Shown one piece after another: positions 1 through 64,000 of a stretch of DNA of 64,000 nt. Location: assembly GCA_022448315.1 (NCBI GenBank), contig JAKVCA010000024.1, forward strand, positions 1 to 64,000, read 5' to 3'. Source of the DNA: Pirellulaceae bacterium (GTDB taxonomy: Bacteria > Planctomycetota > Planctomycetia > Pirellulales > Pirellulaceae). Positions within the stretch are counted from its first letter, which is position 1. Each line of letters opens with the position of its first letter. Position numbers and translations under genes: made by a program. The notes under the pieces were generated by a model that ran no database searches, had not been told where the DNA came from, and saw only the letters and a program-made list of their open reading frames with translations.

Positions 1-1096
1 CGGTCTCAGGATCCACCCAACCCTGAGTTCCAAACGCACCCCCGTGCCCAAAGCTCCCCTTGGAAATCATCGCCGTCACGCCTTGCGGCTCCCGAACAAT
101 GCACCAACCGAGTCCCCACGTATTGCCGGGGGTGAATCCGGTTTCGAGGCCGCCAATCTGCGGTGAAAGCATCTTGTTGACCGCCTCCTCGGAGAGCAGT
201 CGTTTTTTGCCAAATTTCCCGCCGTTAAGAACCATTTGATAAAATCGAAATAGTTCAAGGGCCGTCGACACCAGGCCGCCCGAGGGGTTTGGCCCATCCT
301 CTTCCGAAAAACTTGAAATCCAATTACTCGCCTCCACCAATTGCTTCGTATTTCCTTCAGGTTGATAAATCACGGCCAGATTCTGAAGGCCCTTTTTATC
401 CGGTTGAAAGCCCGTATTTTTCATCCTTAACGGATCAAAAATTCGCTCTTGTAAAAAGTCCTCAAAAGGTTGACCTGATACGACTTCAACCACCCGCCCC
501 GCTACAGAGACCCCGGGACCATATTGCCATCTCTCTCCAGGGTGGAACCCGAGTTGCCGGGAGGCGACTTCTTTCACGTGATCTTCCAGGGATCCCTTAA
601 AAGCCTGCCCGCCCACGATGCCAGAGGTATGGGTGACCGCATCACGGAGAGTTGGGGACCGCTTCGGTTCCTCGCCATCCCTCAATTTAACGTCGCGAAA
701 CTCCGGCAGATATTTTTCAATCGGATCATCCAAACTCAGCTTTCCCTCATCCTCTAGCATCATCAGGGCCGTCGCCGTGATCGGCTTTGACATCGAAGCA
801 ATGGCAAAACGAGTCCAACGATGCATGGGTTTATTCGCACCTATATCCCTCACCCCGACGCCGCTCAGGTGAACCACTTTCCCTTCGTGAGCCACAAGAG
901 TGACCGCCCCTGAAGCTCGACCTTTTTCCACATATTCGCGAATGACGTCATCAATTTCCTTGACCGAAGGAGGCGGTTGCCAAGTAGGAGATTCTTCTTG
1001 AGCCCGAAGAACTACCGCAAAAAAGCCAATGGCAACGATCAAACATAACGTTCGAATGGATTGTTGAAACAACTTGTTCATCCCCTCCGGCTTCAT
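1..1096 (-). CDS. Serine hydrolase, beta-lactamase/esterase fold (partial, C-terminus off window)
   Basis: About 365 residues are present; the reading frame is still open at base 1, so the C-terminus is missing. The N-terminus has a hydrophobic signal peptide ending near VVLRA, so the protein is probably exported. The nucleophile motif S-x-x-K is seen as SMSK in FAIASMSKPIT. A Tyr of the second motif appears in WQYGPGVSVAG, and the third motif appears as GHGG near the edge. This order is that of the beta-lactamase/class C/type VIII esterase family (PF00144), whose planctomycete members are mostly uncharacterised esterases or peptidases. ATG at 1096 and ATG at 1081 are in frame; neither has a well-spaced Shine-Dalgarno sequence (a GGAGGGG abuts 1081). 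Family call is firm, substrate unknown. Confidence 0.85.
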   Translation of the reverse strand, partial: MKPEGMNKLFQQSIRTLCLIVAIGFFAVVLRAQEESPTWQPPPSVKEIDDVIREYVEKGRASGAVTLVAHEGKVVHLSGVGVRDIGANKPMHRWTRFAIASMSKPITATALMMLEDEGKLSLDDPIEKYLPEFRDVKLRDGEEPKRSPTLRDAVTHTSGIVGGQAFKGSLEDHVKEVASRQLGFHPGERWQYGPGVSVAGRVVEVVSGQPFEDFLQERIFDPLRMKNTGFQPDKKGLQNLAVIYQPEGNTKQLVEASNWISSFSEEDGPNPSGGLVSTALELFRFYQMVLNGGKFGKKRLLSEEAVNKMLSPQIGGLETGFTPGNTWGLGWCIVREPQGVTAMISKGSFGHGGAFGTQGWVDPET

Positions 1097-1567
1097 CGAT
1101 CGCCGGGTTACTGAAAGTTGAAGTTTAAGGCGGTCAACGACAAGCCGAGTGCTGCCTCGCCTTCGTCAACCACTCTGCATCTTATCACGACGGACATACG
1201 GTTGCAGAAAGTTTCGCGAACGCTCACCTGAAACTGAGTACTTCGGTCGCCGCAACAAAACATCAGACGCTCAGGAAATGGGAAAGGATCGGTCGGGGTT
1301 TAAATTCGTCCCTCACAATTTGCCGATGCGACACTCGTCTGGACACGACTGAAGGCTCAACCGCCCTTCGCGGAAACTGACGTCAAAGCGACGTTAGCGC
1401 GTGTCTTATTCTTCGATTCGTTGGACTTTTGCACCAGCGCACGAAAAAGGGGCTTCGGACGTACTTGCCGAAACCCCTCGCATCAATGTGTCTTTAAACG
1501 CTGAACTTCCGACGTTATGACTTCACATCGCGTGCTTGTTTAACGGGTCGCCTTTGCGTTACCGACT
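1097..1567. other. Intergenic region with one terminator
   Basis: This 471-base stretch has no convincing gene. A 67-codon plus-strand frame at 1149-1352 has no recognisable domain or ribosome binding site. The only structure seen is the minus-strand terminator at 1444-1478 serving the gene that ends at 1568. Confidence 0.6.
1444..1478 (-). terminator. Rho-independent terminator of the alpha-CTD gene
   Basis: An 11-bp stem (1448-1458 pairing with 1468-1478, one mismatch) is followed on the minus strand by a run of five T. It lies about 90 bases past the stop codon at 1568. Confidence 0.8.
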
Positions 1568-1840
1568 CTATTTCAACGAACGCCGCGTGGGTCGAAAGAA
1601 CCCGATTCTTTCGAGAGCACGGAACACCTCTTCCAACGTCTTCTCACCGAAGTTGGAAATACTCAACAACTCCGAACGAGGTGTGTTGAGCAGATCCTGA
1701 ACCGTAAAAATGCCCTTTTCCTCAAGGCAATTCGTGGTTCGGACGGTAAGACCAATCTCGGCCGTGCTCATCTCCAGTCGAGCTTGTGTTTGCCTTGCCT
1801 CTTCTTCAGCCGCACTCAGTGGAATACGTGTCACGCTCAT
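1568..1840 (-). CDS. Stand-alone RNA polymerase alpha C-terminal-domain protein
   Basis: A 90-residue protein whose residues from about 30 to 85 match the alpha-CTD of RNA polymerase (PF03118). It keeps the stretch GLTVRTTNCL, with the Arg, Asn and Cys corresponding to E. coli R265, N268 and C269. It also keeps NFGEKTLEE, corresponding to the G296/K298/E302 region that contacts UP-element DNA. There is no alpha N-terminal assembly domain; the first 29 residues are short, polar and charged. The ATG at 1840 is preferred over longer frames because GGAGGG lies 9 bases upstream. It is not near rpoA or ribosomal genes here. The role is unknown: it may bind AT-rich promoter DNA or partner a regulator. 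Domain call is confident, function is inference. Confidence 0.85.
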   Translation of the reverse strand: MSVTRIPLSAAEEEARQTQARLEMSTAEIGLTVRTTNCLEEKGIFTVQDLLNTPRSELLSISNFGEKTLEEVFRALERIGFFRPTRRSLK

Positions 1841-2084
1841 GGTGGGGTTCCCTCCCTGATTATTTGACGACATTGAATCCCCGGGTTCTGGAACCCGATT
1901 TTTGTCGTCTCGTCCAATCATCTTGATCGCGACCTTCGTGAATCGCGATCCGGAGCAGTCTCGACTTAACGATGACGGCCCCTCCGACGCAGGCAATATA
2001 ACGCCAGAGGGTCGCCCCACCGACGACTGCTAGCGGCCCGAAAGACGACTTTTTGCGGTTTGCTAGCAACAGAACGACAGCACG

Positions 2085-3380
2085 TCATCCATCAGATGCG
2101 AGCTGGCTCAAAGCTTGATGGGCCGCGTCAATCGTCTCTTGAACATGAGCCTCGGTATGAGTCGCGGAAACGAAAAGCGCTTCGAATTGAGAACAGGGCA
2201 TGTAAATACCCTGCTCGATCAACTTCCAGAAATACTTCGAATAATGGTCGGTATTTGAGCGCGAGGCCGAATCCCAGTCTGTTACAGGATTGGGGTTAAA
2301 GAAAAGTGTCAGCATGCTGCCAACCCGCTGAGTCACGGCCGCGACGCCGTGTTGATCGGCAGCAGCTTGCAAACCCGTCTCCAGTTTTGCACAAATGTCT
2401 TCCAAGTAGGGGTACGGATCCTGTTCTTTCAACAACCGCAGCGTTGTCGAGCCAGCAGCCGTGGCAACAGGATTGCCGCTCAATGTCCCCGCCTGAAACA
2501 CTTTTCCAGCAGGCAAAACATGCTGCATCAAGTCTCGACGGCCTCCGAATGCTCCCAAGGGCATGCCACCGCCGACAATCTTGCCCAGTGTGGTCATGTC
2601 GGGACGCACCCCGTAGAGAGACTGGGCTCCGCCAAAGGCAACACGAAACCCAGTCATGACTTCGTCAACGATCATGACGGCACCCGACTTTTCGGTCACG
2701 TCTCGAACGGTGGTCATGAATGCCTCGGTCGCCGGAACGGTGCCCATATTGCCGACGACGGGCTCGAGAATGACCGCGGCAATTTCATCGCCTTGCTCTT
2801 GGAAAAGCTGAGCGATCGCGCCGCAGTCGTTGTAGGGCATGACCACGGTATCTCGTGCCGTCCCTTCGGTCACTCCGGGGCTGTTTGGAACACCGAGCGT
2901 CGCCGCGGCGCTTCCCGCCGAAACCAATAGGCTGTCGACATGACCGTGGTAGTTCCCAGCAAACTTGACCACCTTTTCACGGCCGGTCGCACCTCGGGCC
3001 ACGCGAAGTGCGCTCATGGTCGCCTCCGTCCCCGAATTCACGAGTCGCACCATCTCAATGGAGTCGACCGCATCGATAATCTGTTCGGCCAATCGATTTT
3101 CCCTCGGGGTTGGTGCGCCGTAGGTCATCCCCTCGCTTGCCGCTCGCTGCACCGCGTCCACCACCTCTGGATGACAGTGCCCCAGGATCATCGGACCCCA
3201 AGAGCCGATATAGTCGAGGTATTGTTGCCCATCGACATCAAACAGATGGGGCCCCTTGGCCCGCTCGAAAACAATCGGAGATCCACCCACCGCCCCAAAA
3301 GCGCGGGCCGCACTATTCACCCCTCCGGGCATCAATTCCTTGGCATGTTGGTAAATTTTGAGGCTTTGGTCGTGAATCAT
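2085..3380 (-). CDS. hemL: Glutamate-1-semialdehyde 2,1-aminomutase
   Basis: A 431-residue cytoplasmic PLP enzyme that converts glutamate-1-semialdehyde to 5-aminolevulinate in the C5 pathway of haem synthesis. Seen in the sequence: MPGGVNSAARAF near the N-terminus, the substrate/PLP segment NSGTEATMSALR, the cofactor Asp in IVDEVMTGFR, and the Schiff-base Lys in TLGKIVGGGMPLGAFGG. Length equals the family norm (about 425-430). The ATG at 3380 gives the usual N-terminus; a longer frame reaching 3482 runs through a 19-bp tandem repeat and adds no known sequence. It is followed 244 bases later by the alpha-CTD gene and preceded by serS with a 268-base gap. Confidence 0.96.
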   Translation of the reverse strand: MIHDQSLKIYQHAKELMPGGVNSAARAFGAVGGSPIVFERAKGPHLFDVDGQQYLDYIGSWGPMILGHCHPEVVDAVQRAASEGMTYGAPTPRENRLAEQIIDAVDSIEMVRLVNSGTEATMSALRVARGATGREKVVKFAGNYHGHVDSLLVSAGSAAATLGVPNSPGVTEGTARDTVVMPYNDCGAIAQLFQEQGDEIAAVILEPVVGNMGTVPATEAFMTTVRDVTEKSGAVMIVDEVMTGFRVAFGGAQSLYGVRPDMTTLGKIVGGGMPLGAFGGRRDLMQHVLPAGKVFQAGTLSGNPVATAAGSTTLRLLKEQDPYPYLEDICAKLETGLQAAADQHGVAAVTQRVGSMLTLFFNPNPVTDWDSASRSNTDHYSKYFWKLIEQGIYMPCSQFEALFVSATHTEAHVQETIDAAHQALSQLASDG

Positions 3381-3389
3381 GGGACTACC

Positions 3390-3427
3390 TTGGTGAGGTG
3401 TGGCCAAATTGGTGAGGTGTGGCCAAT
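3390..3427. repeat. Two tandem copies of a 19-bp unit upstream of hemL
   Basis: The unit TTGGTGAGGTGTGGCCAA plus one base occurs at 3390-3408 and again at 3409-3427, differing at one position. It sits 10 bases upstream of the hemL ATG, in the probable leader. Confidence 0.85.
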
Positions 3428-3648
3428 TAGAGATGCCGTTGAGTGGCGGCAAGGGGCCGCAACGCTCACATTGTTCGAACAAAAATCAACGACGATCGAT
3501 TTGGAAATTCCGAGTGGATGAATCTCCAGCGCCGCTGGAGAAAAACCGCAAATTGCCGGCATGCGAAACAAGTACGATCATGGAACAAAACCCGAACATT
3601 CCGGTCACGGGATCGACGCATCCACTTCCTCAGGGGAGCCCGAGCGGC

Positions 3649-4935
3649 TCAAGCCTTAGGACCGATCACATCCATACCTACCCAGGGACGCAGCGCCTCG
3701 GGCACAACAATCGAACCGTCCGCCTGCTGACCGTTTTCCATCACGGCGATCATCGCTCGACTCACTGCAACGGCCGTTCCGTTGAGCGTGTGAATAAACT
3801 TGGTGCCTTTCTCCCCTTTGACCTTGTAACGGCAATTGAGGCGTCGAGCCTGATAATCGGTGCAGTTCGAGGTGCTGGTCACCTCACCGTATTCCCCTGC
3901 GTCACCGCGTCCGGGCATCCACGCCTCCAAATCATATTTCCGATAGGCGGGGCCACCAAGATCTCCCGTTGCGGTATCCACGACCCGATAAGGAATTCCA
4001 AGACCGTCGAATAGATCGCATTCGATCTGGCAAAACTCCTCAAGCACCGCATCACTCTGATCTGGCAAACTGTAGGCGAACATTTCAATTTTGGTAAATT
4101 GATGCACCCGATAAAGGCCCTTCGAGGCCCGACCTGCAGCACCAGCTTCCGTCCGGTAACAGTGACTGATACCGCAAAGTTTCAGTGGTAAGTCTTCGCT
4201 CTCAAACGTGTGCCCCGAATAAAGACCGCCCAACGTGATTTCCGCGGTACCCACAAGGCTCAGGTCAGATTCCGCGATGCTGTAGACCTGGGTCTCAGGA
4301 CCACGTGGCATGAAACCGATCCCCTCCAGAATCTCATCTCGAGCCAAATCGGGCGTGGTGGTCACGGTGAATCCCCTCGCCCGCAATTGTTGCACGGCGT
4401 ATTGCTGGAGGGCCAACTCGAGCAACACCCCCTCATTCTTCAAAAAGTAGAAGCCCGCCCCCGTGGTGCGGGCTCCCCCTTCGAAGTCAATCAGGTCAAG
4501 GTCCTGACCCAACTCAACGTGATCTTTGGCTTTGAACCCCAATGCGCGAGGCGCATGCTTCCCTTTCCGGACTTCTAAATTTGCCTTATCGTCAACACCC
4601 ACCGGAGCGGCATCGTGCGCCATGTTCGGAACGGTTTTTTGAATCGTCAACGCTTCGGCATCGAGGGCATCATGGTCGGTCTGTGCCTTATCCTTCGCTT
4701 CGCGCAAACGCCGGCCTTCTTCCTTACGTTGTTCCCGTTCCTCGGGCGAAGACGCCTTGCCAATCGACTTCGACACTTCGTTGGCCTGTCGATTCAGCTC
4801 TTGGACAGCAACCAATTTTTCTCGCCGCTGCGACTCGAGTTCTACCAATCGATCCAGTTCGCAGGACACACCACGGTTGCCGCAATTGGTTCGGACGGCA
4901 TCCAAATGGTCAAGGATATATTTACGGTCCAACAT
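3649..4935 (-). CDS. serS: Seryl-tRNA synthetase
   Basis: A 428-residue class II aminoacyl-tRNA synthetase that charges tRNA-Ser. The N-terminal 110 residues form the charged long coiled-coil arm that holds the tRNA (about residues 25-105, rich in Glu, Arg and Lys). The catalytic core shows motif 2 (CYRTEAGAAGRASKGLYR), the serine-binding stretch EVTSTSNCTDYQARRLN, and motif 3 (GTAVAVSRAMIAVMENGQ). Length and domain order are normal. Start is the ATG at 4935, which gives the standard N-terminus MLDRKYI. It follows the M20 peptidase gene with a 78-base gap on the same strand, so the two may be cotranscribed. Confidence 0.97.
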   Translation of the reverse strand: MLDRKYILDHLDAVRTNCGNRGVSCELDRLVELESQRREKLVAVQELNRQANEVSKSIGKASSPEEREQRKEEGRRLREAKDKAQTDHDALDAEALTIQKTVPNMAHDAAPVGVDDKANLEVRKGKHAPRALGFKAKDHVELGQDLDLIDFEGGARTTGAGFYFLKNEGVLLELALQQYAVQQLRARGFTVTTTPDLARDEILEGIGFMPRGPETQVYSIAESDLSLVGTAEITLGGLYSGHTFESEDLPLKLCGISHCYRTEAGAAGRASKGLYRVHQFTKIEMFAYSLPDQSDAVLEEFCQIECDLFDGLGIPYRVVDTATGDLGGPAYRKYDLEAWMPGRGDAGEYGEVTSTSNCTDYQARRLNCRYKVKGEKGTKFIHTLNGTAVAVSRAMIAVMENGQQADGSIVVPEALRPWVGMDVIGPKA

Positions 4936-5013
4936 CGGAAGATCTTCTCTTTTTGAAATTACCTTTAGAATCCGGGCGGTTCCGCAAGCACCGGCGGGCG
5001 TCCAACCTAATCT

Positions 5014-6408
5014 TCATCGACCAAGCTGACCAAGTTCTTCCCACAAATGAGCACTGGATCGAATTCCCTTCTGAAAATCCTCAAGTGAGAACTTCTCGTT
5101 GGGGCTGTGCATGTTGTCATCATTCTGCCCCCAACCCAGCAATAACGTGTCCATGTTCAACAACGTTTTGAACGAAGTCACGATCGGTATGGAGCCCCCC
5201 TCCCGGATATAGACGGGCGACTTTCCAAAACCTGCCTCAATGGCTCGACTTGCCGCTGACAAATAGGGACTTTCGAGCGGAACCACGACTCCGGGAGCGT
5301 GATGCATCTCCTGCAATTCAAGTTCGATCCCGGGCGGACAATGTTCCTGCAAATAGGACTTGAGGGCCGAGGCAATTTTCTCCGGGTCCTGCGCGGGAAC
5401 CAATCTGAAACTGAATTTTGCCCCAGCTCGAGCGGGCAGAACCGTCTTCGCACCCTCTCCCTGGTAACCACTCCATAAACCGTTGATGTCGAACGTCGGC
5501 CGAGCCCATTTTCGCTCGAGCGTACTGAAGCCCTTCTCACCGGTCACCGCACCGACACCAATCTGTTGCTTGAAGGCCGCCTCGTCGAACCCGAGCTCTT
5601 CAAATTGTTTCCGTTCACTCTCGGTGAGCCCACCGACATCATCGTAGAACCCCGGAATCTGAATGCGGCCGTCGCCGTCGATCAGACTGGCAAGTAACGC
5701 AGCCAATGCGTTTGCCGGGTTCGAAACGGCCCCGCCGAAGCTACCGGAGTGCAGATCCTGATTGGGTCCTGTCAGATTCAATTGGAAGTAAGCGATGCCT
5801 TTCAGGCCGTAAGTGATTGCAGGCCGCCCCGGGCCAAACTGGCTCGTATCACTAATCACGGCAACATCCGCCTCTAAAGCCTCCAAGGGTGGCCGACCTA
5901 AAATGGTGTACTTACCGTCAAGCAACTCGTTGAGCGCTTCGCTGCCGCACTCCTCCTCGCCCTCGATCAAAAACTTGATCTGGACGGGAAGCGGTCCTCG
6001 CGTGGCCAACCAAGCCTCGACGCTTAGCAGATGGGTCAAGAATTGCCCCTTGTCATCCGTCGCCCCGCGTGCGTAGACGTTGCCGTTACGAACACTCGGC
6101 TCAAAGGCGGGCGTCTCCCATTCGTCCAAGGGATCCGGCGGCTGAACATCGTAATGACCGTACACCAAGACCACGGGCGCGTCGGCAACCGAAGGACTCT
6201 CTGCGTACAAAATCGGATAGGAGGAGGTTGTAATCCTCTCCGTTTTCAGTCCGAGCTTCTCAAATTTCTCGGTCAGCCAATCCGCCGCTCGTCCCATATC
6301 CTCACTGTAAGCCGGGTCTGCACTGACACTCGGAATCCTCAGCAATTCAAATAATGCCTCTTGAAATTGATTGGCATTCGCCTCGAGGTACTCAGCTAAA
6401 TTCGGCAT
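5014..6408 (-). CDS. M20 family metallo-dipeptidase
   Basis: A 464-residue zinc peptidase of the M20 family (PF01546 with the M20 dimerisation domain), without a signal peptide and so probably cytoplasmic. The metal-binding His is in VYGHYDVQPPDP, the bridging Asp in ARGATDDKGQ, and the catalytic Glu pair in EGEEECGSE. A further metal ligand His lies near the C-terminus (GWGQNDDNMHSPNE). This motif set is that of the dipeptidase/CNDP-like group, which trims di- and tripeptides. The start ATG at 6408 begins MPNLAEYLEANANQF. It lies directly upstream of serS. Family is firm; exact substrate is unknown. Confidence 0.93.
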   Translation of the reverse strand: MPNLAEYLEANANQFQEALFELLRIPSVSADPAYSEDMGRAADWLTEKFEKLGLKTERITTSSYPILYAESPSVADAPVVLVYGHYDVQPPDPLDEWETPAFEPSVRNGNVYARGATDDKGQFLTHLLSVEAWLATRGPLPVQIKFLIEGEEECGSEALNELLDGKYTILGRPPLEALEADVAVISDTSQFGPGRPAITYGLKGIAYFQLNLTGPNQDLHSGSFGGAVSNPANALAALLASLIDGDGRIQIPGFYDDVGGLTESERKQFEELGFDEAAFKQQIGVGAVTGEKGFSTLERKWARPTFDINGLWSGYQGEGAKTVLPARAGAKFSFRLVPAQDPEKIASALKSYLQEHCPPGIELELQEMHHAPGVVVPLESPYLSAASRAIEAGFGKSPVYIREGGSIPIVTSFKTLLNMDTLLLGWGQNDDNMHSPNEKFSLEDFQKGIRSSAHLWEELGQLGR

Positions 6409-6908
6409 CGCGTCCTACGCTCCAACAATTTTGACTGTGCCACCACACCGACCGCGGCATTCCATTACAACACCAGAGTCATTTAGCCTCTGTGTTCGTG
6501 CCTCAGTCGAGCTCGCGTGTCGTTAAGGTCTTTCGTTTGGTGACTTTAGGATCCACTTAACGAATGTATCGGCCCCATTTCTGCAGGAGAAGATGGGGGT
6601 TCTCCATATTCCGGTTGACGGTTTGGGACGAGTTCGTCTGACAAATGCCCCAAGGGACACCGACCACCCAAAATTCCATGGAATTTTTCTCACAAAACCA
6701 CCAGGGACTTGGAACCCGCGACTCAGGGCGGCATAATTATGGCACATCTTTTCTTTCACAGATCGTGGCTCGCCGTTCGCGCGTGTTGCATCTGACTGAC
6801 CTCACCAAGAAATTTCCCATCCGGGACAGATTCCTGTTTCTGGGTACGATTGAGAGGTCGCACAATCAAACGCCCTGCACTTTTTCTAATCCTCCAGGAG
6901 TGCTCAAG
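6409..6908. other. Divergent intergenic region upstream of M20 peptidase and clpS
   Basis: This 500-base stretch holds the promoters for the leftward M20 gene and the rightward clpS. A long plus-strand frame continues upstream of clpS to 6645 but carries no domain. One perfect 18-bp palindrome lies at 6670-6687. Confidence 0.6.
6670..6687. promoter_or_regulatory. Perfect 18-bp palindrome, possible operator
   Basis: AAAATTCCATGGAATTTT reads identically on both strands. It lies about 240 bases upstream of the clpS start and about 260 upstream of the M20 peptidase start. No downstream T-run, so it is not a terminator. Operator role is inference only. Confidence 0.3.
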
Positions 6909-7262
6909 GTGGAAAGCCAAACGCATACTGCAATTTTTGATTCGGCGGTCGTCGAACCCAAATATCGCACATCGGAACCGGAAACTCGACGACAGCCTCG
7001 CTATCATGTGGTCCTTTGGGACGACGAGGAGCACACTTACACCTACGTCATCGACATGCTGAAACATCTGTTTGCTATACCGAAAGAAAACGGTTTTAAG
7101 GTCGCAGAGCAGGTGGATCACCATGGACGTGCGATCTGCCTCACCACCACCCTTGAACACGCCGAACTGAAACGGGATCAAATTCGCGCGTTTGGGAACG
7201 ATCCTCGAAACCCACAAAGTCGTGGTTCCATGGCCGCATCGATTGAGGTAGCTGACGAATAA
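6909..7262 (+). CDS. clpS: ClpS-type adaptor of the Clp protease
   Basis: A 117-residue protein matching the ClpS domain (PF02617) from about residue 32 (YHVVLWDDEEHTYTYVIDML) to about 100. ClpS delivers N-degron substrates to ClpA or ClpC. The GTG at 6909 is chosen because AGGAG lies 8 bases upstream and the ClpS N-terminal tail is normally short; earlier in-frame codons add 88 residues without similarity. By eye alignment with E. coli ClpS, the pocket residues NDD become DDE, the gatekeeper Met becomes Tyr and the His of VHYQGKA becomes Asp (VDHHGRA). The binding preference may therefore differ from the classic one. No clp ATPase gene is nearby; mtaB follows after 97 bases. Confidence 0.85.
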   Translation: MESQTHTAIFDSAVVEPKYRTSEPETRRQPRYHVVLWDDEEHTYTYVIDMLKHLFAIPKENGFKVAEQVDHHGRAICLTTTLEHAELKRDQIRAFGNDPRNPQSRGSMAASIEVADE

Positions 7263-7359
7263 GTTCATCCGGCAACCCGAGCTGCACCGGCGGTCGTTAT
7301 TGACTTGTTGACGATCCTCCCCGCCACCCTCCAGACATCCTTGCATTCGGACGACTATC

Positions 7360-8637
7360 TTGGCCAAGTTGAAAACCGTGACCTTGGGATGCAAGGTTAA
7401 TCAGTATGAAACCCAGTATGTTCGAGAGGGTTTGTTGGGAGTCGGGTATCAGGATGCGAACAAGGATGAAGACGCCGATCTCTGCATCGTGAATACGTGC
7501 ACGGTCACCAACGAAGGTGATGCCAAAAGTCGCCAAATCATCCGGCGGCTTCACCGTGAAAACCCAACGGCTCGAATCGTTGTCATGGGGTGTTACGCGA
7601 CACGTGCCCCATCCGAAGTCGGCGAACTACCCGGTGTCGAAGAGGTGGTGACCGACAAGCGTGAACTTCCCGATTGGCTCGGAAGGTTCGGTGTTCTCGA
7701 CGCGCCGACAGGCATCTCCGGTCTCAGTCAGCGAAGCCGCGCTTATGTTAAGATTCAGGATGGGTGCTTATTGAGGTGCAGCTACTGCATTATCCCTTAC
7801 GTCCGACCCCAAATGTACAGTCGTCCCCCCGAACATGTCGTGGACGAAGTGCGTCGCATGATCGACCGGGGCTATCGGGAAGTGGTCCTAACGGGAGTCC
7901 ATCTTGGCCACTTTGGGGTCGACTTCAATCGTGGGAAGCCCAAATCCGAATGGGTTCGCCTCGCGAACCTCGTTCGAGAACTTGTCGAACTGGATGGCGA
8001 CTTTCGTATTCGCCTGTCCAGCATCGAGGCCACCGAGGTTACGCGTGAACTGATTCAGGTCATGGCCGACTACCCGGACCGGGTCAGCCCCCACCTCCAC
8101 ATCTGCCTCCAATCGGGATCAGATTCGGTTCTTCGAAGAATGAAACGACGATGGGGAACACAGAGGTTTCTCGATCGGTGCGACTTCGTCAAGGAGCACC
8201 TGGACCGCCCTGCGTTGACGACCGATGTGATTGTCGGTTTTCCGGGGGAAACGGACGAAGACTTTGAGCAGACGCTCGAGACCTGTCGGAACGCCGGCTT
8301 TTCGAAGATCCACATGTTTCCGTTCAGCGCGAGGAAAGGAACGCCCGCCGCCGAAATGACCGACACCATTCCTAAAAAAGTAAAAACGGAACGCGGAAAA
8401 CGTCTCGCCGAACTCGAGACGGAACTCAGGGACGACTACCACAATTCTCTCGTCGGCATGGATTTACAAGTACTGGTTGAAGGCCATTCCGACGAGGGTC
8501 GGGTGACTGGAACGAGCTGCCGCTATGCGACTGTCGAACTGCCAGCATTCACTCGCTCGAAATCGGGCGATCTACTTTCCGCTCGCATTTCGGGAATTCA
8601 CGAAGACCGACTACTCGGCCTTGTGAATGCCACCTGA
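7360..8637 (+). CDS. mtaB: tRNA t6A37 methylthiotransferase (MtaB type)
   Basis: A 425-residue radical SAM methylthiotransferase that adds a methylthio group to t6A at tRNA position 37. The N-terminal domain starts with TLGCKVNQYE, the form typical of MtaB as opposed to MiaB or RimO, and contributes Cys at VNTCTV and VMGCYA for the auxiliary cluster. The radical SAM motif is CSYCIIP. A TRAM-like C-terminal domain follows from about residue 360. The only usable start is TTG at 7360; the next in-frame upstream codons give no start and there is no clear Shine-Dalgarno sequence. It lies between clpS and the class IV aminotransferase gene, same strand, with short gaps. Confidence 0.93.
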   Translation: MAKLKTVTLGCKVNQYETQYVREGLLGVGYQDANKDEDADLCIVNTCTVTNEGDAKSRQIIRRLHRENPTARIVVMGCYATRAPSEVGELPGVEEVVTDKRELPDWLGRFGVLDAPTGISGLSQRSRAYVKIQDGCLLRCSYCIIPYVRPQMYSRPPEHVVDEVRRMIDRGYREVVLTGVHLGHFGVDFNRGKPKSEWVRLANLVRELVELDGDFRIRLSSIEATEVTRELIQVMADYPDRVSPHLHICLQSGSDSVLRRMKRRWGTQRFLDRCDFVKEHLDRPALTTDVIVGFPGETDEDFEQTLETCRNAGFSKIHMFPFSARKGTPAAEMTDTIPKKVKTERGKRLAELETELRDDYHNSLVGMDLQVLVEGHSDEGRVTGTSCRYATVELPAFTRSKSGDLLSARISGIHEDRLLGLVNAT

Positions 8638-8678
8638 TCGTCGCCTCCTGTCAACTTCAAACCGTGGATGGTTTCCCA

Positions 8679-9614
8679 ATGTCTGAACCTTTGGCTTTAT
8701 GGAACGGTGAGTTTGTCCCTGCATCCAAAGTATCGGTCCCCATTTACGATGGGGGATTCGTCCAAGGGAGTACCGTCGCAGAGCAAGTTCGCACGTTTTC
8801 GGGCGATCTTTTCGCACTCGATGAGCATCTTGAACGTTTGCAACGGAGCCTTGATTGCATCCGCGTCAAACTGCCCTACTCCCTGTCCGAAGTCCGACAA
8901 TGGATGATCCGCCTCGTCGAGAACAACCACGCTTTGCTCGACGAGGGTGACGACCTTGCCCTTTGCCTTTTTGTGACTCCCGGCCCCTACCTGAGTTTTG
9001 CCGCTGCCCCGGGTATTGTTCCCTCGGACCGACAAGGACCCGCACTGGTCATGCACACGTATCCGTTGCCTTTCCGCAATTGGGTCAAACAATACGAGGT
9101 GGGTGAACAGTTGGAGTTTGTTGAAGTTCGGGAGGTTCCCGCCGAATGTTGGCCGGCCGCTCTGAAATGCCGTAGCCGAATGCACTACTATCTGGCAGAC
9201 ATTCAGGCGCGTGAGAAAAATCCAAATGCACGGGCCTTGCTTCTCGATATCCACGGTTATCTTGCGGAAGCTTCAACCGCGAGCGTTTTCCTCTATCGTG
9301 AAGAAGAAGGCTTTGTCGCTCCACGGGAGGAAGATGTCCTCCCAAGCATCAGCCTTCGAACTTTGAGACGGTTCGCCGAAGATCGGGAAATCCCATGGGT
9401 CCACCGGCGTATTCAACCCGAGGAGGTCTTTGACTCCCAAGAAGTTCTCTTGTGCAGCACCTCGCCTTGCGTCCTCCCTGTCACCCAAATTGATCGCCGT
9501 CCGATCGGCACGGGGCGACCCGGAAACCGATGGCAAGAGCTGATGGAGTGCTGGAACGAACATCTGAGGCTCAATGTGGTTGAGCAAGCCAAGTCGTTCG
9601 CAGCAAGAAGCTGA
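8679..9614 (+). CDS. Class IV PLP aminotransferase (IlvE/PabC family)
   Basis: A 311-residue fold-type IV PLP enzyme (PF01063). The N-terminus shows LWNGEFVPASKVSVPIYDGGF, as in branched-chain aminotransferases, D-amino acid aminotransferases and aminodeoxychorismate lyases. The Schiff-base Lys is probably the one in ALKCRSRMHYYLAD, and the cofactor Glu lies in GYLAEASTASVF. These motifs do not separate IlvE from PabC, so the substrate is left open. An in-frame GTG at 8664 would add five residues; ATG at 8679 is preferred. It follows mtaB by 41 bases and is followed by a strong terminator at 9755-9784. Confidence 0.87.
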   Translation: MSEPLALWNGEFVPASKVSVPIYDGGFVQGSTVAEQVRTFSGDLFALDEHLERLQRSLDCIRVKLPYSLSEVRQWMIRLVENNHALLDEGDDLALCLFVTPGPYLSFAAAPGIVPSDRQGPALVMHTYPLPFRNWVKQYEVGEQLEFVEVREVPAECWPAALKCRSRMHYYLADIQAREKNPNARALLLDIHGYLAEASTASVFLYREEEGFVAPREEDVLPSISLRTLRRFAEDREIPWVHRRIQPEEVFDSQEVLLCSTSPCVLPVTQIDRRPIGTGRPGNRWQELMECWNEHLRLNVVEQAKSFAARS

Positions 9615-9949
9615 GCGGCCTGACCACGGCCTCGGGCCAGCTGCCTACGGCTTCCGAACTTCTTCAATCACCCAGTGACCCCCGTCGCAACGGCAGTTCT
9701 TTAATCTTCATGACGCGAACTGAAGCCTTGGTCTTCCCGAAAATTCCAAGAGAGCTCTCAGCCCCGCTGAGAGACGGCTTTTTTAAGGGTGAACTCCGGG
9801 TTCTGGGAAATGCTGGAGAACCGCAGCCCATGCGGTTATATTGATACGCCCACAGCCGGCTCGTCATGAGAATTCGTCCGCCGGCTTCCCCAATGTCGTC
9901 GATGCAGACGGCTTTTGACCACACCTATGATGCCCCCGGAGATACCCGC
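9615..9949. other. Intergenic region with terminator and promoter of DUF3500 gene
   Basis: This 335-base stretch contains the terminator at 9755-9784 and then the leader of the DUF3500 gene. No gene is seen in it. Confidence 0.6.
9755..9784 (+). terminator. Rho-independent terminator after the class IV aminotransferase
   Basis: A perfect 8-bp stem (9755-9762 with 9766-9773), a CCC loop, and a run of six T at 9779-9784. Confidence 0.85.
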
Positions 9950-11014
9950 ATGTCGCTTCGTCGCTATACGTACCTCGCCGTTTGCCTTGCCTTGACTGCA
10001 GGCATTGTCGGTTTTGCCTTCAACCGCACAGTCGCGACGGCACCCTCGATGACGACGGCAGCCACCCAATGGCTAGAGACGTTGGATGCAGACCAGAAAG
10101 AGTCGGTGCTTTTCGACTATGACGCGCCTCAACGGGTAGGTTGGCATTTCATTCCCAAGGAAACGCGGAAAGGCCTCGCCATTCGGGATATGAACGACGC
10201 CCAGAAAGAGGCCGCCACAAAGTTGCTATCCTCCTGTTTAAGCAGCGTGGGCTATCGAAAAGCAAAGCAAATCATGGCCCTTGAGGCATTGCTGGGTCTC
10301 TTGCAGTCTGAGGCGGGTGGCCGGGGACCAGAGCGTGATCCCACCAAGTACTACTTTACAATCTTCGGCACTCCCCAATCGGGAGCGCGATGGGGTCTAA
10401 GCATAGAAGGTCACCATCTTTCGTTGAACTTTGTCGTTGAGGGGGATGATGTCGTCTCCAGTTCACCCACGTTCTTTGCAACGAACCCCACCATCGTCAA
10501 TCGTTTCTTCAAGGACGCGGATGGCGGTTACAACCTGCTCCGAGGCGAACGTGTGATCAATCACGAAGAGCTTCTGGCGTTTGATCTTGTCAACAGCCTG
10601 AATGAAGAGCAGCTTGCCGACGCCACGATCGCTGAAAAGGCGCCTGCTGAAATTCGAAATGCGGGTGAGCCACACGCTCCCAAGGAAGAGCCGGTGGGAA
10701 TTAATTACAACAAACTCGACAGATCTCAACAATCTCGCCTTCTCTCGCTGGTTCGAGCATACGCAGGCAATCTGCCAAGAGACGTCTCCACCGCCCGTTT
10801 GAAGGAGATTCAGAGTGCCGGTTGGAAAAATGTCAAGTTCGCCTGGGCCGGAGCTTTGGCACCAGGCATAGGACACTACTACCGGATTGAAGGTCCAACT
10901 TTCTTGATTGAATTCGTCAACACTCAACCTGACGCCGAGGGAAATCCTGCCAGCCATATCCATTGCGTCTGGCGGGATCCACGCGGAGACTTTGCTCTTT
11001 CTGCCGGCGAGTAA
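9950..11014 (+). CDS. DUF3500 exported protein
   Basis: A 354-residue protein with an N-terminal hydrophobic signal (RRYTYLAVCLALTAGIVGFAF), so probably exported or anchored. The family is recognised from GWHFIPKETRKGLAIRDM, the Gln-rich helix NDAQKEAATKLL, the segment YYFTIFGTP, and the hallmark EGHHLSLNF. DUF3500 proteins are common in planctomycetes and have no proven function; the two adjacent His suggest a metal or catalytic site, which is inference. ATG at 9950 has CGGAGA 8 bases upstream and gives the signal peptide; a frame opening at 9866 adds 28 residues. The DUF1080 gene follows after 74 bases on the same strand and probably shares its transcript. Confidence 0.88.
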   Translation: MSLRRYTYLAVCLALTAGIVGFAFNRTVATAPSMTTAATQWLETLDADQKESVLFDYDAPQRVGWHFIPKETRKGLAIRDMNDAQKEAATKLLSSCLSSVGYRKAKQIMALEALLGLLQSEAGGRGPERDPTKYYFTIFGTPQSGARWGLSIEGHHLSLNFVVEGDDVVSSSPTFFATNPTIVNRFFKDADGGYNLLRGERVINHEELLAFDLVNSLNEEQLADATIAEKAPAEIRNAGEPHAPKEEPVGINYNKLDRSQQSRLLSLVRAYAGNLPRDVSTARLKEIQSAGWKNVKFAWAGALAPGIGHYYRIEGPTFLIEFVNTQPDAEGNPASHIHCVWRDPRGDFALSAGE

Positions 11015-11088
11015 TGGTAAAACCACGGCGATTACGTTTACTTCATCTGGATTTTCTACTCCAAGGCTCTAGATCGGAAACCTATGCC

Positions 11089-11787
11089 ATGAAACGTTGC
11101 ACGTTGCTTTCTGGACTGATGTCTTTTGCCACACTCGTCCTTCTGAATTCAACCTCGAATGCTCAGGATGACGATTTCAAGTCCATATTCAATGGCAAGG
11201 ACCTTACCGGCTGGGAAGGCCAACCCGAGCTGTGGAGCGTTCAGGACGGAGCGATTACAGGCACCACCTCCGCCGATGCCCCAATCAAATCGAATACCTT
11301 TTTGATTTGGAAAGCTGGGGAACTGAAAGATTTTGAACTGCGGCTCAAATTCCGCATCGTGGATGGCAACTCGGGAATCCAGTATCGAAGCACTGCATCG
11401 GATAATTACGCGGTGGGCGGCTATCAGGCCGACATCGACGCCACGATGCGTTTTATGGGGATTCTCTATGAGGAACGAGGTCGTGGAGTCCTTGCGAATC
11501 GCGGTAAAAAAGTGACGATCAAATCCGATGGCAACAAGGAGGAGACCGGCCAGACGTGTAAGGAAGAAGAACTCCTGGCTTCAATCAAGAAGGAAGATTG
11601 GAACGAGTACGTCATCATGGCGAAAGGCAATCATCTGACCCAAAAAATCAATGGGCACACGACCGTTGATGTCACTGACGAACAGTCCGACAAAGCGAAG
11701 AAGAATGGAGTCCTCGCCTTCCAACTTCACGTCGGGCCTCCAATGATCGTCCAATTCAAAGATATTCTTTTGAAAGAGCTGAAGTAA
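11089..11787 (+). CDS. DUF1080 (3-keto-disaccharide hydrolase-like) exported protein
   Basis: A 232-residue protein: signal peptide (LLSGLMSFATLVLLNSTSNA, cleavage before QDDD), then one DUF1080/PF06439 concanavalin-like domain. Typical stretches are FKSIFNGKDLTGWEG, FLIWKAGELKDFELRLKFR, NSGIQYRS and the C-terminal VQFKDILLKEL. Members include 3-keto-glycoside hydrolases, so a role in sugar breakdown outside the cytoplasm is likely but not shown here. The ATG at 11089 gives the signal peptide. It follows the DUF3500 gene and ends before a clear terminator, so the two form an operon. Confidence 0.92.
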   Translation: MKRCTLLSGLMSFATLVLLNSTSNAQDDDFKSIFNGKDLTGWEGQPELWSVQDGAITGTTSADAPIKSNTFLIWKAGELKDFELRLKFRIVDGNSGIQYRSTASDNYAVGGYQADIDATMRFMGILYEERGRGVLANRGKKVTIKSDGNKEETGQTCKEEELLASIKKEDWNEYVIMAKGNHLTQKINGHTTVDVTDEQSDKAKKNGVLAFQLHVGPPMIVQFKDILLKELK

Positions 11788-11808
11788 CGGAAGACTGCGT
11801 TTCATGAA

Positions 11809-11845
11809 AGCCGCCATCCAAAGCCTTGGGTGAGCGGCTTTTTTT
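11809..11845 (+). terminator. Rho-independent terminator after the DUF1080 gene
   Basis: The stem AGCCGC (11809-11814) pairs with GCGGCT (11834-11839), with further pairing in the loop, followed by seven T. Confidence 0.8.
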
Positions 11846-11922
11846 AACGGCCTGTCGTTGGTGGGAATTGCCATTCACTTCGTAACGGCCGCAATGATTC
11901 CGGAACCCGAACCTCAGCGCAT

Positions 11923-11947
11923 AAAAAAAGCCTCTGGATCCAGAGGC
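11923..11947 (-). terminator. Rho-independent terminator of the LRR gene
   Basis: The perfect palindrome GCCTCTGGATCCAGAGGC (11930-11947) is followed on the minus strand by seven T (11923-11929), 30 bases past the LRR gene stop. Confidence 0.88.
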
Positions 11948-11976
11948 CTAATCAGTCATTGCGAGAGGATGGTTGA

Positions 11977-12660
11977 TTATTTATCGCCGTCTTTCTCCTC
12001 AGGCTTCTTCTCCTCAGGCTTCTTCTCCTCAGGCTTCTTCTCCTCAGGCTTCTTCTCCTCAGAGTCTGCATCTTCCTCTTTGGCGGCTTCGCCTTCCGTT
12101 TCCTCGGGCGCCGGTTTGTTCAACTCTCCGCCGAGCACGACTTCGAGTTCCGGCAAAGCCTCTTTGAGTTTCGCCGCCCCCTCCGGCGTAACTTGGGTTT
12201 GCCAAACATAAAGTTTTTTCAGCGAACTCAAACCCTTGAGATGCTCGAGCCCCGCATCACTCACCTGAGTCCCATAGAGATTCAGGTAAACAAGCGCGGG
12301 CAAATCCTTCAGATGAGCCAGCCCGACGTCCGTCACCCCGGTCTTTTCGAGGTGAAGTCGACTCAACGTTTTACACTGACCCACCTGCTGCAGTCCCCCA
12401 TCCGTGATTTTGGTTCCCCGCAAGTTCAACCAGATCAGTTGATTCAATTTCGGAAGATGAACCAGTCCCTCATCGGTCAACTCGGTTCCAGACAAATGAA
12501 AAGCCGCTTCTTTTTCCTCGGAGTCCGCCGCCACCACTCGGATGCTTCCCCCGAGTCCCGTCAACGCCTCGATCGCCTGCTCTTCTGTCTCTTGAGCATT
12601 CACGACCGCACCCATCAAACCCATCAACAGGGCTGAAATCCCAAACAAGCCACGCAACAT
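11977..12660 (-). CDS. Exported leucine-rich-repeat protein with charged repeat tail
   Basis: A 227-residue protein: signal peptide ending at VVNA, about five 24-residue leucine-rich repeats of the bacterial type (for example LNLRGTKITDGGL, LHLEKTGVTDVGL, LNLYGTQVSDAGL), then a tail of four perfect EEKKP units followed by EEKDGDK. Such LRR proteins are abundant in planctomycetes and are presumed protein-interaction scaffolds; no enzyme motif is present. The ATG at 12660 is supported by GGGAGGG about 9 bases upstream; a frame reaching 12744 is longer but has no signal peptide. It is transcribed away from the GH10-like gene and ends in its own terminator. Confidence 0.85.
   Translation of the reverse strand: MLRGLFGISALLMGLMGAVVNAQETEEQAIEALTGLGGSIRVVAADSEEKEAAFHLSGTELTDEGLVHLPKLNQLIWLNLRGTKITDGGLQQVGQCKTLSRLHLEKTGVTDVGLAHLKDLPALVYLNLYGTQVSDAGLEHLKGLSSLKKLYVWQTQVTPEGAAKLKEALPELEVVLGGELNKPAPEETEGEAAKEEDADSEEKKPEEKKPEEKKPEEKKPEEKDGDK
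11996..12055. repeat. Four perfect copies of a 15-bp unit
   Basis: The unit TCCTCAGGCTTCTTC occurs at 11996, 12011, 12026 and 12041, and a fifth copy begins before diverging. It encodes the EEKKP tail of the LRR protein and could change copy number by slippage. Confidence 0.95.
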
Positions 12661-12802
12661 TCGCCTGACCCTCCCTTGAACTGATGACTGACTGACAATA
12701 GTGAGTCTGACATCATCCCCGGATGAACGCCGGGAGTCAAACATGGCCCGAGAAATCGGGAGAACGCTTGCTCGATGTCATACCAATCCAGGCTCAGCAG
12801 CT

Positions 12803-14233
12803 TCAACGCGAAAGACCAAAACCGTCCTTAATCCAATCCATGGCGATCGACAATGCGGTTTGTTCCGCCATTTCCTCTTGGTCTTGGTTCGGCTTGGGCA
12901 AATTGGACCAAAATACGGCATGAACGCCGGCGTTATTGTCCAGCTGGCGAAGCCAAAGTGGAAAATCACGCAGGCGCGCCGGTGCAGAACCAGACATGGC
13001 GTCCCCTTCCAACGGATCGCCTTGACCTGTCACAACGACCATTGGCAAACCAAACATGCCCCACTGCCCAATCCGATCCATCAACTGGCACGCATCACGA
13101 GGCCACGATTGCCCGGCCTCCGTTCCAAATTCAATCTCCAACGCAAAGCCGGCAAGATCGATATTCGAACGTAGAAGTCCATCGGCAACGTGCAAAACCG
13201 GATATTCGTCTTCAATCGCATGACATTCGCTGAAAGGCTGCGTTACCCCAACGATAAACGGGAGTTGATCCGTGACTCGACGAAGACCAATGGCAGCATC
13301 CACAATCAACTGCAAACGCGAGGCTGCCGGCCAGCCAGTATCCCCCCCCCGATTGATCCTGGTGGCCAACAAACATAGATCCACTTCTGAAGCACAACGC
13401 TTAACGACCTGCATAATGAAGTTCTGTACGGCCGTTCTCACCTCTTCAAAGTTGGAACTGGATTCCACAATCCAATCGGGCAGCCAAGCCCGATCGAATT
13501 GCAAGATTGGCCCAAGCATGACATTCCAGTCGTAAGCGTTGGCTTTTGCCAACTGCTCATCCAAACTCGACCAATCCCATTCCTCAGGCGCGGGCTGAAT
13601 CTTTCGCCACGAAACAGAAATAGCGACCGTATTCAAAATCTTTGAAAGATCATCCATTCGCTCTGGTTGCGTTAGTTCGGAGGGTCCCAGCCAAGCGCCT
13701 CTCAAGGTTCTCGACATCGAATCTTCAGCCGTTTCACGCGTCGAGCACCAGACAAGATACTCCTCCATGGCCTGATCGATCACCTCAAGCGAAGTATCAA
13801 TGGTACTAATGCAGAGCGTCTCACAAGCGGCCACGTCACCTCGCACGCTTACCGCCTGACAAAATGCTTGAGCACAGTGCTCCACTCGTTCGGAGAGGGA
13901 CGCGGAAGGCTGGAAACCATTGACCTCCCATGCAGCGACCCGGTTTCGCAGGCGGTCAACGATTCCTCTCGTCAATTCGAGCCAAAGCAGGCCGGACTTA
14001 CCTGAGGGCTTGAGCGTGGAGGTCACCAAAGTCAGAATCTCCCCCGTCGCCGAAATGAACTGTTGGTGCAGTTTCGGGGAGTCCTCTTTGTCGTATTTCA
14101 GGACTACCTCGTTCTCACGTTCTTCCCAGACAGCCGGCCACGGCGTCTGATCAGGTCCTGCGAGATAACTGGCTTCATCCCCGATCACTGGCATTCTCGT
14201 ACGATTGTGTATGACAAACCGCAATTCGGACAT
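12803..14233 (-). CDS. Glycoside hydrolase 10-like TIM-barrel protein
   Basis: A 476-residue protein without a clear signal peptide. Residues from about 180 onward resemble the endo-xylanase-like (GH10-type) barrel of planctomycete hypothetical proteins: ISVSWRKIQPAPEEWDWSSL is the typical early barrel strand, followed by GPILQFDRAWLPDW and a late strand ALEIEFG whose Glu sits where a GH10 nucleophile would be. The usual NE pair of GH10 is not obvious, so activity is uncertain. The first 180 residues (jelly-roll-like) are not recognised. ATG at 14233 has AGGAGAG 9 bases upstream. The coding strand contains a run of nine G at 13342-13350. Confidence 0.6.
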   Translation of the reverse strand: MSELRFVIHNRTRMPVIGDEASYLAGPDQTPWPAVWEERENEVVLKYDKEDSPKLHQQFISATGEILTLVTSTLKPSGKSGLLWLELTRGIVDRLRNRVAAWEVNGFQPSASLSERVEHCAQAFCQAVSVRGDVAACETLCISTIDTSLEVIDQAMEEYLVWCSTRETAEDSMSRTLRGAWLGPSELTQPERMDDLSKILNTVAISVSWRKIQPAPEEWDWSSLDEQLAKANAYDWNVMLGPILQFDRAWLPDWIVESSSNFEEVRTAVQNFIMQVVKRCASEVDLCLLATRINRGGDTGWPAASRLQLIVDAAIGLRRVTDQLPFIVGVTQPFSECHAIEDEYPVLHVADGLLRSNIDLAGFALEIEFGTEAGQSWPRDACQLMDRIGQWGMFGLPMVVVTGQGDPLEGDAMSGSAPARLRDFPLWLRQLDNNAGVHAVFWSNLPKPNQDQEEMAEQTALSIAMDWIKDGFGLSR

Positions 14234-14375
14234 GCCTGTGATCTCTCCTGGAAAATCCGACCCAAAGGGGCATAACTGACATACATGGGCCAGCGGCCAA
14301 CTCCAATTCGGACTACGCTAACATGATGCGACTTTCACCGCTACACGCCTGCCGTCTCAGGTCGCTTACTACGCC

Positions 14376-14939
14376 TTAGTCATTTGGGTAAAGCTCGTCT
14401 CGACTGGGAGATTTCCCCGTAAAGGCCTCGAATTCTGGCGGTCCCCAGTGATCGTAGTCGTAAAACCGCCATTGCTCATTCTCTTTTCGGAGGTTGAGTT
14501 CGACCACTCTCAAAACTCGACCCCCGTAACCGATCTGCGCCGCTCTTACATCAACGAGAACACGAAACTCGACCGTTGCCTCCAATCGGCCTTGCTTTTC
14601 CACAATCTCGAACGGCTCGATACGCCGGACGAGGCAGTATTCGAACTGGTATTGGGGCATTTCACTTTCGATATCTTCGAGACACCGAGTGGCGGACGGC
14701 GATACCATCTCGAGCGTCGCTTTGATATCGTTCCTTCCAACCGCATCCGCAAGTCCATAGATCGCCGACCGGACTTGTTCCTTTTCCGTCACGATGAGCC
14801 CATCTACCCAGACTCCGACGATGGTCCCAAGTATCGTCACGACCATCCCTCCCAACGCAGCCCGACTTTGAAATTGGTAAGCCACCCCCAAAAGTGCCGC
14901 GGCGAGAACGATGCCGATCAAAATGATCCAAAAACCCAT
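14376..14939 (-). CDS. Hypothetical membrane protein with NTF2-like tail
   Basis: A 187-residue protein not recognised by family. Two membrane helices are seen at about residues 3-20 and 29-50 (WIILIGIVLAAALLGVAY; LGGMVVTILGTIVGVWV). The remaining 130 residues read like a SnoaL/NTF2-type cone (helix ATLEMVSPSATRCLEDI, then strands ending in WRFYDYDHWGP). ATG at 14939 has CGGAGA about 9 bases upstream. It is 142 bases upstream of the GH10-like gene on the same strand. Function unknown. Confidence 0.7.
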   Translation of the reverse strand: MGFWIILIGIVLAAALLGVAYQFQSRAALGGMVVTILGTIVGVWVDGLIVTEKEQVRSAIYGLADAVGRNDIKATLEMVSPSATRCLEDIESEMPQYQFEYCLVRRIEPFEIVEKQGRLEATVEFRVLVDVRAAQIGYGGRVLRVVELNLRKENEQWRFYDYDHWGPPEFEAFTGKSPSRDELYPND

Positions 14940-15152
14940 CTATCCATTCTCCGCTGAAACCGAAGCTGGCACATCACTCGGGGTAACTCTGATACCATCA
15001 TCAAGTCGCCAGATTTCATCACCAGTTTCGGCCACTTTTTCGTACTTGCTACAAATTCATTGTGCCTGAGGGTTCGCCGTACGTCCCAGCCTCTTGGCGA
15101 AGGTCTGCATTTGACCTAACGTCGGCGAGTCCACCCCCTCCAATGCAAGCCA

Positions 15153-15509
15153 TCACTCTTTCACAGCAAGCCTTCGTCGCTGAACAAAAAAACCGACCCA
15201 CGCAACCAACAATGTCAACGCCATGAAACTTACCAGAATCTGAAACTGCTGCCGCCAGCGATTTTTCGCATCCATGGCATCGGAAACGGTGTCGCCTTCC
15301 TGTGTCTCAGGCCCCATCTTGTCCGACTCCGACATCGACCACCGGATCCCTTCTGCTCGCTGATCCAAGCGGGCTTGCCGCGCGATCCATTTCGGCCCCG
15401 CCAAGACCATTAATACGAGCCCCGTGGTGGCAAAGGCATAGACCCAAAACCAAGGTGAATCGGTGACAACCGGTTTAGGCACTTGCTGACTCCCAACCTC
15501 CCGATTCAT
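15153..15509 (-). CDS. Small two-helix membrane protein, unknown function
   Basis: A 118-residue protein with two hydrophobic helices (WFWVYAFATTGLVLMVLAG and FQILVSFMALTLLVAWVGFF) flanking a charged loop, ending in RRRLAVKE. The frame continues upstream to 15743 but that part crosses the enolase terminator, so the ATG at 15509 is preferred. No domain is recognised; its position just after eno on the same strand is probably incidental because a terminator separates them. Confidence 0.65.
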   Translation of the reverse strand: MNREVGSQQVPKPVVTDSPWFWVYAFATTGLVLMVLAGPKWIARQARLDQRAEGIRWSMSESDKMGPETQEGDTVSDAMDAKNRWRQQFQILVSFMALTLLVAWVGFFVQRRRLAVKE

Positions 15510-15524
15510 TTTTCTGCAAACCCC

Positions 15525-15569
15525 CAAACAAAAACAAGGCGGCAAAGGTATCTTGACCTTTACCGCCTT
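15525..15569 (-). terminator. Rho-independent terminator of eno
   Basis: A 14-bp stem (15536-15549 with 15556-15569, one mismatch) is followed on the minus strand by GTTTTTGTTT, about 80 bases past the eno stop. Confidence 0.88.
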
Positions 15570-15648
15570 ATGACAAATTACCGTTTCATTCCACCCGGGT
15601 CCAATCGTTCGCAAAACGGAACAACAGAATGACCGTCGAGTTCGAAAC

Positions 15649-17417
<1,769 letters not shown>

Positions 17418-18908
17418 ATGATGAACCCACAACGTGTTTTGCCCATTCTTGGGGCCGTCCTTGTCTGGATCGGCAGCATCGTCATAGATCCCGCGATATC
17501 GCAAGCCGCCGAGGCCAACGCTCTCCATCACTATTTACCGAAGGCCGAAGCGATTCAACGCCCGAATGTCATCCTCGTTTTCATCGATGACATGGGCTGG
17601 GGTGACCTCACCTGTTTTGGCAACAACGAAGTGAAAACCCAAAATATTGACCGTCTGGCAAAGGAAGGGATCCGCTTCGAACAGTTCTATGTCAACTCAC
17701 CGATTTGCTCCCCTTCGAGGGTTGCGATTTCCACGGGCCAATACCCGCAGCGTTGGAAGATCACGTCCTACCTCAACAACCGCCAAAACAATCTCGATCG
17801 CGGCATGGCGCAGTGGCTTGACCCTCGGGCGCCCATGCTTGCGCGAGAATTACAGAAGGCAGGATATGCAACCGGCCACTTCGGCAAATGGCACATGGGC
17901 GGCCAACGGGACGTCGGTGACGCTCCGTTGATTACCGAATACGGTTTTGATCAATCGTTGACCAATTTTGAGGGTTTGGGCCCGAGGGTTCTGCCGCTCA
18001 AAGATGCCTACGATGGTAAACCTCCCAAAAAACATGCCCTGGGTTCCGACAAGCTTGGCCGAGGTGAAATCACGTGGCAAGATCGTTCTTTGGTGACCGA
18101 GTCGTTCACTCAGGCCGCTATGACCTTCATTCGCGATGCCGACGCTGCGGGAAAGCCCTTTTACGTGAATCTTTGGCCTGACGACGTTCATTCCCCCTTC
18201 TTTCCTCCCAAAGCCCGTCGGGGTGACGGTGGAAAGCGTACGCTTTACCACGGCGTCCTCGAAACGATGGATGAACAACTGGGCGTTCTGTTCGACTTCA
18301 TCAGGAGTTCTCCCTCACTCGCCGAAAACACTCTGATTCTGCTCTGTTCCGACAACGGTCCCGAGTTGGGCGCCGGAACGGCCCATCCGTTCCGTGGTTA
18401 CAAAACGCATCTTTATGAGGGAGGCATTCGTTCGCCTCTCATCGTTTGGTGGCCCGGTCAAATCAACGCCGAAGTTACGGGAACTGCAAATACCGATTCC
18501 GTACTGTCTGCGATTGACCTTGCCCCCTCACTTCTCGCCTTGACCGGCGTGCAAAGTCAACGATCCAAAGAATGGGATGGTGAGAATCTTGCAGAAACAC
18601 TCTTGGGTCGTTCGCAGGCTTCAAGGAAGCAACCTCTATGTTTCCGCCGCCCCCCTGATCGCAACTCCTTTTACGGCGTCACCGATTTGCCCGACCTCGC
18701 CATCCGGGAAGGCAAATGGAAATTGCTTTGCGAATACGATGGGAGTCAGTCGGAACTCTACAACCTTGAAAGCAACCGTAGCGAAGGTCGTAATGTCGCC
18801 TTCGATCACCCTGATATCGTCAAAACGTTGACCCAAAAAGTTCTTACGTGGCACGCGGCCATGCCGCCAGACCTCGGGGAAACCTTTCAGCCAAGAAGAG
18901 GACGCTGA
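17418..18908 (+). CDS. Exported sulfatase (alkaline phosphatase superfamily)
   Basis: A 496-residue arylsulfatase-family enzyme (PF00884) with a signal peptide (VLPILGAVLVWIGSIVI, cleavage near SQAAEA). The metal-binding DD is in VFIDDMGWGD. The formylglycine site is C97 in CSPSRVAISTG, a complete C-x-P-S-R motif needing an activating enzyme not seen in this window. The second signature is GKWHMGG, and the later metal ligands are in LCSDNGPE. Sulfatases of this type remove sulfate from polysaccharides or sugar esters. ATG at 17418 has GGAGAG about 8 bases upstream; ATG at 17397 is the alternative. The sugar isomerase and Gfo/Idh genes follow on the same strand. Confidence 0.94.
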   Translation: MMNPQRVLPILGAVLVWIGSIVIDPAISQAAEANALHHYLPKAEAIQRPNVILVFIDDMGWGDLTCFGNNEVKTQNIDRLAKEGIRFEQFYVNSPICSPSRVAISTGQYPQRWKITSYLNNRQNNLDRGMAQWLDPRAPMLARELQKAGYATGHFGKWHMGGQRDVGDAPLITEYGFDQSLTNFEGLGPRVLPLKDAYDGKPPKKHALGSDKLGRGEITWQDRSLVTESFTQAAMTFIRDADAAGKPFYVNLWPDDVHSPFFPPKARRGDGGKRTLYHGVLETMDEQLGVLFDFIRSSPSLAENTLILLCSDNGPELGAGTAHPFRGYKTHLYEGGIRSPLIVWWPGQINAEVTGTANTDSVLSAIDLAPSLLALTGVQSQRSKEWDGENLAETLLGRSQASRKQPLCFRRPPDRNSFYGVTDLPDLAIREGKWKLLCEYDGSQSELYNLESNRSEGRNVAFDHPDIVKTLTQKVLTWHAAMPPDLGETFQPRRGR

Positions 18909-18929
18909 ACACCAATTTGTCTGACATCC

Positions 18930-18960
18930 GGATCCGAGGCGAATCGGTTGATTCGGATCC
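18930..18960. other. Inverted repeat between sulfatase and isomerase genes
   Basis: GGATCCGA at 18930-18937 is complementary to TCGGATCC at 18953-18960. No T-run follows on either strand, so it is not a standard terminator; it may partly reduce read-through or stabilise the 3' end. Confidence 0.4.
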
Positions 18961-19055
18961 TATTCATTTCGAAAAGTCCAGCTTGATACGGCCCCCATGC
19001 GTTGTTCGCGTCGCTTGCTTTCTCACCCTGACTACCTGATCGCGGAATCACCAGC

Positions 19056-19958
19056 ATGCCCCCCAGGATCTCAGCCTTTCCCAAATGCTACCTCGAGGAA
19101 ATTTCTTCGCACGACGGCATGTCCGTATTCGACTGGATCGAGCAGGCCCGTGAACTGGATGCCGATGGCCTTGAGATGTACGAAGGCTTTTTCACGAGCC
19201 TCGACAATGACTACCTTGATTCCGTAAAAGAGGCCATTCATCAGGCGGGCTTTGTCATGCCCATGCTCTGCTGTTCGCCAGATTTCACGCATCCCGACCG
19301 AGACCAACGACAACGGGCGGTAGACCGTGAAATCCAGATGATCGAAGTCACTCATCGTCTTGGAGGAAGGGGTTCCGTATGCCGTGTCTTGAGTGGACAG
19401 AGATACCCCGAAGTCACGCGTGATCAGGGCATGCAATGGGTCGTGGAATGCATTGAAAATTGTCTTCCTGCAGCCCGCGAACATGGCATCATTCTCGGAT
19501 TGGAGAACCACTACAAAGACGGATTCTGGAAGTACCCCGAATTCGCGCAAAAACAGGACGTTTTTCTCGAGTTGTTGGCGTCAGTCCCCGAACATCGCCA
19601 CTTCGGTGTGCAGTATGACCCTTCAAATGCCATCGTGGCCGGCGATGACCCCGTGGAATTGCTACGGCAGGTGGCCGACCGCGTGGTGAGCATGCATGCG
19701 AGTGATCGCTACCTCGCGCCGGGAGCCACGCTTGAAGCGTTACGACAAAGCGATGGAACCCTCGGTTATTCGTCTCAACTTCTTCACGGCATCACGGGTC
19801 AGGGTCTCAACGATTATGATGCGATTTTCGAAATCCTTGCATCACAAAATTACGGTGGCTGGATCAGTATCGAAGATGGCATGAACGGTCTGGACGAAAT
19901 GATGGAGTCGCTCGCTTTTCTGCGGTCGATGGTCCGGAAATATTTCCCTTCTCCTTAA
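19056..19958 (+). CDS. Sugar phosphate isomerase/epimerase (AP-endonuclease-2 TIM barrel)
   Basis: A 300-residue protein of the xylose-isomerase-like TIM-barrel family (PF01261). Putative metal ligands in order are the Glu in IILGLENHYKDG, the Asp/Asn pair in VQYDPSN, the His in RVVSMHASD and the Glu in GWISIEDGMNG. Homologues isomerise or epimerise small sugars, inositols or keto acids; the substrate cannot be read here. No signal peptide. It is 14 bases upstream of the Gfo/Idh oxidoreductase gene, a frequent pairing in sugar and inositol catabolism. Confidence 0.9.
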   Translation: MPPRISAFPKCYLEEISSHDGMSVFDWIEQARELDADGLEMYEGFFTSLDNDYLDSVKEAIHQAGFVMPMLCCSPDFTHPDRDQRQRAVDREIQMIEVTHRLGGRGSVCRVLSGQRYPEVTRDQGMQWVVECIENCLPAAREHGIILGLENHYKDGFWKYPEFAQKQDVFLELLASVPEHRHFGVQYDPSNAIVAGDDPVELLRQVADRVVSMHASDRYLAPGATLEALRQSDGTLGYSSQLLHGITGQGLNDYDAIFEILASQNYGGWISIEDGMNGLDEMMESLAFLRSMVRKYFPSP

Positions 19959-19972
19959 GACCAGAGGCTGTC

Positions 19973-21052
19973 ATGCTCACCCTCAGAACTGGTCTCGTCG
20001 GTTGCGGCAAAGTCGGGCAGACCCATGCACTTGCGTTGGGTCGCCTGCCGGAGTCGGAGTTCGTTGCTGTTTGCGACTCGGCGGCGAGCCGTGCAGACGC
20101 CTTCGGAAAACAGCACGCCGTTCAAAGCTTCACCGATGTCGAAGAGATGCTTCGGGAGTGCAATCTTCAAGCTTTGATGATCTGCACGCCACACCCCGAA
20201 CATGAGTCCGCCTGCGTGACTGCCGCGAAATTCGGCGTCCATGTGTTGATTGAGAAACCCATGGCCGCCACCCTCGATTCCTGCGATCGCATGCTGGAAG
20301 CAGCGGATCGTTTCGGCACTCAGATCGGAGTTGTCAGTCAACGGCGTCTGTTTGAACCCATTCAGCGAATGAAACACGCCATTGATCAGGGAAAAATTGG
20401 CAGTCCCATCTTGGGGACTTTCAGCATGTTCAGTTACCGAGACAAGGCGTACTACGAATCGGATTCATGGAGAGGGCAATGGGCGAGCGAAGGCGGAGGT
20501 GTGCTCGTCAACCAGTCACCCCACATGCTCGACATATTGCAGTGGTTGATGGGCGAAGTCGATGAGGTTCACGGTTACTGGGCAAACTTCACCCACCCTT
20601 ACATCGAAGTTGAGGATACGAGTGTTGCCACTGTTCGCTTCAAATCAGGTGGCCTCGGCAACATCGTCACCAGTTTGTGTCAGAAGCCGGGCATTGATAC
20701 GAAAATTCATGTCCACGGGTCTAACGGTGGTTCCATCGGCGTCCAGACCGATACAGGAGCAACCTTTGTGGCGGGGATGAGCGGAATTGAACATCCCCCA
20801 TTCACCGACCTATGGACGATTCCTGGGGAACAAGATCGACTCGCGGAGTTCCAGCAGCAAGATCGTGACGTTTTCAATCAGGTCGACGCAACAACCCATT
20901 ACCATTGCCTGCAAATCAAGGATTTCCTTCAAGCCATCCTCACCGGTCAAACGCCGATGGTCACCGGCAACGCCGGTCGGAGGGTCGTCGCCATGTTTAC
21001 CGCGATCTACCAGTCTCAGAAGCTTGGTCAACCGATTCGCTTTCCCCTTTGA
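19973..21052 (+). CDS. Gfo/Idh/MocA family oxidoreductase
   Basis: A 359-residue NAD(P)-dependent dehydrogenase. The Rossmann motif is GLVGCGKVGQTHALALG, and the catalytic EKP is in VLIEKPMAATLDSC. The C-terminal alpha/beta domain carries GGVLVNQSPHMLDILQWLMG, whose His-x-x-D is typical of the active site. The enzyme oxidises or reduces a sugar or cyclitol. It is 14 bases downstream of the TIM-barrel isomerase and is probably translated from the same message. No signal peptide, so cytoplasmic, unlike some twin-arginine planctomycete members. Confidence 0.94.
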   Translation: MLTLRTGLVGCGKVGQTHALALGRLPESEFVAVCDSAASRADAFGKQHAVQSFTDVEEMLRECNLQALMICTPHPEHESACVTAAKFGVHVLIEKPMAATLDSCDRMLEAADRFGTQIGVVSQRRLFEPIQRMKHAIDQGKIGSPILGTFSMFSYRDKAYYESDSWRGQWASEGGGVLVNQSPHMLDILQWLMGEVDEVHGYWANFTHPYIEVEDTSVATVRFKSGGLGNIVTSLCQKPGIDTKIHVHGSNGGSIGVQTDTGATFVAGMSGIEHPPFTDLWTIPGEQDRLAEFQQQDRDVFNQVDATTHYHCLQIKDFLQAILTGQTPMVTGNAGRRVVAMFTAIYQSQKLGQPIRFPL

Positions 21053-21261
21053 CCTCGGAGTTCATTTCGGGCGCTTATCATCACCAACTTGCAGCGACGC
21101 ACAAACGCCGGAGTCATTGCAAGAGCTGCTGCGGTTGCGGATAATCGACTCGTTGTCGCCGGTCGTCGGTCGAGGAATGGCAAGCCTCACTCGATTCACT
21201 TTTCGTAACACGGATCAACCTTATCACTGCTTTCGAGATCTGCTTCTTTCTGTGGTCAATC

Positions 21262-22110
21262 GTGAGTGCTTTGGCGATTTTCTGGATCCTGTGGCATGGG
21301 TCCCGATACGCTCCCGCCCTCAAGTCGGCCGTCAATGCAAAATGGCCCTGGGGCGTTCTCGATGTTTTGGGGTGTTACCTGATCATCGCGCTCCTGCCCG
21401 CGGTCGCGATCACCACACTCAAAGACGCCTCTCCCGGCGTCAAAAGTCTCGGCACGCTTTTGGCCGAACTTCTGGCATTGGGCGTCATCTTGGTCTGGCT
21501 TGGTATCAAATACCACACCTCCGCCGTGAAACGTCTTTTCAGCCTGGAACCCCGTTCAGGGTCTGGCGAAACATTCCCACCCTGGGTGAAGAAGGCTAGC
21601 TTGGGTCTGCTGACCGGTCTGATTTCGATCCCGGTGATCCTCCGTATTCATCTGATAAGCCAATTGCTTAACGAGTACTCTCATCCGACTCTGGAGGACA
21701 TGCAAAACCGAACCGAACTTCTTCTGATCGTGGCTCAGGCCATTCGAGCCATCTTTGTCGCCTCCATCCTCGAGGAACTCTTCTACCGTGGCCTGTTGCA
21801 AGGCTTTCTGCAGAGACTTCAAGCCTCCGCGAAACCTTCGCTCGAATCCCTGCTTGCAGGTGGCGAACGTTGTGAATTGCCCGTTTGGAAAGTCTCAAGT
21901 TCGCCACCCCCCTCATGGCCGATCTTTGCCTCCGCATCGTTTTTCGCCTTCGGACATCTGAACTTGGGGGCGAGCGCGATTCCGCTCTTCTTTTTTGGCC
22001 TGATCCTTGGGTATCTGTTCCGTCGGAGCGGGTCCCTCATCCCCTGCATCGCTTGCCACTCTCTATTGAACGCCTATTCGATCGTGCAAATTCTCATCAT
22101 TTCGGGGTGA
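21262..22110 (+). CDS. CPBP-family intramembrane metalloprotease
   Basis: A protein of at least 282 residues with about seven hydrophobic helices. It has the three CPBP (PF02517) motifs: EELFYRG, the FFAFGHLN stretch with catalytic His, and HSLLNAY. These Rce1-like proteases cleave within the membrane or act in CAAX-like processing; the target is unknown. The first canonical in-frame start is GTG at 21262, but the hydrophobic first helix already begins upstream (ITAFEICFFLWSI, frame open from 21145), so the true start may be a non-canonical codon. It is 209 bases after the Gfo/Idh gene. Confidence 0.85.
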   Translation: MSALAIFWILWHGSRYAPALKSAVNAKWPWGVLDVLGCYLIIALLPAVAITTLKDASPGVKSLGTLLAELLALGVILVWLGIKYHTSAVKRLFSLEPRSGSGETFPPWVKKASLGLLTGLISIPVILRIHLISQLLNEYSHPTLEDMQNRTELLLIVAQAIRAIFVASILEELFYRGLLQGFLQRLQASAKPSLESLLAGGERCELPVWKVSSSPPPSWPIFASASFFAFGHLNLGASAIPLFFFGLILGYLFRRSGSLIPCIACHSLLNAYSIVQILIISG

Positions 22111-22141
22111 TTGAGGCGGTTTCCGCCAGATCCCAAGAACG

Positions 22142-22170
22142 AAAAAAGCCAACGTGATATCACGTTGGCT
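22142..22170 (-). terminator. Rho-independent terminator of the lipoprotein gene
   Basis: A perfect palindrome (22147-22170, arms AGCCAACGTGAT) is followed on the minus strand by six T. It lies between the CPBP stop and the lipoprotein stop and may act on both strands, though the plus-side T-run is weak. Confidence 0.88.
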
Positions 22171-22212
22171 TGTTGCTTTACGGAAGGTTGGACAGTTCCA
22201 TATTCCAGGCAA

Positions 22213-22869
22213 CTATCGGATCACTCCGGGTTGCTGAGCCTGACGAACTTCTGCGTCCACGTCGACGCCACCATTCTTACTCAACATGTCAGCCGCATCT
22301 TCGAAATTGAAAAACACAAATTCACCCTCTTCGACATCCATCATCATTCCCGCCACGCGCCAGATACCAGGAATCTCCTGACGAACGTAGATGTCCACCG
22401 TATAGCTTACGGGCTGCCCAGCATCGGTCATCTCGGTCCACGTGGTTTGCACGTAACCGCGTTCCTGTTTTTGGGTCGCGAAACGAACGGCCCCCACTTT
22501 AAACGTGGAGCCTTGCGTACCCGGCAGGCTTGGCTGAAGATTTGCTTTGTAGAAGGCATCTTGGGCGGTTTGCGTCAGAAGATCTTCTGCCGCGACATAA
22601 TCTTCCGTTTTCAATGAACCCAGATAAGAATTTACCACCTGTTCCGCCGTCGCATCTAGCGGCAAGGTCGCGCCGCTTCGCGCCGGCGACGCTTCATCAG
22701 AGTTCGAAGTTGCAACCACGGAAACATCAGGCAATCCAATTTGAGTCTCTTCATCAGCATCGGGAACCGGAACGAACTGAGTGGTCTCATCGTTACTGTT
22801 ACCACTGCAACCAAAATGCATCAGCGCGACACAACCGCCGACCAAGATGCATGCAAAAAAACATTTCAT
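22213..22869 (-). CDS. Hypothetical lipoprotein
   Basis: A 218-residue protein with an N-terminal hydrophobic segment (ACILVGGCVALMHFGC) whose last Cys could be the lipidated residue; the lipobox is imperfect (HFGC). A Ser/Asp-rich linker to about residue 65 is followed by a globular domain beginning TAEQVVNSYLGSLKTEDYVAAEDLLT, which resembles an NTF2/DUF4878-like lipoprotein domain. ATG at 22869 is preferred, with GGGAG 7 bases upstream; the frame extends to 23007. It is 253 bases downstream of the kinase gene, same strand, and ends in its own terminator. Function unknown. Confidence 0.75.
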   Translation of the reverse strand: MKCFFACILVGGCVALMHFGCSGNSNDETTQFVPVPDADEETQIGLPDVSVVATSNSDEASPARSGATLPLDATAEQVVNSYLGSLKTEDYVAAEDLLTQTAQDAFYKANLQPSLPGTQGSTFKVGAVRFATQKQERGYVQTTWTEMTDAGQPVSYTVDIYVRQEIPGIWRVAGMMMDVEEGEFVFFNFEDAADMLSKNGGVDVDAEVRQAQQPGVIR

Positions 22870-23122
22870 GAATGACTCCCATCCGTGGGGTAGACCGCAT
22901 TTTAAAGACCTCTTCTTGAACCCGTCTTTGTCGGTCCAACTGCTTGCACACGCGGGACTGACGAAAGCGAGTTGGAGATTTCTCTCAAAAGCACGGCTCA
23001 GGGTCAAGACGAATCACGCCGCCCTTAGCCCCCCTCAAGAAGGTGCTAGCAATGACTCGGTTCAGCCGACCGGCAGCGTCTCTCTGAGGTCACCCGAAGT
23101 AGCCAGAATCCAACCGTTTCGG

Positions 23123-24580
23123 CTACGTCGCCAAGCTGACCAAGGCAATCAGGAATCCGAGGACCACGCAGAACAACGCGAAGATCCCGAGCCAAAATCC
23201 CATTCCCAACTTTTTGGATGGACGACGATGAGTGATCCGTTGACTTAGACTCGTCGAATCATCCTCGGGCAGATTCACGTCGATCAAATCCACCGCCTCC
23301 GGAGGCGGTGTTGCGTCTCCCACTTCGACCGTCGGTAGAAAGACCAACTCGTGGTCCTCGGCTCGATCTTCCCCCGGTTCTGCGTCCAAGGGTTCCTGAG
23401 CTTCATCCAGACTTCTCGCCAGCGCTTGTGCCTCGTCACCCAACACGGCGGATCCGGATTCCTCTTCAGACGCCGTCACTCCCGTTTCAGTCTCCTCCGA
23501 GGTGCCGCGTACCGCAATGGTCGCATACATGCTTCCCGTCACCGTCTCACCCTGGGACGCTAGCCAGCGACTCAGCACCTCAAAAATTTCCTGACAATCT
23601 TCGTACCGGCTCGACGCCTTTTTCCTCATCATCCGATTGCAGATATCCCTGATTTCTTCCGGGCAATCCGCCCGTCGTCTAATGACGTCCGCGGGACGGC
23701 GACTTTGATGCATCGCGATCCGCTGGGCCAGCGAACCCACGGGAAAAGGGGGATGTCCAGTCAACATAAAGTAGAGCGTACAGCCGAGGCTATAAATGTC
23801 TGTTTTCAGATCCACGTTGTGGCTATCGAGCGCCTGCTCTGGCGACAGGTAATCGGCCGTGCCTATCACCTTTTCATCGTATAACTGGGTGATCGAAGTG
23901 CCTTGCTCGCGGGACATCGCCAAGCCAAGGTCAAGGAGTTTCGCCTCACCACCTTCCTCCACAAGGATGTTACCCGGTTTGATATCTCGATGGATAATTC
24001 CCTGGTCGTGAGCATACTTTAACGCCCGCGCCACTTGCGCCGTGTACCGAACGATATCCACAATTTCAATCGGGCCTCGCTCCCGAACGAGCTGACTGAG
24101 ACTCTCCCCCTCAATCAACTCCATCACGATGAAGTAGGTATCATTGTCCTGTCCGATACCATACGCCTTCACAATATTGGGATGATTGAGCCTCGCGGTC
24201 GCTTTGGCCTCCAGACGAAACCTTTCCAGATAGGAACGTTTTCCGACCCGTTTTCGTGGCAAGACCTTCACGGCTCGCTTTTGCCCAGCGGTGACATGCT
24301 CGGCCAGGTAAACGGTGCTCATCCCGCCGGTCCCGAGATGGCCGAGCAACTTGTAGTCCCCGAGGAAGAAGCCTCGGCATCGACCTGACTTCAGTTTCTG
24401 AAACTGCCACTCGGTAAGGAGCCCCTCCGCAACCAAAACTTCGCGCACCTGATCAGGATCGGACAACGGGTTTTTTTGATCTTCACGAACTTTACTGAGC
24501 AATGCACGAAGTTCCTCCGTGGGAACCAACCCGCTTTGCTGCAATCCTTCAATGAATTTCTTGATCCCGACTTTGCCCAT
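23123..24580 (-). CDS. Hanks-type serine/threonine protein kinase with C-terminal membrane anchor
   Basis: A 485-residue kinase. Residues 1-72 form the helical extension typical of planctomycete kinases (AEGLLTEWQFQKLKSGRCRG). The kinase domain, about 73-340, has the glycine loop GTGGMSTVY, the Lys in RAVKVLPRK, HRDIKPGNIL with the catalytic Asp, the metal-binding Asp in LLDLGLAM, the activation-segment end GTADYLSPEQ and DIYSLGCTLY. An acidic, proline-containing linker (about 355-450) leads to one transmembrane helix (GFWLGIFALFCVVLGFLIALV) at the C-terminus. No extracellular sensor follows the helix, so input probably comes from the linker or N-terminus. Targets are unknown. Confidence 0.95.
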   Translation of the reverse strand: MGKVGIKKFIEGLQQSGLVPTEELRALLSKVREDQKNPLSDPDQVREVLVAEGLLTEWQFQKLKSGRCRGFFLGDYKLLGHLGTGGMSTVYLAEHVTAGQKRAVKVLPRKRVGKRSYLERFRLEAKATARLNHPNIVKAYGIGQDNDTYFIVMELIEGESLSQLVRERGPIEIVDIVRYTAQVARALKYAHDQGIIHRDIKPGNILVEEGGEAKLLDLGLAMSREQGTSITQLYDEKVIGTADYLSPEQALDSHNVDLKTDIYSLGCTLYFMLTGHPPFPVGSLAQRIAMHQSRRPADVIRRRADCPEEIRDICNRMMRKKASSRYEDCQEIFEVLSRWLASQGETVTGSMYATIAVRGTSEETETGVTASEEESGSAVLGDEAQALARSLDEAQEPLDAEPGEDRAEDHELVFLPTVEVGDATPPPEAVDLIDVNLPEDDSTSLSQRITHRRPSKKLGMGFWLGIFALFCVVLGFLIALVSLAT

Positions 24581-24925
24581 GGTGTCACGATTCAGGGGAT
24601 TCTTATTTCAAGTTTCTTCGCCGCGGATTCCGGGACCGCGGTAAACAATCCGTTGTGGTTGGAAGCACGCCGGACCCATTCTACCGTGAAACGTTGGAGG
24701 CGTGACCGGTTTCGCCGGGGAGCACCCCGTTTTTTTCGTCTCCCGGTTTCGGGAGAAGTCGTTTCCGGAGACGTCTTCGTGCACCCACTCGACATCGAAC
24801 ACGTATCCAACGGGTTTACAGCCCGTGGCCCAACGGTGGATAATTTGGCAAAATTTCACGAAGATTGGAGTTCGCACTTCAACCCTTCCTCAGCCACGGC
24901 TTACGCCCCGTCAGGTCATCCCGAA
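24581..24925. other. Divergent region between kinase and DUF2064 genes
   Basis: This 345-base region holds the divergent promoters. A short hairpin TCCCGGTTTCGGGA (24741-24754) lacks a T-run on either outgoing side, so it is not called a terminator. No gene is seen. Confidence 0.55.
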
Positions 24926-25660
24926 ATGAAAACCCTTGGAGTCTTCGCCAAATATTGGGAACCCGGCAAGGTCAAAACGCGACTTGGCCGTGAAATCGGC
25001 GCCGAGAATGCGGCTCGCGTCTACCTCGGTTTCCTGTCCACTCTGATCCAGCGTTTCTCCGAGACCGGGGACCGGCGAACCGTTGTCGCATCACCACCCT
25101 CCCACCGGCTTGAGTTTGAGAACCTCGTCGAAAGGGTCATCGGTCGCCCACAGCACAAATGGGATTTTGCAAACCAGATGGGAGATGACCTCGGAGCACG
25201 ACTCCTGAATCACACCGAAGCGGCATTCAGCCAGGGTGCATCCCAACTCGTTTTGCTCGGAACCGACAGCCCTGATTTACCAAGAGACTATCTGAATCAG
25301 GCGTGGCAGGCGTTGGAGACCCACGACGTCGTCTTGGGTCCTGCTGACGATGGAGGCTATTACCTGATTGGAACCCATCAGTCCCAGCCTGGCCTGTTTG
25401 AGAACATCCCGTGGAGCTCCCCAGAGACCTTGACGGCAACCCTTGAGGCCGCTCATCGAAATGCGCTTTCGGTGGCTCAATTGCCCCCTTGGTATGATGT
25501 CGACGATGGATTATCGTTGCGACGTCTGTTTGAGGGACTCACCGAACGCGTCCAACGGTTGCCCAAAGACATTGCTGAACGACACCCTTTCGTCGAACTT
25601 CAAAGACTCATCGCGTTATGCCTAGCCCCTCCCACCAACACGTCGACGTCGCCATCGTAG
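24926..25660 (+). CDS. DUF2064 / TIGR04282-type glycosyltransferase-like protein
   Basis: A 244-residue nucleotide-diphospho-sugar transferase-fold protein. Hallmarks: VFAKYWEPGKVKTRLG near the N-terminus, LVLLGTDSPDLP with the metal-binding Asp, and VLGPADDGGYYLIG. The family is named for members found beside arsenosugar genes, but most members are of unknown substrate. ATG at 24926 is taken; upstream codons have no similarity. It overlaps the ThiO-like gene by 43 bases (25618-25660), suggesting translational coupling, and heads a four-gene plus-strand cluster. Confidence 0.82.
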   Translation: MKTLGVFAKYWEPGKVKTRLGREIGAENAARVYLGFLSTLIQRFSETGDRRTVVASPPSHRLEFENLVERVIGRPQHKWDFANQMGDDLGARLLNHTEAAFSQGASQLVLLGTDSPDLPRDYLNQAWQALETHDVVLGPADDGGYYLIGTHQSQPGLFENIPWSSPETLTATLEAAHRNALSVAQLPPWYDVDDGLSLRRLFEGLTERVQRLPKDIAERHPFVELQRLIALCLAPPTNTSTSPS

Positions 25661-26772
25661 GCGGTGGTGTAATCGGATTGAGCATCGCGTGGGAACTCGC
25701 TCAACGCAACTTGTGCGTTTCGGTTCTGGATCAGGGGCCGATGGGAAAAGCTGCCTCATGGGCAGGGGCCGGAATTCTGCCGCCTCCCCCTGGGGCAAGA
25801 GCCGACCATCCACTGGACGCATTGGCCCGACGCTCCAGAGAATTGCACCCGATGTGGGCCCGGCGACTGATCGAACTTACCGGAATCGACAATGGATACC
25901 ACGTTTGTGGTGGTCTCTATCTAGCTCAGACGCCCGGTGAAATGGCCTCGTTGATCGCAAACAGGGCCAACTGGAAAGATGAAGGACTGCAAGTCCAGGA
26001 ATGGTCCAAGGAACAGATCATTGCGAAGGAGCCCCATTTAGTTTCAGCCGTCGAAGCGGGACGTGTCAAAAAGGCCTTTTGGATGGCAGAGGAGGCTCAA
26101 CTTCGTAATCCTCACCATCTCCAAGCGTTAGAGGCCGCTTGTCAATGTTCCAACGTTCAGCTGCGCCCCCACGCTCCCGTCACCCATTTGGAACGAAGCG
26201 GCAGACAATGGTCACTGCGTACCGACCAGGACCACCTTTCGGCAGACAAGGTTTGTCTCGCCGCGGGCGCGTGGACCGCACTGCTTACAAAATCCGTTGG
26301 CTTCGAACCCGCCGTCGTTCCCGTTCGTGGACAGATGAGGCTCTACAGGACTGATTCTTCGATCCTTTCCTCCATCCTGAACGAGGGGCCCCGATACCTC
26401 GTCCCTCGTAAAGATGGCTTGATCCTGGCGGGATCCACCGAAGAAGACGCGGGCTTTAATAACTTCACCACATCAGAGGGTTTACAGAGCTTACAAGCGT
26501 TCTCAGAAAAATGGCTTCCTTCACTCACTCCAGAACGCTGTATCCGGAGTTGGGCAGGACTACGCCCGGGGACCGTGGACGGGTTTCCCTACATGGGCCC
26601 CGTGCCGGAGCGAGAGGGGCTTTTTGTGGCGGCAGGGCACTTTCGTAATGGCCTTTACTTGTCAACGGGGTCCGCCGAACTGATGGCCGACCTGATCACC
26701 AACCAGATCCCGAGAATTCAAGTCACACCCTTCCAGATTCAGCGAGGGCTCCACCTTGATCCCGAATCATGA
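25618..26772 (+). CDS. ThiO/DadA-type FAD-dependent amine oxidase
   Basis: A 384-residue flavoprotein of the DAO family (PF01266). The FAD motif is VAIVGGGVIGLSIAWELAQR, with the ribose-binding segment and QGPMGKAASWAGAGILPPP typical of ThiO-like glycine oxidases. The C-terminus has WAGLRPGTVDGFPYMGPVP and AAGHFRNGLYLSTG. In thiamine synthesis ThiO makes the imine of glycine; no other thi gene is present here, so the assignment to thiamine is uncertain and another small amine could be the substrate. Start ATG lies inside the end of the previous gene. Confidence 0.85.
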   Translation: MPSPSHQHVDVAIVGGGVIGLSIAWELAQRNLCVSVLDQGPMGKAASWAGAGILPPPPGARADHPLDALARRSRELHPMWARRLIELTGIDNGYHVCGGLYLAQTPGEMASLIANRANWKDEGLQVQEWSKEQIIAKEPHLVSAVEAGRVKKAFWMAEEAQLRNPHHLQALEAACQCSNVQLRPHAPVTHLERSGRQWSLRTDQDHLSADKVCLAAGAWTALLTKSVGFEPAVVPVRGQMRLYRTDSSILSSILNEGPRYLVPRKDGLILAGSTEEDAGFNNFTTSEGLQSLQAFSEKWLPSLTPERCIRSWAGLRPGTVDGFPYMGPVPEREGLFVAAGHFRNGLYLSTGSAELMADLITNQIPRIQVTPFQIQRGLHLDPES

Positions 26773-27024
26773 ACAACAAGCCGCCGCGTTCCGCCTCCAG
26801 AAGCGTCTAACACATTGACGTTGCCACACGATTTGGAACAAAATCTTGGACGTTGATGTTTTCGATCGGCCTTAAAATCAAGATTTATCTCAAACCAAAA
26901 TCCGCCACGTCCAAACACCAATTCATGCGGCGCCGTCCGGTTGCGTAACACAAACAGGTTTCGAAAGCCTGACTCGACCCCGATCTAATACTCCAACCTC
27001 CTATCGGCCTCAGGAAGGACCTCG

Positions 27025-28305
27025 ATGGCGATCGACACTCCAGCTACAATTGCGATCCTCGGCGCTGGTCCTATCGGACTGGAAGCGGCTATCTATGCTC
27101 GTTTTCTGGGATATGAAGTCACCGTGTATGAAAAGGGTCGCGTCGCTGATCACGTCCGACAATGGGGACATGTCACACTCTTTACCCCCTTTCATATGAA
27201 CTCCTCGTCACTCGGGCGATCGGCCATTGAAACACAGGCCCCTGACGCGCCGCTCCCCAAGAGCGATGCCCACCTCACCGGTCAGCAATGGGTCGAAGAG
27301 TACCTGACACGATTAACACAAGTCGACCTGCTCCGCGGGAATATTCGTGAAGCCACCGAAGTTCTGGCTGTTGGGAAAGAAGGATTCTTGAAGTCGGAAC
27401 TTGTTAGCCACGAGGAACGGTTCGAAGAGTTGCAACTGGTTCTGGCCCGCAATGCGGCTGGAGAGGAGCAATGGCAACAGTTTGATATCGTCATCGATAC
27501 GACGGGCACTTTCGGTGTTCCTAACCACCTGGGACCAGGTGGTCTACCGGCCGCTGGAGAATCCTCTTTGAACCGGGATCAACTCTGGGCTCATCAATCG
27601 CCGCCGCTTTCATTCAGACTGCCAAACATTGAATCGGAGCATCGAGATTTCTTCGCAGGGAAACACACGCTCGTACTCGGCACGGGTTACTCGGCTGCGA
27701 CGAATCTCAGCGAGCTTTTGAAGCTACAATCCAAAGAAGGTTCGACGACAATCACTTGGGCAGTTCGGCACTCCGAGGCGACCGAAAGGGACCTTATTGC
27801 AAGATTTCCAGACGATGCCCTGCCCCGTCGAGACCTGCTGGCCAGCGAGGTCAATCACGCAGCCACCGATGGACGTATCCAAGTCCTATTCAACGCGCAA
27901 ATCAAAGGTTTGGCCCCGATGCAAAATGGGCGATGGGATGTCCAGTTTTATGACGAGGCCATCGAGGCATTGCAAGTGGATGCCATTCTTGCGAACGTGG
28001 GATTTCAGGGGGACTGGAAAATCACCGAAGAGACCCAGCTTCACCGTTGTTACGCCTCGGGCGGCCCAATGAAATGGTCGGCGACCTTGGTCAATTCTTC
28101 GACGGCCGACTGCCTCAGCAAAACCAGCCAGTCCTCGGAAAACCTGATCACCACCGAACCCAACTTCTACGTCTTGGGATCCAAGAGCCATGGTCGATGG
28201 TCAAACTTCCTTTTCCAGAACGGCCTGGAGCAAATTCGAATGCTGTTCAGTGTCATTGCCGACCGAACAAATCTGAACCTGTATCAGACCCCTCTGTCAT
28301 CCTGA
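27025..28305 (+). CDS. FMO-like FAD/NAD(P)-binding oxidoreductase
   Basis: A 426-residue two-dinucleotide-domain flavoprotein. The FAD motif is AILGAGPIGLEAAIYARFLG, and the second Rossmann motif, for NAD(P)H, is TLVLGTGYSAATNLSELL near residue 218. A conserved DTTGTFGVPNHLG lies between. It resembles flavin monooxygenase/thioredoxin reductase-like enzymes but lacks a CxxC, so it is more likely an oxygenase or dehydrogenase. The start has AGGAAGG 6 bases upstream. It is 252 bases after the ThiO-like gene and 6 bases before the radical SAM gene, so the last two are certainly cotranscribed. Substrate unknown. Confidence 0.8.
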   Translation: MAIDTPATIAILGAGPIGLEAAIYARFLGYEVTVYEKGRVADHVRQWGHVTLFTPFHMNSSSLGRSAIETQAPDAPLPKSDAHLTGQQWVEEYLTRLTQVDLLRGNIREATEVLAVGKEGFLKSELVSHEERFEELQLVLARNAAGEEQWQQFDIVIDTTGTFGVPNHLGPGGLPAAGESSLNRDQLWAHQSPPLSFRLPNIESEHRDFFAGKHTLVLGTGYSAATNLSELLKLQSKEGSTTITWAVRHSEATERDLIARFPDDALPRRDLLASEVNHAATDGRIQVLFNAQIKGLAPMQNGRWDVQFYDEAIEALQVDAILANVGFQGDWKITEETQLHRCYASGGPMKWSATLVNSSTADCLSKTSQSSENLITTEPNFYVLGSKSHGRWSNFLFQNGLEQIRMLFSVIADRTNLNLYQTPLSS

Positions 28306-28311
28306 ATCGCC

Positions 28312-29241
28312 ATGAATCATGAGAACCCGACTCGAACAGAAACGCCATCCATCGAGATGCGCGACCTCGATGCATTGTGGTTTCAGATCACAGGGACACG
28401 TTGCAACCTGACTTGCAGTCACTGTTTCATCAGTTGCAGCCCTCACAATGATCAATTTGGATTCCTGCCACTTTCGACGGTCCAGCATTGGTTGCAAGAG
28501 TCGCGGAAATGGGGCGTTCGCGAGTACTACTACACGGGCGGCGAGCCTTTCCTGCACCCGGACATGACGAGGATTCTGAAGGAGACTCTGGAAATTGGCC
28601 CCGCAACCGTGCTCACCAACGGGACCGTACTGAAAGAGTCGTGGCTCCACGATCTGAAACTCGCCTCACTAGGAACTTACTCTCTCGAGTTTCGAGTCTC
28701 ACTCGATGGTTTTTCTCCCGAAACGAACGACCCGATTCGTGGTCCCCGAAGTTTTGAACGAACGATGACTGGAATCATGAAACTTGTCGCGTTCGGCTTC
28801 CTCCCCATCATCACGGCCGCGCGTGTCTGGGATGACGAGGAGGAATCGAACGTCATCGACGCGTTTGTCGAGATGCTTCGCCAACGGGGTTACCAGCGTC
28901 CACGATTGAAGTTGCTTCCGAAGCTCAAACTAGGCGCCGAGGTCCAAAGGACCCACGGTTATCGAGAGGACGAGTTGGTCACCGCGGCCATGATGAAGGA
29001 CGCCGACCCTTCCACCTTCTTGTGCAGTCATTCGAGAATCGTGACAGACCGGGGCATCCATGTCTGCCCGCTTCTAATCGATGAGCCAGACAGCCTCATG
29101 GGTCAGACAATGGAGGAGGCGGCGAAGCCGTTTGAGTTAAAACACGGGGCTTGCTGGACCTGCTACCAGCATGGCGCGATCTGCTCCAACGCACCCAGCT
29201 ATAAAATCCAGCCGCCCGTCTCCTCTCAATCGCAGGTCTGA
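28312..29241 (+). CDS. Radical SAM enzyme with C-terminal cysteine cluster
   Basis: A 309-residue radical SAM protein (PF04055). The cluster motif is CNLTCSHC at about residue 28, followed by the unusual FISCSPHND. Further radical SAM features are YYYTGGEPFLHPD and VLTNGTV. The C-terminal 70 residues hold five Cys (FLCSH, VCPLL, ACWTC, AICSN), consistent with an auxiliary iron-sulfur cluster of the SPASM/twitch type. The organisation suits modification of a peptide, sugar or small molecule. It is the last gene of the four-gene cluster; the next gene faces it with a 7-base gap. Confidence 0.85.
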   Translation: MNHENPTRTETPSIEMRDLDALWFQITGTRCNLTCSHCFISCSPHNDQFGFLPLSTVQHWLQESRKWGVREYYYTGGEPFLHPDMTRILKETLEIGPATVLTNGTVLKESWLHDLKLASLGTYSLEFRVSLDGFSPETNDPIRGPRSFERTMTGIMKLVAFGFLPIITAARVWDDEEESNVIDAFVEMLRQRGYQRPRLKLLPKLKLGAEVQRTHGYREDELVTAAMMKDADPSTFLCSHSRIVTDRGIHVCPLLIDEPDSLMGQTMEEAAKPFELKHGACWTCYQHGAICSNAPSYKIQPPVSSQSQV

Positions 29242-29248
29242 AAACGGA

Positions 29249-29557
29249 TCAGGCCTCGACGTCCGAATCAAACACGCGGACCTTCGCCCACGAGGCTTTG
29301 TTTCGCTCAATGAAAGTCAGGTGCCGTGGGTCCGTCTGATAGATGTCGTGGGCCTCACGACTTTCGAACACCACGTGCAGCGCGACGTGAAAGTCTCGGT
29401 CGTTGACGGGACGATCAAGATCAGGATTGCACGGACCGGCCGCGAAAAAAACGGTACCAGGATGACCTGAAAGGTACTCCCGACACTCGGCTGCCAGCGC
29501 GTTTATATTGTCTGTAGTCGGCTCTGCCAACGTGAAATAGACATCGTGAGAAAGCAT
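29249..29557 (-). CDS. Dabb-domain (stress-responsive A/B barrel) protein
   Basis: A 102-residue single Dabb domain (PF07876): HDVYFTLAEPTTDNINALAAEC at the start and DFHVALHVVFESREAHDIYQTDPRHLTFI in the middle, the typical ferredoxin-like strand-helix pattern. Three start codons occur in a row (GTG 29563, ATG 29560, ATG 29557); GAAAGG lies 6 bases before 29557, so that is preferred. Known Dabb proteins include a few enzymes but most have no known role. It converges with the radical SAM gene. Confidence 0.85.
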   Translation of the reverse strand: MLSHDVYFTLAEPTTDNINALAAECREYLSGHPGTVFFAAGPCNPDLDRPVNDRDFHVALHVVFESREAHDIYQTDPRHLTFIERNKASWAKVRVFDSDVEA

Positions 29558-29591
29558 CATCACCCTTTCGGCAAGTCAGATATTGAACGTT

Positions 29592-29627
29592 AAAAAAGGC
29601 GTGCAACACGCTTGGGGTCACACGCCT
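29592..29627 (-). terminator. Rho-independent terminator of the mutarotase gene
   Basis: AGGCGTG (29597-29603) pairs with CACGCCT (29621-29627); six T follow on the minus strand. It lies about 110 bases past the mutarotase stop and just upstream of the Dabb gene. Confidence 0.82.
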
Positions 29628-29733
29628 CGTGGTGGGGAATTCAGTCGTCATTCAGCAAACTTCGAAGTCGAGTCAAAATCACGCCCACAAGGAGGTTTGA
29701 GACGTCTTGGACAGGACTCAACCCGAATTGCAT

Positions 29734-30966
29734 TTACGGTTCCACTGAAAATCTGTGGACCGTCTTCTGCGAATAGGTCTCACCCGGCTTCAGGATCGTT
29801 GTCGGAAACTTCTCCTGATTGGGCGAATCGGGGTAATGCTGTGTTTCAAGACAGAACGCGTTGTACTGTGGGAATCCACCACTCCCCGGCGTCCCATCCA
29901 GAAAATTGCCGCTGTAGAACTGAATGCCCGGTTGGGTCGTTGTAATCTCCATCACTCGCCCAGAAGCCGGATCCCGCACCACGGCGGCCGTCACCATTCC
30001 ATCGGCTTCGCCACGATCAATCACGTAGCAGTGATCGTATCCGATGGGGTCACCGCCCGCCTGCTCGATTCGCTCACCGATTTTGTGAAAGTCCACAAAA
30101 TCGAACGGCGTGTTCTCGACCTCCAGCAGATCACCGGTGGGGATCAAGCTGTCATTGACCGCGAGGTAGAATGAGGAATTCAATTTCAGTTCCTGATCAT
30201 GAATCGTTCCTGAGCCGGCACCGGCCAGATTCCAATAGTTATGGTTGGTCAAGTTCACTGGCGTTGCCTTGTCTGTGGTCGCCTCGAACTCAATGGACAA
30301 TTCATCCTTGTTGTTCAACATGTAAGTCGCTTTGACGGACAACTCTCCCGGGTAGCCTTCTTCGCCATCAGCACTCGTATAAGTAAAAACCACACCGACG
30401 CCCTCATCGGTCTCAACGGCCTCACCATTCCAGATCACTTTGTCAAAACCTTTGAGTCCACCGTGAAGGTGATTTTCCCCATTATTCTTAGCCAGCGTGT
30501 AAGACTCTCCTTCGAGCTCAAACTGCCCATTCGCGATTCGATTGCAATAACGACCCACCGTCGCGCCGAAATAGGATCCGCACGCCTCCCAGCCTGCGAT
30601 GTCCGGACAACTCAACGTCACATTGGCCAATTTTCCATCGCGATCGGGGCAATCAAAACTGGTCATGATCGCGCCATAGGTGATCAGGTTCATCCTGAGG
30701 CCGTTGGCGTTGGTGCAGGAAAATTGAGTTACCGCTTGCCCGTCAGCCGTTTTTCCGTAACCGGATTCTGAAACACTCATACCCTCAGCCACCTCTTCAT
30801 CGTTATCCACTGTCTCTGTCTCTTCCATGGAATTTTCTGGAGCAGCATCAGCCGTGCCGCTACCCTCTGCAGGCGTCTCAGGCTCCGGAGATTGGCACCC
30901 GGACAATAGCGAGGAAAGGGCGGCGATGACGCATAAGCAAGTCCACGTCGACGTATTTCGAAGCAT
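29734..30966 (-). CDS. Aldose 1-epimerase (galactose mutarotase) lipoprotein
   Basis: A 410-residue GalM-family enzyme that interconverts alpha and beta anomers of free sugars. The mature domain (from about residue 65) has NHLHGG, NHNYWNLAG with the catalytic His, and the late Glu in CLETQHYPDSPN. An N-terminal lipoprotein signal (CVIAALSSLLSGC) shows that this enzyme is exported and membrane-anchored, unlike the usual cytoplasmic GalM; an acidic linker (PEPETPAEGSGTADAAPE) follows. ATG at 30966 has GGAG about 9 bases upstream. The frame continues to 31095 without added signal. Confidence 0.93.
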   Translation of the reverse strand: MLRNTSTWTCLCVIAALSSLLSGCQSPEPETPAEGSGTADAAPENSMEETETVDNDEEVAEGMSVSESGYGKTADGQAVTQFSCTNANGLRMNLITYGAIMTSFDCPDRDGKLANVTLSCPDIAGWEACGSYFGATVGRYCNRIANGQFELEGESYTLAKNNGENHLHGGLKGFDKVIWNGEAVETDEGVGVVFTYTSADGEEGYPGELSVKATYMLNNKDELSIEFEATTDKATPVNLTNHNYWNLAGAGSGTIHDQELKLNSSFYLAVNDSLIPTGDLLEVENTPFDFVDFHKIGERIEQAGGDPIGYDHCYVIDRGEADGMVTAAVVRDPASGRVMEITTTQPGIQFYSGNFLDGTPGSGGFPQYNAFCLETQHYPDSPNQEKFPTTILKPGETYSQKTVHRFSVEP

Positions 30967-31459
30967 CAACTCGACTCCAATTTTACGGGGAAAACGGAAA
31001 CCTGCCATGCAGGTCATAATGCGGATGCGACGGGTTGACCCGTTGGCTCCTGAATCAATCACGCCGCCAGAAAGTTGTGCAATTTGGCACCGCATTATGA
31101 GGCCCGATCGAGGCCGCGTCCAGACGCCGCCGCAACCTAGCGTTCCTGAACCCCATGGAATCTAATTGAAACTCTCAACTGGCCGGACAAAACGACCGAG
31201 GCGTGTCGTTGGTCGACCTGCTGGAAGCCCCCCAACGAGACCAGAACTCGATCCGATAGGCATGCGACCGTCCTGACAGATAACGGACCCGCATGTCGTT
31301 GGCCAGTGGACTCGTCGTGAAGAATGGTCCGAACGAACACTGGCTGAACGGAAACAAGATCGTCGACGTTACCATCGACAGCGAGGTGCAACGTGCCAGC
31401 GCATCAAGACGTTCGCTGGGTCTCCTGCACCTCGGGACAGACTCACCAGAACCGGCGGT
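30967..31459. other. Region between mutarotase and isomerase genes, with a pseudogene relic
   Basis: This stretch contains the mutarotase leader and, from 31170, decayed DUF1080-like sequence on the plus strand. The two minus-strand frames at 31137-31391 and 31175-31375 show no domain. Confidence 0.5.
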
Positions 31460-31463
31460 TTAG
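31170..31463 (+). pseudogene. Decayed DUF1080-domain gene fragment
   Basis: One plus-strand frame runs through this region but is broken by in-frame TAG at 31257 and TAA at 31281. The last piece reads LVVKNGPNEHWLNGNKIVDV and continues TIDSE; this matches by eye the DUF1080 stretch with consensus EHWLNG.K.V. The final LLHLGTDSPEPAV resembles the family's C-terminal LQ-x-HG segment. No intact start is seen. The 3' end overlaps the isomerase stop by four bases. Either a relic or chance similarity; the conserved EHWLNG argues for a relic. Confidence 0.42.
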
Positions 31464-32212
31464 AAAAGTTGACTCTCCAGCAGGAGTCGCATTTTCCGCA
31501 TCTCGCTACTGAAATCAACGCCTTCGACCGGTTCGATCGCGGTGATCAGGGCGTGATCGTAATTCACATTTTCCAGCTGGTTGATCAACCTGCCGTAATC
31601 CACCTCACCCTGACCAATCTGGACGTTGAGCTGTTCCTTCTTGGAGTCGCGAAGACGAACCTGATAGACATATTTCATGAGGTGAGAAAAGCTGCGGTTG
31701 GAATAGGGACCACAAATGTAGTGACTCGGATCCAGACATAGCCCAAGACCATCCACATGATCGCACATCACCTGTACTGTGTCCGGATCCTCAGTGAGAC
31801 TGCCGATCTGACTCATCATCCCGACTCGGACGCCATGCAATTTTGAAATCTTCGTCAACCGCTTCAGATGTTCGACTTCTTCGTTGAATGGCGTGCCCAA
31901 CTCACTGGAGGGAACGCTGATGGTGACCACTTTGGTTGCTTTAGCCAATTTGCAACAGGCTTCGAACTGTTGGTAGTGCTCTTCACCCTCCGCCCGGATA
32001 TCGACATTGTAGCCAATCACGTTCAGACGATTCGTTGATTGACATCGCAACAAAGCGGCTTGAAGATCCCCCAGAACCTGCGAAGGCTTGAGTTGCACGC
32101 CCATTTCGTGAATTGAAATCTCGACAGCCGTGTACTCCAGATCAACGAGCCTGCTAAGCGCGTCCTCAAAACTCAGATCTTTGAAGCAATCGGTTGAAGC
32201 TGCGACATCCAC
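31460..32212 (-). CDS. Sugar phosphate isomerase/epimerase (TIM barrel)
   Basis: A 250-residue xylose-isomerase-like TIM-barrel protein (PF01261), only distantly similar to the other isomerase at 19056. Visible features are the N-terminal strand VAASTDCF, Glu in YTAVEISIHE, an Asp-x-x-His in LCLDPSHYICGP, and a final Glu in ALITAIEPVEGVDF. GTG at 32212 is preferred, with AGGAG 9 bases upstream; TTG at 32230 is the alternative. Substrate unknown. It sits with mutarotase and glmM on the same strand, suggesting a sugar role. Confidence 0.85.
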   Translation of the reverse strand: MDVAASTDCFKDLSFEDALSRLVDLEYTAVEISIHEMGVQLKPSQVLGDLQAALLRCQSTNRLNVIGYNVDIRAEGEEHYQQFEACCKLAKATKVVTISVPSSELGTPFNEEVEHLKRLTKISKLHGVRVGMMSQIGSLTEDPDTVQVMCDHVDGLGLCLDPSHYICGPYSNRSFSHLMKYVYQVRLRDSKKEQLNVQIGQGEVDYGRLINQLENVNYDHALITAIEPVEGVDFSSEMRKMRLLLESQLF

Positions 32213-32371
32213 TGTGGCACTCTCCTGCAATGCTGAAAAACGTCCCTGTTGATAATTCGGCGGGTAGCTTAACGATCCCTTAAAAATGAGGCAACAGCAG
32301 TCTTCGCGAGCAAACGAACCCCACGCACCCTGAACACCCCGGAATCAAACAACCCAACGCCCGCAAACCGC

Positions 32372-33724
32372 CTACTCGCCCAACGCCGCCTGAGCATCTC
32401 GGCATAGCTGCTGGGCCAACTCGTCGGTTTCGGCTTCCGCAATGACTCGCACAATGGGCTCCGTATTGCTCGCACGAACAAGCAACCAGGCTTTAGCAAA
32501 GTCAAGTCTTAATCCGTCCTGCCAGTTGGCCCTCGCCTCAGGGAAATGAGCCTCCACTGCCCGCAGGCCTTCGTGAACTCGCTCCGGAATCAATCCCACC
32601 TTGGATTTATGGATCGCATACTGTGGCAACGCATCGACCATTTCGCTCAACCGACGCTCTTTTGTCGCCATCGAATCGAGGACTTGCGACATGGCGACGA
32701 AACTGTCGCGGACGTATCCGACACGTGGATCGATCGGTCCTCCGTTGCCCTCACCACCGTAGACTGCATGCACCTCCAACATCTTGTCGGTCACATTCGC
32801 TTCACCCACTGCGGAAACGTAGCAGGTGACACCGGCACGATCGGCGAGATCTTGACTCATCCGACTCGTCGCACAGTTGATCACTACGGGACCGGGATTT
32901 TGATTCAGGGCATGCTCCAACGTGACCGCCAGCGTGAATTCCTCGCCCACATATCGCCCATTCTCGTCGATCAAGGCAAGTCGATCGGCATCTGGGTCCT
33001 GGCAAAAGCCAACGTCAACTTTCAGCTCTTTGACCTTGTCAGCAACACCCACCAGGTTGGCGGCCGTGGGCTCAGGAACGTGGGCAAATTGTCCATCCGC
33101 CACACCTCCCAGGATGACCACATCGCAACCAAGAGCTTCGAGAAGGCGACGACCGAGAAGACTCCCCGCGCCGTGGTTGGAATCGAGAAGTACCTTGAAC
33201 CGCTTACGTCGAATCTGTTCGACGTTCACTGTCGCCAATACGGTCTCAAGATGGGCAAGGTGCGGATCAGCGATACCTTCTTCGCTGCCCAACCGATCAA
33301 CCCCCACCCAAGCCGCTTTTCCGTCCTGATAGGTCTTTTTAACGCGGCCTCCTCGTTCAGCGTTGATCACGCGACCATCATCGCCGAACAGCTTGATTCC
33401 GTTGTATTCTGGCGGATTATGACTCGCGGAAACCTGAATTCCACCACTCGCCCCAAGAGTCTTGACCAAAACGCCGGTGGTCGGCGTCGACGCCACATCG
33501 GCATCCAGCACTTTACGACCACAGGCCATCAGGGCCGCCTTGATCGAATGAACCAACATTGGACCCGACTCTCGACCATCTCGAGTGACGACCATCGGAC
33601 CTTCGCCAAGTTCTCGAGAAAAGGCGGCGACGTATCGAGCGGCTAAATCAGGCGTCAGTGACTCTCCGATCACGCCTCGCAGGCCTGAAACGCTGATGAT
33701 GGGCTCGGGGGCGTTGTCTGCCAT
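32372..33724 (-). CDS. glmM: Phosphoglucosamine mutase
   Basis: A 450-residue alpha-D-phosphohexomutase making glucosamine-1-phosphate for UDP-GlcNAc. The phosphoserine loop is VSASHNPPEYNGIKLFGDDG, the metal loop CQDPDADRLALID, the sugar loop GGEGNGGPIDPRVGY and the phosphate loop LVRASNTEPIVRVIAEA. The N-terminus SVSGLRGVIGESLTPD is as in bacterial GlmM/PMM enzymes. Bacterial GlmM and phosphomannomutase are hard to separate by eye, so the symbol is likely but not certain. ATG at 33724 is used. It is divergent from a second mutase at 34127. Confidence 0.85.
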   Translation of the reverse strand: MADNAPEPIISVSGLRGVIGESLTPDLAARYVAAFSRELGEGPMVVTRDGRESGPMLVHSIKAALMACGRKVLDADVASTPTTGVLVKTLGASGGIQVSASHNPPEYNGIKLFGDDGRVINAERGGRVKKTYQDGKAAWVGVDRLGSEEGIADPHLAHLETVLATVNVEQIRRKRFKVLLDSNHGAGSLLGRRLLEALGCDVVILGGVADGQFAHVPEPTAANLVGVADKVKELKVDVGFCQDPDADRLALIDENGRYVGEEFTLAVTLEHALNQNPGPVVINCATSRMSQDLADRAGVTCYVSAVGEANVTDKMLEVHAVYGGEGNGGPIDPRVGYVRDSFVAMSQVLDSMATKERRLSEMVDALPQYAIHKSKVGLIPERVHEGLRAVEAHFPEARANWQDGLRLDFAKAWLLVRASNTEPIVRVIAEAETDELAQQLCRDAQAALGE

Positions 33725-34126
33725 GGGTTTTGATTCCGCAAAAATAATTCTATGATGCTCTTTGACCACAAAGTCGCTTGGCACTTCATCCCGATCGCCG
33801 CCTGTCCCGACGAAAAACCATGGTCCTCAGCAGTAGACTGCCCTTGTAGTAAATCGCCCGAAAACGCTCAGCTCCCGTAAAAGGGCGAGAAGTGATTCTC
33901 TTGACCTGCCAGCTTCGACTCGGTGAGTCGAGCCAACGCGTCAAACGACCCTCGCTGCTGCAACCTCGGATAACCAGATCCACACTCAATGAATCGGATG
34001 ATGGCAAGAATTTGATTGCGTTGGAATCCCAAAACAAGACGATTTTTCCGATTTCCGCTGCCGCAGAGCCTGTGCAACGAAGGCATCAGCCCTTTTCCTC
34101 ATCACTGCATACAAGGACGTGATTCC
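33725..34126. other. Divergent glmM / phosphohexomutase intergenic region
   Basis: This 402-base region separates two divergent phosphohexomutase genes. It holds their promoters and a small hairpin (GACTCGGTGAGTC, near 33918); no gene or strong terminator was seen. Confidence 0.55.
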
Positions 34127-35950
34127 ATGTCGAACGAGAACCCCGAGAATTCTTCATGGTTTACCCTAATGAGCCACGCTGTTGAATCGGGGCAATTGAC
34201 GGAAGCGGCGGCCGCGAACATCAAAATCTGGCTCGAGGAACCACGTTATCATTCGTACCGGGAGCAGGTGATCGAACACCTTCACCGTGGTGACTGGAAA
34301 ACGCTCGACGACGTTTTCTGGACCATTATTCCATTCGGCACCGGAGGACGACGCGGGCGGATGTACCCGATTGGCTGCAATGCAATCAATGATCGAACGA
34401 TCGGCGAGAGCGCTCAGGGGCTCGCCAACTACATCAATGAGTTGGAGCTATCATCGCCTAAGGCATGTGCCATCGCCTACGATACTCGGATCAATTCGCG
34501 ACATTTCGCGGAACTCTGCGCGGGCATCATGGTCGCCAATGGGTTCAAAGTCTACTTCCTTGATGACTATCGCAGCACGCCCGAACTGTCGTTCATGGTT
34601 CGCTACAAACAATGCACAGCAGGAATCATGGTTACGGCCAGCCACAATCCGCCGAGCGACAATGCGGTCAAGGTGTACTGGTCTACGGGCGGACAGCTTG
34701 TCCCACCCCACGACCGTCTGGTCATCGAGCGGGTACAACAGGTGGACCAAATCCAACAGGCCCCCTTCGAAGCGTCTGTAAAAAACGGGGATATCGAGAT
34801 TTGCACGGCCGAGATTGATGCCGCACTTCTGGAGGAACACGTTAAACAGAGCCTTACCGAAGCGCGAGCTGTGAAGATCATCTACTCGCCGCTTCATGGC
34901 GTCGGAGAGAAGAACGTCGTCGATCTTCTCCACGCCGTCGGCTTCCAGGAGGTCGAGGTGTTTGGCCCCCACCGAGAGCGGAACGGGCAATTCCCCAATG
35001 TTCCCGGGCATGTTTCAAATCCTGAAAACCCTGCCGTCTTCGATGCCATGATTGAGCGGGGTAAAGAGACTCAAGCCGATCTGGCATTGGCGACCGACCC
35101 CGATTGCGATCGCCTCGGGGTTGCGGCCCCGATCCAGCCGGAAAAATCAGGTCCTTGGGCGACGCTCTCTGGCAACCAGATCGGGGCGTTATTGACGGAC
35201 TACGTCTTGAAACAACGAAAGTCTCGAGGTGACCTTTCGGCGGACGATTACGTGATCAAAACTCTGGTCACGACCGAGTTGACTACCCGCATCGCGGAAA
35301 GCTACGGCGCACAGGTGCGTGGCAATCTTCATGTCGGCTTCAAGTGGATCGGCCTCGAAATGGACCAAAGCGGTCCCGACCATTTCCTGTTCGGGACCGA
35401 AGAATCACACGGATACCTTGTGGGACAATACGCGAGGGATAAGGACGGAGCGGTCGCCTGTCTGCTGATGAGTGAATTGGCAGCTGAGCTGAAACAGGCG
35501 GGCAGCACGATTCACCAACACCTCGACAAACTCTACATCAAACACGGCTACCACGGTGAGAAGTTAATCAATGTACGGATGACCGGTTCCGACGGTATGA
35601 GGCGAATGCAGGCGTTATTGGACGCCATTCGAGAATCGCCCCCAAAGACGATCGCCGGCGTGCCCGTCGTCTCCTTGCGGGATTACAAGACGTTGAAGGT
35701 CCACGGCATGGACGGATCAAGTCAACCGCTTAATGCCCCAACCGCCAACATGTTAATTCTCGACTTAGCCGAGGCGGGCAACTACATCGCGGTTCGTCCA
35801 TCGGGAACCGAACCCAAGGTGAAACTCTACATGTTCACACGGCAGGAAGTTGCCGACGAAACGGCCTTGTCGAAAGCAAAGGAAGACATGGCGGTTCGCT
35901 TGGAAGAATTTGGTAAAGAACTTCAGGCCCTGGCCGATTCCATTGAATAG
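34127..35950 (+). CDS. Phosphoglucomutase/phosphomannomutase family protein
   Basis: A 607-residue alpha-D-phosphohexomutase of the long PGM2-like type. The phosphoserine loop is GIMVTASHNPPSDNAVKVYW, the metal loop ATDPDCDRLGVAAP, the sugar loop FGTEESHGYLVGQYARDKDG, and the phosphate loop VRPSGTEPKVKLYMF. These reversibly move the phosphate between C1 and C6 of a hexose. ATG at 34127 follows AAGGA about 10 bases upstream. It is divergent from glmM and followed 52 bases later by uvrC, probably on one transcript. Confidence 0.92.
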   Translation: MSNENPENSSWFTLMSHAVESGQLTEAAAANIKIWLEEPRYHSYREQVIEHLHRGDWKTLDDVFWTIIPFGTGGRRGRMYPIGCNAINDRTIGESAQGLANYINELELSSPKACAIAYDTRINSRHFAELCAGIMVANGFKVYFLDDYRSTPELSFMVRYKQCTAGIMVTASHNPPSDNAVKVYWSTGGQLVPPHDRLVIERVQQVDQIQQAPFEASVKNGDIEICTAEIDAALLEEHVKQSLTEARAVKIIYSPLHGVGEKNVVDLLHAVGFQEVEVFGPHRERNGQFPNVPGHVSNPENPAVFDAMIERGKETQADLALATDPDCDRLGVAAPIQPEKSGPWATLSGNQIGALLTDYVLKQRKSRGDLSADDYVIKTLVTTELTTRIAESYGAQVRGNLHVGFKWIGLEMDQSGPDHFLFGTEESHGYLVGQYARDKDGAVACLLMSELAAELKQAGSTIHQHLDKLYIKHGYHGEKLINVRMTGSDGMRRMQALLDAIRESPPKTIAGVPVVSLRDYKTLKVHGMDGSSQPLNAPTANMLILDLAEAGNYIAVRPSGTEPKVKLYMFTRQEVADETALSKAKEDMAVRLEEFGKELQALADSIE

Positions 35951-36002
35951 TTCCAGTGCTGACGCGTCCACGCCTCCACTTTTGCTTAAAGAAAACCACG
36001 CC

Positions 36003-37373
36003 ATGCCCGATACCGACCCCGATGCCAACAACGACTCGAGTCACCCAGGGAGTGACGGGGCCGGGGAGTTTGGTTTTCGGCGGGCCGCTGCCAAAGTCAG
36101 GGAGTTTCCACAGGAACCCGGCGTCTATCTATTCAAAGACTCCTCGGGCCGAGTGATCTACATCGGCAAGGCGAAAAACCTTCGATCTCGCGCCGGCAGT
36201 TATTTCCTAAAAGCCGCCGAACAGGAACAGCGAACCGCTTCGTGGATCCATGAGATCTGTGACGCGGATTTTCTGCAATGCGAAAGTGAAGTGGATGCCG
36301 TCCTCGCCGAATCTCGCCTCATCAAGGACATCCAGCCCAAGCACAACAAGGAACTCAAAGACGACAAAAGTTTTCCCTACCTTCAAATCACAACGCACGA
36401 GGACTTCCCTCGGATCGAGGTTACGCGGGAACCCCGTGATCGGGGCGTCAAACTGTACGGGCCTTTCGCCAGCGCCGGAAGCCTGCGAGGGGCGGTTCAG
36501 GTCCTGCAACGCATCTTCAAGTTTCGCACCTGCTCTCTGGATATCGACGAAAAGGATGAACGATGGCGGTGGTTTCGGCCCTGCCTCCTCGCGAGCATCC
36601 AGCAATGCACAGCCCCCTGCAATCTTCGCGTCAGCAAGGCCGAATATCGCCGTGACATCAAGAAGCTGCAATTATTCCTTGATGGCAAACGAGACACACT
36701 CCTGCGCGACCTACATCACGAGATGGAGGAGGCCTCCAAGAGCCTACGCTTTGAGGATGCCGGCAAAATACGCGACGAGATCAAGATGCTGGAATCGTTG
36801 AACGAGCGGGGAGATATCGATACCCATGTTCAACCCGAAGTTTTTTATGTGGATCCCCAAAAGGGTCTATCCGGCCTGAGAAAGGTACTCAAACTGGGAG
36901 AGACTCCGCGAACGATTGAGGGGGTCGATATTGCGCACCTCGGTGGGGGCGAAACCGTCGCGAGCCTCGTCCAGTTCCTTGATGGACTCCCCTTCAAACC
37001 CGGTTATCGACGTTATCGAATTCGGGACGTTGAAGGGATCGATGATTTCAGGAGCATTCACGAAGTAGTCGCCCGTCGATTTAAACGGCTGTACGACGAA
37101 CAACAGGTCTACCCGGACATTCTTTTGATCGACGGCGGCAAGGGCCAACTGAATGCGGCGATGGCGGCTTTTAAAGAACTGGAAATTCCTGCTCCAACAG
37201 TCCTTTCTCTGGCAAAACGAGACGAGGAGATTTTTTTACCCGGAAAATCAGAACCGCTTCGACTGAGCCGTCATGCCTTCGCATTACGTCTATTGCAATA
37301 CGTCCGCGATGAGGCGCACCGGTTCGCCCAACATTATCACCACATCCTCAGACGAAAGAGTCAGTTTGACTAA
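36003..37373 (+). CDS. uvrC: UvrC excinuclease subunit lacking the HhH domain
   Basis: A 456-residue protein. The GIY-YIG nuclease (3' incision) is complete: PGVYLFKDSSGRVIYIGKAK, Arg in NLRSRAGSYF and Glu in VLAESRLIK. The UvrB-binding UVR motif is EMEEASKSLRFEDAGKIRDE. The RNase H-like nuclease (5' incision) keeps its acids and His: GVDIAHLGGG, DDFRSIHEVVARRF, LLIDGGKGQLN and RDEAHRFAQHYH. The protein then ends at RRKSQFD, about 130-150 residues short of ordinary UvrC. Both helix-hairpin-helix motifs that bind DNA are missing, with no such sequence in the 105 bases before the next gene. ATG at 36003 is chosen; a longer frame starts at 35850 inside the mutase gene. Confidence 0.93.
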   Translation: MPDTDPDANNDSSHPGSDGAGEFGFRRAAAKVREFPQEPGVYLFKDSSGRVIYIGKAKNLRSRAGSYFLKAAEQEQRTASWIHEICDADFLQCESEVDAVLAESRLIKDIQPKHNKELKDDKSFPYLQITTHEDFPRIEVTREPRDRGVKLYGPFASAGSLRGAVQVLQRIFKFRTCSLDIDEKDERWRWFRPCLLASIQQCTAPCNLRVSKAEYRRDIKKLQLFLDGKRDTLLRDLHHEMEEASKSLRFEDAGKIRDEIKMLESLNERGDIDTHVQPEVFYVDPQKGLSGLRKVLKLGETPRTIEGVDIAHLGGGETVASLVQFLDGLPFKPGYRRYRIRDVEGIDDFRSIHEVVARRFKRLYDEQQVYPDILLIDGGKGQLNAAMAAFKELEIPAPTVLSLAKRDEEIFLPGKSEPLRLSRHAFALRLLQYVRDEAHRFAQHYHHILRRKSQFD

Positions 37374-37478
37374 ACAGACTTCGAAATCCCAAGTCGACTG
37401 AAAACACCCGCTGCTGACACTACCTGCCATCGAATGCTTCAAGCGGTCGATCAAAGGCCGAGATTCTAGGCGTTGGGT

Positions 37479-38369
37479 TCAGACAGAGTAACCCACAGAC
37501 TCAACCAGTTCAGTCATGCCCATCCGGTCGAATGCCCGACGCCATCGTTTGTCACCCTCGGCATGAATGGGCGAGGGAGGCCTCAGATTTTGCTTCGCCC
37601 ACTGAACCGCCTCGGGCGGCGCGTTCCGATTCTCCAAGGCGTAGATGCGATCGAGTTCTTGCTGGGGAGCCTTGCAGTACGCTTCGTGTTTCACGCAAAT
37701 ACTTCGCTCACCGTAGGTCGCGGCGGCATCTTGATGCACTTTTTCAAAGGTATACCGCCAAACCAACAGCACCCGTTCAAGATCCGTAGGCGCGGGCAGG
37801 TTTTCTGCCTCATACTCCTTCAGAATGAGTTCAGAAATCGGATAGCTTGACCATGCGGAGCGATCAGAGCACTTTCCAAAAAAGATGCGTTTTGGCCCCA
37901 TCTTTTTCTCGTATCGCCGCCCTTTACCGAAGAGATAGGAGACGGCCACCGAACGAGGATCACGAACCAGATGGACAAATCCCGCATCCGGAAACAACTC
38001 GTGCACGCGTCGAACCTTGCCGTACAACCTGGTAAATTTAGCAGCCACCGGTTCCGGCCTTAGCAGGATGTACTTGAGATAGTCCTCGACAATTTCGGGA
38101 AAGCCACCCGTAAATTCCAACGTTGCGTCTTTTGGAGCACCGTCGTTCAAAACATCGGTCGGCTCCATGTCGCGTTCGGCAAAAAAAGCCTCACGTGCCT
38201 TCCGTACTTCAGCAAATGCATCCACATCGCGAGCCCCACTGCCCCCTCCAACCGCCGCCTGCTTCGCGGCTGCCAAGGGCTCGTACCAGCAGGTGAGTTG
38301 AGGATCCTGAGTCAAAGCATCGTACGTGATTGTGGTTCCCGATCGACGCATACCTTGCAATATCAACAT
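37479..38369 (-). CDS. Sulfotransferase
   Basis: A 296-residue PAPS-dependent sulfotransferase-fold protein (PF00685/PF13469). The 5'-phosphosulfate loop is LQGMRRSGTT at the very N-terminus; the 3'-phosphate motif is VHLVRDPRSVAVSYLFGKGR near residue 135. The start ATG at 38369 shares one base with the TAA stop of the upstream gene (TAATG), so translation is coupled; ATG at 38381 lies within the upstream gene. As it closes a glycosyltransferase set, its acceptor is probably a cell-surface glycan. Acceptor not known. Confidence 0.88.
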   Translation of the reverse strand: MLILQGMRRSGTTITYDALTQDPQLTCWYEPLAAAKQAAVGGGSGARDVDAFAEVRKAREAFFAERDMEPTDVLNDGAPKDATLEFTGGFPEIVEDYLKYILLRPEPVAAKFTRLYGKVRRVHELFPDAGFVHLVRDPRSVAVSYLFGKGRRYEKKMGPKRIFFGKCSDRSAWSSYPISELILKEYEAENLPAPTDLERVLLVWRYTFEKVHQDAAATYGERSICVKHEAYCKAPQQELDRIYALENRNAPPEAVQWAKQNLRPPSPIHAEGDKRWRRAFDRMGMTELVESVGYSV

Positions 38370-41300
38370 TACGCAGAGCACTCCGCACGCTCAAGCCGGC
38401 TCAAAATGAGCTGAATAAAATCCTGCTTGGTTTCGGTCCAAGCCATCTGCAAGCGACGACGCTCCACTCCTGAGGTCATTTGGCGTCGGAAATCATCATC
38501 GCACATCCGCTCAATGCATTGCCGAAGCGAATCAACAGGCGTTTCCAGACGCGGTACGCCAGACGCGATCTCTTCATTCCAGACTGCGGGCACAAGCAAG
38601 CCATCCACGCTGTCTGACACATTCTCATTCATCGGTGGAAAGTCATTTGTGATGCACGGCAGCCTCAAAGCGATCGCCTCGGAATGATGAAGTCCCAAGC
38701 CTTCCCAACGTGTTGGGGCCAGCAGAACATCAGAATCAGCCATCAGTCGGTAATGCTCTGCATCAGGCAAATCATCAACAATCAATCGTATTCGGGAGTC
38801 CGCCCTTTTGAGCCGACGGGCCAGACGTCGACCATGCTTCGGATGCTGAACCTTCAATATCAGCCGCGCCCGCGGGTCCTCAACTTGCTGAAACGCTTCC
38901 AGCACTTCAGACGTGGGCTTTCGGTCCGAAAGATAACCTCCCGGATAAAAGAACCTCACTTCATTGTCCGTTCGTGTCATATGCTCAAGTTCACATAGTT
39001 CAGGAGGACATCCCCATCGGACCAAAGGACTGGAGATCCCCAGGCCCTCGTATCTTTTCTGCTCGCACGCCGTCAACGAATAGATGACGTCATAGGCCTC
39101 TTTGGCACCGGCAACGTCCCCCGGCCCAAACGCCTCCCAGACGAACCTGCCGATTGTCTGAATCCCCCGCGCTCGTAACGCGGCAATTTCAGGGAACTGC
39201 AAATTTTGATCGCAAAGCACGGCATCGAGTCGATTTTCTGCAGCCCATCTCAAATACTCTTGTTCCGGAATCTGAAATTGAGATGCCGGCGTGATACCGT
39301 CCTGATCCCAAACCCCGGTGCGATCGATGAACGATGATTTCACAAAGGAATCTTTCGTGGGCCGTGCAAGGATAAACGTCTCGAACCCGGCTTCTTCCAG
39401 AGCAGAGCGTATTCGGCGTCCCACCACCGCTTGACCGCGATTGAACCAATAGCAGACGATCCCGATTCGACCCAACTTGCCATCACGCCGCGCTTTGTGC
39501 GTCGAAAAATGTGTCGTGGATTGCGTTTCAATCACATCCTCAAATGACGCGAGATTTGCGATTTCGTTAACGATTTCATCCGGAACAAGCATTGATCCCG
39601 GCGCATCGAATTCACGATCTCGATTTGGGAAAGGCAAGTGCAGTCTTTTATTCTTGCACTCTTTGTGCCATCTCGACCACGCCTTCTTGTACTGTTCTCG
39701 AACCGGAGAGACGCCCTCCAGAAGCGTCACACCATGCTCCTGATTATTCGTGAGGCTTCCTTCCGCATACAGACAGACCATGAGGATCCTCTGCACTTCA
39801 CAAAGACCGGGGCCCAATCTGAGTGAGACTCGACGAAGAAGTTCACTGTCTCCCCCGAATCGGACCGAGTCCCAAAACCCAATGTCTGAAAGAAGAAGAT
39901 CCCGTTCCACCAGTAACGAAATCATGGCCTTCTTGGAAATTCCATCATAACTGTAGTTGCTGACATCACTGGGATAGGCAAACTGGGCCTCGCGGTCCAA
40001 GCGAATCATGTAGCCAATCGTCGCTTGACACTTGGGGTCTTTTAAAATCGGCTCAACCTGCTCGGCAAGACGATTGGGTGTTGCGATGTCGTCCGCGTCA
40101 TGCCCCGTGACGAACCTGCCTGTCGCAGCCAACAATGCACGATTCTTCGAAACGTAAGGGCCCACGTTTCTGGGATTGTGAAGCACTCGCACACGGTCGT
40201 CCCTTGCCGCGATCTGATCCGCGATCCTTCCTGTTTTGTCCGAACTGCAATCGTTGACGATGATCAGTTCAAAATTACTCCACGTCTGTTTCAGTATGGA
40301 GGTCGCGGCAAGTTCAAGTGTGGACTCTGCGTTGAAGGCCGGCATGATGACCGATACCTTCTCCGGACAACTTTCAAGCATTGCTGGAGTTTCAAACTCC
40401 CACCGATCGAACCTCTCCTCATTGCCCGGTCGCAAACTGATTTTGGGTAATCCACTTGCGTGGGCCCAGCGATTCATAGCCGGCAACCACGCCTCATCCG
40501 AACTGGCATGCAACGCTTCGAACAGGTCAACGGCACAGGTTGGGCCATGCCGATTCAGGATGTCAGTTGCGGACTCGAGTCCATCGGCCTGATAGGCGAG
40601 GTACGCATCACAAACCGCTCGCTTCGACCTGCCGAACCAACTGGACCAACCACCTGATTTTGCAAACTTTCGTCCAGCAATGCGCAGTAACATTTCCGCA
40701 ACCAAAATGGGCGAGAACAAAACGCATCCCGGTACCGCAAGCCATCGCAGGCGTTTGATTCGCTGACGCAGTTTACGATTCTTGATCGTCAATCTGACGA
40801 TCGGTAGCGATTGTTTTGACTTTTCACGACTGGATATCGATGTCGCATTGTGCTGATTGTCAAACTCGGCAATAGCGGTTTCAAGGTCACCCGCAGCACC
40901 GACCCGTTCGATGAATTCCGGAAAACGCTTCTGAATGTCACGGATATCGATCGTCATCTGATGAGGTTTGTCGCGGAGAAATGATCGAATGTTCTCGTTG
41001 ATGGTTCTCGCCAGTTCGCCACCCGCATGTTCGTGAGGCAATTCATGCCGCATGACGCCCTGATCGAACGCCTGAATCAACGAACCGTGGTGATGCCAGC
41101 GGCGATCATAACTGGCCCCTACCTCAGCTTCGTCTCGGGTCAAATGAACGTAAAACGCGCGATCGCCGTACTTGGCCTGCAATCGCCCGAGAAACCAGGC
41201 AAGACGATTGTCGACTTCGATGTGTCCGCTCGGAAAATCTGTCCGATCGTCACCAAGCTTCGTGACTCGTGTCTCATGACCGCTCGTGAAATTTGAGAAA

Positions 41301-41464
41301 TGTTCACAAGCCTTAGCGAAGGTCACCGACCCACACCGGCCGGTACAAAGGACGAATACGTGATCGAAAGAGGCCAGACGCTGGCCCGCGGCGTTTAACA
41401 TCCTCGGTTTCAAACCCTCTGGACCGCTTTTATTATCAGAATTCAAGGCTTCCATTCCTTGCAT
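38369..41464 (-). CDS. Three-domain sulfotransferase-like / GT2 / GT4 glycosyltransferase fusion
   Basis: A 1031-residue protein. Residues about 30-185 form a sulfotransferase-like domain with a P-loop (VFVLCTGRCGSVTFAKA) and a second RD motif (YVHLTRDEAEVGASY). A hydrophobic segment at about 240-265 may anchor it. A GT2 (GT-A fold) domain at about 370-595 has VSVIMPAFNAES, IIVNDCSSD and the DxD-like HDADD. A GT4 (GT-B) domain from about 690 to the end has TRWEGLGLHHSEAIALRLPC, the E-x7-E motif. It is downstream of the GT2 gene by 10 bases and upstream of a sulfotransferase by a 1-base stop/start overlap. ATG at 41464 is used; ATG at 41455 is the alternative. Confidence 0.85.
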   Translation of the reverse strand: MQGMEALNSDNKSGPEGLKPRMLNAAGQRLASFDHVFVLCTGRCGSVTFAKACEHFSNFTSGHETRVTKLGDDRTDFPSGHIEVDNRLAWFLGRLQAKYGDRAFYVHLTRDEAEVGASYDRRWHHHGSLIQAFDQGVMRHELPHEHAGGELARTINENIRSFLRDKPHQMTIDIRDIQKRFPEFIERVGAAGDLETAIAEFDNQHNATSISSREKSKQSLPIVRLTIKNRKLRQRIKRLRWLAVPGCVLFSPILVAEMLLRIAGRKFAKSGGWSSWFGRSKRAVCDAYLAYQADGLESATDILNRHGPTCAVDLFEALHASSDEAWLPAMNRWAHASGLPKISLRPGNEERFDRWEFETPAMLESCPEKVSVIMPAFNAESTLELAATSILKQTWSNFELIIVNDCSSDKTGRIADQIAARDDRVRVLHNPRNVGPYVSKNRALLAATGRFVTGHDADDIATPNRLAEQVEPILKDPKCQATIGYMIRLDREAQFAYPSDVSNYSYDGISKKAMISLLVERDLLLSDIGFWDSVRFGGDSELLRRVSLRLGPGLCEVQRILMVCLYAEGSLTNNQEHGVTLLEGVSPVREQYKKAWSRWHKECKNKRLHLPFPNRDREFDAPGSMLVPDEIVNEIANLASFEDVIETQSTTHFSTHKARRDGKLGRIGIVCYWFNRGQAVVGRRIRSALEEAGFETFILARPTKDSFVKSSFIDRTGVWDQDGITPASQFQIPEQEYLRWAAENRLDAVLCDQNLQFPEIAALRARGIQTIGRFVWEAFGPGDVAGAKEAYDVIYSLTACEQKRYEGLGISSPLVRWGCPPELCELEHMTRTDNEVRFFYPGGYLSDRKPTSEVLEAFQQVEDPRARLILKVQHPKHGRRLARRLKRADSRIRLIVDDLPDAEHYRLMADSDVLLAPTRWEGLGLHHSEAIALRLPCITNDFPPMNENVSDSVDGLLVPAVWNEEIASGVPRLETPVDSLRQCIERMCDDDFRRQMTSGVERRRLQMAWTETKQDFIQLILSRLERAECSA

Positions 41465-41474
41465 GAAGTCACTG

Positions 41475-42542
41475 TCACGCCGCGTTTCGGGAACCCGCGT
41501 TTTGAGGATCTGTTGTGTGCTCAACAGACTCTGATTTTGATTCGGTCGCGTTTTCGTAGAGTTTGGAGCGCAGCCCAAACATGGCTTGCAGACGGCCAAC
41601 AGCCCAACCCATCGACCGAGTCGCCATCACCAACGAAGCCACTCCCAACACCGGAAAGACCATCAACAGGCCGCCGAGAATGAAACGCAACACCGCACCC
41701 AGGGTCGTCATGAATGCGAGTTTGGGTGTCATGGTTTGATGTTTGAAATGAAAATGGGTGATGGACTGCGAAGCGCCTCGCCAAAACTGATACTTCAACG
41801 TAAGCCGTCCGGGCCCCATGATCTCGTAAACGACCGCTTCGGAGCACCAGGAAGACTCTCCCCCCATCTGAAGTGTCTTGCGGTAAAAATCGGTGTCTGA
41901 GCCTCCGGTCACAAGCAAAGATTCGTCAAATCGTACTCCTGACTGCCGGGCCCAATCCAAATCACAAAGCCAATTGTTTGTGACGATCGTCGGACGCCGA
42001 CCGTGTTCCGGCCACTCAGCGGCCGCCCGGTTTTTGCGGAATTGCCGAGCTGCAAGACTACGGTTGATCAATTTTTGAACAGGACCGTAACTGGCATCCG
42101 CCGGGGCAACGTTGACTGGGCCACCCACCAGAGAGGCGCCTGTTTTCTGCCAGTGATCCACGAGACGGATTAGCCATTTTTCATCAGGATATTCATCGTC
42201 ATCGATGAAGCAGAGTGCCGACCCGTCCATGGCAACAGCCTCATCCAAGGCGCGATTTCGGGCGACGGGAATACCAGGCCGAGGTTCGATCACGTAACGG
42301 AGATTATCGATTTTTTCCTGATAACTTGCCACAAGCTCTTGGGCTGAACCGTCTTTATCGTTATCAACAATCAGAAGGACCGTTCGAAACTGCAGGGGCA
42401 ATTCCATCCGCTGGAACTCCTGAAGCAAACGTTCAAGGGTCTCACTTCGATGGCAAGTCAGGGCCGAAACAACCACTGTGGGCCGTTGCTCTCGAACGTC
42501 CGAGGCTTCTCCGAAAGACGTGTCGTTCGTCAAATTTGACAT
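41475..42542 (-). CDS. GT2 glycosyltransferase with C-terminal membrane helices
   Basis: A 355-residue inverting glycosyltransferase of family 2 (PF00535). The nucleotide-sugar region is VVVSALTCHRSETLERLL with IVDNDKDGSA; the metal site is the triple Asp of LCFIDDDEYPDEKW. Two hydrophobic helices at about 275-310 (LAFMTTLGAVLRFILGGL and VFPVLGVASLVMA) suggest action at the membrane. It is first in a three-gene set and 10 bases before the fusion gene. Probably builds a surface polysaccharide or lipid-linked glycan. Confidence 0.9.
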   Translation of the reverse strand: MSNLTNDTSFGEASDVREQRPTVVVSALTCHRSETLERLLQEFQRMELPLQFRTVLLIVDNDKDGSAQELVASYQEKIDNLRYVIEPRPGIPVARNRALDEAVAMDGSALCFIDDDEYPDEKWLIRLVDHWQKTGASLVGGPVNVAPADASYGPVQKLINRSLAARQFRKNRAAAEWPEHGRRPTIVTNNWLCDLDWARQSGVRFDESLLVTGGSDTDFYRKTLQMGGESSWCSEAVVYEIMGPGRLTLKYQFWRGASQSITHFHFKHQTMTPKLAFMTTLGAVLRFILGGLLMVFPVLGVASLVMATRSMGWAVGRLQAMFGLRSKLYENATESKSESVEHTTDPQNAGSRNAA

Positions 42543-43001
42543 ATGCCAATCCTAAGCATTTCCTGGAAAGAGCTTCTTACTTTCCAACGTCAGGCAATCC
42601 GTAGCCCGACGCGAACTTCCGACAATTCACGATGAACTCGGTATCGGGACCGATCGCAAAAGGTTGAATGCCGCGGCATCATAGAGAGGCGTCAAGCAGA
42701 GCGAAAGGTCAATTTTTGACCCAAGACCCCGGGCTCAAAACTCGCCAAACAAGCTAGCAGTCACCGCGCATGGCAAAAACTCGTGCCAACATCCTCCCGA
42801 TGGGAGGGGGGAATCTTCAGGGACGACTTGAAGCTTCGGCAAGGCTCCACTCACCGCGGGCTGGACAAGGGGCCCGGCGAAATGGGGGAATGAGTGAATT
42901 TCATGAAGTCTCGTGGACACGAGGCACTGGACCTTGATAATCGATAACGCAGACTGACGATTTTTTGCGACTGCCCGGCCATCCGCACACAAGATTGAAA
43001 C
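42543..43001. other. Divergent region upstream of GT2 and phosphodiesterase genes
   Basis: This 459-base stretch is divergent promoter sequence. An 85-codon minus frame at 42735-42992 shows no domain or Shine-Dalgarno sequence and is left out. Confidence 0.55.
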
Positions 43002-43829
43002 ATGAATAAGACCATTGCCGCGATTGCTATCGTACTGTCTCCATTTCTAGCCGTCCCGGGCTATGGACAGTTGATCGTTGCCCACCGCGGTTCCTCTCAT
43101 ACCGCACCCGAAAATACACTTGCTGCTTTCCGCCTTGCTTGGCAGGAAGAGGCCGATGCCATCGAGGGTGATTTTTATCTGACCAAAGATGGGGAAATTG
43201 TCTGCCTGCATGACAAAAACACGAAACGAACGGCGCCTGGCCAAACCGTTCTCGATGTGGCGAAATCAACGCTCGCCGAATTACGCGGGCTTGATGTTGG
43301 CTCTTGGAAAGACAAGCGATACGCCGGCGAGAAAATTCCGACCCTGCACGAGGTTCTGGCAACCATTCCACTTCAGAAGAAGATTTTTATCGAGGTGAAG
43401 TGCGGTCCCGAAATCACACCGATTCTCAAAAAACAGCTCGAAGCCTCCAACCTGAAATCGGAGCAGATCACGATTATCTGCTTCGACGAGAAGGTCGTTC
43501 GGGAGTGTCGCAATGAGATGCCGCAATACCAAGCGAACTGGCTGACCAGCTATAAGCGGACCAAGGAGCGCGGCGTGTGGATCCCTGCGGCCGATGAAGT
43601 GGTTAGAAGGGTCAAAAAGTCGGGGGCAACCGGCCTGGGAACCCAAGGCAATACTGAGGTGATTGATGAACGGTTTGTCGACATTCTCCGGGAGGCTGGA
43701 ATTGAGCTTCACGTCTGGACGATTAACGATGCCAAGCAGGCTCGCTATTTTTCCGGACTGGAATTTGAGTCGATCACCACCGACAAACCGGCGGAAATCC
43801 GCGCTGCGCTCCCTTACCCCCTGAAGTAG
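43002..43829 (+). CDS. Exported glycerophosphodiester phosphodiesterase
   Basis: A 275-residue GDPD-family enzyme (PF03009) with a signal peptide ([18 protein letters not shown]), so periplasmic or secreted. Catalytic landmarks: [15 protein letters not shown], the metal-binding pair in [11 protein letters not shown], the His in [10 protein letters not shown], and the Glu in FIEVKCG. It hydrolyses glycerophosphodiesters to glycerol-3-phosphate and an alcohol. It is monocistronic and converges on the BNR protein gene; two weak hairpins (43844-43874 and 43889-43908) lie in the 81-base gap. Confidence 0.93.
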
Positions 43830-43910
43830 GGCGGCAGATAAATTGGGCGAATTCGCCGCCTCGTGATTCGCCCACAACCGCAAAAGGCGTCGCACTTTTT
43901 ACTGCGACAA

Positions 43911-46900
43911 TCACTTGCCGGTTTCGAGCATTGGGTCAGGCTTCACTTCGAAACCCTGCTCGTACTCTTCACCGTTGACTTTGAGCACAGCGTAGTATCT
44001 TCCTGGTTTGAGTGCTGACCCACCATTTCGTCGTCCCGGTCCCCCGCGTCCTGTTCGACGGCCACCGTCAAATGAACACACCAGACGATGCACCCCTTGT
44101 TCGCTGGGCGCTTCCAACTTCATCATTTCCTTGTTCGCGCTATCGTAAATCTTCAGTTCAACCTGTTCGGCCTCCAGCGCCTGCCCGAGCGAGTAGGTAA
44201 TATGAACGCCATTCGGGGGATTCTCACTTTGAAATTTGCGATCACCTGAGGTTGTCTCGCCTCGAACCATCTGCCACTTGATGGCATCTTGAACGCGGAA
44301 CAGATAAGCCTCTTCCTCTTGGGTGGCTTCAGAGATTTCATGCAGCGGTGTCACGTCATCGAGGATGTAAAAGCCCTTCGCATGCGTTCCCACCACAAGG
44401 TCTCGATCGCGAGGGTGGATGACAAGATCATGCACTGCGACGCGCGGAAGGCCTTTCCCCAGAGTTTCCCAAGTCTTTCCACCGTCAATCGTCGCGTAGA
44501 CACCAAGTTCGGTACCGACGTAGAGGACATTTTCATTGGCTGGATCTTCTGCAACGACATTGATCGGTTCGTCAGGAAGGTTGCCCTTAATTTCAATCCA
44601 GGATTCGCCGTGGTTGGTCGTCTTGAAAATGAAAGGGCGAAAATCATCCTCCCGGTAGCCTGTAAATGTCGCGTAGGCTTTCCCCTCACCGTGTCGGCTC
44701 TGGACGACGCGACTACACCACCAGTCAAGAGGTTTGAAAGGGAGCGAGTCCGACACCCTCGCCCAGCTGTTACCTCCATCTTTCGTCCATTGCAACAAAC
44801 CATCGTCCGTGCCCACCAGGAGATTGCCGGGCTTCAAGGGCGACTCTGAAATCGTGGTGATCGTGCAATGCGGTACATTACCGGCAATGCGACTGGGGTC
44901 TTGGCGAGTCAAATCAGGGCTGATGACCTCCCAATGATCGCCGTGGTTCCGAGAACGAAACAACTTGTTGCCGCCGAAGTAGATGACACGAGAGTCGTGA
45001 ACCGATTGAACAATCGGCGAATTCCAGTTGTAGCGATCTGCTAATCCGTCGGGATCACTTTGAGGCGGTCTTATCCCTTTTCGTTCGCCTGTTGAGCGTT
45101 GCAAGCGATAAATGTAGCCAAATTGCGATTCGGCAATCACGACTTCAGGATCGGTTGGATCGACACAAACATAGAAGCCATCGCCTCCCCCAACTCGATA
45201 CCAGTCCCAGACCTGTACCCCACTCGGGTTACGGCTCCGGTTTGGGCCACCAAACGTTCCATTGTCCTGAAGCCCTCCGTACACATGGTAAGGCTGCTGC
45301 ATGTCGACACTTACCGTGTAAAACTGTGCAGCGGGCAGGTTGAAAAACTGATCCCACGTCTTGCAGCGATCGTGCGTGATATGCAAACCACCGTCATTGC
45401 CCAGCAGAATCTGGTTGGGATTTTCAGGATTGATCCAAACGGCGTGATGGTCCACGTGCACACTCCGCGCCCCGTCACCACTCCATGTCTTCCCACCGTC
45501 TTCGCTCGTGTAGAAAGGCACACCGCACATGTAAAGACGCTGATCATCCGTAGGATCGACCCGGATCTGCCCGTAATAGTAGGCCGGCGAGCCTCCCACA
45601 GGCTTCTCATTTACCTGAACCCAGGTCCGGCCACCATCCTCACTGCGATACACTTCCCCTCCGACCTCTCGTAAGACACTCCCCGGCAGGGTCACGGTTA
45701 CTTCCCGGGTTCCCTCTCCCTCACGAATCACGAGACGGAACTGATCCCCAGGCCGTAATCGCCCGAGCGCGTCCACAATATCCTGCGAGGATTGAACGTC
45801 CACGCCTGCGAACGAGATGAGTTCGGAGTCTGCCTTGAGGCGGGCCCGAGCGAGCGCACTGTTTTCAGCCACTTTAGTAACCGTCGCTACACCTTCCGAG
45901 AAACGAACGGAAAGCCCGATGGACAGTTCGACGCTGCCGTCCTCCTGTTGGGTCAATCCTCCTAGCGCCGTTGTGTCCGCGACCCTGTTCTGATTTGAAA
46001 CGGTCGCATAAACGATCTTTGGATCCTTGCGGAAAATATCCAAGCCAATTCGCCCAATGTCACCGGTCGGAAGTCCTGCTTCGACACGTTGCCAACTGTC
46101 CCCACCGTCTTGCGATCGATAGATTGCCGACCCCGGACCGTTTCCGTCAAAGTTCCAGGCCCGACGCAAACGCTCATAGCTTGCGGCCAAAAGGTTATTG
46201 GGTTGCCGTGGATCGATCACGACGTCGACCACTCCAACCTCTGGGCTGATGTACAGCACTTTCTCCCAGCTCTTTCCGCCGTTTCGGGTCCGGAAAAGCC
46301 CACGTTCTTCATTGGACGAATACAGGTGCCCCAAGGCGGCGACGTAAACGACATTGGGATTCGTCGGATGAACCACAATTCTTCCGATATGATGAGAATC
46401 CGGAAGTCCCATATTCTTCCAAGTTTTCCCTCCGTCGTCCGATTTGTAAACGCCATCCCCCCAGTAGGAACTGCGTTGATTGTTGGCTTCCCCCGTCCCA
46501 ATCCATATCGTGTCAGGTTTTGAAGGCGAGACTGCGACGTCACCAATGGACGTGGTTCCATATTGGTCAAAAACGCATTCCCATGTGGTGCCGCGATTGA
46601 CGGTTTTCCAAAGCCCGCCCGAAGCCGCAGCAGCAAAGATCACGGCATCATCGCGTGGGTCGACTGCGATATCCACAATTCGCCCACTCATCACCGTCGG
46701 GCAAAGCCATCGCCAATCGAAAGCCTCATTCCAAGGATGCTTTTCGGTGGCTTCCTCCTCAACGACTAGCGAATCAGATTCGCTCTGCACCGATTCCTGC
46801 GTCTCTTTTCCTTCGTCCGCCGATTCCGTTTTAGAATCTCCGTCCTTCTCTTGCGTTTCACTGACCGATGACTTCTCTGTGTCTTGTGAACTCTCTGTGT

Positions 46901-46985
46901 CCTGCAGAGCTCGCGCCGGATTGTCGCTGTTCGCGATCATGTAGACCAAGAGTGTCACAAGAGGTAACAGTGTCGCTTTTTTCAT
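43911..46985 (-). CDS. Exported BNR/VPS10-like beta-propeller protein with inserted PDZ domain
   Basis: A 1024-residue exported protein. After the signal peptide (to about DNPARA) comes a Ser/Glu-rich linker (about 20-80). BNR/sortilin-type repeats follow (SDDGGKTWKNMG, RNGGKSWEKV, QDGGDSWQRV, EDGGRTWVQV, TKDGGNSWARV, IDGGKTWETL), forming one or two large propellers. Between the early and later repeats, about residues 335-420, lies a PDZ-like domain with VATVTKVAENSALARARLK, unusual within a propeller. A C-terminal strand-rich segment follows. Homologues are annotated as glycosyl hydrolases or sialidase-like but no catalytic set is visible. The start is ATG 46985; 46997 is an alternative. Confidence 0.85.
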   Translation of the reverse strand: MKKATLLPLVTLLVYMIANSDNPARALQDTESSQDTEKSSVSETQEKDGDSKTESADEGKETQESVQSESDSLVVEEEATEKHPWNEAFDWRWLCPTVMSGRIVDIAVDPRDDAVIFAAAASGGLWKTVNRGTTWECVFDQYGTTSIGDVAVSPSKPDTIWIGTGEANNQRSSYWGDGVYKSDDGGKTWKNMGLPDSHHIGRIVVHPTNPNVVYVAALGHLYSSNEERGLFRTRNGGKSWEKVLYISPEVGVVDVVIDPRQPNNLLAASYERLRRAWNFDGNGPGSAIYRSQDGGDSWQRVEAGLPTGDIGRIGLDIFRKDPKIVYATVSNQNRVADTTALGGLTQQEDGSVELSIGLSVRFSEGVATVTKVAENSALARARLKADSELISFAGVDVQSSQDIVDALGRLRPGDQFRLVIREGEGTREVTVTLPGSVLREVGGEVYRSEDGGRTWVQVNEKPVGGSPAYYYGQIRVDPTDDQRLYMCGVPFYTSEDGGKTWSGDGARSVHVDHHAVWINPENPNQILLGNDGGLHITHDRCKTWDQFFNLPAAQFYTVSVDMQQPYHVYGGLQDNGTFGGPNRSRNPSGVQVWDWYRVGGGDGFYVCVDPTDPEVVIAESQFGYIYRLQRSTGERKGIRPPQSDPDGLADRYNWNSPIVQSVHDSRVIYFGGNKLFRSRNHGDHWEVISPDLTRQDPSRIAGNVPHCTITTISESPLKPGNLLVGTDDGLLQWTKDGGNSWARVSDSLPFKPLDWWCSRVVQSRHGEGKAYATFTGYREDDFRPFIFKTTNHGESWIEIKGNLPDEPINVVAEDPANENVLYVGTELGVYATIDGGKTWETLGKGLPRVAVHDLVIHPRDRDLVVGTHAKGFYILDDVTPLHEISEATQEEEAYLFRVQDAIKWQMVRGETTSGDRKFQSENPPNGVHITYSLGQALEAEQVELKIYDSANKEMMKLEAPSEQGVHRLVCSFDGGRRTGRGGPGRRNGGSALKPGRYYAVLKVNGEEYEQGFEVKPDPMLETGK

Positions 46986-47214
46986 GGAGAATCTCATTGC
47001 CGCGCAGGAGGATCGGAGACGTTGGAATATCAAAGATACAGTATGGTTACGGGTTTGCATCCGGGCCACGGTAGAACCGTTAAAAACGTCATAAGCCAAC
47101 GTGGCTTAACCCGCACAGAAAATCGACGCCGAGGAATCAATCAAGCGTCGACGCCGAAATCAGACGCCCCTAAAATCATTGAGAAGAAGCCGAGAAGCGT
47201 ATTCGCTTGGGCGA

Positions 47215-47661
47215 CTAACGCACGACGCCAATGGTCAGCAGAAGATTCGCAAAGATACGCTGATCGGCAGTCGCAACTGTCAAAACAACGTCGGAAGAGG
47301 CGGATTCATCGTAAAATTTGAAACGCTCGAGGCGGTCCAAGGCGACCGACGGTCGAGTCTCCCGCTCCAGAAGTCGTTCAAATTCGGACCAGATCGCCGG
47401 GTCTTCCGTTAGCGAGTAGGGGCCCTCGGTCGGATAGTCCATTACGGTGGCCCCTTCAACCGGTATGGCCGACAACAACGCTTCAAGCACTTGCGTCACG
47501 GTGACGACCCCCGGCGACAAGTTGAGCTGGACCAATTTGGAATTCGCACCGCAGCGGGTCCGGAAAGGGAAATTGCCATCCGCAATCAGCACTCGCGAAC
47601 TATGCCCCGCTGCTCCAAGCGATTCAAGAATCTCAGGATGCAGTAACTGTCCGCGTAACAT
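47215..47661 (-). CDS. RbsD/FucU family sugar mutarotase
   Basis: A 148-residue protein matching the RbsD/FucU family (PF05025), which interconverts pyranose and furanose or anomeric forms of fucose or ribose. Visible: MLRGQLLHPEILESLGAAGH at the N-terminus and VLIADGNFPFR with the Asp, and a late Tyr/Phe-rich strand. It lies between the BNR protein gene and the SdrD-like gene on the same strand. Length is normal (about 140). FucU is the closer fit of the two by the first 40 residues, but the sugar is unproved. Confidence 0.87.
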   Translation of the reverse strand: MLRGQLLHPEILESLGAAGHSSRVLIADGNFPFRTRCGANSKLVQLNLSPGVVTVTQVLEALLSAIPVEGATVMDYPTEGPYSLTEDPAIWSEFERLLERETRPSVALDRLERFKFYDESASSDVVLTVATADQRIFANLLLTIGVVR

Positions 47662-47744
47662 TGACCCTGTCTCCCTCAGGACGTCCCGATTCCAAACGGT
47701 TACTCATCGATGTTTTGTGGAACTCGAGACAAAAAGTGGGTATC

Positions 47745-50700
47745 TCAACCTGCTTTACGCGTGGTAGATCGATAAAGCGAGGCTTCATCGACCCCGTCAC
47801 CATCAAAATCGCCCGCCATGGGAACGTCCTCGGCACCACCCATTTCGAAAACCTTATCCGTGGCGTCAATCTCACGATTTCCATTCAGATCAAGGACCCA
47901 GAGGCCATCTCGATAAATTCCAAGTTGCTCGACCCCGTCGCCGTTCCAGTCCCCGACAACCGGCACGTCTCCCGGTTGACCAAACCGGACCTTTGAGTCC
48001 TCTGCATCCATTCGTCCATCGGCATCCGAATCCAGAATCCATGTCCCTTGAGAAAAGATGCCCACCGTCCGTATACCGTCCCCGTTCCAATCTCCCGCAA
48101 TCGGCTGATCCGCGGATGCACCATATTCAAAGACATGATCAATCAAATCTTGTCGGGTCGCCCCATGCATTGAAACCTTGACCGAACGCACACCGCTCGT
48201 GGCCTCTTCTTCCGAAGGGGGAAGGTTTTTCGGCTGCGAAGCTCGAACATTGGCCGGGTCAGGCAAACCGGGCTCCCGTGCGATGGCGACTTCGTCTTTG
48301 GGCCACCGGGGCCCAAAGATGCCAATATCGTCTTTCCCATCTCCGTCCCAGTCACCCACCACGGGCCGGTCATCGCCGGTCCCCAGATCCGCCCACAGAT
48401 CCTCCGAGTCCCAGCGTCGATTCCCGTTCAGATCGATGAACCACTCGCCATTTTTGAAAATCGCAACTTCATCGATGCCGTCGCCATTGAAATCACCGAT
48501 CAGGGGAGTACCACCCTCAATCCCAAAGAGGATTTTGACACTGAAAGAAGGTTCGTTCGATGCATCGTCATCATTGTTCCCGGTCAACCATTCACCATCT
48601 CTCATGGGCAATGACATCCAGCGTTGTCCGCTCATGTGCCGGACCGTCTGCCAGCTTTCGTCTCCGAGACTCGAAGGATCATATTGCCCCCGCGTCACAC
48701 CTCCATCGAGAACACTGAGATGCCACGAGTATTCGACAATGCCCCCTCCAGTGAACGGCTGAAACTCAAAGGATGTGACGCCCTGAGCCCCGGACAGAGC
48801 GAAGGGGGAAGCCAAAGGCATGGAAGCGAGAAAAAGCGGAGCGGCAAACTCGGGCGGCGTGGCAGGCGGAATATATATCCATGGTTCCGCGGCTCTGACT
48901 TCGCTGAAGTTATTTTGGATGGACGCTTCTCCCACGCCCAATGCAATCCGTAAAATCGCATCGTTATTTGGATCCACCCCCTGACTCAACGTTGAAAGGA
49001 CCGCAGGGTTTAATCGACCCGGATTGATCGCGACCCCAGAGGAGGTTCCAGGGGTATCCACATGGTCGACATACCCCTCGGGATGAATTTCAAAGACCGC
49101 ATAATTTCCGGCCGGCAGGCCTTTAAACTCATAGTAGCCACGGGCGTCCGTGATCGTCCGAACCGCCCCTTCCCGATAATCTCCCGCCTCGAGCATTTCG
49201 CCAAGGATGGGTTCACCGGTAACTCCATTTCGGAGCTCAACCACCACCCCACCGATCGGCGAATCATCCGAAGTTCGTTGACCATCGCGCACGGAAAGCA
49301 GTTCCAACGGATTTGAAACATCCGCTTCGAACCTGGAGACCGCGGCTCCATCTTGATACACAAAACCGGAGATCATTCCTGACGGCTCTTCGCAAAAATC
49401 GTAACCGATCAGTTGATCCCCAGACTCAATCCCGATTTCACCTAGCTGATTCTCGGCTACAACGCGTCCCGGACCGCTCCCGGTTCCATCGGCTCGCTCA
49501 CCAACATGTTCAGAACCTTGATAGTAGCCCAAGGGCTGGTGTTCCAAGATCGAATAGGTGCCCGGTCGGAGTTGATCAAACCGGTAGTGACCGGATTCAT
49601 CGGTGAACGTCGTGGACACCAGTTGACCACTCAAATCCAAGAGATCGATTCGAACCCCAGGAACACCACTCTCTCCCAACGCAGGATCGACTTGGCAATC
49701 ACCGTTAACGTCCGCAATGACCCTACCCCGAATGGTTCCGTACTGGATCTCGCCAAAGTTGTAATCGATGCCTGCTTTTCCAGCCGCCAGTGTGATCCCC
49801 GCCATGCCATCTCCGTCGGATTCCACCGCGCCCATCGGCATTCCACCCACGGTACCCAGGGCGTCTTTACCGTCCACAAATCCCTCCGGTTGGATCTCCA
49901 CCACCCGATACGTCCCCGCAAGCAGCTCTCCGAATTGATAGCGTCCCTGAGCATCGGTGGACGCGCGCTCCAACAAATTGCCTTGGGAATCGTAGAGCTG
50001 GAGTTCGACGCCTTCGATCCCTGACTCATGGGTTTCAAAGAGACCGTTGTCATTCAGGTCGTGGTAAACGGCCCCCTGAATTGAACCGTACCTGTATTCA
50101 CCAAAATTGTATTCGACACCATGATCGCCACTTCCCAATCGGACACCCATGATTCGATCGCCTAAATTTTCAGCCCAACCGACTGGATTCCCCAAGACGG
50201 TACCGACCTGTTCCAACCCATCGCCGAATCCGGCAGGCTGGGACGGTTGTAGGATTTGATATTCTCCAGGCAACAATCCTTCGATGCAGTAACTTCCGTC
50301 TTCGGCCGTTGTGGCATGGTGCGGGATCGTGACAAAACCCGGAGAGAGGGAAGTCACCATGATCTCGACACCACCAATGCCTTCTTCCCCTTGATCGCGA
50401 ACGCCATTTTGATTTTGGTCGTGGTAAACATAACCACAAATAGAGGCCGTGCGTGCTTCCGCAAAGTTGTAATCAACCCCGCGCATGCCGCCCAAAGGAA
50501 TTTCAATATCAGAGATCACATTCCCGCTCAGGCCGTTGGCAACCCCAGACGCGGTAGCCGCTACATTTCCGACCGTCTCACCCACACTAATGTCGAAGGA
50601 CTCCGGCTGTGTCTCAACCACCCGGTAAATCCCGGGGCCAAGCCCCAGGTCGACACCAAAAGAATAGAATCCCGTCGCATCGGTGGTCGCCCAGGTCTGC

Positions 50701-51626
50701 TTATCCGCACCTGACGAGACGTCGACATAGTCACCGCTGTCATCCTGCTTTTGCAATCTCAGGATGACGCCTTCGATACCATACTCGTTTCCATCCTTAA
50801 TCAAGTCCATGTTTTCGTCGTGCCAAACCGTCCCCGTAATCGTGACCGGCTTCGGCGTTAACAACATCTCCGTCATGGCACCTGCAGTTCGATTCTCGAT
50901 CGAGTGAAAACCGTTGTCTGCTATTCGGTACATTTCGGAGGGCAGAGCCGAAAGTGTTCCTGTATCCGCAAGATCATCTGAACCAAACCCAAATCCGTAG
51001 GAGTAGACCCCCTGATTCCCCGCTCCAACAGCCGAAAACTCCCAGTGGGCATCGGAAAACTCGGCTGTGAGTCGTGATCCAGCAAACTCAATCCCACTGG
51101 TTATTTGATCATCTGGCTTGTGAGAGAAAAATTGATCAACGTCTACACTGAAAACCAGGAGATCACCCGCAGTGAAATTCTCCAAATCCAGCACCAGCCT
51201 CGTCCCGCCATCGACCACGTTGAATGAAACATCATCCCACGTCACACCCATCGACTGTTCGGACAGTGTGAAATTGTGAGCTCCTCCGGACCCGAGCCCC
51301 TCACCGTTCTGGTTACTGGCGTCCACATCAAAATAGACGTCGGGTTCACCCAACCGAGTCGAGTCTCCGTCCTGATTGGTGTCGATCACCAAGCGGGTCA
51401 ATTCGGTGGTTTCGCTACCCCCCTCGAAACTCACATAAAACTGATCACCGGCCGCGTCGGCCCCCGAATCGTCCTCAATAAATACGGAACCAATAAACAA
51501 AGGATCCGCATCCAGCATTCGACGAGGTTCCATCACCTCGAAATGGCAAGTCCGATGGGATCGATGAGGGCCAGTGGATGCCGAGTGGGCCGACTTCCAG
51601 GCTTTAAAACCATTCCAGAATCCCAC
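47745..51626 (-). CDS. Giant exported SdrD-like B-repeat / FG-GAP protein with planctomycete LExRxLL motif
   Basis: A 1293-residue protein. The N-terminus (about 24-45) holds HFEVMEPRRMLDADPLFIG, the planctomycete LExRxLL-type export or anchoring motif. Residues about 50-255 form a beta-rich domain. Five SdrD-like B-type repeats (PF17210) follow at about 265-850, each starting G-x-V-x-D (for example GYVYHDQNQNGVRDQGEEGI) and ending with YNFGE; they are Ca-binding Ig-like modules. The C-terminal 330 residues have FG-GAP/VCBS-like repeats (GDFNGDGIDEVAIF, GDWDGDGKDDIGIFG, GDWNGDGIRTVGIF, GDWNGDGVEQLGIY). A GTG start at 51626 is set by a perfect AAGGAGG 7 bases upstream. Probably a cell-surface or matrix protein. 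Confidence 0.93.
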   Translation of the reverse strand: MGFWNGFKAWKSAHSASTGPHRSHRTCHFEVMEPRRMLDADPLFIGSVFIEDDSGADAAGDQFYVSFEGGSETTELTRLVIDTNQDGDSTRLGEPDVYFDVDASNQNGEGLGSGGAHNFTLSEQSMGVTWDDVSFNVVDGGTRLVLDLENFTAGDLLVFSVDVDQFFSHKPDDQITSGIEFAGSRLTAEFSDAHWEFSAVGAGNQGVYSYGFGFGSDDLADTGTLSALPSEMYRIADNGFHSIENRTAGAMTEMLLTPKPVTITGTVWHDENMDLIKDGNEYGIEGVILRLQKQDDSGDYVDVSSGADKQTWATTDATGFYSFGVDLGLGPGIYRVVETQPESFDISVGETVGNVAATASGVANGLSGNVISDIEIPLGGMRGVDYNFAEARTASICGYVYHDQNQNGVRDQGEEGIGGVEIMVTSLSPGFVTIPHHATTAEDGSYCIEGLLPGEYQILQPSQPAGFGDGLEQVGTVLGNPVGWAENLGDRIMGVRLGSGDHGVEYNFGEYRYGSIQGAVYHDLNDNGLFETHESGIEGVELQLYDSQGNLLERASTDAQGRYQFGELLAGTYRVVEIQPEGFVDGKDALGTVGGMPMGAVESDGDGMAGITLAAGKAGIDYNFGEIQYGTIRGRVIADVNGDCQVDPALGESGVPGVRIDLLDLSGQLVSTTFTDESGHYRFDQLRPGTYSILEHQPLGYYQGSEHVGERADGTGSGPGRVVAENQLGEIGIESGDQLIGYDFCEEPSGMISGFVYQDGAAVSRFEADVSNPLELLSVRDGQRTSDDSPIGGVVVELRNGVTGEPILGEMLEAGDYREGAVRTITDARGYYEFKGLPAGNYAVFEIHPEGYVDHVDTPGTSSGVAINPGRLNPAVLSTLSQGVDPNNDAILRIALGVGEASIQNNFSEVRAAEPWIYIPPATPPEFAAPLFLASMPLASPFALSGAQGVTSFEFQPFTGGGIVEYSWHLSVLDGGVTRGQYDPSSLGDESWQTVRHMSGQRWMSLPMRDGEWLTGNNDDDASNEPSFSVKILFGIEGGTPLIGDFNGDGIDEVAIFKNGEWFIDLNGNRRWDSEDLWADLGTGDDRPVVGDWDGDGKDDIGIFGPRWPKDEVAIAREPGLPDPANVRASQPKNLPPSEEEATSGVRSVKVSMHGATRQDLIDHVFEYGASADQPIAGDWNGDGIRTVGIFSQGTWILDSDADGRMDAEDSKVRFGQPGDVPVVGDWNGDGVEQLGIYRDGLWVLDLNGNREIDATDKVFEMGGAEDVPMAGDFDGDGVDEASLYRSTTRKAG

Positions 51627-51962
51627 AGGAACGCCTCCTTGTTTTCTCGAAATACCATCCTTGGTATTCCAAACGGATCAGCCAAAGCAAACGTCGCATC
51701 TTGCAACACCTTGGAAGTCCCAGTGCCACCCAAACAGACTTCTTCCAGAGGTATCGACCAATGGCAATCCTCGCCATGACATTACCCCTCGCACCAACTG
51801 CTAGCATTTAGCTTTAATGAGGTCGCTTGCCGACCAGAATCGGCGAAAGGTTACCGAAGGTCCTATTGAAACTCAAACCCAATTGCGAGAGCGGGACGAA
51901 ATCCACGAGGCCGCAAGCGTCCATCGTGCGTAAACTGCGAGACCAAGTCCCAAACGGCGAGG
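51627..51962. other. Leader of the giant exported protein gene
   Basis: A 336-base gap between the WD40 gene stop and the GTG start at 51626. It contains the AAGGAGG Shine-Dalgarno at 51634-51640 (minus strand). No gene is seen. Confidence 0.55.
51634..51640 (-). promoter_or_regulatory. Strong ribosome binding site fixing a GTG start
   Basis: AAGGAGG on the minus strand, seven bases before the GTG at 51626-51624, decides the start of the giant exported protein. Confidence 0.9.
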
Positions 51963-53048
51963 CTATTTGTTTGAATTTTGAGAACTGTTGGGATCGCGTC
52001 CGACACGGATTCCGGTTTGCGGCTGCTCCGCGAAACGTGGATTCGCTTTCCAGATTCGAACGGTGGTATCGTAACCCGTGGAGTACAGCCGATCTCCATC
52101 AAATGCGAGACTGGTAACACTCCCGTCATGCCCAACAAGTTTCCCTAACAAACGTCTTCGTTGCGTGTCCCAGATGGCAATCTCGTTATTGGTACCGGCC
52201 GAGGCAATCAGGCCGTTACCCAACGGCTCGATCGCTTGGCCTTTATTGTGTTGACCCTGAAGCGAAAACGATTTTTCGGCGTCACGAACGTGGGTCACGT
52301 GGATTCTGGCATCTTCCCCGCAGGAATAAATCCGTTGACCATCCGAGGAAAACTTCAGATCGCGGATCCGCCGGCGGTGAACTGTTTTCTCCCAAATGGT
52401 TCGTCCCGTCTTGAGATCCAGCCCATAAACCACGCCATTCCGGCCCCCAGTGATCCACGTCTTTTCATTCGGCGAGACCGCCACCGCCCGTAAATCTTGG
52501 CAATCCACGTTTGTCTTGCCAACGAAGCGAGATTCGGCCCAATTGAGCCAGCAGACGTTTTGAGAGAAACCGACCACACAAGCGATTGTCGTTGTTTGAC
52601 CCAACACCATAGCCGCGATCGGGAAAGAGGCTCGGTACACCTCACCTGCGAGTTCTCCTGTCTCAACCTCCCATTTCAACAGACGGCCATCGTATCCTGC
52701 ACTCAATAGAAACTCTCCGTCCGGAGAGAACGCCAGATCTCGAACCCATTCGCTGTGACCTATGAGCAAATGAACAAGTTCGCCCGTTTCCCGATTGCAA
52801 ATCCGGACACGGTTGTCATCTCCGGCAATGGCCATGTGGGAGCCTCGCGGTTGAAGGGTCAACCCTGTCAAAACCGGTGCCGTCTCAAATCGCGAGGTTT
52901 TCCCGAATCTGAGGACGTCGTTGGCCCAATTCAAAGTGTCGGCTTCCTCACCCACCGACACCCAAGACTGCGCCCCACCGCAAAAACTTCCGGCGATCGT
53001 ACTCACGAAAAGGGAGCCAAGTGCCATCCTGCGATTCATTTTGATCAT
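51963..53048 (-). CDS. WD40-repeat beta-propeller protein
   Basis: A 361-residue exported or anchored protein with a hydrophobic N-terminus (MNRRMALGSLFVSTIAGSF). About seven WD40/YVTN-type strands follow, for example VRICNRETGELVHLLIGHSEW, DLAFSPDGEFLLSAGYDGRL, IWDTQRRRLLGKLVGHDGSV and TTVRIWKANP. WD40 proteins are scaffolds, so the role is not deducible. ATG at 53048 is set by AGGAGG 8 bases upstream; the GTG at 53054 is the alternative. It is upstream of the giant exported protein gene on the same strand. Confidence 0.87.
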   Translation of the reverse strand: MIKMNRRMALGSLFVSTIAGSFCGGAQSWVSVGEEADTLNWANDVLRFGKTSRFETAPVLTGLTLQPRGSHMAIAGDDNRVRICNRETGELVHLLIGHSEWVRDLAFSPDGEFLLSAGYDGRLLKWEVETGELAGEVYRASFPIAAMVLGQTTTIACVVGFSQNVCWLNWAESRFVGKTNVDCQDLRAVAVSPNEKTWITGGRNGVVYGLDLKTGRTIWEKTVHRRRIRDLKFSSDGQRIYSCGEDARIHVTHVRDAEKSFSLQGQHNKGQAIEPLGNGLIASAGTNNEIAIWDTQRRRLLGKLVGHDGSVTSLAFDGDRLYSTGYDTTVRIWKANPRFAEQPQTGIRVGRDPNSSQNSNK

Positions 53049-53495
53049 GACCACTTCCTCCTGACATCCAACGACCGAGCTTTTAAGTCAACCGAGGTGC
53101 GCCCCTGACGCTGACTACCCAGCCCTTACTCCTCAACCCCTTTAAGAATGGCAGTCGGGCCTGTCTGCAAGCTCGATATCCTGCTTACCTTGTCGGCCAT
53201 AAATCCGGTGGGGCTGCGCTGGTACTCCGTCTTCGTGGTTCACCTCTCCTTTTCATTATCGGTAAGCGGGGTTCTATGAGTCAGCAAACTCCGGGTGTGG
53301 GTACTGAATTGGTGAACTCTAACGACTAGGGAACTTACCCGGCATTCGCGGCATTCCGAAACGAGCTCGCAATGGCTAGACTACACGGAACCAGAAGGCT
53401 TCCACGTCCTACCTGGGCATGACGGTTGCGACGCCACCTTGCTTGTTTACTTGCTTGACTTTTTTCATCGAATTCCAGACCGAAGGATCGCGGTT
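53049..53495. other. Divergent region upstream of the WD40 and M20 amidohydrolase genes
   Basis: A 447-base gap with no credible gene. In-frame TTG codons from 53439 precede the M20 start but lack a Shine-Dalgarno sequence. Confidence 0.55.
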
Positions 53496-54752
53496 TTGAC
53501 TCAGTCGGCCTCGGATTCCCCCCAACTTTCGTTATTGCAACACCTTTGCGATTCAATTGATCGTCACGCCGATCAATTGGTCGAATTTCGACGGGAATTG
53601 CATCGGTACCCTGAGGTCTCAGGCCAAGAATATGATACGACCCAACGGATCGTGGACCGTCTGGTTCAAGCAGGCATTACTCCGAACATTTCCCCATCCG
53701 AGAGGGGAGTCGTTTGCGATCTCATCTCGGATGCCTCGCGGGAGTCGAGTGGCCAAGGCCTACTTTTAAGGGCCGACATGGATGCCCTTCCGATCAACGA
53801 TCAGAAGGAAGAGATCTATCGGAGTCAGAACGCAGGTTTCATGCACGCTTGCGGACATGACGCGCACACGGCGATGCTCTACGGCGCTGCTTTGGCCATT
53901 CATGAAACGCAACAGCAGGTCCCCACGTATTTCACTCGCCCCTTGCGGATCGCGTTTCAGCCTGCCGAAGAAATTTGCGAAGGGGCTCAACAGATGATTC
54001 GCGAAGGGGTGACCGAGGGTATCGAGGCGGCGTTGGCACTGCATGTTGATCCAAGCCAGCCTTTCGGTTTTATCGGGTATCGTCATGGCCTATTGACCGC
54101 CATCTGCGATGAGCTGAGGATCGACGTCCAAGGCAAAGGAGGGCATGGGGCACGACCTCACCTGACGTGTGATCCAATCTTCGCGACCACGCAGTTCATT
54201 CAAAGTGCCTACAGTCAAATTCCGCGAGCACTGAACGCACAATCTCCCCATGTTCTCTCCTTTTGCCAAGTCCAGTCGGGACATTCGGCCAACGCGGTCC
54301 CTGAGGCCGCCCACATTCGAGGGACACTTCGAACACTTGACGTGGACGAACGCGAAAAGGCGATCAGGCAGTTAACAGCGTTATGTGCGAGCGTTGGAGA
54401 GCAAACGGGCTGCAAATTGACACTACGGACAGGTATCCACGCGCCTGCCGTCAAGAACGATCCCAACCTCACGAACGTGATTGTACAAGCCGCAAACGAT
54501 CTGTTGCCGAAAGACCAGGTCTATTCGATTCAGCGACCCAGCATGGGCGGAGAGGATTTCGCATATTTTGGAACGCAGTGCCTGACCTCAATGGTGCGAG
54601 TGGGGTGTCGGCCGCCCCATGTTCCCGCACTGGACCTGCACTCGCCTGAATTCGATATCGATGAGCGAATCCTTCCCCTCGGTGCGAAGCTTCTTGCCTG
54701 GGCCAGCCTTCGCTGGATGCGTCTCGCGAAAGCGGGCGAGGCGTCCTTGTAA
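53496..54752 (+). CDS. M20 family amidohydrolase (hippurase/N-acyl amino acid type)
   Basis: A 418-residue M20D-type amidohydrolase (PF01546, PF07687). Metal-binding motifs are RADMDALPI, HACGHDAHTAM and PAEEICEGA, with the late His ligand region GGEDFAYFG. The N-terminal RELHRYPEVSG is the signature of the N-acyl amino acid amidohydrolase group, which releases free amino acids from N-acyl substrates. Start is TTG at 53496, with AAGGA 8 bases upstream; no ATG is available before FRRELHRYP. It is unrelated in motif detail to the M20 dipeptidase at 5014. Substrate unknown. Confidence 0.93.
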   Translation: MTQSASDSPQLSLLQHLCDSIDRHADQLVEFRRELHRYPEVSGQEYDTTQRIVDRLVQAGITPNISPSERGVVCDLISDASRESSGQGLLLRADMDALPINDQKEEIYRSQNAGFMHACGHDAHTAMLYGAALAIHETQQQVPTYFTRPLRIAFQPAEEICEGAQQMIREGVTEGIEAALALHVDPSQPFGFIGYRHGLLTAICDELRIDVQGKGGHGARPHLTCDPIFATTQFIQSAYSQIPRALNAQSPHVLSFCQVQSGHSANAVPEAAHIRGTLRTLDVDEREKAIRQLTALCASVGEQTGCKLTLRTGIHAPAVKNDPNLTNVIVQAANDLLPKDQVYSIQRPSMGGEDFAYFGTQCLTSMVRVGCRPPHVPALDLHSPEFDIDERILPLGAKLLAWASLRWMRLAKAGEASL

Positions 54753-55036
54753 GCGAACGTCACTCCCTGCGAGCGCGCTTGCTCATACCGATAAGAACCA
54801 AGCCCCTAGTCGAACCGCTAAGGTTTCGACCACGAACTTAGCGCACTGACGCATCCCAAGAGTGTGCTGAAGATGACAGGCACTCAACGATCATTCTAGG
54901 GGGACCGCACATCGAGGCGTGCGACAGAAAGGGTTCCCGGACGGAACGACTGGGAGACGTCGGCCGTATGGGATAGAATTCGTAGGCATGCGATCGTAGC
55001 CGAAATGTTGTCATCCTCCCTGGTTAGACATGACTC

Positions 55037-56161
55037 ATGACAAAGCTTGGATTTACGGCCAATGAAAGTCCCACGATCGGAGTGGAGCTTGAACTCGGAC
55101 TTGTGGACCTCGAGACGATGGCGCTCTCGAGTTCAGCAGGCCAACTCTTGCCGCAACTTTCCGCGGAGGTGGCGTCATTTGTCAAACCGGAGTTGATGCA
55201 GTCTTGCGTCGAAGTCATTACGGGAGTTTGTCGTTCCGTGGACGATGCGGGGCGTGAGCTTCGCGAACGACTTCAATCCGTCGAGAGCATCTGTGAGAGC
55301 AACGGAGTTGGGTTATGGTGGGGCGCCACACACCCATTTTCGGTGTGGCGAGATCAACAGGTGACCCCAAACGACCGCTACCACGACCTCGTCAACAGTC
55401 TGCAGGAAATGGCAAGGCGTCTGGTCACCTTTGGCCTTCACATTCATGTTGGGGTGGATTCTGGTGATAAGGCGGTGATGATTTGTGACCGCATCCTGCA
55501 GCACCTACCGACGCTGTTGGCCTTAACAGCAAGCAGCCCATTTTGGGAAAATCGAAATACGGGTCTGCACTCTCAGCGTAGCAAGATTATGGAAGGCCTC
55601 CCAACCGCAGGCCTTCCTCCGCTCATGCGAAATTGGAGTGAATACGTCTGGCTCGTCAACCAGATGGTCGAGTCCGGCTTCATCAATACGATTCGGGAAA
55701 TCTGGTGGGATGTTCGGCCGCACCACAACTTTGGGACCGTTGAGGTTCGGGTCTGCGATATGCCTGGGAACCTTGAAGATGTTCTCGCAATTACTGCGTT
55801 GGTCCAATCTCTGGTGAAGACCCTTTCCGACATGATTGACAATGGCGCCTACCAGCATGATTGCCACCCGATGATGGTCCGGCAAAACAAATGGAGGGCT
55901 GCCCGTTTTGGGACTCATGCGAAATTGGTCAACTCATTCACCTACGAAGTTGAATCGCTCGGACTTGTGGTCAACGCCCTGGTCGAGAAGCTCTCCCCGA
56001 CCGCCGAGCAACTCGGTTGCCTCAACCATCTTGAGCGTGCACGCGCGATGGCCACGGCCCCCAGTTGGGCCGACAAACAACTCGCGATTCTCGACAAAAC
56101 GGGTGATCCGCGTGAAGTCGTTCGCCAACTCATCTCACAGTCACGCATGAGCGCCTCTTGA
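55037..56161 (+). CDS. YbdK-type carboxylate-amine ligase (glutamate-cysteine ligase 2 family)
   Basis: A 374-residue protein of the GCS2 family (PF04107). Seen: the opening strand PTIGVELELGLVD with its metal-binding Glu, the His-rich FGLHIHVGVDSGDKAV and the basic/acid pair GTVEVRVCDMPG. The E. coli homologue YbdK has weak gamma-glutamylcysteine ligase activity; real roles of these enzymes vary. Start ATG at 55037 gives a normal N-terminus but lacks a strong Shine-Dalgarno sequence. It converges with comEC with an 79-base gap. The 284 bases upstream hold no gene. Confidence 0.9.
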   Translation: MTKLGFTANESPTIGVELELGLVDLETMALSSSAGQLLPQLSAEVASFVKPELMQSCVEVITGVCRSVDDAGRELRERLQSVESICESNGVGLWWGATHPFSVWRDQQVTPNDRYHDLVNSLQEMARRLVTFGLHIHVGVDSGDKAVMICDRILQHLPTLLALTASSPFWENRNTGLHSQRSKIMEGLPTAGLPPLMRNWSEYVWLVNQMVESGFINTIREIWWDVRPHHNFGTVEVRVCDMPGNLEDVLAITALVQSLVKTLSDMIDNGAYQHDCHPMMVRQNKWRAARFGTHAKLVNSFTYEVESLGLVVNALVEKLSPTAEQLGCLNHLERARAMATAPSWADKQLAILDKTGDPREVVRQLISQSRMSAS

Positions 56162-56240
56162 CAACGAACGTTGATCGCTCGTCCGATGACGACCTACGTC
56201 GATTTTACGCCTTGGATCCCTCGCAACGGCGCAGTGTGTG

Positions 56241-58724
56241 TCAGGGCTTAAGCCAGGTCGTCACGATAGCCTGCTCACCCCGAAAATGGAATGAAATCGC
56301 GCCGTGCTCGGCCGTATTCCAACATTGAACCCTCCCCTTTTGTAGCTCCGCCATGGGTTTGCTCTGCTTGGAACTGACACAAAACCAACGAGGCTGAGTC
56401 CGCTTCATCCATCGCTCGGCTTCGCTTTGTTCTCCGCCATGATGAGGAGCGAGGAGCCAGTCGCAATGCCCCGCCTCGTCGGCAAGTGCTCGGCTCACAT
56501 GTCCCTCAACGTCGCCGGTAAGCAGAAGTTTACGACCCGCTAACGTGACACGCAAAACAAGACTCTTATCATTGTCGGTTCCGTGAATGGACACGGCATC
56601 GGGATGAAGGACGTGGCAATCCAAATTAAAGCCATCGTGCCAACGATCACCTTGGGAACAGTAAACGATCGGAATGCCCGCCTGATGGCATTGATGGAGC
56701 AGCCGATTCCATGACTCATCTTTCGAGTGACGAAAGACCTCGGGCACCACCACCTCCCTGACCATGTTTCGGCTCACCAAGGCCGAACAACCGTTGAAAT
56801 GATCTCGATCAGGGTGTGACAGAAACAATCGTTCAATGACGTTAATTCGACGTTGCGACAGCCAATTGAGAACCACCCGACTCGCGAAATGGCCTCCTCC
56901 AACACTCCCCGCGTCATACATCCATGCTTCTCCCCGGCCATTCTCGATCAACACGGCCGTCCCGTGAGAAACATCCATCACTGTAATCCGTCCCTGAGAA
57001 ACATCGGCCACTGCCCACTTCGCCCCACTCGTTACGTAGGGCTCCAAACCGACCATAAGGTTGAAGAAGATCAGCCATGAAAACCAGAGGCCACGCTTTT
57101 CCTGCGTATAGGAAACCCGATCGACCAGTAGGAGGCCGATGTACCCGACGCAAAGAACGCCTGCACTCGGGCCAAGTGCCGAGTGGCAGGGAAACCACCG
57201 ACATCCCCAATGTGCAATGGACGTCACCCATGCGTCGGATATTTCAACAACTGGGGCTAACCCCGGAGCAAGCATCTCTCCAACAAGGGGCAAAGCGAGC
57301 AGCATGGAACCGACCAACAGGCAAGCAGAGGGAATCACCACAAGTGGGTTGACCATGATGCCGGCTGTGGCGTAACTCTCAAAATGAAAAGCCACCAATG
57401 GCAATGTCCCCAAGACCACAACCAACGTCATCCAATGCAAAGTCAGGTAGTGGCTCAGAGCTTGATGAATTTGGCTCCAAGCCCACCGCCACTGCCCTCG
57501 CGTCCTCTGCACCAACCAACGGCAATCGCTGTCCGATGAGAAACTAGCCGACCGTTGAAGCAGATAAACCCCCAAAAATGAGAGTTGCGCGCCCAGATCG
57601 AGATGGACCGTGGTATCACAAAATACGAGCATGAGACCGACAAAACTCAATCGGCTGATGGGAGTCAGGTAACGCAGGCGAAAGACCATGGCGACTCCGA
57701 TCCCAAGAGTGGCCCGCTGAACGGAAGGCCGCATCCCACTCACGCCCAGAAAAACGACCAAGATCAACATCACGGTCCATAGAGAGGTCCAGCGATCAAA
57801 ACCGAGATGGGACATTGGGATCATGACCACGAAACACAAAATTCCAACATGAAATCCAGAAATGGCGAGCAAATGTGCAATGCCAGCCTCTCGGTAAAGC
57901 GCTGTCGTTTCAGGAAGCATTTCGTCTCGCAACCCCAGGGTGATCGCGCGAGCAATCGAATGGGTCTCATTGTCAAGGCAAGCTCTCAAACGTTGATCGG
58001 CGCGACGTCTCCACTGGGCGAACCCACGATAAGGAAACGCCCAGGAACTCCCCAATTTCTCCACGCCCTCGCGTTGACTCACCCAGAGTCGGCCCTCGAT
58101 TTTGCGGCGTTGAAGGTCGTTGCGGCCATCGGAACTCCCAGGGTTACGGGGGTTGGACACAGTCCTCAATGTGCCCATCCACTGACATCGATCCCCGGGC
58201 AACAGCGTTACAGCCTCGGAAGACTGGGTGACCTCCAGCCTTGCATCGCAAACTCCCCACTTGTCCGCCTGCCGCAATTGTTCCACTCGAATCCGGTACT
58301 TCCATGTCGTATTCGAGTTCCAGGCTTGTCTCGCCCCCGTCACTCTCTCAGGCTGTTCGAGAACGGTCCCTCGCAGAACGATCGGACGAGATTGCTCCGA
58401 CCCCGTCAACTGTTCCGGTTTCACATCCAGACGGTCGATCACAGCTGACCGAATCAGGCTTCCAGCGATGACTGCCGCAAAAACCAACAGCAAGGTTCGG
58501 AACCGTTGATCCTCCAACCAAGCGATCAACGTCTGCCCAAAACCCTGAACCTTGAAGCCCAGCCGCCCCATCCGCCAAAAGGCAAGCAGGAAAAGAACGC
58601 ACCCACCATAAAAAGCGGATGGCAGTTTCCCGAAATCGGCCATCACCATGCCGACAAGGAAGCAACAAACAAAGAGAGAAAGGGGCTGATACCCGCCCCA
58701 ATTTGCAGCTCGAACCGCAGACAT
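56241..58724 (-). CDS. comEC: ComEC/Rec2-type DNA uptake channel protein
   Basis: An 827-residue membrane protein. An N-terminal helical bundle plus OB-like DUF4131 domain comes first, then the Competence core (about 265-550, HLLAISGFHVGILCFVVMI). The C-terminal metallo-beta-lactamase domain (about 590-827) has LSHPDRDHFNG with the H-x-D-x-D-H ligand set and a later His in LAPHHGGEQSEAE. ComEC transports single-stranded DNA across the membrane in natural competence. ATG at 58724 is supported by GGAG about 9 bases upstream; the GTG at 58766 is longer but unsupported. No other com gene is nearby. Confidence 0.92.
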   Translation of the reverse strand: MSAVRAANWGGYQPLSLFVCCFLVGMVMADFGKLPSAFYGGCVLFLLAFWRMGRLGFKVQGFGQTLIAWLEDQRFRTLLLVFAAVIAGSLIRSAVIDRLDVKPEQLTGSEQSRPIVLRGTVLEQPERVTGARQAWNSNTTWKYRIRVEQLRQADKWGVCDARLEVTQSSEAVTLLPGDRCQWMGTLRTVSNPRNPGSSDGRNDLQRRKIEGRLWVSQREGVEKLGSSWAFPYRGFAQWRRRADQRLRACLDNETHSIARAITLGLRDEMLPETTALYREAGIAHLLAISGFHVGILCFVVMIPMSHLGFDRWTSLWTVMLILVVFLGVSGMRPSVQRATLGIGVAMVFRLRYLTPISRLSFVGLMLVFCDTTVHLDLGAQLSFLGVYLLQRSASFSSDSDCRWLVQRTRGQWRWAWSQIHQALSHYLTLHWMTLVVVLGTLPLVAFHFESYATAGIMVNPLVVIPSACLLVGSMLLALPLVGEMLAPGLAPVVEISDAWVTSIAHWGCRWFPCHSALGPSAGVLCVGYIGLLLVDRVSYTQEKRGLWFSWLIFFNLMVGLEPYVTSGAKWAVADVSQGRITVMDVSHGTAVLIENGRGEAWMYDAGSVGGGHFASRVVLNWLSQRRINVIERLFLSHPDRDHFNGCSALVSRNMVREVVVPEVFRHSKDESWNRLLHQCHQAGIPIVYCSQGDRWHDGFNLDCHVLHPDAVSIHGTDNDKSLVLRVTLAGRKLLLTGDVEGHVSRALADEAGHCDWLLAPHHGGEQSEAERWMKRTQPRWFCVSSKQSKPMAELQKGRVQCWNTAEHGAISFHFRGEQAIVTTWLKP

Positions 58725-59277
58725 CGGGCATGCTCCAGAAGGAAACAGACCCGCAGTGTGATTCACGTCAAACAGGATAACGCACGCCGCCTCGAATTCG
58801 CGAGGCCCCTACGCCATTTGCTAGCAACCGCCCAGGCCGGCCTGTGGTTGCATAAAAAAGGCTTTGGGCGTCGCTCCATCGTCACCCAAAGCCTTTATTT
58901 AAAACGGGACCTCCTGATGTCCCGCCCTTTCGGCAAAATTCAGCTGAAATAATTATCGGGAAACGATGCGTTTGAACTTAAGTCGAACTCAGGTTCGGCT
59001 TTGAACCTTTCCAAACGAGGCCCCTAGACCGTGTTTCCCTCCATCCAAGGCCAACGCGCAAATCTCTTTTTCCATAGCACTTACATCAAATCGACCTTGA
59101 CGTCATCCCTCGGCCTTCGGTAATAACGCTTAATCGCAGGGGAACCTCGATTTCGGGTGTCTACCGTGTTTCAACGCTTGCACCACAGTCCGGGAACGGC
59201 ATTTGCCGATACACGGACCATGGACCCGCTCGATTGCGGCAAACTTTTCAGATCGTTTCTCAAGGAGGAGAATGATC
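58725..59277. other. comEC leader and upstream region of a small exported protein gene
   Basis: This 553-base region holds a strong hairpin at 58854-58896 and a second small one at 58904-58923. A 28-codon minus-strand frame beginning at 59075 is the only candidate small ORF upstream of them, without a good Shine-Dalgarno sequence. No other gene is seen. Confidence 0.5.
58854..58896 (-). terminator. Strong terminator-like hairpin upstream of comEC (possible attenuator)
   Basis: A perfect 12-bp stem, AAAGGCTTTGGG (58857-58868) with CCCAAAGCCTTT (58885-58896), is followed on the minus strand by six T (58854-58859). It lies about 130 bases before the comEC start on comEC's own strand with no coding gene upstream, so it would either end a short unseen transcript or attenuate comEC. 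Confidence 0.7.
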
Positions 59278-59694
59278 ATGGGAAACCTGGGCCTCGTGTC
59301 ATTGACACTGGTCGCCGGCCTGATGGGTAGTAGTCAGCACAGCAGCGCCTTGACGGATCGCGTCGACCTGGTGGAAGTCAATCACTTTTGCGACGAATAT
59401 GGCAAGGTGATTTTCAACCAACTGATCTTTTACGACTGGTGCCCGGAGACACGCCGCTATCAGGTGCGGGCGTGGAAACCTTTACGTAAGGCATACCAAT
59501 ACCCGACTCGAAACTGGCAAAAGGACTGCTACGTGGCGGTCTGGTATGACAAAGGCATCAAGCGGGTGGTCGAAGCAGAGGTCCTTCGTGAAAGCTGGAC
59601 CCAATACGACCCTGAATTGGTTGAACGACAGTACATGTCGCCTGACGAACGTGCCGGCCTCCTGGCACCGCAGTTGGGCCGGCAGATTCGCTGA
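59278..59694 (+). CDS. Small exported protein of unknown function
   Basis: A 138-residue protein with a signal peptide (LGLVSLTLVAGLMGSSQHSSA). The mature part begins LTDRVDLVEVNHFCDEYGKV and contains IFYDWCPETRRYQVRAWKPL, with three Cys, many aromatic residues and an acidic C-terminus. No family is recognised. ATG at 59278 is chosen because AAGGAGG lies exactly 9 bases upstream; the ATG at 59272 would leave only 3. It is isolated, between comEC and the tricorn gene. Confidence 0.75.
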   Translation: MGNLGLVSLTLVAGLMGSSQHSSALTDRVDLVEVNHFCDEYGKVIFNQLIFYDWCPETRRYQVRAWKPLRKAYQYPTRNWQKDCYVAVWYDKGIKRVVEAEVLRESWTQYDPELVERQYMSPDERAGLLAPQLGRQIR

Positions 59695-59842
59695 GTCAAC
59701 ACCGATTCAACCCCAGCGGACAAACCCCGCAACACGGCGTCAGTGCCGAATGAGGGCCTCGTTCTCTTCATGGCAATGGAATCTTTGGCACTCGTATCAC
59801 GAAGCATGGACATCCGTAGTCGCCACTCACTCAACCTGCGGC

Positions 59843-62800
59843 TTATTGTCGGCGAGGCCGTCCCTCTCGCTCACTCGCCTTCTTTAAACTCGGGCGTTCC
59901 GAGGCTAGCCATTTTTCGACATCTGTGAGCAATTCAGCGGTCGCTTTTTCGAGCTGGACATCTTTTCCAGCAGGCATCTCCCCGGGTTGGGGCCACAGCA
60001 CATGGTGAGGCACTGCGCCATTCAATTCCATATCTTCACCGTCGTTAATCAAGTACCATCCCCGGAATGGCATTCTCAAGAAGCCAAGGTCCATGATGGA
60101 AGTTCCACCGGTGCTGATCACACCACCAGCGGTTGGGACACCGACCACCTGTCCTCGTCCCAAGTTCTTGATCGCGTGACTGAAGATTTCCGCATTTGAA
60201 AAACTATTCTGATTGCAGAGCACGATGATGGGCTTGTTCCAACTGGCGTACACCTTGCGATCATGCGGATACCCCTCTCCTCCACCGCGGGGCTTCGTGA
60301 TCGCATGGACCGGTTGTGTTAGAGCGGTCAACAAGTGATCTGTGGTCGACCCACCTCCATTCTCTCGAACGTCGATGATCAATCCCTGCTTGCCCGCTCC
60401 TACGGCATAGAGTTCCTGTTCGAACCGATAAAAACTCGACATGTTCATCCCACGAATATGCATATAACCGAGTTTGCCATCGGAGCGCTCATCAACCCAC
60501 TTTTGATTCCCGCGAATCCAGTGCTCGTAAAGCAGTGATGCAGCGGCACCGAAACTGATGGGACGAATCGAGACGTCACGAATCTCACCTTCAGCATCTT
60601 TGACCTTCAAAAGATAGTCTTGGTCCATGATGCCATTCAAAACCGTGGGAAGATTCATGGCGGGATCAACTTCCTGACCGTTGATGGCCAGCACGACTTC
60701 TCCAGCCGTCACCCGGCTTCGGTCAAGGTCCGCCGGACTTCCGTGGATCACGTCTCTGACCTTCAATCCGGGACCTTTGAATGTTTCGTCGAAGCGTAGG
60801 CCGAAGTGTGCGGTCACCTCATTCCATTCCTGAGATCCACCGCGACTTGCAGATGACGAACCCCGCCCGCCGGGATAGAACCCCAAATGCGAGCCATTCA
60901 ATTCGCCGAGCATTAAATTGATAACCATGCCGAGCGATGCGACATCGACCGCATTTCTCGCCTCCGCTTCGTACTTCCGCCGGATCTCGTCCCAATTTCG
61001 GTTGTTCAGATTGCCATCGTAAAAATTATCACGCATGGCTCGCCAGCTCATCTCAAACGCCGCTTCAAATTTTTCTCGGCGATCGTAGTCGTGCCGGACT
61101 CGAAAACTGTAACTCTTGCTTTGCTTGCTGGAAGCGTTGAACGACGTCGGAACACCACCGGCAAGCCAGACAATCTGATTGCCTTCTTTCAGCCAAACAG
61201 GATTGCTACCCACGGTGGTCGTCAACAGAGTCGGGCGAAGGCTTTCGTCTGGCTTGATCGTGTAGATTCCGCGTTTCCCATCCACCGTCGCAGAAAAAGC
61301 GAGGCTCTTGGAATCTGGAGACCAGAACAGGGACCCTTCCGAAGTATCGGGTATCGAGACCCGGCGAACTCGCAAATGGATCTCTTCCAAATCCAGTGCC
61401 AACCCCTCAGCAACATCCTGCTTTTCAAGCTTCGACTTGGGGTCTTGGGCCTCAGCGGCGGCATCTTTGTTCCCGTCCTTCTTTTCGGAAACCGAAGGTT
61501 CACTCTCCGATGGCGGCGTTTTGCGCTGTCTTCGCATTTTTGCGAGTGCCGCCTCGAGCTTACGATCTCGGCTGGTCATTTCCTCCATCTCATTCGTCAG
61601 GTAGACAAAATAAATGTCGACCTCGGTACCAATTCGCCGCCCCGTAAACGCCAGGATACGCCCATCGGGTGACCAGACCGGTGCCCCTTCGTTGTCGGGA
61701 TGTCGCGACACGTTAATCGGTTCGGAGCCCTCCTCGAGATGAAGAATCCAAACGTCCCGATTGAAATCGTTATCACTCACCGAGTAGGTCAACCATTGGC
61801 TATCGCTCGAAAAATCAAAACTTGGGGAATTCCACGACTCAAGCACCCGTCGATCAGCGCCACTTTCAAGATCCCGAATCCAAAGGTCTCCACGCCCCTT
61901 CAAGTAAGCGAGGCTCGCCCCGTCAGGGCTCAATTTCAAACCTTCCTCCACTTCGGAATCGTCGGTCAGCTTTTCCAATTCAAATTCATCATTGAGCCAC
62001 CAGTATTTTTTCGCGTCTTGACGACTGGCAGACCAGACATCAGATTGTCCCCCGGATTCGCTGACGAAGTACAAATGTTGACCATCGGCAGAAAACACCG
62101 GGTCACTTTCCAGTTCGGCAGAAAACGTAATCCGCTTTGGCTCTCTGAGTTCCGTGTCCATCACCCAAAGGTCTCCGCCGGCGATCATTGCCACCTCCAA
62201 ACCGTCTGATGAAAAGGCGGCCTGAGAAGCCGAATCCACCCAATCTCGAACCAAAGGATCTGGTTCATCGTCCTCACGCACAACGATGCGGATCTTCTTG
62301 GGCCGCGAATCTGAACCCGGTTGGTAACGATAGAAGTCAAAGAGATGACGAAACACCACGATCTCGCCGTTCGAGCTGACCGTAGGCTGGATGACCGAGT
62401 CCTCGCCGAACTCCGTCAACTGACTCTGCGCCCCTGTCTCGGGTTCAAGTTGCCATAGCTGAAAATCGCCCGTGCGATTGCTCACGTAATAGATCGTTTT
62501 GCCATCCGGCCCCCAAACCGGTTCTCGGCCAGCAAACGCTTCCATCACATGAGCCTGAAACGTCTGGTTCTGCAAGTCATAGGTCCATATCTGACTCGAC
62601 TGACTGCCGCGATATTCCTTCCTCCACCACTTGGTGCCCTCCCGCGTGAAAACCAGAGTATTTCCATCAGGAGATATCCGCCCCCAGGTCGCGTAATCGT
62701 CGAAAAGTAACTGAGGTTTGGCATTCGCTTGAACCGGCAACAAAAACAGTCGGTCTGGACGACGCCAGAAATGATCGCGACTCGCTTTTACCAACAAGTG

Positions 62801-63199
62801 TTCACCATCGTCCAACCACTGCTCCAACGAAAAACCTGCGGTATGAAAGGTCAACTGTTCTGGAGTTCCGCCGGTGAGCGGCATCACAAAGACTTGCTGG
62901 GACCCGGTCCGATCACTGACGAAAGCCACCTGTTTGCCGTCTGGCGAAAATTTCGGTTGAGACTCCCGAGACGCTCCAAACGTCAATCGGCGAGCACGTC
63001 CCCCCTTGGTCATGACCGTCCACAAATCGTCCTGCCAGACGAAGATCAAACGAGAACCATCGGGCGACAGCGTAGGCTCTGAAGCCAGCTTTACTTCCCC
63101 CCCACGTACCGAGGAAGACATGCCCGAAAATGCGAAAGTCATAGTCAAAAGAAGGAGCGTTGACGAAGCAAAACGAGAAAATCGAACCGCCTTCAACAT
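59843..63199 (-). CDS. Exported tricorn-type S41 protease
   Basis: A 1118-residue protein. Signal peptide (STLLLLTMTFAFSGMSS), then a TolB/six-bladed propeller (about 30-330, repeats such as ARRLTFGASRESQPKFSPDG and PEQLTFHTAGFSLEQWLDDG), a second propeller up to about 700, a core helical domain, a PDZ domain at about 805-890 (LKVRDVIHGSPADLDRSRV) and an S41 peptidase domain at about 920-1090. The nucleophile is the Ser of NQNSFSNAEIFSHAIK; oxyanion and Asp regions are in VRENGGGSTTDH and GRGQVVGVPTAGG. Tricorn degrades peptides. A charged Lys/Glu-rich insertion lies at about 550-610. ATG at 63199 has GGAG 9 bases upstream. Confidence 0.93.
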   Translation of the reverse strand: MLKAVRFSRFASSTLLLLTMTFAFSGMSSSVRGGEVKLASEPTLSPDGSRLIFVWQDDLWTVMTKGGRARRLTFGASRESQPKFSPDGKQVAFVSDRTGSQQVFVMPLTGGTPEQLTFHTAGFSLEQWLDDGEHLLVKASRDHFWRRPDRLFLLPVQANAKPQLLFDDYATWGRISPDGNTLVFTREGTKWWRKEYRGSQSSQIWTYDLQNQTFQAHVMEAFAGREPVWGPDGKTIYYVSNRTGDFQLWQLEPETGAQSQLTEFGEDSVIQPTVSSNGEIVVFRHLFDFYRYQPGSDSRPKKIRIVVREDDEPDPLVRDWVDSASQAAFSSDGLEVAMIAGGDLWVMDTELREPKRITFSAELESDPVFSADGQHLYFVSESGGQSDVWSASRQDAKKYWWLNDEFELEKLTDDSEVEEGLKLSPDGASLAYLKGRGDLWIRDLESGADRRVLESWNSPSFDFSSDSQWLTYSVSDNDFNRDVWILHLEEGSEPINVSRHPDNEGAPVWSPDGRILAFTGRRIGTEVDIYFVYLTNEMEEMTSRDRKLEAALAKMRRQRKTPPSESEPSVSEKKDGNKDAAAEAQDPKSKLEKQDVAEGLALDLEEIHLRVRRVSIPDTSEGSLFWSPDSKSLAFSATVDGKRGIYTIKPDESLRPTLLTTTVGSNPVWLKEGNQIVWLAGGVPTSFNASSKQSKSYSFRVRHDYDRREKFEAAFEMSWRAMRDNFYDGNLNNRNWDEIRRKYEAEARNAVDVASLGMVINLMLGELNGSHLGFYPGGRGSSSASRGGSQEWNEVTAHFGLRFDETFKGPGLKVRDVIHGSPADLDRSRVTAGEVVLAINGQEVDPAMNLPTVLNGIMDQDYLLKVKDAEGEIRDVSIRPISFGAAASLLYEHWIRGNQKWVDERSDGKLGYMHIRGMNMSSFYRFEQELYAVGAGKQGLIIDVRENGGGSTTDHLLTALTQPVHAITKPRGGGEGYPHDRKVYASWNKPIIVLCNQNSFSNAEIFSHAIKNLGRGQVVGVPTAGGVISTGGTSIMDLGFLRMPFRGWYLINDGEDMELNGAVPHHVLWPQPGEMPAGKDVQLEKATAELLTDVEKWLASERPSLKKASEREGRPRRQ

Positions 63200-63411
63200 G
63201 GGTGAAGACTCCAATCACTAGTGGCAGACAAATAGATGGGACAACAGGTCTGGGAGAACGACGAACATCGTGGAAATTGACCTAACCAAGCCGTGCAAAA
63301 TCGCACAAACATAGCATCCACCTTAATCCGCGCGGGTAAAGATGGAAAGACTGCGACACGGCGAAGTGGGTAAAACGGAGAGCCCAACTGCCGCTGTGGC
63401 AGCAACGGCGT

Positions 63412-64000
63412 TTACATATGAAAGTTGAAGGTTCGCGCGAGATACCGGAAAAATCGCTGCCCAAGCGACCGATGTCCGGCGCGGATCCTCGCTTGACCCG
63501 TCATCCCGATCAGAACGTCTTCCGTCTCATTCATAAGACGACAAACAACCTCATAGGTCGGCTGCAATGGCTGCGATTGCCCCTCGGAATTAAATTCGGA
63601 AAGCAGGGGGCCTCCAAAACGCGCATCCAAAGCCGGATTGACTTCCTCCATCTTCGTGGAGGCAATCCGTTCTATTTTCGCGGAAAATCGTCGCCCCGAA
63701 GTATGCGAAAACTGAAGATCGACCTTTTGCCCAAGACGCAAAAACTCCATTTGTTCTTCCGTCACGGCAAGCACGACTTCAAGGCTTTTTGGATCGCCAA
63801 TCTGGCAAACGACCGTCGATGTTGCGACGTGGGCTCCTCGATTCGGCTCAGCGAATATCGCCCCGCTCCAAGTCGGCAACTGCCGACCGCGTTCCCCGTC
63901 GACTGCCACATACTTGGCACGTGGCGTCAATACGAAACCTGAGACTGGCGCTCGAACACGAAGGCTATCCGCTTCAGAAACCAACGCCTCATAGTGGGTG
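63412..64000 (-). CDS. HlyD-like secretion/efflux adaptor (partial, N-terminus off window)
   Basis: The last about 195 residues of a gene whose frame is open at base 64000. It reads as the beta-barrel and C-terminal strands of an HlyD/RND adaptor: LRVRAPVSGFVLTPRA is the end of the lipoyl hairpin, VCQIGDPKSLEVVLAV a barrel strand, and LRLGQKVDLQFSHTSGRRFSAKI the next. It ends RFFRYLARTFNFHM. In planctomycetes similar tails occur on proteins carrying an M50 peptidase domain, so a fusion upstream is possible but not visible here. The position next to the tricorn gene is probably incidental. Confidence 0.75.
   Translation of the reverse strand, partial: THYEALVSEADSLRVRAPVSGFVLTPRAKYVAVDGERGRQLPTWSGAIFAEPNRGAHVATSTVVCQIGDPKSLEVVLAVTEEQMEFLRLGQKVDLQFSHTSGRRFSAKIERIASTKMEEVNPALDARFGGPLLSEFNSEGQSQPLQPTYEVVCRLMNETEDVLIGMTGQARIRAGHRSLGQRFFRYLARTFNFHM

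Follow-up and report, generated by a model that had tools for sequence, protein, structure and literature searches.

In the accessible part of a review, C-As bond formation by radical SAM enzymes is described for two reactions, namely the adenosylation catalyzed by ArsS in the arsenosugar pathway and the 3-amino-3-carboxypropyl transfer leading to arsinothricin (PMC12159101). ArsL, the arsinothricin enzyme, is partnered with an ArsM and, according to the available portion of its description, comprises 428 residues with cysteines 194, 198 and 201 as the only conserved ones (PMC8552651). Here we compare with these systems a locus of a Pirellulaceae bacterium found in a stretch of 64,000 nucleotides (the window), in which a flavoprotein (FLAV) and a radical SAM enzyme of an unnamed family (rSAM) are encoded side by side (Table 1). 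This pair appears to belong to a hitherto undescribed enzyme set that takes the place of ArsS. A literature search, covering mostly non-subscription papers, returned no published description of the module among the matches listed, which is not proof of absence.

Table 1. Features of the rSAM locus and their positions in the window.
Feature	Positions	Strand	Evidence or remark
DUF2064 / TIGR04282 CofC-like transferase	24926-25660	+	PF09837, 109 bits; TIGR04282, 174.6 bits (cut-off 134)
ThiO, FAD glycine oxidase (thiamine pathway)	25618-26772	+	PF01266, 238.5 bits; TIGR02352, 268.9 bits (cut-off 250.8)
Intergenic stretch between thiO and the FLAV gene	26773-27024	+	252 bases
FLAV, FAD/NAD(P)H flavoprotein	27025-28305	+	Pyr_redox_3, 52 bits
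FLAV Cys342 and Cys363	28048-28050, 28111-28113	+	invariant where FLAV accompanies rSAM
rSAM, radical SAM enzyme	28312-29241	+	PF04055, 66 bits
rSAM CxxxCxxC (Cys31, Cys35, Cys38)	28402-28425	+	motif of the SAM-binding [4Fe-4S] cluster
rSAM cysteines 238, 252, 281, 284 and 291	29023-29184	+	putative shortened SPASM/twitch-like auxiliary cluster region

An earlier sequence-only reading had proposed these genes as a four-gene cluster, and ORF coordinates and profile matches bear out their existence, order and common strand, as well as the 43-base overlap between the first two (25618-25660) and the 6-base gap between the last two (28306-28311). That reading made no mention of the 252 bases separating the second gene from the third, because of which a single transcript for all four is not evident. 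A separate promoter may be located in this interval, upstream of the FLAV gene; a weak 9-of-12 promoter-like match was found at 26815-26844, in a scan that was overall near chance (3 promoter-like matches versus 1.9 expected), as was the terminator scan (9 versus 6.3 expected). In view of this gap and of the widespread occurrence of ThiO discussed below, we rejected a four-gene biosynthetic operon.

Like ArsS (TIGR04167), rSAM is a radical SAM protein with a CxxxCxxC motif, occurs with DUF2064/TIGR04283 genes and, outside the window genome, mostly with ArsM-type ones, and is found in a similar gene order in family f32 of our phylum sample. Nevertheless, membership in the ArsS family was rejected, since the TIGR04167 match, at 50.7 bits, falls short of the cut-off (300 bits) and spans residues 15-163 only, and since the C-terminal DUF3641 domain is missing: a planctomycete ArsS (L182) carries this domain (1.4e-55), whereas the window protein matches Radical_SAM only. 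Identity between rSAM and one planctomycete ArsS is 22% over 138 residues. In place of DUF3641, the rSAM tail holds five cysteines resembling a SPASM/twitch region, with a spacing (C-x13-C ... C-x2-C-x6-C) that is invariant in 37 alignment rows and does not match the full SPASM spacing. The three cysteines of the CxxxCxxC motif are likewise invariant in 37 rows and in six of six fusions of rSAM to ArsM, in which all nine rSAM cysteines are kept. The best NCBIfam match of rSAM, at 105.8 bits (cut-off 380), is the Rv1681-family radical SAM protein (NF049973), which is not known to be linked to arsenic.

A further difference from ArsS is that rSAM is accompanied in Planctomycetia by FLAV and by a degenerate metallophosphoesterase (PPase). 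Among 80 genomes of the same family, 29 encode rSAM, and all but three of these (G014, G057 and G077), hence 26, have FLAV and rSAM side by side in this order, an adjacency that is more than chance. Absence of conserved synteny in relatives, which had been named as a reason to discard the cluster, was not what we found. The gene that completes the set with FLAV and rSAM is PPase rather than ThiO: the presence sets of rSAM and PPase are identical (the same 29/80 genomes), even though the two genes are unlinked in five (G000, G016, G039, G047 and G067) and the PPase of the window genome is encoded outside the window, on another contig. Counts taken from neighbourhoods are lower bounds (at least 69 rSAM, at least 62 FLAV and at least 55 PPase in 81 loci); in 12 of 80 rSAM loci a tblastn match is present, yet the rSAM ORF was not retained by ORF picking. 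Among the loci of named planctomycetes, that of Planctomycetales bacterium 10988 (L089) has all three genes of the module, and that of Adhaeretor mobilis HG15A2 (L114) has FLAV with rSAM. Cys342 and Cys363 of FLAV are invariant in 37/37 alignment rows and in 29/29, and none of nine FLAVs from genomes without rSAM has both. The predicted structure of FLAV (pLDDT 89.2) has a fold like that of the bacillithiol disulfide reductase Bdr/YpdA, TrxR-like ferredoxin-NADP+ reductases and N-oxygenases, with matches to 7a76 (Foldseek E 6.9e-21, TM 0.67 by query length) and 3ab1 in the first two groups. It differs from these in sequence (17% identity; TIGR04018 34.5 bits versus a cut-off of 339.9), and FLAV is longer than its Bdr-type relatives, with the cysteine pair located in its C-terminal part. 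Sequence relatives of PPase are the metallophosphoesterases 3qfm (S. pneumoniae, E 1e-14) and 1nnw (Pyrococcus, E 1e-16). Compared with the two-metal motifs (D-x-H, GD, GN, H and GHxH), D-x-H has become G-x-Y and the second histidine of GHxH a glycine in PPase, with D56, N82, H146 and H182 invariant in 30/30 rows; the residues lost are assigned as ligands of metal 1 and those kept as ligands of metal 2. The metal-1 ligands are kept in 3qfm, and D-x-H is also lost in 1nnw.

The transferase encoded by the first gene belongs to TIGR04282, whose NCBI family label is 'arsenosugar biosynthesis glycosyltransferase'. DUF2064 is found in 29/29 rSAM genomes of the family sample, and in 58 of the 59 with rSAM or ArsS versus 4 of the 21 with neither (p 1e-12); the accessible parts of four papers contain no established reaction for it (PMC8552651, PMC12159101, PMC5552862, PMC9312934). 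The adjacency of DUF2064 to ThiO is old, occurring in 23/29 rSAM genomes and 17/31 ArsS genomes (G008 being in both counts), and ThiO, which scores above its curated cut-off, is an ordinary glycine oxidase. Both observations would suit a thiamine-related cluster in which ThiO is the functional center and the other genes are passengers. This is highly improbable, as ThiO is matched in 68/80 genomes, 39 of them without rSAM, as many loci keep FLAV, rSAM and PPase together without ThiO, and as the ThiO label is absent from the displayed stretches around the rSAM-ArsM fusions. ThiO is an old neighbor of DUF2064 and, in all probability, a bystander that does not belong to the arsenic module.

A relation between rSAM and ArsS is suggested by their distribution. 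In the family sample ArsS is found in 31 and rSAM in 29 of 80 genomes, with both only in G008, which has 7% contamination (Fisher p 2.4e-7), and in the separate phylum sample 75 genomes have ArsS, 22 have rSAM and 0 of 195 have both (p 1e-5). When this exclusion was simulated along a ThiO tree, so as to take phylogeny into account, p was 1e-4 (row G65 corrected, G28 and G78 excluded; ThiO from 60 of the 80 genomes is in the trees, and from 58 in this one). On a tree including the wrong-frame rows G28, G65 and G78, the rSAM label changes 10 times, at least 4 of them forced by supported branches; an independent-pair test confined to supported branches, on a tree including two wrong-frame rows, had too few pairs for significance. 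One genus (g143) comprises one rSAM genome and one ArsS genome. On balance, we favor the view that rSAM represents a second, structurally distinct radical SAM family for C-As bonds in Planctomycetota, that ArsS and rSAM took each other's place on several occasions, both between members of a family and inside a single genus, and that rSAM, with the Bdr-like FLAV and the metal-1-less PPase in Planctomycetia, may yield a different organoarsenical.

An ArsM-type match is found in 28/29 rSAM genomes, the sole exception being the window genome, but ArsM alone is not specific, because 11 of the 21 genomes with neither rSAM nor ArsS also have ArsM-family matches. A better marker than the classical model NF008823, which is poor when used alone, is a long planctomycete ArsM alignment, by which long ArsM is found in 24/29 rSAM genomes, 25/31 ArsS genomes and 3/21 genomes with neither; this set includes partial matches in G038 (1.5e-37) and G072 (2.7e-46) and omits G052 (8e-26) and G059 (1.7e-34, within a different fusion), the addition of which would raise the last count to 5/21. 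Long ArsM scores under the curated AsSugarArsM cut-off, which is exceeded in only 2/80 genomes. The sequence-only reading had seen no arsM or arsS nearby; this is correct, and in the window genome (97% complete) we did not detect ArsM with three models (thresholds 1e-45, 1e-20 and 1e-25) or ArsS at 1e-40. As far as the window genome is concerned, this counts against the replacement of ArsS proposed below, because the expected supplier of the substrate was not detected there.

A further tie between rSAM and arsenic is found in family f32, in which rSAM is fused to ArsM in 6/6 rSAM loci, with the four ArsM cysteine positions retained. One fusion (L152) is followed by DUF2064-TIGR04283, both scoring over cut-off, and another (L150) by TIGR04283 alone, just as DUF2064/TIGR04283 genes follow ArsS-ArsM in 3/9 ArsS loci of f32. 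In a third (L149), PiT and thioredoxin genes are located 3.7 kb upstream of the fusion, and the same genes are found upstream of ArsS in L253, L254 and L256. In the displayed stretch of 4/6 fusion loci a DUF2064/TIGR04283 gene is absent, and FLAV and PPase were not seen in the neighborhoods of the f32 fusions. It is unlikely, in our view, that rSAM instead makes a different organoarsenical in a parallel, non-arsenosugar pathway, for instance by a 3-amino-3-carboxypropyl transfer as in ArsL, with DUF2064 acting on the product. In favor of this reading, the ArsM halves of two scanned fusions match an arsinothricin-type ArsM model (221-241 bits) about as well as PRK11873 (238-242 bits), though none of the three ArsM models is matched over its cut-off, FLAV and PPase are unlabelled in the displayed ArsS stretches, and the available text on ArsL documents a radical SAM transfer of another SAM fragment to arsenic (PMC8552651). 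Against it, two of the six fusion loci carry partners of ArsS, and the cysteine layout and length given for ArsL in that text set it apart from rSAM, which has 309 residues, CxxxCxxC at positions 31-38 and five C-terminal cysteines. Even less likely is an unrelated nucleoside, sugar or cofactor as the product of FLAV, rSAM and PPase, the anticorrelation with ArsS and the common DUF2064 then reflecting lineage or habitat. Although, among solved structures, rSAM comes closest in fold to the cytosylglucuronate decarboxylase BlsE and to peptide maturases including SkfB, and the window genome gave no ArsM or ArsS at the thresholds used, this reading is opposed by the fusion of rSAM to ArsM, by its swap into the position of ArsS in f32, and by an anticorrelation that survives the phylogeny-aware test and recurs across the phylum.

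We therefore consider, with a probability of roughly 0.7, that rSAM and FLAV, together with a PPase encoded at another place in this genome, constitute a module with the function of ArsS, the formation of a C-As bond. Starting from methylated arsenite, such a module would produce an adenosyl- or sugar-arsenical, in a step preceding those of the DUF2064 and TIGR04283 transferases; the product is inferred. Dimethylarsenite would be supplied by ArsM, its production being known chemistry of this family. Because rSAM replaces ArsS and is fused to ArsM, we hypothesize that it cleaves SAM at the CxxxCxxC cluster and attaches to trivalent arsenic either the 5'-deoxyadenosyl group or some other part of SAM. 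FLAV may deliver NAD(P)H electrons to the rSAM cluster, in the manner of a TrxR-type ferredoxin reductase, or alternatively its Cys342/Cys363 pair may keep arsenic or a thiol reduced, and PPase and DUF2064 would process the nucleoside or sugar part. Of the original proposal, the idea of a route to a small molecule or modified sugar with a link to arsenosugars is supported, more strongly than the sequence alone could show, given the ArsM fusion, the replacement of ArsS and the DUF2064 and ArsM shared with it, whereas the four-gene set does not, ThiO being widespread with or without rSAM and PPase taking its place.

What would be new is a further C-As-forming radical SAM family, present in many planctomycetes. 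If this is true, DUF2064, a Bdr-like flavoprotein and a phosphoesterase that retains a single metal site, all orphan parts so far, would be joined to a testable pathway, a natural rSAM-ArsM fusion would be available for study, and surveys based on ArsS only would overlook some of the microbes from which arsenosugars and arsenolipids originate.

The four open reading frames stand in the order given in the sequence-only reading, and both the 43-base overlap and the 6-base gap that it describes are present. The first and second genes scored above the curated NCBIfam cut-offs for TIGR04282/DUF2064 and ThiO, respectively, and no cut-off was reached by the flavoprotein of gene 3 (FLAV; 23 families listed) or by the radical SAM protein of gene 4 (rSAM; best 25 of 51 matches). 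The name "arsenosugar glycosyltransferase" attached to TIGR04282 comes from annotation and does not test its function. Genes 2 and 3 are 252 bases apart, and sugar-handling genes flank the cluster. A Dabb gene, convergent with rSAM, ends 7 bases past the rSAM stop, and a putative serine/threonine kinase gene, divergent from DUF2064, often adjoins it in relatives; a small glutaredoxin-like gene (DUF836), found between these two in several relatives, was not seen in the window.

Coordinates of features in the window, its genome (G000) and other genomes
Feature	Location	Strand
Xylose-isomerase-like barrel	window 19056-19958	
Xylose-isomerase-like barrel	window 19973-21052	
Serine/threonine kinase (named by eye)	window 23123-24580	-
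Dabb (stress responsive A/B barrel)	window 29249-29563	-
GFO/IDH/MocA oxidoreductase	window 29734-31095	
Aldose epimerase	window 31460-32230	
PPase copy of G000	L144:8430-9272; G000:C50:120439-121203	-
Split ArsM of an ArsS genome	L183:5806-6981	
Radical SAM-ArsM-DUF5714 ORF of G059	L188:4366-7734	+

In a sample of 80 genomes of the same family, the window's own included, FLAV was found in 53 and rSAM in 29; FLAV was present in all 29 rSAM genomes, and in 26 of them the two genes were adjacent and in the same order. Inspection of 40 stretches and 80 titled loci revealed a frequent third gene after rSAM, encoding a degenerate metallophosphoesterase-like protein (PPase), which at E < 1e-90 occurred in 29/80 genomes, exactly those harboring rSAM. 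Since PPase and rSAM are located on different contigs in five of the 29, among them G000, in which the window is C44:1-64000, linkage does not explain their co-occurrence. A longer gene order, observed in several relatives, consists of a divergent kinase gene followed by glutaredoxin-like, DUF2064, ThiO, FLAV, rSAM and PPase genes. In some loci rSAM is found without an adjoining PPase, for instance L114 and seven further loci where another large gene takes that place. No module gene adjoins the PPase copy of G000, which is oriented divergently from a gene that by eye resembles greA. FLAV, rSAM and PPase are also present in L132, from a record titled Ignavibacteria (KW1-S15_2), which is explained either by transfer or by a bin with the wrong label.

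Across this 80-genome sample, ThiO was detected in 68 (51 above its cut-off), TIGR04282 in 62 (60 above) and the arsenosugar enzyme ArsS in 31 (29 above), and among 14 control genomes both TIGR04282 and ArsS matched only in Synechococcus elongatus, the broader Pfam DUF2064 matching in four. The sole genome with both rSAM and ArsS was G008, a bin that has 7% contamination and two copies each of DUF2064 and long ArsM, against approximately 11 genomes expected by chance (Fisher p 2.4e-7). DUF2064 accompanies either enzyme in 58 of 59 genomes, the sole miss being G078, and occurs in four of the 21 genomes lacking both (G033, G038, G055 and G059). Likewise, the long ArsM is present in 24/29 rSAM and 25/31 ArsS genomes versus 3/21 with neither (5/21 if two weak matches are counted), and any ArsM-type match in 28/29, 31/31 and 11/21, respectively. 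The long ArsM fails the AsSugarArsM cut-off but keeps the cysteines of known ArsMs. In the family's four inspected ArsS loci (L182-L185) it adjoins ArsS, and in G001 it is located near the module, with one gene separating it from PPase. G000 is the one rSAM genome in which no ArsM was found; as this assembly is 96.95% complete, an ArsM might lie in a stretch that it lacks or be too diverged to match, the cell might take up methylated arsenic, or the pathway might have decayed. Six rSAM genomes (L145, L168, L170, L172, L174 and L179) have genes that by eye resemble XdhC and MobA/MocA in the vicinity of the long ArsM. In L183 the ArsM adjoining ArsS is split into two ORFs, the long-ArsM match reading through one TGA, and could represent a selenoprotein, an error or decay. 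G059 encodes a 1122-residue protein in which a different radical SAM domain is fused with an ArsM-type methyltransferase and DUF5714, and since this genome has DUF2064 without ArsS or the window-type rSAM, the fusion may perform the same step in a third way.

Such an exclusion might merely mirror ancestry. On a 60-row ThiO tree, three rows of which were in the wrong reading frame, the distribution of rSAM requires 10 changes, of which supported branches force at least 4, and thus rSAM and ArsS genomes are interleaved. When two traits were evolved independently 20,000 times along the corrected 58-row tree, a single-gene and not a species tree, the exclusion of rSAM and ArsS gave p 1e-4, and none of the 20,000 simulations was as extreme as the association of either enzyme with DUF2064 or with the long ArsM. 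Strongly supported branches alone left too few independent pairs for significance. In a second sample of 195 genomes across the phylum, each at least 90% complete and sharing at least G000, G018, G037 and G042 with the first, rSAM occurred in 22, ArsS in 75 and both in none (p 1e-5, uncorrected for ancestry).

In six of these 22 rSAM genomes, all from family f32, rSAM is, as read, the N-terminal half of a 591-619-residue protein with an ArsM-like C-terminal half. In the two fusions scanned this half scored 238-242 bits with PRK11873 (cut-off 263), 221-241 with the arsinothricin ArsM model (cut-off 500) and 167-170 with AsSugarArsM (cut-off 400); the best solved relative of the L149 half is the arsenite methyltransferase 5evj (E 3e-41). 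The nine rSAM cysteines and the four ArsM cysteine positions are kept in all six. Directly after the fusion, L152 carries a DUF2064-TIGR04283 fusion passing both cut-offs (196 and 191 bits) and L150 TIGR04283 alone; neither was labelled in the stretches inspected of the other four loci. Nine other f32 genomes carry ArsS, and in their loci (L248-L256, all inspected) ArsM directly follows ArsS in seven (L250-L256), with a DUF2064-TIGR04283 fusion after ArsM in three (L250, L251 and L255). Phosphate-transporter-like and thioredoxin-like genes are located upstream of ArsS in L253, L254 and L256, and the same genes (79-82% and 64-75% identity, respectively) also precede the L149 rSAM-ArsM fusion, from which 3.7 kb containing other ORFs separates them; the thioredoxin gene is also present in L151 and L153. 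Genus g143 holds one genome of each kind (G158 with rSAM, G225 with ArsS). The simplest reading is that the radical SAM enzyme was swapped and parts of the locus were kept. No FLAV or PPase was labelled in the vicinity of the f32 fusions, and consequently both may be confined to the planctomycetial variant.

An alignment of 37 rSAM rows displayed the CxxxCxxC motif (31, 35, 38) and invariant cysteines at 42, 238, 252, 281, 284 and 291, and the structure model (pLDDT 84.4) is closest in fold to BlsE and SkfB. That of FLAV (pLDDT 89.2) is closest to Bdr/YpdA (TM 0.67, 17% identity), followed by TrxR-like ferredoxin reductases and N-oxygenases. Every rSAM-linked FLAV in two alignments (37/37 and 29/29) has both Cys342 and Cys363, which occur together in 0/9 FLAVs from rSAM-less genomes (nine of 24 examined; single matches at 342 in four and at 363 in one), where the region aligns poorly. 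In PPase, G-x-Y stands in place of D-x-H at metal site 1 and GHxH ends in Gly instead of His, with D56, N82, H146 and H182 invariant in 30/30 rows; this degeneracy is not unique, because its relative 1nnw likewise lacks D-x-H.

Arsenite is methylated by ArsM. We hypothesize that rSAM would then form the C-As bond, probably from a SAM fragment, with FLAV as a putative electron donor or thiol/arsenic reductase, and that PPase and DUF2064 may trim and decorate a nucleoside or sugar. As described in passages of PMC12159101 and PMC8552651, ArsS-type radical SAM enzymes adenosylate arsenic and those of the ArsL type transfer a 3-amino-3-carboxypropyl group to it. No recognised description of the window's rSAM family was found in the open-licence papers searched, and we regard rSAM as a probable non-orthologous replacement of ArsS that acts with new accessory proteins.
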